Shown here in pieces: positions 1 to 22,094 of a stretch of 22,094 nucleotides of DNA. Origin of the DNA: a virus. The stretch spans positions 1 through 22,094 of IMG/VR virus record IMGVR_UViG_3300033145_000026. One strand, written 5' to 3'. The notes under the pieces were generated by a model. It worked only from the letters and a program-made list of their open reading frames with translations, was not told the origin of the DNA and made no database searches. Position 1 is the stretch's first letter. Every line of letters starts with the position of its first letter. The position numbers and the translations under genes were made by a program.

Positions 1-93
1 GCTATTGCTGCTGGTCAGAAATTGATGGATGTGGTTGGGGATGCGTTGAATACTGATATGATAAAAGAAGATGAACGTTATTCTGCCCAGTGA
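1..93 (+). CDS. 3' end of an unidentified protein (partial)
   Basis: Frame 1 is open from the window edge and ends at TGA 91-93, giving the last 30 residues of a protein, which are mostly polar and charged and end in Tyr-Ser-Ala-Gln. No motif is recognisable in so short a tail. It lies on the same strand as everything downstream and is followed by a non-coding gap of about 240 bases, so it is probably the last gene of the preceding unit. The reading frame is clear, the function unknown. Confidence 0.55.
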   Translation, partial: AIAAGQKLMDVVGDALNTDMIKEDERYSAQ

Positions 94-335
94 TAAAGAT
101 AGTAGGTACTATAGGACTCATAGGTAGTGTGGATCTTTATAGGACTGCTCTATAGATTTAAAGCTCTTTTTAGGTAATGATAACTATATATAATATAATA
201 ATAATAACTGGAATTTAGTAAGTAGAGTAAGAGTAAGTAGTTATAAGGAAACGGAATATTAAAAGTAGTAAGGGATGCTGGTAGATTTTATAATTACAAA
301 AAGATGTATAGTGAACACTAAGTTTGGAGATGGCT
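94..335 (+). promoter_or_regulatory. AT-rich intergenic region with short direct repeats
   Basis: No gene is seen here. TATAGGACT occurs at 110-118 and 138-146, and AGTAAGTAG at 217-225 and 232-240. TATAAT hexamers occur at 189-194 and 289-294 and TATAGT at 307-312, none with a convincing -35 box at standard spacing. TTAGGTAATG at 170-179 recurs at 906-915, on the other side of the next gene. The region probably holds the promoter and perhaps operators for the zinc-ribbon/HTH gene, but low complexity makes any single -10 call unsafe. Confidence 0.4.
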
Positions 336-869
336 ATGAAAGAGTTTGAAAGAGAGAAGGATATTTTAAATGGTGTTGAACGTGCTAAAGATATTCAACA
401 AAAAGATAAGAGTAAGCTCTGTGATTGGCAAGATGAAGAAGATAAAGCTCTTCTTAGGCAGGATAGTAGAGTAGCGGAAAGAAAACGAGTATTAGATGTC
501 ATTGTTCCTACAAGAGTTTGCCCTTCTTGTCATAGAAGAATATTTATGGATTCTCATTGGGTAGTAGAAAAGAAATTAGCGTGGTGCAGATCATGCTTCC
601 ATTCAAATCATAAAGTTTCTGATGATGAAGTATCGGGCAGTATCATAACACGAGTAGTTCTCAGGGTTGAGTTTGATGGTTGGAAGATTAAGACTATGCG
701 TCATAAGATGGGTGTTGGTGCTCAGGCCTTCGCTGACAAGTGTGGTTGGACTAAACCATACCAAGAACAAATTGAAAGAAATGCTATGAAGAGTTTATCA
801 TTAGAAGCTATAACTACTATCATTCAGGTGTTTGAAAATTTAGGTGTCATTATTATTGATGCTATATGA
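336..869 (+). CDS. Zinc-ribbon plus XRE-like helix-turn-helix protein, putative regulator
   Basis: A 177-residue protein. The ATG at 336 is chosen because GGAG at 326-329 sits 6 bases upstream; TTG 324 and ATG 330 are in frame but too close to it. The N-terminal 55 residues are highly charged. Four cysteines (C62, C65, C84, C87) form two CxxC pairs 18 residues apart, as in a zinc ribbon. Residues 118-172 resemble a Cro/C1-type HTH: an Ile-Lys-x-Met-Arg helix, an Ala-Phe-Ala-Asp-Lys helix, a turn, a Gln-Ile-Glu-Arg-Asn segment and a final Ser-Leu-Glu helix. This suggests a DNA-binding regulator. Its place just before the packaging genes, and a 10-base motif repeated on both sides of it, fit control of late genes or of itself. 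It could instead be a DNA-packaging accessory protein. The family was not identified. Confidence 0.65.
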   Translation: MKEFEREKDILNGVERAKDIQQKDKSKLCDWQDEEDKALLRQDSRVAERKRVLDVIVPTRVCPSCHRRIFMDSHWVVEKKLAWCRSCFHSNHKVSDDEVSGSIITRVVLRVEFDGWKIKTMRHKMGVGAQAFADKCGWTKPYQEQIERNAMKSLSLEAITTIIQVFENLGVIIIDAI

Positions 870-895
870 TATAGTTTGTGCTTTTTAATTTTGTC

Positions 896-924
896 TTTAC
901 TTTTGTTAGGTAATGTTGTATAGT
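896..924 (+). promoter_or_regulatory. Putative sigma70-type promoter for the packaging and head operon
   Basis: A TTTACT hexamer (896-901) lies 17 bases before TATAGT (919-924), close to the sigma70 consensus in sequence and spacing, in a non-coding gap. Transcription would start near 931, leaving a leader of about 40-50 bases. It is the only reasonable promoter seen ahead of the small terminase gene. TTAGGTAATG lies inside the spacer at 906-915. In AT-rich DNA such matches arise by chance, so confidence is moderate to low. Confidence 0.4.
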
Positions 925-966
925 TCTTGCATCTAAGGGCGGTCTGTTTAAGAGCTCACGAGGCAG

Positions 967-1482
967 TTGATATGCAGAACTATGGATCGTGGAAGTGAAG
1001 ATACCACTAATAGAGGGGCTGAAGTTACTGTTTGCTTCGATTCCATTATTGAGTATGCAGCGGAAAGACTTGCGTATTCAGTTCGTAAGTCTACACTCAA
1101 GTTGGAAGTATCTCTTATTCTTTATGGGGAGGACCCAAAGAATCCCGGCAAGCCTGTTCAACAAATTGCACCACGAACCTATGAAACACTTGCAGGCAAA
1201 GCAAGAGCACTTCTTAAAGAACGTTCTCAGATTGGTAGTCAACAAGCACGAGAGGAGTCTATTGGGTTTTATGAAAATCTTTTACGGGATCCAGAGGTTT
1301 CAGCTTCAGCTAAAATAAAAGCAAGGGAGAACCTGGATCGTATTCAAGTGGTATCAAGTTTATTACCGATGGGTTCAGTACCTGATTCTGCAATAGATTT
1401 GAATAAGTTAGATTTGGACACTAAGAAAAAGATATTGGATAGTATGCGTGGAAGCGACGCTGGAGAAAATCCAAGTAAGTGA
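967..1482 (+). CDS. Putative terminase small subunit
   Basis: A protein of up to 171 residues directly before the large terminase, which it overlaps by 35 bases. The middle, with an Ile-Gly-Phe-Tyr-Glu segment, a Leu-Arg-Asp-Pro-Glu turn and then alternating Ala/Lys/Arg helices, resembles the 'residue-rich helix, Pro turn, Arg-Ala-Ala helix' part of small terminases that recognise packaging DNA and oligomerise. No clear HTH is visible at the N-terminus. The start is uncertain: TTG 967 is only 3 bases from GAGG (960-963), while the first in-frame ATG (982) lacks a Shine-Dalgarno site. A different-frame ATG at 972 is better spaced but stops after 8 codons. The call rests mainly on position and partial resemblance. 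Confidence 0.6.
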   Translation: MICRTMDRGSEDTTNRGAEVTVCFDSIIEYAAERLAYSVRKSTLKLEVSLILYGEDPKNPGKPVQQIAPRTYETLAGKARALLKERSQIGSQQAREESIGFYENLLRDPEVSASAKIKARENLDRIQVVSSLLPMGSVPDSAIDLNKLDLDTKKKILDSMRGSDAGENPSK

Positions 1483-2887
1483 AAGCGAACTCGTAGCTTC
1501 TATTTGTAAAGAAAGCTTCTTCGAGTTTGTAAAAGAGTTCTGGGATGTTATAATTCCAGAGGCCTATATTCATAATTGGCATATAGAGGTTCTTTGTAAC
1601 GAATTGCAAATTGCTGTGGAACGAGTGTTTCTTGGTTTACCTCGGGAATACGATATTGTCATTAACATTTCTCCGGGGTCTACTAAGTCTACAATTGTAA
1701 GTGTCATGCTTCCAGCGTGGTGTTGGATTAGGATGCCAAGTCTTAGAGCATTAGGAGGCAGTCATGGTTCAACTTTGTCTACTGATTTATCCCGTAAGAA
1801 TAGAATGATTGTAAAGAGTGAAAAATATCAGCAATGTTTTCCTGGCATCCAAATGAGTAGGGATCAGGATTCTAAATCTTACTTTGTAAATAATCATGGC
1901 GGCGGACGGATTGCTGTTGGCGTTGGTGGGTTAATCATAGGGTTCCATGGGCATCTGCTATTAGTGGATGACCCATTGGACCCTAAAAGTGCTATCTCTG
2001 AAGTTGAATTAGTAACTGCGAACCGCTGGATGGATGAAACATTATCTACTCGTAAAGTAGATAAGGAAGTTTCTTTAACTATTCTTATTATGCAACGACT
2101 ACATCAGAATGATTGTACTGCTAATATGTTAAAGAAAACTGAGAATGTTAAGCATATCTGTCTTCCTGCTGAGCAGTCAGAGCACGTGAAACCTAAACAC
2201 TTCGCTTCATTTTATAAAGATGGGTTGATGGATCCTGTTCGGCTCAGCAGAAAGACTCTTAAAGAAAATAAATTGAAACTTGGTCAGTATGGATTCGCTG
2301 GTCAGTTTGGGCAGCATCCAGTTCCTCCGGGTGGTGGGATGTTTAAAGTTGCTCGGCTTATCTTTGATGAACCTCCGGTCGGTGCTTCTAAATGGAAAGG
2401 TATTGTCCGTTCATGGGATAAGGCTGCAACTGCTGACGGAGGTTGTTTTACTACTGGGATTAAAATTGGCGTTGATTATAAGGATCGTATTTGGATTCTT
2501 AATGGTGTGCGTGGGCAATGGAGTACAGATGAACGTGAAGACAATGTTAAAGCTACTGCGGAATTAGATGGTAAGGAAATTAGTATCTTATTAGAACAGG
2601 AACCTGGATCCGGTGGTAAAGATCAAGTAATTGCTTCAGTTCGTGGTCTTATGGGTTATAAGGTTATTATTGAACGGCCGACCGGCGATAAAGTGTTCCG
2701 TGCTGATCCGTTCTCTGTACAAGTAAATTATGGAAACGTGTATATAGTTCGTGGTGAATGGAACCAAGCATTCATAGATGAGATGCGGTTCTTTCCATTG
2801 TCAACTTATAAAGACCAAATAGATGCTGCTGCTGCTGGAGTTAATTACCTCGTTGATGGTCGTCAAAGGGTTGGAGCTTTGCTATGA
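1448..2887 (+). CDS. terL: Terminase large subunit (packaging ATPase-nuclease)
   Basis: A 479-residue motor and nuclease that cuts phage DNA and pumps it through the portal. The ATPase half has a P-loop-like SPGSTKST at residues 75-82 (a terminase-type Walker A) and a Walker B strand LLLVDD at 170-175. The nuclease half shows the expected acidic residues: D324 in Ser-Trp-Asp-Lys-Ala, E383/E385 in Leu-Leu-Glu-Gln-Glu, and D456/D459 in Lys-Asp-Gln-Ile-Asp-Ala near the end. Length is typical. The GTG start at 1448 lies inside the small terminase gene with no strong ribosome site, so translation is probably coupled. The end overlaps the portal start by ATGA. Identification is firm, but the family branch is not assigned. 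Confidence 0.95.
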   Translation: MEATLEKIQVSESELVASICKESFFEFVKEFWDVIIPEAYIHNWHIEVLCNELQIAVERVFLGLPREYDIVINISPGSTKSTIVSVMLPAWCWIRMPSLRALGGSHGSTLSTDLSRKNRMIVKSEKYQQCFPGIQMSRDQDSKSYFVNNHGGGRIAVGVGGLIIGFHGHLLLVDDPLDPKSAISEVELVTANRWMDETLSTRKVDKEVSLTILIMQRLHQNDCTANMLKKTENVKHICLPAEQSEHVKPKHFASFYKDGLMDPVRLSRKTLKENKLKLGQYGFAGQFGQHPVPPGGGMFKVARLIFDEPPVGASKWKGIVRSWDKAATADGGCFTTGIKIGVDYKDRIWILNGVRGQWSTDEREDNVKATAELDGKEISILLEQEPGSGGKDQVIASVRGLMGYKVIIERPTGDKVFRADPFSVQVNYGNVYIVRGEWNQAFIDEMRFFPLSTYKDQIDAAAAGVNYLVDGRQRVGALL

Positions 2888-4239
2888 CGGAAACTGATAA
2901 AGAACGCCGTGAGTTTATGTTAATGCGAAATGAACTTACTACGCGGAGCGAGTTATTGACAACTTTGCTCAACGTAGGGAAGGATATAAACTTCTCATGT
3001 GGTTATCCTAATTATATAACTACCAGTGATTACAAAGGACTCTATGACCGTGAAGGATTGGCTCAGCGTGTTGTTAATCTATTGCCGAAAGGTAGTTGGT
3101 CTATTAATCCTGAAGTTAAGGAAAACGAGGATGCTAAGGAAACTGCATTTGAAAAGGAATGGAAAGCCTTAGAAAAGAAGTTTCAAATTTATAGTTATCT
3201 TCAGCGGTTGGATGTTCTTTCAGGGATTGGTCGGTTCGGCGTGTTGTTGTTAGGATTTTCTGATGGGCTTGAGTTAGACCAGCCAGTAAAAGCTGGGAAA
3301 CTTGAACTATTGTATCTCCGGCCCTTTGATGAAAGTGTTGTTAAGGTTTTAGAAAAGGAATCTGATGTTAATAATCCCCGGTTTGGTTTTCCTACTAAGT
3401 ATTCAATTGAATTTGAAGACACAAGCCAATTAAATGTATCTACATCTAAGACTAAGACAGTTCATTGGACAAGGATACTTCATGCCGCTGATAACTTGGA
3501 AACGAGTGAAGTGTTTGGCGTACCAAGAATGAAGCCAGTTTATAATCGGTTACTTGATGTACGGAAAATATTATCAGGTTCCGGTGAAATGTTTTGGAAG
3601 GGTGCGTTTCCTGGTTATGCATTAGAAATAGATAAGACAATTAAGAATCCTACCTTAGATAAGACCAGTATAAGAGCAGAATTCTTAAACTATAGCACCG
3701 GACTTCAACGATACATAGCATTGGAAGGAGTTACTGCTAAGTCTTTGGATCCACAGGTATCTGATCCTGGGCCTCATCTTAAATCACAGCTTGAATATAT
3801 TGCTTTGACAGTGGAAATTCCGTTGCGTATTTTCCTCGGTTCTGAGCAAGCAAAGTTAGCATCTACTACGGACAAGGAAACATGGAACGACCGTCTTGCT
3901 AATAGACAGGAAAGTTATGTTGATCCACGTCTCCTTCGGCCGCTGATAGAAATATTTATGAAGTATGGGATCCTTTCAACAGTTGAAGAGTATAATATTA
4001 TCTGGGCGGATCTTAATGTTCCAACGGAGAAGGATAAAGCGGATGTCAGTGAAGTACAAACGAAGGCTATTGCATTATATATAACTTCTGGTATGTCAGT
4101 AATTATGGCTCCTAAAGAATTCTTTATGATTATTATGAAATTTAGTGAAAAAGAAGCGGAGGCCATGGAAAAATCTGCTAATAAGTTTCTTATGGAAGTG
4201 GATGAGGAACCTGTGGAGCCGGATAATGACGAAACCTAA
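2884..4239 (+). CDS. Portal protein (DUF1073-like)
   Basis: A 451-residue portal subunit, forming the ring at one capsid vertex that DNA passes through and the tail attaches to. The order of segments matches the DUF1073-type portal family: an early Asp-Arg-Glu-Gly-Leu-Ala-Gln-Arg-Val-Val segment, a Leu-Ser-Gly-Ile-Gly-Arg-Phe-Gly-Val core segment, a Val-His-Trp-Thr-Arg-Ile-Leu-His-Ala segment, then Phe-Gly-Val-Pro-Arg followed by a long helix and Phe-Trp-Lys-Gly-Ala-Phe-Pro. It starts at an ATGA overlap with the large terminase, and position agrees. Some databases name this family after the anti-CBASS protein Acb1; nothing here supports an anti-defence role. Confidence 0.9.
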   Translation: MTETDKERREFMLMRNELTTRSELLTTLLNVGKDINFSCGYPNYITTSDYKGLYDREGLAQRVVNLLPKGSWSINPEVKENEDAKETAFEKEWKALEKKFQIYSYLQRLDVLSGIGRFGVLLLGFSDGLELDQPVKAGKLELLYLRPFDESVVKVLEKESDVNNPRFGFPTKYSIEFEDTSQLNVSTSKTKTVHWTRILHAADNLETSEVFGVPRMKPVYNRLLDVRKILSGSGEMFWKGAFPGYALEIDKTIKNPTLDKTSIRAEFLNYSTGLQRYIALEGVTAKSLDPQVSDPGPHLKSQLEYIALTVEIPLRIFLGSEQAKLASTTDKETWNDRLANRQESYVDPRLLRPLIEIFMKYGILSTVEEYNIIWADLNVPTEKDKADVSEVQTKAIALYITSGMSVIMAPKEFFMIIMKFSEKEAEAMEKSANKFLMEVDEEPVEPDNDET

Positions 4240-4456
4240 TATAAATAGGTCTTTGTATATTGCTGAGCTTGAACGGAAAGAAAACTCAGCAATTATTGAT
4301 GAAAGTGATTTTGAGTTTCTTACTAATGTCGGTCCACCGATTCAAGGTGGTAATATCTTTGCTAATTGTAAGCGTGTCCATGTGAAAGGTTGTAATATAT
4401 CTTTTCTTGAAATAGATGGTGATTTAGTTGCGTTCATTGAGGCGAAGGGGAACTGA
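4226..4456 (+). CDS. Small hypothetical protein after portal
   Basis: A 76-residue protein. The frame is open further upstream, but ATG 4226 is the likely start because GGAG at 4215-4218 lies 7 bases before it; it then overlaps the portal end by 14 bases. No signal peptide or membrane segment is seen. The centre is Gly/Pro-containing and the C-terminal half looks beta-rich (alternating hydrophobic residues around Ile-Ser-Phe-Leu-Glu-Ile-Asp-Gly-Asp). It ends in a TGATG overlap with the next small gene, so the two are probably translated together. The family was not recognised; a minor head or packaging accessory role is possible from position only. Confidence 0.6.
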   Translation: MTKPNINRSLYIAELERKENSAIIDESDFEFLTNVGPPIQGGNIFANCKRVHVKGCNISFLEIDGDLVAFIEAKGN

Positions 4457-4662
4457 TGGCTATAAATAGTAATGAATTTATTTGTTCATTGATTGAAGCT
4501 GGTGTTATGCCAGATCTACCTATTATAAGAGTTGTAATTGATTTTCAAATGGAAGAACCTGTAAAGATTTTCTATGAAACTCATGCGGAAAAGGCAACTT
4601 TGGATCTTTGTTTAGAAAAGTTGCTTAAAGGAACGGATTTAGATGTTAAGGAAGTGACATAA
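4456..4662 (+). CDS. Small hypothetical protein before MuF gene
   Basis: A 68-residue protein whose ATG (4456) overlaps the TGA of the gene before it. It looks like a small alpha/beta domain: an N-terminal helix with Ile-Cys-Ser-Leu-Ile-Glu-Ala-Gly, a strand with Ile-Ile-Arg-Val-Val-Ile-Asp-Phe, a turn, a second strand Pro-Val-Lys-Ile-Phe-Tyr-Glu, then a helix. Strand-strand pairs of this kind are common in small phage accessory proteins placed between portal and head genes, but no function is known to me. It is followed by a 58-base gap holding a strong hairpin. Confidence 0.6.
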   Translation: MAINSNEFICSLIEAGVMPDLPIIRVVIDFQMEEPVKIFYETHAEKATLDLCLEKLLKGTDLDVKEVT

Positions 4663-4677
4663 GTTTTCTCCCCTCCG

Positions 4678-4712
4678 GAAAGTAGGGTGGGTGAATGGCT
4701 CACCCTGCTTTC
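4678..4712 (+). terminator. Stem-loop before the MuF-toxin gene; terminator, attenuator or translation-control hairpin
   Basis: Bases 4678-4689 pair with 4701-4712 over 12 base pairs (one G-U) around an 11-base loop, followed by a T-rich stretch (4709-4720) interrupted by single C and A bases. A second, mutually exclusive stem of 6 perfect pairs can form between 4689-4694 and 4700-4705. The hairpin ends 8 bases before the likely ATG (4721) of the MuF gene, which has no Shine-Dalgarno site. The weak T-tract fits partial termination or attenuation better than a full terminator; control of translation is equally possible. Confidence 0.5.
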
Positions 4713-4720
4713 TTTATATT

Positions 4721-6271
4721 ATGGCTAATGCAATAAAAATAGACCCGACGAGAACTGTGTTACTGCGAAGAGCGTTTGTTGCAGACATGGTTCGTAGGTT
4801 CAAAGCTCTGTCAAGGGAGATACAGCAGCTTATTGTGAACGATGATGCGTTTGGTTTACATTCTCCGGGTGTTAGAGTTGTTAGTGATTTATATACTGTT
4901 GCTAATGTAGAATTTCAGGCGTGGAGGTTTCAAACTAATCCTCAGAAAGTAAAATCTTATCGTCGTTGGCTTCAGCAGCAAATAGATGGCAAGATTCTAA
5001 CTCAAGTTGGTGGAGTTACCAGTAAACCATGGACAGCTACTTACATTGAACCTGCATATCAGAAAGGTGTTGTTCGTGCTTACACTGATTCACGCAAAGA
5101 ATTACTTACTCAAAGTGAAGTGTTTGGTGTAAGTCAAGCGGAGTTTCTTAGGACATCATTCAGTGGACCAGTAGCTCTTGCTAAAATTGAGTTACTATAT
5201 GAGCGAGCATTTACTGAACTGGAAGGTGTTACTGCTGCTATGGATCAGCAGATGAGTAGAATATTAGCTGGAGGATTAGCTGAAGGACATGGTGCTGCTA
5301 AGATAGCAAGGAATCTACGCGACAATGTTACTAAGATGACTAATACAAGAGCAAAAGTTATTGCAAGAACAGAAATAGTTCGTGCTCATGCTGAAGGACA
5401 ACTTGATTCCTTTGAAATGTTAGGTGTTAAGAAACTTGGTGTCCAGGCTGAATGGATAACTGCTGGTGATGATAGAGTTTGTGCTATATGTGCTGATTTA
5501 GAAGGGCAAGTGTTTAGTGTTAAAGAAGCAAGAGGTTTGATTCCTGAGCATCCTAATTGTCGTTGTGCTTGGATTCCAGCGAACGTTGGGGAGAAAACTG
5601 GTATACCTACAACAAAAAGATCAACTCCATCTATACCACAAGTAGGTCCAACCCTTTCTCCAAAACAAAAAGCAGCTTCATTGAAGCCACAAGTTAAGAA
5701 ACAACCAGAAATGACTCCGGCTCAATTTGATAATTCTTTAACACCTAAAGAAGAAAAGATGCTTATTAGTTGGGTTGAATCTGAAGGTTCTTCAGCCAGT
5801 ACCGGAGATGCAGGTTGGATAACTATAAGAGAGTTAGAAATAACTGCTCCTAAGAATGTAAGAGTAAAAGATTGGAACACCATATTAGATAGAGCACCTA
5901 AATATAAAGAAAGAATATATAGAGGTGGACTGGATAATAAGGGTGATGCGTTTAATGATATATACAAATTAAAAGAGGGACAAACATTCACCATTGATTC
6001 ATCTTCTTCTTCCACATCTGGTAAAAAGTTAGGTGATATTTTCTTAGAAAATCATATGGAGTTTGCGGATAACAATGAAGCCTATCTTTTAAGAATACAG
6101 TCTAAAACTGGAGCAGATGTAAGAAAGACTGCTAAACGATTAGGTGAATGGGATGAGAAAGAAGTTATTTTGAGGTCTGGTAGTAAGTATAGAGTTGATA
6201 AGATAACAAGTAAAGTCCATGAAAAGTTTATAGGTGTTGAGTATAAGGTATTTGATTTGACTGAGATATAA
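4721..6271 (+). CDS. MuF-type minor head protein fused to a predicted ADP-ribosyltransferase
   Basis: A 516-residue two-part protein. ATG 4721 is preferred over in-frame GTG 4691 because the segment from here (Ile-Asp-Pro-Thr-Arg-Thr) matches the usual MuF N-terminus. Residues 1-290 are the head-morphogenesis part: helical N-terminus, then the MuF core with Ala-Arg-Thr-Glu, C254/C257 and H277-P-N-C280-R-C282. After a Pro/Lys-rich linker (about 295-340) comes a domain with all three marks of an R-S-E ADP-ribosyltransferase: R401 in Tyr-Arg-Gly-Gly, the serine run with S-T-S at 431-433, and E479-K-E481. E-x-E usually means arginine modification in this class. MuF proteins with toxin C-termini are a described phage polymorphic-toxin type, thought to be carried in virions. 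Activity and target are inferred. No immunity gene is evident nearby. Confidence 0.85.
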   Translation: MANAIKIDPTRTVLLRRAFVADMVRRFKALSREIQQLIVNDDAFGLHSPGVRVVSDLYTVANVEFQAWRFQTNPQKVKSYRRWLQQQIDGKILTQVGGVTSKPWTATYIEPAYQKGVVRAYTDSRKELLTQSEVFGVSQAEFLRTSFSGPVALAKIELLYERAFTELEGVTAAMDQQMSRILAGGLAEGHGAAKIARNLRDNVTKMTNTRAKVIARTEIVRAHAEGQLDSFEMLGVKKLGVQAEWITAGDDRVCAICADLEGQVFSVKEARGLIPEHPNCRCAWIPANVGEKTGIPTTKRSTPSIPQVGPTLSPKQKAASLKPQVKKQPEMTPAQFDNSLTPKEEKMLISWVESEGSSASTGDAGWITIRELEITAPKNVRVKDWNTILDRAPKYKERIYRGGLDNKGDAFNDIYKLKEGQTFTIDSSSSSTSGKKLGDIFLENHMEFADNNEAYLLRIQSKTGADVRKTAKRLGEWDEKEVILRSGSKYRVDKITSKVHEKFIGVEYKVFDLTEI

Positions 6272-6290
6272 GAATTTAGAGGAAACTAAA

Positions 6291-7787
6291 ATGCTAATCA
6301 ATAACATATCAAAGAGTTTTCAAAAGATTGTTGCCAACTTTGCAGGTAAAGTCCGTCATGACAAGATGGAAGGGCGTGATTACTTAGTTGCTCCAATGGT
6401 TATGATGGTGGAAGGTGTTCTTAGTGGAACTGCTGGTCCTATACTCTATGAGGCTAAGGATATGAGTGCATTTCCAGCAGCTTGGAATAATAAACCTGTT
6501 GTAGTCTATCATCCTGGACAAGGTCAATCTGCATGTGATCCAGATATATTAACAACACAAGGGATCGGCAAAATAATGAAAGCTCGTGTTGAGAATGTTG
6601 GTGATAAGGTTGCATTGAAAGCTGAAGCATGGTTTGAAGAGAGCAGAGCAAATGCTGTTGATAGCCGTATTATGGAGGCAGTAGAAAACAATAAACCAAT
6701 GGAATTGTCTACAGGATTATTTGTTGAAATAGAACCAGTGGAGAACGAAGAGTATAAAGGTATTGCTCGTAATTATCAGCCGGATCATTTAGCTTTGTTA
6801 CCCGATATGAAGGGTGCATGTTCACTGAAAGACGGAGCAGGGTTTTTGATGAACGAAGCGGGAGACAAGTTGTTCATAGATATAACTTCTATGGCAGATG
6901 ATCATAGAAGCTATGTTTCAAGTTATCCAGATACAGTGATTCGTGTTATGGGCAACAGGATAACTGAGTTTATTGATAACGAGATGTCTCATAGCAACGT
7001 TCGCATGCTATTGCAATCGCTTCTTCGAAATACAAATGATGATTTGTGGATTGACGAAGTGTTTGATACGTTTTTCATATATGAGGATGGTGGAAAACTT
7101 TGGAAACAAAATTATTTGATAACAGATGATTCTGCTACCTTCGTGGGTAGTAGAGTTGAAGTGGTTCGTGTAACTGAATTTAGAACTAAAGATGGTAAAG
7201 TTATTGGTAATGAAAGGGATCAAACAATGGACAAAAAGAAGATTGTAGATGGTCTCATCGCTAATGCAGAAACTAAGTGGGAAGAAGCTGACCGCGAAGT
7301 TTTGATGGCGATGGATGATGACGTTCTCAATAAGATTATTGGGAATGAAAAGGAAGCTCCGGCAGCGGAAGCCAATGCTGCTGAAGCAAACGCCACTGAG
7401 ACTCCGGCTGCTGAAGCTGCTGAAGCTAAGGAAACGCCAGATGGCGAAGCAACGGGAAATCAGTCAGTTGATGATTTCATTAAGGGTGCTCCTGCTGAGA
7501 TGCAAGAAGTTTTGACCAACTCAGTAAGGATGCACAACGAAACCAAATCCAAAGTAATTGCTGCTCTTGTTGAAAATAAGAAGTGCAACTTTACTCCTGA
7601 GTATCTGCAGCAGAAGGATTTGGAAGAGCTTCAGAATATGTTGGCGTTGGCTGGTGGTGATAAACCCGCTGATAGCCAAATTCAGCGGTTCAACTATGGT
7701 GGTCAAGGTGGTACTCCTGTTGAGAATATCATAGTGACCGGCGAACCTTTGGTTATCCCGGGTGTAGTAACTGCTTCAGCAAAGTAG
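6291..7787 (+). CDS. DUF2213-like prohead protease fused to a scaffold region
   Basis: A 498-residue protein with the site GAGGAAA shortly before ATG 6291. Residues 1-185 resemble DUF2213, predicted to have a capsid-protease fold: His-Pro after a Lys-Pro-Val-Val-Val-Tyr strand, S140 in Glu-Leu-Ser-Thr-Gly and H166 in Asp-His-Leu-Ala-Leu-Leu, the likely Ser/His active pair. Residues 200-300 form an extra domain often found in this family. Residues 313-498 look like a scaffold: a helical start, an Ala/Glu-rich linker (about 355-390), then helices and a flexible tail. It lies just before the decoration and major capsid genes, as expected. It probably trims scaffold and capsid during maturation. 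The protease call is family-based; catalysis is inferred. Confidence 0.8.
   Translation: MLINNISKSFQKIVANFAGKVRHDKMEGRDYLVAPMVMMVEGVLSGTAGPILYEAKDMSAFPAAWNNKPVVVYHPGQGQSACDPDILTTQGIGKIMKARVENVGDKVALKAEAWFEESRANAVDSRIMEAVENNKPMELSTGLFVEIEPVENEEYKGIARNYQPDHLALLPDMKGACSLKDGAGFLMNEAGDKLFIDITSMADDHRSYVSSYPDTVIRVMGNRITEFIDNEMSHSNVRMLLQSLLRNTNDDLWIDEVFDTFFIYEDGGKLWKQNYLITDDSATFVGSRVEVVRVTEFRTKDGKVIGNERDQTMDKKKIVDGLIANAETKWEEADREVLMAMDDDVLNKIIGNEKEAPAAEANAAEANATETPAAEAAEAKETPDGEATGNQSVDDFIKGAPAEMQEVLTNSVRMHNETKSKVIAALVENKKCNFTPEYLQQKDLEELQNMLALAGGDKPADSQIQRFNYGGQGGTPVENIIVTGEPLVIPGVVTASAK
7212..7229 (+). promoter_or_regulatory. Internal ribosome binding site and start for the scaffold
   Basis: GAAAGG at 7212-7217 precedes the in-frame ATG 7227 with a 9-base spacer, inside the protease gene. 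The same hexamer stands 6-9 bases before the starts at 7848, 9477, 10501, 17101 and 17568, and 7 bases before the second capsid ATG (8363). Other copies of GAAAGG inside genes that I checked are not followed by an ATG at this distance. Confidence 0.6.
7227..7787 (+). CDS. Putative separate scaffold protein from internal start
   Basis: Starting at residue 313 of the protease gene, this would give a 186-residue protein in the same frame: a Lys-rich start, helices with Ala-Asn-Ala-Glu-Thr-Lys-Trp-Glu-Glu, an Ala/Glu linker, further helices and a Gly-rich tail. That composition fits a scaffold core. Nested genes making a protease-scaffold and a shorter scaffold are well known (lambda C and Nu3). 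The strong internal ribosome site argues that the scaffold is made in excess of the protease. Not certain without protein evidence. Confidence 0.5.
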   Translation: MDKKKIVDGLIANAETKWEEADREVLMAMDDDVLNKIIGNEKEAPAAEANAAEANATETPAAEAAEAKETPDGEATGNQSVDDFIKGAPAEMQEVLTNSVRMHNETKSKVIAALVENKKCNFTPEYLQQKDLEELQNMLALAGGDKPADSQIQRFNYGGQGGTPVENIIVTGEPLVIPGVVTASAK

Positions 7788-7847
7788 TTGTAAAGTAGTT
7801 CAAATTGTACGAAAATGTGAATAGTTTATTTCGAAAGGTGAACTAAA

Positions 7848-8297
7848 ATGGCAAATCGTGTTCATAGTAAAGGTCCCTTCATTCAAGAAGAGGCTGTAGC
7901 TGGTGAGGCTGGCATTTATCCAGGAATGCTGATTAAACTCAATTCCTCTGGGCAAGTTATTAAGCACACGACTGAAGGTGGAGTGCTTGGTGATGAAACT
8001 TTGATTGCTTCGGAAGATGCTCTTCAAGGTGCTAATGCGGATACTGTTTATACCAGTGGAGCAATCGTGACGTATTATGTTGGCTCTCCTGGATCTGAGT
8101 ATAATCTGCTCATTGAAGATGCACAAGACATTGCTATTGGTGACAAGATCATGAGTGCTGGAAATGGTAAACTCAAAGAAACAACTGATATTGAAAGTGG
8201 TGACACACTTGCTAAGGTTGTTGGGGTTGCTACTGAAGCCAATGATTTGACTGGTAGTAATTCAAGCGATACTCGGTCCAGCGTTCGACTTGTGTAA
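7848..8297 (+). CDS. Putative capsid decoration/stabilising protein
   Basis: A 149-residue acidic protein, beta-rich with many Gly, Ser and Thr. It resembles small head decoration proteins (DUF2190-like) that bind the outside of the capsid: a Pro-Gly-Met-Leu-Ile-Lys-Leu-Asn strand, Gly-Asp-x-Ile-Met-Ser-Ala-Gly-Asn-Gly, and a final Val-Gly-Val-Ala-Thr-Glu strand before a Ser-rich end. It stands between the protease-scaffold and the major capsid gene, the usual place for such proteins. The strong site GAAAGG (7833-7838, spacer 9) fits a high-copy virion component. The 60-base gap before it holds AAAGTAGTT twice (7781-7789, 7792-7800), an 11-base tandem duplication of no obvious function. Confidence 0.7.
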   Translation: MANRVHSKGPFIQEEAVAGEAGIYPGMLIKLNSSGQVIKHTTEGGVLGDETLIASEDALQGANADTVYTSGAIVTYYVGSPGSEYNLLIEDAQDIAIGDKIMSAGNGKLKETTDIESGDTLAKVVGVATEANDLTGSNSSDTRSSVRLV

Positions 8298-8301
8298 TCT
8301 G

Positions 8302-8316
8302 TGTCTCTATGAGACA
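8302..8316 (+). other. Small stem-loop in the leader of the capsid gene
   Basis: TGTCTC (8302-8307) pairs perfectly with GAGACA (8311-8316) around a 3-base loop. No T-run follows, so it is not a typical terminator. It lies between the decoration and capsid genes and could act as an mRNA stabilising or processing site for high capsid expression. It may also be chance. Confidence 0.3.
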
Positions 8317-8359
8317 TTAGTAAGTTTGTAAATGTAAAAAGGTTTAAACGAAAGGTGAT

Positions 8360-9445
8360 ATGATGGATTTCATTTTCAATGGGCAATCCCATGGTGGTGT
8401 TGCTGATAAATTAGCAGCGAATGGGTATAACCCTCACAGTCTTCGTCCATATCTCAGTGATTGTGGACAGTACACTTGTATTAGTGTACACAACGGGAAG
8501 TTCAATCAGGATGGAACTCCCCAGATGGAACAGCGTGTTATAGGTAATGCAACAGCGACTCTTCGTAAAGATGCTTGGAAGCATCTTGATACAGTTGTTG
8601 TCAAGGTTGCTAAGGAACGGCTGAAAGCAGTTGCGGATCTTCAAGGTGCTGGACTCACATACAGCATTCCTAATGGATTAGGCACGACGGTTCTTGAAAC
8701 CGAAACTCAGAGTGACATTGGTCCGGCGTCCGTAAGTATGGATGGACTGCGGAAGAATGCTAATGATCGTCCGGTATGGGAAATTGGGTTCTTGCCCTTG
8801 CCAATCGTTCATAAGGATTTTGGTTATTCTGCTCGTCAACTTGCTTCTGCGGCTAAGAGTGGTTCTCCCCTGGATACCACGTCCGCTGAATTAGCTGCTC
8901 GTAGAGTAGCTGAGGAAACCGAAAAGCTTCTGCTCGGTGTGAGTACTGTTGCAGATCAGTATACCTATGGAGGTGGTGTCATCTATGGTTATACCGATTT
9001 TCCAAATCGGTTGACTAAGACCATCTCTCAGCCTGATGGTACATCTGATGATGGCACAGTGTTCTTGACGGAAGTCTTGGCTATGATTAAACAGGCAAAG
9101 GATGCTTTCCATTTTGGTCCATACGTTTTGTATGTATCTACAGAATGGGATCAGTATCTTAATGCTGATTTTAAGGATAGCTCAGATAAGACACTCCGCG
9201 AAAGAATAATGGCGTTGACGGATATTACCGATATTCGTACGCTTGATTTCCTGGCGAATTTTGATGTTGTCTTGGTTCAGCAGACTACAGATGTTGTCCG
9301 GCTGGTTATTGGCATGGACATAGTCACAGTGATGTGGGATACTGAAGGCGGACTTTACAAGAACTTTAAAGTTATGTCTATTATCGTTCCTCAGCTTCGT
9401 GCGGATCAGAATAGCAATACCGGGATTGTTCACGGTACTGTGTAA
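8360..9445 (+). CDS. Major capsid protein (HK97-like fold, predicted)
   Basis: A 361-residue protein that should form the capsid shell. The sequence has features of an encapsulin/HK97-type head protein family: a long N-terminal arm, an Ala/Lys-rich spine-like helix (Lys-Val-Ala-Lys-Glu-Arg-Leu), an Ile-Gly-Pro-Ala-Ser stretch, a P-domain start around Pro-Leu-Pro-Ile-Val-His-Lys-Asp-Phe, a Arg-Val-Ala-Glu-Glu-Thr-Glu helix with Leu-Gly-Val, and later a strand-rich part with Val-Gln-Gln-Thr-Thr. Position after protease and decoration genes agrees. ATG 8360 and ATG 8363 are adjacent; GAAAGG (8350-8355) is 4 bases from the first and 7 from the second, so 8363 may be the real start. The strong site fits high expression. 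Confidence 0.9.
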   Translation: MMDFIFNGQSHGGVADKLAANGYNPHSLRPYLSDCGQYTCISVHNGKFNQDGTPQMEQRVIGNATATLRKDAWKHLDTVVVKVAKERLKAVADLQGAGLTYSIPNGLGTTVLETETQSDIGPASVSMDGLRKNANDRPVWEIGFLPLPIVHKDFGYSARQLASAAKSGSPLDTTSAELAARRVAEETEKLLLGVSTVADQYTYGGGVIYGYTDFPNRLTKTISQPDGTSDDGTVFLTEVLAMIKQAKDAFHFGPYVLYVSTEWDQYLNADFKDSSDKTLRERIMALTDITDIRTLDFLANFDVVLVQQTTDVVRLVIGMDIVTVMWDTEGGLYKNFKVMSIIVPQLRADQNSNTGIVHGTV

Positions 9446-9476
9446 CTGTAACATTACTTAATTGGAAAGGGTAATT

Positions 9477-9893
9477 ATGTTATTTGAATTGATTGGTGCT
9501 CCACACGAGCAAGATGGCAAGCGATATGTCAAAGGTGATCGCATTGAAACTGACCGCAATCTGTGTCAGATGTTCAGAGGGAAATTTAAAGTGTTGGATG
9601 GTGGTGGGGAACCATCACCAGGAACTCCAGTTCCACAGCCAAATATTCCTAAATCAGTAGATGCCCCAATTGCGGCTGACACTGATACTGTTGCAACAGA
9701 AGCAACTGCAACATCTGTAAAGAAGCTGGCTTCAGGAATAGATATGACTATGACTTTTCCTGAAGCCAAAGGTTCTGAGCTAACAGTTATGAAAGTTGGT
9801 GATGACCAGTTTCAATTTGCCAAAAATGGATTTATAGAAGTGAATGGGATCTTCACAAGAGCTCAAGCTTCGATCTTCTTGAAAAATTTGTAA
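9477..9893 (+). CDS. Small virion-associated hypothetical protein after capsid
   Basis: A 138-residue protein. ATG 9477 is chosen because GAAAGG (9465-9470) is 6 bases upstream; the in-frame TTG 9462 lies before that site. The N-terminal 45 residues (Tyr-Val-Lys-Gly-Asp-Arg-Ile-Glu ... Phe-Arg-Gly-Lys-Phe-Lys-Val) resemble a small domain often found just after the capsid gene in siphophages. Residues 46-90 are a Pro/Ala/Thr-rich linker. The last 45 residues form a second small domain with Val-Gly-Asp-Asp-Gln-Phe-Gln-Phe and a terminal helix. It may be a head-surface or neck protein. Function is unknown. It overlaps the next start by one base (TAATG). Confidence 0.6.
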   Translation: MLFELIGAPHEQDGKRYVKGDRIETDRNLCQMFRGKFKVLDGGGEPSPGTPVPQPNIPKSVDAPIAADTDTVATEATATSVKKLASGIDMTMTFPEAKGSELTVMKVGDDQFQFAKNGFIEVNGIFTRAQASIFLKNL

Positions 9894-10504
9894 TGCCAAG
9901 ATGGATCGTTGAAAAGAAGTGGAAAGACCAAGAGGTATTTATTATTGGTGGAGGGGAGTCCCTGAAAGGATTTGATTGGGGTCTCCTTAAACCACTAAGA
10001 ACTATTGGATGTAATGATGCTTATGTTCATGGGACTGATATTTGTTTGTTCGGTGATACTAAGTGGTTTGAGCATCATGAAAAGTGGCTTAGGAATTATG
10101 AAGGGATAGTATTTACAAGTTGTCCAAAGTTACAAAAATCCAGAGTCCCTTGGCTATGGCTTATTTGCAGGGAAGCAATTGGTCTTCATAAAGGTTCTAT
10201 AGGATGGAATTTTAGTACTGGAGCAAATGCTATAAATTTGGCTTTGCTTTTAGGTGCTGCTAAAATTTATCTTCTTGGCTTTGATGTAAAGTTATCAAAG
10301 TATGGTAAATCTAATTGGCATGATAACAATCTTGATGCTCCTAATGAAGAAGTGTATCCTAAGTTCTTAGAAGGATTTAAGTATGTAGCAAGGGATCTTA
10401 GAAAAAAGTTTCCTGAAGTAAAGGTTATCAATGTAACTAATGATAGTGCTCTAAATGAATTCCCTAAAATTAGTACAAAAGAATTTTGGAAAGGAAGATC
10501 ATGA
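9893..10504 (+). CDS. MptE/DUF115-like protein, possibly sugar- or nucleotide-binding
   Basis: A 203-residue protein starting at a TAATG overlap. It shows both halves of the DUF115/MptE-like pattern: a glycine-rich loop GGGESL at 19-24 after a Val-Phe-Ile-Ile strand, followed by a Cys-Asn-Asp-Ala-Tyr segment, and a Ser-Thr-Gly-Ala-Asn-Ala helix ending in Leu-Leu-Gly-Phe-Asp at 127-131. This fold covers pterin diphosphokinases, flagellin-glycosylation accessory proteins and sialyltransferase-like enzymes. Phage relatives are often labelled only as a morphogenetic protein. A role in modifying virion or host surface sugars is possible but unproven. It is unusual cargo between capsid and connector genes and overlaps the next gene by ATGA. 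Confidence 0.6.
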   Translation: MPRWIVEKKWKDQEVFIIGGGESLKGFDWGLLKPLRTIGCNDAYVHGTDICLFGDTKWFEHHEKWLRNYEGIVFTSCPKLQKSRVPWLWLICREAIGLHKGSIGWNFSTGANAINLALLLGAAKIYLLGFDVKLSKYGKSNWHDNNLDAPNEEVYPKFLEGFKYVARDLRKKFPEVKVINVTNDSALNEFPKISTKEFWKGRS

Positions 10505-10842
10505 AACAGATATTGCTAATAACTATGGTAATGATTGGGCTTTTCGTTTTCTCAGGTTGCGGAGAAGAGTTTGCTGCTGGGATGGGTACTGGAGCAGCTT
10601 TGGTTCATGATGCTAATGCTAAAGTCATTGAGGCTGTCGCTGAATTGAATGCCAGGACTGAGGAAATCAATGGTACTATATCTTCTACTGGGGATATGGT
10701 TGTTCTTAAGACAGATACTATTGCAGCTATACGATCTTTGAAAGGACGCGAAAAAGATCCAGTGACATGGGTTGCTTTAGCATCTTTATTGGCTAATACT
10801 TTTGTTGGAGGCAATGCATTTTCTAATAGGAAAAAGAAATAA
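10501..10842 (+). CDS. Predicted phage lipoprotein
   Basis: A 113-residue protein starting at ATG 10501, with GAAAGG (10489-10494) 6 bases upstream and an ATGA overlap with the gene before. Residues 1-20 form a lipoprotein signal: a Lys at position 2, a hydrophobic core, then F-S-G-C with the lipidated Cys at 20. A predicted-helical mid region (Ala-Glu-Leu-Asn-Ala-Arg-Thr-Glu) and a hydrophobic patch near residues 85-100 precede a basic end. Known phage lipoproteins act in superinfection exclusion or as outer spanins in lysis; either fits. The mature part is longer and less Pro-rich than a typical Rz1, and no partner i-spanin was identified. It overlaps the peptidase gene by TAATG. Confidence 0.7.
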   Translation: MKQILLITMVMIGLFVFSGCGEEFAAGMGTGAALVHDANAKVIEAVAELNARTEEINGTISSTGDMVVLKTDTIAAIRSLKGREKDPVTWVALASLLANTFVGGNAFSNRKKK

Positions 10843-11432
10843 TGCTAACATATAACAAATATAGACCAAAAGCCCAGACTGGGGATATGATAGCTTTCTC
10901 TGGAACAGGTTTAGCATCTACAGGTATCAAAGTTGCTTCGGGAAGTGAGTGGTCTCATATTGGAATGGGAATTGTTTCTCCAGAGTGGGATATGGTTTTA
11001 TGTCACGAGTCCACTTTGCTTTGTACAGTAGCTGATATCGGTTCAGGATTTGTTAAGAAAGGTGTAATGCTGGTTCCGTTGCAAGCTCGTATTGCAACTT
11101 ACAAAGGCAAGATGGGCATCAGATGTATTAGAAACCCATTAACATTAGAACAGTTAGCAATTTTAAGAGCTTATAGACATGAGGTAAAAGATCGCCCTTA
11201 TGAAAATGATTATATTGAATTAGTCAAAGCAGTTTATGATGGTCCGTTTGGGGAAAATACCCAAGATTTAATCAGTTTATTCTGTTCTGAAAACTTTGCA
11301 GAACCTTGCATTAGAATGAAATTGATAGGTGATGATGAGCCAAGTAACGAGTATCATCCTGGTGATTTTATCGACGACGGGAACTTTGATGAAATTTGGG
11401 AACCTGTTCAAGAGATTATAGTGGGAACATAA
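10842..11432 (+). CDS. Permuted NlpC/P60 (YiiX-like) papain-fold peptidase or amidase
   Basis: A 196-residue protein. The order of its motifs is that of circularly permuted papain-like hydrolases: an N-terminal Thr-Gly-Asp-Met-Ile-Ala-Phe-Ser-Gly strand, catalytic H39 in Ser-His-Ile-Gly, a His-Glu-Ser-Thr motif near residue 53, and nucleophile C148 in Phe-Cys-Ser-Glu-Asn at the C-terminal side. Such enzymes cut amide bonds in peptidoglycan or lipid substrates. It has no signal peptide or membrane segment. It follows the lipoprotein gene directly (TAATG), so the pair may work together at the cell envelope, in lysis or entry. It could also be a structural relic without activity. Its place inside the head genes is unusual. 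Confidence 0.7.
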   Translation: MLTYNKYRPKAQTGDMIAFSGTGLASTGIKVASGSEWSHIGMGIVSPEWDMVLCHESTLLCTVADIGSGFVKKGVMLVPLQARIATYKGKMGIRCIRNPLTLEQLAILRAYRHEVKDRPYENDYIELVKAVYDGPFGENTQDLISLFCSENFAEPCIRMKLIGDDEPSNEYHPGDFIDDGNFDEIWEPVQEIIVGT

Positions 11433-11434
11433 TT

Positions 11435-11839
11435 ATGGCTATTAGAACAACAAATGCATTAGTAGAAGCGATAATTGAAGTAGAGTCTGGAATAGTTCTT
11501 ACTCCGTTCATTGCTGCTGCTAATACTTTAGTCACTAAATTCTGTACAGATTTAGATGAAGATTATACAGCAGCCGAACTTCAGCAAATTGAAACTTGGC
11601 TTGCTGCTCATTTTTATACAGTTAGAGATCCTCGTGCAGATGAAGAAAGAGCAGGACCAGTTTCACAAAGATTGCAATCTAAAGTGGATCTTGGATTATC
11701 TACTTCTCATTATGGTCAAATGGCTATGACCTTGGATTATTATGGTGGATTATCAGCGTTGAATGAATCTATTAAAAACGGTACGAGTAACACAGTTGGT
11801 ATGACTTGGTTAGGTACTGAAGAAGATGATATTGAATAG
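11435..11839 (+). CDS. Putative head-tail connector (adaptor) protein
   Basis: A 134-residue protein. ATG 11435 follows GGGA (11423-11426) at 8 bases and lies just after the peptidase stop; upstream in-frame starts lie inside that gene. The sequence resembles gp6/gp15-like adaptors: an N-terminal Val-Glu-Ala-Ile helix, an Asp-Tyr-Thr-Ala-Ala-Glu-Leu helix leading into Trp-Leu-Ala-Ala-His-Phe-Tyr, and a Leu-Gly-Leu-Ser-Thr-Ser-His-Tyr-Gly segment. These sit below the portal and link it to the stopper. It is followed two genes later by a stopper-like protein, as expected. Family assignment is from pattern only. Confidence 0.65.
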   Translation: MAIRTTNALVEAIIEVESGIVLTPFIAAANTLVTKFCTDLDEDYTAAELQQIETWLAAHFYTVRDPRADEERAGPVSQRLQSKVDLGLSTSHYGQMAMTLDYYGGLSALNESIKNGTSNTVGMTWLGTEEDDIE

Positions 11840-11848
11840 GGATAACTT

Positions 11849-12142
11849 ATGATAGCTATTATAGAACACACTACGATTTTTCTTTCATGGCTGGGAACAT
11901 TAACTGCTGGTTTATTAGGAGTCTACGCTTTGGCGTTTAAGACAATGAAAGATGTAAATAGAAAAGTGGATGTTCATGTTTCAGATACTAAAGTTCATAC
12001 AGATCCTGAGCATCCTACAGTATCTGATGCTGTTTGTAAAGAGGTACAAAAAAGAAATGAGGTTCATTTTGATACGCTGGCTTCAGGACAGACGGATATT
12101 AAGAAAACGCTTGATCGTGTATGGGAGAAGATGAATCAATGA
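11849..12142 (+). CDS. Single-membrane-span small protein (holin-like position unclear)
   Basis: A 97-residue protein with one hydrophobic span at about residues 8-30, then a soluble part with the striking His-Thr-Asp-Pro-Glu-His-Pro pattern (residues 50-56) and a C-terminal, probably coiled-coil, helix. Start ATG 11849 has AGGGATAA (11838-11845) upstream. Proteins with a short membrane anchor followed by this histidine-rich stretch occur in phages beside head-tail genes; some are called holin or haemolysin-like, without proof. It could anchor assembly at the membrane or serve in lysis with the peptidase and lipoprotein upstream. It ends in an ATGA overlap with the stopper gene. Confidence 0.6.
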   Translation: MIAIIEHTTIFLSWLGTLTAGLLGVYALAFKTMKDVNRKVDVHVSDTKVHTDPEHPTVSDAVCKEVQKRNEVHFDTLASGQTDIKKTLDRVWEKMNQ

Positions 12143-12483
12143 GTGTCATTAAGCGAATGAGAAAACAGGATGCTGTTTATTGGCCTTTTGTTTCTGTAGA
12201 TAATTTTGCTCAAAAGGTAGTTGGTTCTCCTGTTCAGATAAGATGTAGATGGGATAATGTAACCCAGGAATTCTTAGATAGTAGTGGTGAAATTCAAATG
12301 TCTAATGCTGTTGTTTATCCTGATCGGGATACTCCGATTGGTGGAATTTTGATGCGAGGTGTATTAGCTGACATAACTGATGCAGTAGATATTAAAGAAA
12401 ATGAAGGTGCTTGGGAAATAAGACGTTTTGATGATACTCCTAATTTTAAAGCAAGCGAATTCTTAAAGACAGCATATCTATAA
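12139..12483 (+). CDS. Putative head closure (stopper) protein
   Basis: A 114-residue beta-rich protein that would close the neck after packaging. ATG 12139 sits in an ATGA overlap and has GGGAGAAG before it. The pattern fits stopper/head-tail joining proteins: a conserved Ala-Val-Tyr-Trp strand, Gln-Ile-Arg-Cys-Arg-Trp-Asp, a Ser-Ser-Gly-Glu hairpin, Ala-Val-Val-Tyr-Pro-Asp-Arg-Asp and Pro-Ile-Gly-Gly, with an acidic helix before a final strand and a C-terminal Lys-Ala-Ser-Glu-Phe-Leu helix. It is coupled to the gp10-like gene by a TAATG overlap. Position between connector and tail-completion genes is the expected one. Confidence 0.7.
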   Translation: MSVIKRMRKQDAVYWPFVSVDNFAQKVVGSPVQIRCRWDNVTQEFLDSSGEIQMSNAVVYPDRDTPIGGILMRGVLADITDAVDIKENEGAWEIRRFDDTPNFKASEFLKTAYL

Positions 12484-12863
12484 TGGCTAAACTTGCTCGA
12501 GTAACTGGTGTAACTAAAGTTCTTTTAAATTTGGCGAAGTTCAATGCCAATTTAAATCCTGCTATTGCTGCTGGATTCATGAAAGGTGGGCTATTCTTAC
12601 AACGGGAAAGCATGAAAATTGTTCCTGTGGATAAGAATGTTTTACGACCGAGTGCTAATACCAGACAAGTAGGAGAAACTCATCTTGGGAAAATAGATGT
12701 TGTTATTTCTTATTCTACTGAGTATGCTGTGCATGTTCATGAGGATTTAGATGCAAGACACAAGCAAGGAAAACAGGCAAAATTCTTAGAACAGCCTGCA
12801 AGAGAAAAGAAGGATGAAATATTTAAAATTATTCATTCTACAGTTTTGAAAAGAATTAGATAA
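12483..12863 (+). CDS. HK97 gp10-like tail completion/neck protein
   Basis: A 126-residue protein that resembles the HK97 gp10 family, which completes the head-tail joint. The telling part is the middle and C-terminal end: a Val-Pro-Val-Asp-Lys-Asn strand, a Ser-Thr-Glu-Tyr-Ala-Val-His-Val-His-Glu segment and a Lys-Gln-Ala-Lys-Phe-Leu-Glu-Gln-Pro-Ala segment followed by a terminal basic helix. This is the family's typical 'Tyr-Ala ... His-Glu ... Lys-Phe-Leu-x-x-Pro' order. Start and end are TAATG overlaps. It is the last typical neck gene before a block of accessory and fibre-like genes. Confidence 0.75.
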   Translation: MAKLARVTGVTKVLLNLAKFNANLNPAIAAGFMKGGLFLQRESMKIVPVDKNVLRPSANTRQVGETHLGKIDVVISYSTEYAVHVHEDLDARHKQGKQAKFLEQPAREKKDEIFKIIHSTVLKRIR

Positions 12864-13789
12864 TGTTAGTTAGATCTTACCATCATGATTCGTTTGCAGG
12901 CTTTGTTGCTGATAAGCATATCGCTCATTCAGGGGTTGCTATTTCTGCAGGTGGAATCTTATCTGGTGGTGGAACAATAGTTGCTAATAGAACTATATCA
13001 CTTGCTCATGGAGATGTGGATCATGATCAGCTTACTAACACTCATGATCTTACAAATGATATAGATCATAATGCTATTGCTAATACTCATAACCTTGGAG
13101 CCGACATTGACCATGGAAATCTTTCTGGGCTTGATACAGGTGCGGATCATTCCTTCATAGATCAAGATGTAAAAGTAGCAGCGACTCCCACCTTTGCTGA
13201 ATTGATTTTAGCTTTGGGAGCCAGTCAGAATTATCAATTTTTACCTACTGCTGTTGCTACGGAGTTAGGACTTCAAGGGCAAAGTCTGAACACACTTAAC
13301 AGATTATCTATGTTTGCAGGGACTGGCGATGGGGGGGAACATGTAGGTTTTCGTATCGTTGGTAAAGGAACTCCGAGTTATCCTGTTGGTCATCACAGTA
13401 TGTTTATACAATGGAATCGTGATACCGGTTCTTATGTTGTATCTACGGCAACTTCTGGCATGGCCCTTTTGTTATCGGGTGGAGGGACTGGTGCTACTGC
13501 GGCACACTTTGAGTTGTGTGGAACTACTCGTAGAGGTCGGATGAGAGGACAGTTGCTTTTAGATCAGCCGACTGTTGAGGAACCCTTTTTTGATTTTATG
13601 GGAACTGAAGCAAGCACAACACGAGCGACTATTGTTGATGAGTTGGGTGATGATGGCGAACCTCCGGCAGGACCTTGGCATAGTTGCGATGGAATAGATT
13701 GGACTGTTGTCAAAATGGTTAAAGTTAATGTTAATGATAGTGGAAGCAACTTGTACTTAGCTGTGTACGAATCTTGTGATAATAGTTGA
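12863..13789 (+). CDS. Fibre- or spike-like virion protein with His/Asp repeats
   Basis: A 308-residue protein rich in Gly, Asp, His and Thr. Residues 51-95 are three 15-residue repeats, each beginning with Asp-Val/Ile-Asp-His and two continuing with Asn-Thr-His-Asp/Asn-Leu. The pattern recalls the Asp-x-Asp-His/Asn-Thr-His repeats of phage and GTA fibres and appendages. The stretch before (Gly-Gly-Ile-Leu-Ser-Gly-Gly-Gly-Thr-Ile) also looks fibre-like. The rest is beta-rich and ends in a possible receptor-binding or chaperone-like domain with a Gly-Ser-Asn-Leu-Tyr-Leu-Ala-Val-Tyr strand. A receptor-binding or decoration role is inferred. It starts by TAATG overlap with the neck gene and is followed closely by a GT-like gene, in an island. 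Confidence 0.65.
   Translation: MLVRSYHHDSFAGFVADKHIAHSGVAISAGGILSGGGTIVANRTISLAHGDVDHDQLTNTHDLTNDIDHNAIANTHNLGADIDHGNLSGLDTGADHSFIDQDVKVAATPTFAELILALGASQNYQFLPTAVATELGLQGQSLNTLNRLSMFAGTGDGGEHVGFRIVGKGTPSYPVGHHSMFIQWNRDTGSYVVSTATSGMALLLSGGGTGATAAHFELCGTTRRGRMRGQLLLDQPTVEEPFFDFMGTEASTTRATIVDELGDDGEPPAGPWHSCDGIDWTVVKMVKVNVNDSGSNLYLAVYESCDNS
13013..13147 (+). repeat. Three 45-base coding repeats in the fibre-like gene
   Basis: Codons 51-65, 66-80 and 81-95 of the fibre-like gene encode repeats of Asp-(Val/Ile)-Asp-His followed by 11 residues; the first two share Asn-Thr-His and Leu, the third diverges after residue 4. The repeat number could change by recombination between copies, a way to alter fibre length. 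The nucleotide copies are diverged, so the event is not recent. Confidence 0.6.
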
Positions 13790-13790
13790 T

Positions 13791-14315
13791 ATGAAGATTT
13801 TTACAATTATAAAACCCGGCGAAGTAATTGACAACAGAGTGTTGTGTGGGATAACACGGCAATCTGTATGCTGCAATCTCGTTCCAATTAGCACTCCAGT
13901 GACTCATAAGCTATGGAGAATGAATGTTCTTGCGAATTGGATAGAAGCGTTAAGTTACCAATCTGATGAACTGTTTATTGGTATGGATAGTGATGTAGTT
14001 CTGGAAGACCCTGATACTATCAAGGAGTTACTACAATACACGACTGATGGTGTTTTCATGGCTACAATTCGCAGTCAGACCAGACATATTAAAGCTAAAC
14101 AATCTAAGTTAGTGATTGCCCATTCATTATTTTCTTGCACGGATAAGAATTTATTGAGAAGTGAATTGATTAAGCTAAAAAAGAATTTTGTTGATAGGTG
14201 TCCTATATGTTGGGCTATGGAAAGAATACTGAAAATGAAAAAGGTAATGCGTTTTATTCATTATCCAACGGCCTATGAGTGTTGCCGGGAAACTTTAGTG
14301 AGAGGTGAAAAATGA
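13791..14315 (+). CDS. Small GT-A-like protein with DxD motif, putative glycosyltransferase
   Basis: A 174-residue protein. ATG 13791 is the first ATG after the preceding stop; in-frame GTG 13776 lies inside that gene. No Shine-Dalgarno site is seen, so translation is probably coupled. Residues 61-72 have the strand-then-loop pattern of GT-A glycosyltransferases, with D66-S-D68 in Gly-Met-Asp-Ser-Asp-Val-Val, the usual site for a metal ion and sugar nucleotide. The segment Leu-Trp-Arg-Met-Asn-Val upstream and a Cys-rich end (Cys-Pro-Ile-Cys near 140) are also notable. It is shorter than most such enzymes and may lack an acceptor domain. It could glycosylate a virion fibre, fitting its place between two fibre-like genes. 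The GT call is a fold-level inference. Confidence 0.5.
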   Translation: MKIFTIIKPGEVIDNRVLCGITRQSVCCNLVPISTPVTHKLWRMNVLANWIEALSYQSDELFIGMDSDVVLEDPDTIKELLQYTTDGVFMATIRSQTRHIKAKQSKLVIAHSLFSCTDKNLLRSELIKLKKNFVDRCPICWAMERILKMKKVMRFIHYPTAYECCRETLVRGEK

Positions 14316-14545
14316 AATTAGTGATTAGCATAGATATTCCAGATGCCCATGTTCCGTTGATTGGTCAAGTTTTTCGAGAAAATTATGACGAAGATGAGAC
14401 TTTCGTAGGTACAACAAAGGAACTTGTTAAGAAGGTTTGTGCCAAGAGAACAATTCAGTTTATAGCGAGCCATGTTCGTTCAAAAGAGGCGAAAGTGCAT
14501 AAAGATAATTTCAGCCCTACGGACTTAGGAATTGCCAGTGAGTAA
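14312..14545 (+). CDS. Small hypothetical protein
   Basis: A 77-residue protein starting in an ATGA overlap, with AGAGGTG just upstream of ATG 14312. It has a strand at residues 2-8, a Pro/Val-rich turn and an acidic Asn-Tyr-Asp-Glu-Asp-Glu region, then basic helices (Lys-Glu-Leu-Val-Lys-Lys-Val). No signal or membrane segment is present. Its alpha/beta appearance and size resemble small phage accessory proteins. No function is recognised. It overlaps the next gene. Confidence 0.55.
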   Translation: MKLVISIDIPDAHVPLIGQVFRENYDEDETFVGTTKELVKKVCAKRTIQFIASHVRSKEAKVHKDNFSPTDLGIASE

Positions 14546-14774
14546 TATGATTACTTATTTAGAAGAAAGAAAAACTCACTTGATGGAAGAAGGGGAGTAT
14601 GTGCATGGTGAACTCAAGAAGCATCAAATTGAAGAAGCCAAATTGATAGAAAAGATAGCAGAATTGAAGGGTGCTGTAGTTGAGGTAGATAAAATTATTC
14701 AAGAGGCTAAGAGAAAACAACAAAGAAGAAAAAGAAGTTCTACTAAAAAGGTGAAGAAGAAAAATGGCAAATGA
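14538..14774 (+). CDS. Small coiled-coil protein with highly basic tail
   Basis: A 78-residue protein. GTG 14538 is chosen because AGGA at 14526-14529 lies 8 bases upstream; TTG 14532 is too near it and ATG 14547 too far. Residues 5-50 look like a single coiled-coil helix (heptads with Leu, Ile and Met), and residues 55-78 are almost all Lys and Arg with a few Ser/Thr. Such a tail could bind nucleic acid or membranes. It overlaps the fibre-like gene after it by 11 bases. Family not recognised; it may be a chaperone or assembly factor for that fibre. Confidence 0.55.
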   Translation: MSNMITYLEERKTHLMEEGEYVHGELKKHQIEEAKLIEKIAELKGAVVEVDKIIQEAKRKQQRRKRSSTKKVKKKNGK

Positions 14775-16122
14775 GATAAGAGTACAATTTCAGCCTGATG
14801 AAACAAATTTATATGCTTGCGTTTTCAAGGATGATTCAGGAACATATAAGGTTAATATTGCAGGTGGTGATACTTGGGAAGTTTTTGATGATGCCAATAT
14901 TGATAATTATGATATTCCGTTGACTGAAAGCGGAGATGAAAGTGGTATGTTTCTTGGTGACTTCCCAAGCATTGCAGCAGGTAGATATGATTTCACAATA
15001 TATCAGGGAAATAAGGCTGAAGGCATTACTCAATTGGTTCTTGGAAGTTCTGATCCTCAAGGTTTTAAATGGAGTGGAACTGCTGAGGTATTCCCTAACA
15101 CTACTGTTCCAGATGCCGCTGGAATTGCTGCTGGTCTTCATGCTACGACAGATGGGAAAGTTGATGCAGCACAAATTGATTTAGACACTATAACTGATAC
15201 TGGTGTAAATATAGTATCTGAAGATAACATTGATTTTGGTGCTTTGAAAAAGACAAGTCTTAATAATGCTACTCCTTCTGTAACTGTTTCAGATAAAACT
15301 GGGTTCAGTTTATCGACTGCTGGCATTCTTGCTATATGGCATCAATTAGAAGCTGCTGTTGTTACTGCATCTACTATGGGCATAAAATTAAAGAATTGGG
15401 TATTAGGTTCTGATAATAAAAGTTTAATCAGTACAGATGCTCAAGATTTAAGTGGGACATTAGATGTTAATACTAAAACTATTTCAGCTGGAGCAGTTGA
15501 CTCTTCTGCCATAGCAACTGATGCGATAGATGCTGATTCTCTTAAAGCTGATGCGGTTGCAGAAATACAAAGTGGTCTTGCACCTGCTAATGAATATGAT
15601 GTTGAATTAGATGCTGCTATTTCCACAAGAGCAACTTCGGAAAAACAAGATACAATGGAAACAACTCTTGGAGTAGTTGCTGGAGATGTAGCAAATATAG
15701 ATGGTGATTCTATGCGTGGAACAGATGGGGCGAATACTACTGTCCCAGATAATACTGGTATAGCAGCAATAGAAGCAGTTACTGATAAACTTGAAGATAC
15801 TGTTGAAGATGCTGGAGGTGATAATTATATATTCACTTCTGCTGCTTTGGCTCAGGCTCCTACTGCTGAGATGGATGCTGCTGAATTAGAAGCTGCTATG
15901 AAAGCTATAACAGGAATCACTGTTGGAGGTAGTTGGACATGGGAAAAGATAATGAAAATTGCTGCTGCTTTTATAGCAGGGAATTGGAGGGTAAAATCTT
16001 CAGATGCTACTGTTCAACAGTTGTTGGATGCTGAAGATGGGGCAACAGTTATTCTTGAACAATCTATTACTCGTTCTCCTGGTGCTGGTTCTAATTATAG
16101 AGATATGACGGTACTAATATAA
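14764..16122 (+). CDS. Fibre-like or baseplate-like virion protein
   Basis: A 452-residue acidic protein. Residues 1-95 form a beta-rich domain (Val-Gln-Phe, Ala-Cys-Val-Phe, Tyr-Asp-Phe-Thr-Ile-Tyr) like those at the base of phage fibres. The middle has Ala/Asp-rich repeats and two related segments, Thr-Thr-Val-Pro-Asp-x-x-Gly-Ile-Ala-Ala, at residues 113-123 and about 329-339. Asp-Ala-Ile-Asp-Ala-Asp-Ser-Leu helices and Ile-Gln-Ser-Gly-Leu suggest a trimeric fibre shaft. The C-terminal end has Trp-Thr-Trp-Glu-Lys-Ile-Met-Lys-Ile-Ala. AAAGGTG precedes the start ATG 14764, inside the small coiled-coil gene. Probably a virion fibre or appendage; receptor and place on the particle are unknown. 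It ends by TAATG overlap with a tail-terminator gene. Confidence 0.65.
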   Translation: MANEIRVQFQPDETNLYACVFKDDSGTYKVNIAGGDTWEVFDDANIDNYDIPLTESGDESGMFLGDFPSIAAGRYDFTIYQGNKAEGITQLVLGSSDPQGFKWSGTAEVFPNTTVPDAAGIAAGLHATTDGKVDAAQIDLDTITDTGVNIVSEDNIDFGALKKTSLNNATPSVTVSDKTGFSLSTAGILAIWHQLEAAVVTASTMGIKLKNWVLGSDNKSLISTDAQDLSGTLDVNTKTISAGAVDSSAIATDAIDADSLKADAVAEIQSGLAPANEYDVELDAAISTRATSEKQDTMETTLGVVAGDVANIDGDSMRGTDGANTTVPDNTGIAAIEAVTDKLEDTVEDAGGDNYIFTSAALAQAPTAEMDAAELEAAMKAITGITVGGSWTWEKIMKIAAAFIAGNWRVKSSDATVQQLLDAEDGATVILEQSITRSPGAGSNYRDMTVLI

Positions 16123-16640
16123 TGGGATTCAATTTAATAGCAAAAACAATACCGGCGGTCACTGGTGGTCTTTTTGATTTTGAAAGAGGCTTTGAAACCC
16201 AAGATCCATTATTGATAACTCCTGCTAATGTTATATTTCAATATCTTGTGGATCAAGGATTAATGACTGATCCAGAAGATGGAAATGATTGGCCTCTTCA
16301 TATATCTCGTATGCCAGATAGCCCTTCAAATATAGGAGCAATCTATGATACTGTTGGGATAAAAGATGGTCGATATATGATTGGAACCGTTATTCAGCAT
16401 TTTGGTATTCAAATAAAGATAAGAAATATAGACTATACTGAAGGATGGGAAAAAATTGAAGCAATAACTTTAGACCTGGATACAGTTATCAATGAAACAG
16501 TTACTTCTGGTGGTGAAGATTACTTAGTTCAGAACGTTAAGAGAGCGGGTCTAATAGCTTCATTAGGTTCAGAAAGAGGAACTAAGAAACGACAGTTATT
16601 TACATCTAATTTTCTTGTAACTATGAAAAGGATAGCATAG
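16122..16640 (+). CDS. Tail terminator-like protein, copy 1
   Basis: A 172-residue protein with a 30-residue N-terminal extension absent from the next gene. From residue 31 on, it matches the next protein at about half of positions, including Trp-Pro-Leu, Gly-Ala-Ile, Lys-Asp-Gly-Arg-Tyr-Met, Gln-His-Phe-Gly-Ile and Gly-Thr-Lys-Lys-Arg-Gln-Leu-Phe. The pattern and position before the tail tube fit minor capsid/tail terminator proteins that cap the tail and join the neck. Starts by TAATG overlap and ends at a TAGTG overlap with its paralogue. Two copies in tandem are unusual. Confidence 0.6.
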   Translation: MGFNLIAKTIPAVTGGLFDFERGFETQDPLLITPANVIFQYLVDQGLMTDPEDGNDWPLHISRMPDSPSNIGAIYDTVGIKDGRYMIGTVIQHFGIQIKIRNIDYTEGWEKIEAITLDLDTVINETVTSGGEDYLVQNVKRAGLIASLGSERGTKKRQLFTSNFLVTMKRIA

Positions 16641-17083
16641 TGTTATTGATTTCACCTGCTTCTATCTTAGCTGCTTATCTTATAGCTGAAGGATTAGTTA
16701 CAGATCCAAGTGATGGTAATAGTTGGCCTCTGTATGTTTCTTATATGTCTGATGAGATTGGTGGTAAAACAAATGCTGGAGCAATATTTAATACTCCGGG
16801 ATTAAAAGATGGTCGATATATGGTTGGTACTGTTGTCCAGCATTTTGGCATAAGAATAGAAATAAGGAGTCGTGCTCATAATGATGGCTGGGCAAAACTT
16901 GAAGCAATAGCAACTAATTTAGACTCCGTGCAAAATGAATCAGTTGTTGTAAGTGGAGAAACATATCTAATTCAGAATGTAAGTAGAGTAGAACCTATGA
17001 TTCCTGAGGGGACAGAAAAAGGAACTAAGAAAAGACAATTGTTTTCACATAATTTTAGAATGACGGTAAAGATAACTTCTTAA
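16640..17083 (+). CDS. Tail terminator-like protein, copy 2 (tandem paralogue)
   Basis: A 147-residue paralogue of the protein before it. The GTG start overlaps the previous stop by one base, with AAAGGA (16625-16630) about 9 bases upstream. The conserved core is the same, but without the 30-residue extension. The central loop (Asp-Glu-Ile-Gly-Gly-Lys-Thr) and the region before the final Gly-Thr-Lys-Lys-Arg differ most. It could form a mixed ring with copy 1, act at a different point of the neck, or be a redundant copy. Nothing indicates decay: no frameshift or stop is seen in either copy. Confidence 0.65.
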   Translation: MLLISPASILAAYLIAEGLVTDPSDGNSWPLYVSYMSDEIGGKTNAGAIFNTPGLKDGRYMVGTVVQHFGIRIEIRSRAHNDGWAKLEAIATNLDSVQNESVVVSGETYLIQNVSRVEPMIPEGTEKGTKKRQLFSHNFRMTVKITS

Positions 17084-17100
17084 TTTGAAAGGACAGCATA

Positions 17101-17535
17101 ATGGCAATTCAAACTGATGGATTTTCCACGACCATCGAATTCTCAGCAAGTGCAAGTGGAGTATTGCTCACTACTCTTATGGCGGAGAAAGAAGTAACTC
17201 CGCCTGGAATATCTGCTGGTGGTGAAAATGATACTTCTTCTATGAGGAACACAGCATATAGAACTAAGCAACCAAAGAGTTTAAAAACTTTGACTAACAG
17301 TTCTATTGTTGTTGCTTTTGATTCAGCAATTTTTGATGAATTGGTAGCAACAGTAGGACTTAACCAATCTATTGTTATCACGTTCCCAGATGCAAGTACT
17401 CTAACTTTCTGGGGATGGATTGATGAATGGACTCCAAATGCTCAGGTTGAAGGTGAGCAACCAACAGCAGCTATTACTATTATATGTTCTAACCAGAATA
17501 ACGCTGGTGCTGAAGTTGCTCCTTCGTATTCGTAA
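17101..17535 (+). CDS. Tail tube protein (major tail protein)
   Basis: A 144-residue beta-rich protein that would stack into the tail tube. Its order fits siphophage tube proteins: an N-terminal Thr-Thr-Ile-Glu-Phe strand, a flexible loop with Pro-Pro-Gly-Ile-Ser-Ala-Gly-Gly-Glu-Asn-Asp, then Lys-Gln-Pro-Lys-Ser-Leu-Lys and a central strand pair Val-Val-Ala-Phe-Asp and Ile-Val-Ile-Thr-Phe, ending with Trp-Gly-Trp-Ile-Asp-Glu-Trp and Ala-Ala-Ile-Thr-Ile. GAAAGG (17087-17092, spacer 8) before ATG 17101 fits a high-copy component. It sits between terminators and chaperones, the usual place. The length is short for a tube protein, with no added Ig-like domain. Confidence 0.8.
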   Translation: MAIQTDGFSTTIEFSASASGVLLTTLMAEKEVTPPGISAGGENDTSSMRNTAYRTKQPKSLKTLTNSSIVVAFDSAIFDELVATVGLNQSIVITFPDASTLTFWGWIDEWTPNAQVEGEQPTAAITIICSNQNNAGAEVAPSYS

Positions 17536-17567
17536 CAAATTTGGTAAACTTTTGGAAAGGGTAAATC

Positions 17568-17960
17568 ATGTTGGAATTTAGTGCTGTATTAAATGAGTTG
17601 CCATTTACTTTAGCTGGTGAAGATGGCGTAAAAAGAAATTATAAACTTCGAGAGTTGACTGGAGATCAACGTGCAAAATATGATGCAAGTTTTGACATCA
17701 AAATTGAGGTAGATGCTCAAGGTGGTGTAAAAGGAATTCCTGGTGAAGGGTTTAAATCTTTCTCGGGAAAAGATTTCCTGGCTTTATGTTTGTATGATGA
17801 TAATAATACTCTTGTGAGTGCTGAGTTTATAGGAGCATTACCTTCTAAAGTTGTAAATGCTCTCCATACTGAAGCTTTGAAACTTAGTGGTCTTGATAAG
17901 AAAGCTATGGAAGCAGCAAAAAACGAATCAGAGGGGAGCGAAGAAGCTGGCACAGAATAG
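17568..17960 (+). CDS. Tail assembly chaperone, upstream part (G-like)
   Basis: A 130-residue protein with GAAAGG (17555-17560, spacer 7) before ATG 17568. It resembles siphophage G-type chaperones that coat the tape measure before the tube forms: an N-terminal Leu-Pro-Phe-Thr-Leu strand, a Tyr-Lys-Leu-Arg-Glu-Leu-Thr-Gly-Asp-Gln helix start, and an Asp-Phe-Leu-Ala-Leu-Cys-Leu-Tyr-Asp helix, with a Lys/Glu-rich tail. The slippery A AAA AAC at 17918-17924 lies in frame near the end. Most ribosomes should stop at TAG 17958-17960; some should shift into the next frame, giving a longer GT form of 228 residues. Confidence 0.85.
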   Translation: MLEFSAVLNELPFTLAGEDGVKRNYKLRELTGDQRAKYDASFDIKIEVDAQGGVKGIPGEGFKSFSGKDFLALCLYDDNNTLVSAEFIGALPSKVVNALHTEALKLSGLDKKAMEAAKNESEGSEEAGTE

Positions 17961-17966
17961 CTTCCC
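17918..17966 (+). other. Programmed -1 ribosomal frameshift site (slippery heptamer plus stem-loop)
   Basis: A_AAA_AAC at 17918-17924 has the zero-frame codons GCA-AAA-AAC, the ideal X_XXY_YYZ arrangement. After 8 bases, GGGGAGC (17933-17939) can pair with GCTTCCC (17960-17966) over 7 pairs (one G-U) with a 20-base loop that carries most of the zero-frame stop. The -1 frame is open from 17924 through 18253, so the shift joins the G part to the T part. Confidence 0.9.
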
Positions 17967-17974
17967 ATCTTGGG

Positions 17975-18253
17975 ATGTCAGTACAAAGAACCCAATCTGA
18001 AATAACCTCTACAGAATTTTTAGATTGGATTATTTATCTTGATGAAAAGAAATTTGAAGAGTCAAAGCTTGATCACCAATTAGCAGCTATACAAGCTGAG
18101 ATTCGACGTTCTTGGGTTAAAGATCCAAGACGAGTCAAGGAAGATAATTTCATAATAAAATTTGTAAAGAAAATAAAGAAGAAATTAACCAAAGAAGAAG
18201 CAACTAAAAGAGACAAGGCTATAATGGGCTCTGCATTAGGGATAAAAGAATAA
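17975..18253 (+). CDS. Tail assembly chaperone, T part (reached by -1 frameshift)
   Basis: The 92 residues from ATG 17975 belong to a longer -1-frame segment that begins at 17924 directly after the slippery site and encodes Trp-His-Arg-Ile-Ala-Ser-His-Leu-Gly before the ATG, a pattern common to T-like proteins (Trp-His-Arg-Ile-Ala then Met-Ser-Val ... Glu-Phe-x-x-Trp). No ribosome site precedes ATG 17975, so it is most likely made only as the fused GT form. The C-terminal half is highly basic (Lys-Lys-Ile-Lys-Lys-Lys). In known systems the T part lets the fused chaperone bind tube subunits. It ends by TAATG overlap with the tape measure. Confidence 0.85.
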   Translation: MSVQRTQSEITSTEFLDWIIYLDEKKFEESKLDHQLAAIQAEIRRSWVKDPRRVKEDNFIIKFVKKIKKKLTKEEATKRDKAIMGSALGIKE

Positions 18254-20940
18254 TGCCTGGACAAACTTTAGATTTAGGAAATTTGTTAGTTCATCTTAGA
18301 ATGGACGCTTCTCAGTATTTAGCAATGTTAAAAACTGCTGAAGCAAAAATGAAGTTCACTGCTCAAAGGATGACACAGATTGGGACTCAACTTTCTTTAA
18401 GAGTTACTGTCCCTTTGGTTGCTATGGGTACTGCTTCAACAAAAGCGTTTGCTAATTTTGATGATGCTATGACTAAATCTCTTGCAATTATGAGCGGGAT
18501 TACTCCAGTCATTAGGCAAGAAATGGAAAGTCTTGCTTTAACGATGTCTGAACAAAGTGTAACCTCAGCAAAAGATTTAGCTAAATCATATTTCTTCTTA
18601 GCATCTGCGGGATTAGATGCTGCTCAATCTATGGCTGCTCTTGGGGCAGTAAATCAGTTTGCTATTGCAGGAGCTTTTGACATGGCAACTGCTACTGACT
18701 TAGCAACTGATGCTCAGAGTGCTTTGGGATTAACAGTCAAAGATGCTCAGCAGAACTTAGTAAATATGACCAGAGTTACAGATGTCTTAGTTGGAGCTAA
18801 CACTTTAGCGAATGCTACTACTGAACAATTTTCTTTAGCATTAACTTCTCAGGCTGGTCCTGCGATGAAAGCCTATGGTATAGAGCTTGAAGAAGGAGTT
18901 GCTGTATTAGCTGCTTTTGCTGACCAAGGAATCAAAGCTCAGAATGCTGGAAATCTGTTTAGTAGGATGCTCCGGTTAATGACAAAAGGATTTATGGATA
19001 ATCGTACTGCTTGGAAAAGATTAAACATAAATATTTTTGATTCAACAGGTGCATTGAAGCCAATGAGCAACATTGTTGGAGATTTATCTAATGCTTTAGG
19101 TGCTATGTCAACAAGACAAAAGATTGCTACTCTTGATATGCTTGGATTTCAAGCTCGTTCCCAACAAGCAATTTTACCCTTGCTTGGAATGGGAGATGCC
19201 ATAGCAAAGTATAAAATACAATTAGAAGATATGGGAGGTATTACAAGAGAGGTTTCTGAGAAGCAAATGAAATCTTTTAGCTCCCAAATGAAAATTCTTA
19301 AGAATCAGATTGTGGCTGTAGGTATAGAGATTGGTACAATATTAGCTCCACACATTACGAAGCTTAATGAGAAAATTAAGAAACTTATTATAAGTTGGAA
19401 GGAGCTTGATAAAATAACTAAAGAATGGGTGATTGGTATTGCTGCTGCTGCTGCAATAATAGGACCAGCTTTGATTGTGATTGGAGCTCTTATTAAATTA
19501 GTTTTATTTATGAAAGGTGCTGTAATTGCTGTCGCTGCTGCTTGGACTTTTTTATTAAATGCTTTTATGCAATTTGTTGTTTTCCATCCTATCGTTGCTT
19601 TGTTTGTTATCTTAATAGCCAGAATTACTCAGTTGGCTTTTCGTTATAATAAGTTGCGAGCAGAGTTTATAAGACTTAATGGTAAGTTGATTGAGTCAAA
19701 TGAGTTATTGAAAAAACATAAAAAGATATGGGATGAAATTGCTACCACTTTAGAGCAGACTTTTAAAGGTAGAATAATTACTCGTCAAATAGAGGTAATT
19801 CAAAAACAATTAAAGCAGAAATTAGATGAGTTGAAACTTCTTAAAGAAGATTTTGATAAACTGAACTTTGTTGATAAGTGGATACAAGCACCAGCAAGAA
19901 AATCAATTATAAATCGATTGACCTTAGAAATTGCTCAATTGGAACGTGTTTTAGAAAGTCTTAGTACACGAGGAGAAGCAGAAGCCGGAAGAATAGAAAC
20001 CGAATTTGTTGGCCCTCCTCTTCCAGAAGGCTTTGGGGAAAAGCCTGAAGGATTATTTGATACTGAAGCATTTGATAAGAAGCTTCAGGAATGGGTGGAT
20101 GGTGCTAAAAATGTTAGCGAGAATATCGCAGATGCATTTACAAGTGGACTTGATAGATTGAGCCAAGGTATAACTGATATGCTATGGCAAGGTGAAGTAG
20201 ATTTCAGAGCAATCCTTGATTCTATTGCTAAAGAAGTTGTTAATCAATTGATACGTTCTCAAGTTGCTGCAATGACTGGAGCTGCTTTTGGTCTTGGTGA
20301 AGCAGCAGCAGATGGAGGACAAGATACTGCAAATGCTCTTATGGAACAAGAAGCTGCTTTAGTAAATGAATCAGCAGCATTAACAAATCAAGCAGCAGCT
20401 ATTACAGGACAAGGAACATCATTAGTAAACCAAGCTAATTCTCTTATGGATCAGGCGACTGGTTTAGTAGTACAAGCAGCGTCTGCGATAAATCAAACTG
20501 CTGGTGGAACAATGACAACTGCTGCAGGAATTATGGAAGCTGCTGCTGCACAGATGATCATAGCGGCTAATATAAATGCTGGTGCTTCAGTTGCTGGTGG
20601 AGTAGGTCATGGGGGAGGGATGGTTGGAAGCATTTCAAATACAAGAGTTGTTCCTGCCAGTACGTTTGTAGGAGCACCAAGATTTCATCAAGGATTAGCG
20701 GATGATGAGTTTGCTATGATAGCTCAAAGAGGGGAAGTTATTTTGAGCAAAGATAATGTTGCAGAATTAAAACGTGGAGCAGGAGAAGAATCTGGAGGCG
20801 GAACTGTTGTTAATAATTTTCATATGAGTGCTATTGATGGTAGAAGCTTAGCAAAACTCTTTAAGGATATGAGGAGACAAATTGCCAGTGGACAACAAGT
20901 TGCAAGTAGAGAAAATAATGCTATTAGGAGAAACCGCTAA
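18253..20940 (+). CDS. Tape measure protein (tail length)
   Basis: An 895-residue protein that sets tail length and is ejected with the DNA. Residues 1-370 match the TP901-type minor tail domain: Leu-Arg-Met-Asp-Ala-Ser-Gln-Tyr, then a Phe-Ala-Asn-Phe-Asp-Asp-Ala-Met block, Ser-Tyr-Phe-Phe-Leu-Ala-Ser-Ala-Gly-Leu-Asp-Ala-Ala and Gln-Ala-Gly-Pro-Ala. Residues 392-463 hold about three hydrophobic spans, as usual for pore-forming parts. Coiled-coil follows (about 480-600). Residues 695-771 are 11 heptads with Ala-Leu-x-Asn-Gln-Ala-like units. The C-terminal end has a Gly/Val-rich His-containing segment. Start overlaps the T stop (TAATG). No lysozyme domain was seen. At about 1.5 angstroms per residue, tail length would be roughly 130 nm. 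Confidence 0.95.
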   Translation: MPGQTLDLGNLLVHLRMDASQYLAMLKTAEAKMKFTAQRMTQIGTQLSLRVTVPLVAMGTASTKAFANFDDAMTKSLAIMSGITPVIRQEMESLALTMSEQSVTSAKDLAKSYFFLASAGLDAAQSMAALGAVNQFAIAGAFDMATATDLATDAQSALGLTVKDAQQNLVNMTRVTDVLVGANTLANATTEQFSLALTSQAGPAMKAYGIELEEGVAVLAAFADQGIKAQNAGNLFSRMLRLMTKGFMDNRTAWKRLNINIFDSTGALKPMSNIVGDLSNALGAMSTRQKIATLDMLGFQARSQQAILPLLGMGDAIAKYKIQLEDMGGITREVSEKQMKSFSSQMKILKNQIVAVGIEIGTILAPHITKLNEKIKKLIISWKELDKITKEWVIGIAAAAAIIGPALIVIGALIKLVLFMKGAVIAVAAAWTFLLNAFMQFVVFHPIVALFVILIARITQLAFRYNKLRAEFIRLNGKLIESNELLKKHKKIWDEIATTLEQTFKGRIITRQIEVIQKQLKQKLDELKLLKEDFDKLNFVDKWIQAPARKSIINRLTLEIAQLERVLESLSTRGEAEAGRIETEFVGPPLPEGFGEKPEGLFDTEAFDKKLQEWVDGAKNVSENIADAFTSGLDRLSQGITDMLWQGEVDFRAILDSIAKEVVNQLIRSQVAAMTGAAFGLGEAAADGGQDTANALMEQEAALVNESAALTNQAAAITGQGTSLVNQANSLMDQATGLVVQAASAINQTAGGTMTTAAGIMEAAAAQMIIAANINAGASVAGGVGHGGGMVGSISNTRVVPASTFVGAPRFHQGLADDEFAMIAQRGEVILSKDNVAELKRGAGEESGGGTVVNNFHMSAIDGRSLAKLFKDMRRQIASGQQVASRENNAIRRNR
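20335..20565 (+). repeat. Eleven heptad repeats in the tape measure
   Basis: Residues 695-771 run as 11 seven-residue units; several keep Leu at position 2, Asn or Gly at 4, Gln at 5 and Ala at 6. The nucleotide copies are diverged. A long amphipathic helix or bundle is likely, in the C-terminal part of the protein. Confidence 0.65.
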
Positions 20941-21593
20941 TGGTGATTTCAGCAATAGTGATAAATAATTTTGTAAAGGATGCTTCTTATGGGCATTTTG
21001 ACGAACAAGCTCCTCTACGAAAATCATGGAATTGGAGAACAGATGTTATTGCTTATGATAATGGAAAGGAACAAAGGAACCAAATTTTAGAACGACCAAT
21101 AAGGACTTGGCCTATAAATTGGTTATGGATGGATGAGGCTGCAAGAGATAAGTTGATTGAAATTTCTTTAAGGGCAAAAGGACAAGCATTGACTTTTCTA
21201 TATCATGATCTTGATGATGATATTGTTACTTTTACTGATTGGGATTTTACATTAACGACTGGGGATTTAACTACTCAACTTCAACAAACTTATTATAAAA
21301 GTGAAGACGAGGAGTGGACTGAAAATAGAACAAAGATACAACCATCTTCTGAATATCCTCCAACAATAAGTATTGATGGAACCCCAAAAACAGAGGGAGT
21401 TGATTTTACTTTAGACGATACTACTGGTCTTATTACTTGGACAGGACATACTCCGAATACTGGTGAAGTGGTTACTGCTGATTTTAAATTCTATTTTCCA
21501 GTAAGATTATTTTCAGATGTTCATGTTGATATACAACATCAGATTGGATTTTGGGAAGGTCAAGATTTAATTATAGTAGAGGATATCAGCTAA
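20940..21593 (+). CDS. Tail-tip protein, DUF2460-like
   Basis: A 217-residue protein starting at a TAATG overlap with the tape measure. It fits the DUF2460 family of siphophages and gene transfer agents: Trp-Arg-Thr-Asp-Val-Ile near residue 33, a Gln-Arg-Asn-Gln-Ile-Leu-Glu-Arg-Pro-Ile strand, a Leu-Tyr-His-Asp-Leu-Asp-Asp-Asp turn, then a Gly-Val-Asp-Phe-Thr-Leu-Asp hairpin with Thr-Gly-Leu-Ile-Thr-Trp-Thr-Gly and a final Phe-Tyr-Phe-Pro-Val-Arg strand. In gene transfer agents the protein forms the distal tail ring. The following gene is of the DUF2163 family, its usual neighbour. No defect is seen. Confidence 0.85.
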   Translation: MVISAIVINNFVKDASYGHFDEQAPLRKSWNWRTDVIAYDNGKEQRNQILERPIRTWPINWLWMDEAARDKLIEISLRAKGQALTFLYHDLDDDIVTFTDWDFTLTTGDLTTQLQQTYYKSEDEEWTENRTKIQPSSEYPPTISIDGTPKTEGVDFTLDDTTGLITWTGHTPNTGEVVTADFKFYFPVRLFSDVHVDIQHQIGFWEGQDLIIVEDIS

Positions 21594-22094
21594 TGCTTTC
21601 TCCGAATCAAAATTTTATAGATGCTATTGCAGAACCTGAGCTAAAGATTGCTGAGATTTACGATTTTACTTTTGCTTGTGGAACTGTGTTTAGGTATACA
21701 AGTCACAGTAAAGATTTGATTTGGAATGCAGGTGATGATACTTATTCAGCGGTGGTTATATCAAGAAGCCCAATTTCTTCACATATTGATATGGAGGTTG
21801 ATGAAGTTGAAATTCATCTTGGAAATATATCTGGGGATTTCTATGATAAGGTTCAAAATAATACATTGAATCTTATTAAAGTTGTTATAAAGAGGATCCT
21901 TTGGAATGAATCTTATGCTTCTGATATGGAGATTATTCGTTTCGTAGGAACAGGGGATCCTGAATTTGATAGAAGAGAATTAGTTTTAACCTGCAAATCA
22001 GTTCTTGATTCTTTAAACATTCAAGTTCCGAGGGATATTTGGCAGGAGTCCTGTAATAAAACTTTATTTGATACTGATTGTAGTTTAACCCAGA
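21593..22094 (+). CDS. Tail-tip hub protein, DUF2163-like (partial)
   Basis: ATG 21593 overlaps the previous stop (TAATG). The frame stays open to the window edge, giving the first 167 residues. The pattern fits DUF2163 hub proteins: an N-terminal Ala-Glu-Ile-Tyr-Asp-Phe-Thr strand followed by Thr-Val-Phe-Arg-Tyr-Thr, a segment with Val-Asp-Glu-Val-Glu-Ile-His-Leu, Arg-Phe-Val-Gly-Thr-Gly, then Val-Pro-Arg-Asp-Ile-Trp and Ser-Cys-Asn-Lys-Thr-Leu-Phe-Asp-Thr-Asp-Cys. That last Cys-Asn ... Asp-x-Asp-Cys block is the family's usual signature. In related tails it precedes an NlpC/P60 peptidase, which would lie outside the window. Confidence 0.85.
   Translation, partial: MLSPNQNFIDAIAEPELKIAEIYDFTFACGTVFRYTSHSKDLIWNAGDDTYSAVVISRSPISSHIDMEVDEVEIHLGNISGDFYDKVQNNTLNLIKVVIKRILWNESYASDMEIIRFVGTGDPEFDRRELVLTCKSVLDSLNIQVPRDIWQESCNKTLFDTDCSLTQ

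Follow-up and report, generated by a model that had tools for sequence, protein, structure and literature searches.

Permuted NlpC/P60 proteins of the YaeF/YiiX kind (MEROPS C92) are known from the structures of BcPPNE (3KW0) and YiiX (2IF6). The structure paper (PMC3142127) names His49, Glu64, Tyr127 and Cys154 as the catalytic residues of BcPPNE, describes a fatty acid modelled in YiiX as well as hydrophobic S1 pockets, and proposes an amidase for lipid-amino acid bonds. Two other permuted members, Tox-Act1 and TseH, show phospholipase activity (PMC12994826); both are type VI secretion effectors, and Tox-Act1 comes with an immunity protein. A further family, DUF1353, contains TtaP, for which PLA2 activity has been demonstrated; His70, Asp71 and Asp85 are its key residues, and the authors expect PLA2 activity of other DUF1353 proteins (PMC11525133). 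The unimolecular spanin T1 gp11 carries an N-terminal lipobox and a C-terminal hydrophobic segment with a basic tail, and about 13% of the genomes in a spanin survey were without a recognisable spanin (PMC6139136). In the open-licence literature, as covered by titles and abstract openings, we found no account of a lipoprotein paired with an acyl hydrolase.

Here, we analysed a stretch of 22,094 bases from an IMG/VR virus record (the window), which belongs to a tailed phage with a siphophage-type gene order: large terminase, portal, MuF-type protein, DUF2213, decoration, capsid, a small gene, DUF115, lipoprotein, enzyme, connector genes, tail genes and tape measure. The names MuF, portal, capsid fold, tail terminator and tape measure are backed by Pfam, and the remaining genes were named by eye. 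Named phages are distant, the top capsid match (36%) being to Brevundimonas phages. The initial annotation had placed three joined, envelope-related genes between the capsid and connector genes, and the ORFs confirmed that all three are present there and overlap or abut (Table 1); their envelope-type nature was supported as well. The best start of the lipoprotein gene is the ATG at 10501 (the ORF list gives a TTG at 10486), which overlaps the stop of the DUF115 gene, and the enzyme gene starts on the lipoprotein stop.

Table 1. Genes in and around the capsid-connector interval of the window.
Feature	Coordinates	Strand	Basis
Small gene between the major capsid and DUF115 genes	9477..9893	+	ORF reading and interval comparison
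DUF115-like gene	9893..10504	+	ORF list, PHROGs, profile, AF2 fold comparison
Lipoprotein, family lipoA	10501..10842	+	Lipobox, 65-residue mature spacer, relatives in 8 further contigs
Permuted papain-like (YiiX/C92-type NlpC/P60) enzyme	10842..11432	+	PDB profile, alignment, selection
First gene of the connector region, closing the variable slot on the right	11435..11839	+	tblastn
97-aa protein of holin-like plan (a single borderline TM-like segment at the N terminus)	11849..12142	+	Relatives in G001 and other contigs

The three overlapping genes are real, yet they are not one unit. We collected relatives of the window with DUF115 and capsid profiles and compared the interval from the capsid gene to the first connector gene; tblastn matched the latter gene in 134 of 142 loci, the window counted in. 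The block of three genes was found in only 1 of 91 unique intervals, that of the window itself; by the refuting test named in the initial annotation, the proposal that they form a single block is not supported. DUF115 adjoined the capsid-connector junction in 76 of the 91 intervals, a figure that is inflated because 64 loci were recruited via DUF115 itself and the major capsid protein scan retained 80 of 307 relatives. It lay in the capsid-connector interior in 62 intervals (59 clusters at 95% identity) and directly past the connector gene in 14, and 15 loci had no DUF115 match. When only intervals recruited with the capsid profile were counted (46, represented by L089-L148), DUF115 lay between capsid and connector in 31. 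In the closest relative, the 77-kb contig G001, DUF115 is kept in place (61% identity), whereas the enzyme (85% identity) follows a different lipoprotein and is placed between MuF and DUF2213. This arrangement argues that DUF115 is backbone and the enzyme cargo, and it shows that the site of the enzyme gene is not fixed. The suggestion that a module had moved between phages stood for the lipoprotein and enzyme genes and failed for DUF115; the mobile unit comprises two genes, not three.

The MptE/DUF115-like identity given to the first gene was upheld. Its product matched phrog_4603 ('alpha-2,3-sialyltransferase', E 2.2e-25) and, under the cut-off, Pfam MptE (E 0.0014), and a DUF115 profile (A6) matched CstII in the PDB at E 3e-4. 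An AF2 model built from a 46-sequence alignment (pLDDT 92.9) had the fold (VIA Z 11-14) shared by the Maf glycosyltransferase (5MU5, 14.4), the GT42 sialyltransferase CstII (1RO8, 12.8) and the archaeal MptE-type HPPK (MjHPPK 8SD5, 11.2). Fold and N-terminal sequence motif together place the protein in the GT42/DUF115 group, and a putative GT42/Maf-type glycosyltransferase is a likelier identity than a pterin enzyme. All 46 aligned sequences carry H143, and we infer that it is catalytic. In contrast to these known systems, the gene is part of a phage lineage backbone, outside the lipoprotein-enzyme pair.

The slot between DUF115 and the connector gene was empty in 12 of the 62 intervals and filled in 50. 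Under a looser lipobox rule, a lipobox protein was present in 35 of the 50 filled slots (24 by the strict filter), and lipobox ORFs made up 36 of 96 unique slot ORFs, compared to 16 of 1511 unique ORFs in the remainder of these loci; the lipobox was assigned by eye in L011, L028 and L016, and L017, near-identical to L016, was taken with it. An enzyme from one of four sequence groups occurred in 13 of the 50 (DUF1353 in eight, permuted papain-like types in five). Across the lineage loci, predicted acyl hydrolases make up 14 of 1606 unique ORFs. Support for the permuted slot enzymes varied: L037 matched phrog_1128 at 1.1e-7 and L091 is 67% identical to it; L019 matched phrog_1128 only at 0.0066, and L028, which has no match of its own, is 69% identical to L019. 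The L019 enzyme also shares 28% identity (E 2e-10) with that of L170, which matches phrog_1128 at 8.7e-14. The slot is, by these comparisons, a variable cargo site rich in predicted lipoprotein genes. A plain holin slot was considered and rejected; TM-like proteins are frequent there, but ten slot proteins that were scanned gave no Pfam or PHROGs holin match. Slot ORFs of L096, L126, L128 and L050 have an N-terminal hydrophobic segment followed by another that ends with a GC motif resembling a lipobox, and are perhaps fused membrane and lipoprotein genes. The 97-aa protein beyond the connector gene is 68% identical to its G001 counterpart and has relatives in L035/L096 and L172 (27%).

To follow the lipoprotein itself, we scanned with a profile of the window family (lipoA, profile A7) and obtained eight loci, hence nine contigs with the window. 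A predicted acyl hydrolase accompanied lipoA in all nine; it was the next ORF in eight and one ORF later in L170, where the intervening ORF had DNA-repair-type PHROGs matches. The partner was a DUF1353 protein in six contigs (L011, L012, L020, L024, L172 and L174, the L172 lipoprotein being incomplete at the contig end) and a permuted papain-like enzyme in three, namely the window, L169 (phrog_1128, 2.8e-8) and L170. The pair occupies the head slot in the window, L011, L012, L020, L024 and L172, and lies between portal and MuF in L174; in L169 and L170 it adjoins replication/recombination-type genes, in different surroundings. A binomial estimate for 8 of 9 pairings at the enzyme frequency of 14/1606 gave 3e-16, a value far too small because of shared ancestry, since six of the nine contigs fall in one lineage and slot and are not independent. 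The same exchange recurred with a second lipoprotein family, lipoB (L014 with L019 and L028, BLAST E about 1e-9 to 1e-10), in which the partner is DUF1353 in L014 and a permuted-type enzyme in L019 and L028. A search of phage records with the L011 lipoprotein found none, and searches of the phage collection with the window enzyme and with the L037 enzyme returned zero matches. The useful fact, evident at the level of sequence, is this exchange of enzyme family behind homologous lipoproteins across several settings. That lipoA stands beside sequence-unrelated enzymes, one of them from a known membrane-lipid-cutting family, suggests that the pair is a movable two-gene tool for envelope attack or remodelling.

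The reading of the third gene as a permuted NlpC/P60-type enzyme with H39 and C148 in its active site was borne out. A four-member profile (A5) matched BcPPNE 3KW0 (E 1.5e-10) and YiiX 2IF6 (E 3e-5) in the PDB, and H39, E56, Y120 and C148 align to His49, Glu64, Tyr127 and Cys154 of 3KW0, with His before Cys. The order His-Glu-Tyr-Cys, a GD motif and a similar length are shared with the YaeF/YiiX proteins, and, like BcPPNE, the window enzyme is without a signal peptide. It differs from them in being phage-borne, in adjoining a lipoprotein gene and in having no Pfam C92 match; the window enzyme alone matched no Pfam family and reached NCBIfam YiiX only at E 0.003, far under the cut-off, while its relatives L152 and L160 exceed the C92 cut-off. 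An AF2 model from four sequences had a pLDDT of only 38. Between the window and G001, the enzyme gene showed a dN of 0.095 with a pS of 0.70 (synonymous sites near-saturated), indicating strong purifying selection, so the ORF is not a chance frame; the capsid gene gave a dN of 0.32, and the enzyme is thus the more constrained of the two. A very recent transfer of the enzyme gene, raised by its 85% identity against 60% for the capsid, finds no support, as synonymous sites are near-saturated. With Tox-Act1 and TseH, the window enzyme shares a permuted core, the conserved His and Cys, and bacterial membrane lipid as the proposed target; unlike those effectors, it is a phage gene beside a lipoprotein whose family also pairs with DUF1353. 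The enzyme family extends to other phages and to a Paenibacillus chromosome (L153, 32%, with Tyr replaced by Phe). Among 16 loci with relatives outside the pair (L152, L153, L155, L156-L167 and L089), a lipobox ORF of at least 30 aa within 700 bases was absent in 14, and L159 and L160 had only a doubtful one of 33 aa, while the same test was positive in 4 of 4 pair controls. These relatives indicate that the enzyme does not need a lipoprotein partner.

The DUF1353 proteins that hold the enzyme's position behind homologous lipoproteins in the relatives belong to a sequence family unrelated to the window enzyme and absent from the window. In the phage proteins H69-D70 and D90 are invariant in 9 of 9 aligned sequences, so that they have a His-Asp pair and a second Asp. 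The Pfam cut-off of 22.5 was exceeded by L027 and L174, the other seven scanned scored 17.6-21.8, and the best match of a profile search against the PDB was a PLA2, at only E 0.034. In PHROGs, the DUF1353 and permuted papain-like proteins of phages go under the labels 'tail assembly chaperone' and 'enoyl-CoA hydratase/carnithine racemase-like'; the present comparison offers a likely activity for both.

The lipoprotein call likewise held: the protein has an MK start, a hydrophobic core, the lipobox VFSGC at the expected place and a 65-residue mature spacer. Lipoproteins are sorted according to the residue that follows the lipobox Cys; here this is Gly, the signal for the outer membrane. The C-terminal plan conserved in lipoA, KDPVTW followed by a hydrophobic segment and a basic tail, is u-spanin-like, and the window copy, like the unimolecular spanin, has no further Cys. 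The segment is short in comparison and borderline as a transmembrane domain: it passes a 15-residue hydropathy test (mean 1.71 in the window, 1.28-1.99 over nine members) but fails a 17-residue one. The partner, unlike in the spanin system, is an acyl hydrolase. No holin/endolysin pair was recognised beside it among the window ORFs that were read or scanned, a subset of all ORFs.

Sequence comparison shows the pairing, the exchange of enzyme families behind homologous lipoproteins and the alignment of the catalytic residues; for the role of the pair, we favour, with about even confidence, an envelope-lipid attack module that most likely aids lysis. The lipoprotein would be located in the outer membrane, and its conserved C-terminal hydrophobic segment may extend to the inner membrane. 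The signal-less enzyme would cleave acyl chains of membrane phospholipids, or acyl groups of lipoproteins, via Cys148, His39 and Glu56, and the resulting lysophospholipid could weaken the envelope, most likely as a lysis aid beside a separate peptidoglycan endolysin. Lysis is favoured by the head-operon location of the pair in the window lineage and by two phage contexts, FNU2, in which DUF1353, a 2-TM ORF and an annotated amidase follow one another, and vir555, in which an endolysin, a TM ORF, a small ORF and a permuted enzyme do so. Against it, the G002 module is antisense to the structural genes and adjoins RuvC- and RecT-like genes (by eye), and that of G003 lies amid replication-type genes, settings that suit early expression better than lysis. 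The distance of the lysozyme-like ORFs from the module in G001 and G002 also counts against it, as do the enzyme relatives that have no lipoprotein neighbour. The named-phage cases Colwellia 9A and Alishewanella Slicko01 were without such a lysis context, and in the unannotated record MT836801 no clear gene was seen by eye. A more specific version, which we put forward only tentatively, is a mobile lysis device in which a spanin-like, envelope-spanning lipoprotein is kept while its phospholipase (DUF1353 PLA2 or permuted acyl hydrolase) is exchangeable, and lipid cleavage would open the membranes alongside or instead of spanin fusion. Such a pair of lipoprotein and interchangeable phospholipase would offer a concrete candidate for a further way of crossing the envelope, or for exclusion by means of lipids.

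The initial annotation allowed for peptidoglycan or lipid cleavage, and lipid is the part that gained ground: hydrophobic pockets and phospholipases are described for the permuted subclass (PMC3142127 and PMC12994826), relatives have in place of the enzyme a DUF1353 protein, from a family in which the one characterised is a PLA2 (PMC11525133), and G001 has a separate lysozyme-like ORF, assigned by eye. By analogy, we predict that the window enzyme is a lipid acyl hydrolase, with lipid a likelier substrate than peptidoglycan. In favour of a phage lysin that cuts peptidoglycan, as canonical NlpC/P60 enzymes do, those window ORFs that were read or scanned, a subset of all, included no other recognisable lysin; against it stand the hydrophobic S1 pocket of the subclass and the G001 ORF, which has its own N-terminal hydrophobic segment (by eye; no PDB match), and we rate it unlikely, giving it very little weight. 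Lipoprotein maturation, in which the enzyme trims or transfers acyl chains on its partner or on host lipoproteins, has a precedent in LnsA, a permuted-kind NlpC/P60 protein needed for lipoprotein N-acylation (PMC7387801), and would suit a pair whose constant member is a lipoprotein gene. It leaves the replacement by DUF1353 unexplained, as the characterised DUF1353 protein cleaves phospholipid, and appears improbable to us.

Adjacent genes for an enzyme and a lipoprotein could also encode a phospholipase toxin with its periplasmic antidote, like the type VI Tle/Tli pairs, and Tli3 is an outer-membrane lipoprotein that confers immunity against a phospholipase (PMC9860674). One lipoprotein family combined with unrelated enzyme families is, however, a poor fit to a specific inhibitor, and the enzyme has neither a signal nor a TM-like segment, so we consider this reading rather unlikely. 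Host-envelope remodelling or superinfection exclusion would have the pair expressed early, the lipoprotein masking or jamming a receptor or channel and the hydrolase altering lipids against later phages. Lipoproteins are a known exclusion device, the slot cargo is variable, and the modules of G002 and G003 lie among replication-type genes, all of which speak for this possibility. The same head-operon position and the endolysin neighbours of DUF1353 and permuted enzymes in FNU2 and vir555 that favour lysis count against it, and the lipoprotein was assigned to no exclusion family by Pfam, PHROGs or NCBIfam; we regard it as possible but unlikely.

Several other features were observed. The lysozyme-like ORFs of G001 and G002 (L007:16580-17137 and L179:5532-5981), assigned from the sequence by eye, are 50% identical and share an ENGGPG motif and a hydrophobic N-terminal stretch. 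The G001 ORF had no lysin match in Pfam, NCBIfam or PHROGs, and a two-sequence profile with that of G002 had no PDB match; the two may possibly represent an unrecognised endolysin family, and their presence suggests that murein is cut by another gene. In the window, the ORF at 13791-14315 looked glycosyltransferase-like by eye (FIGMDSDVV), with no Pfam match and a PDB match at chance level only. On the reverse complement of G001 (5492-15866), a second DUF115 copy is followed by a run of ORFs resembling, by eye, sugar-modifying enzymes. The N-terminal part of the small window gene that precedes DUF115 also has a match in another ORF of G001; the G001 ORF at 6136 begins with a domain resembling that of this small gene. 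The MuF-type head protein (4691-6271) has a long C-terminal extension with a sub-threshold ADP-ribosyltransferase match (PF03496, E 0.029), possibly a fused domain of this type. Finally, two neighbouring window genes at 16122-17083, the first of which is the tail terminator by Pfam, both match one G001 gene and are probably a tandem duplication.
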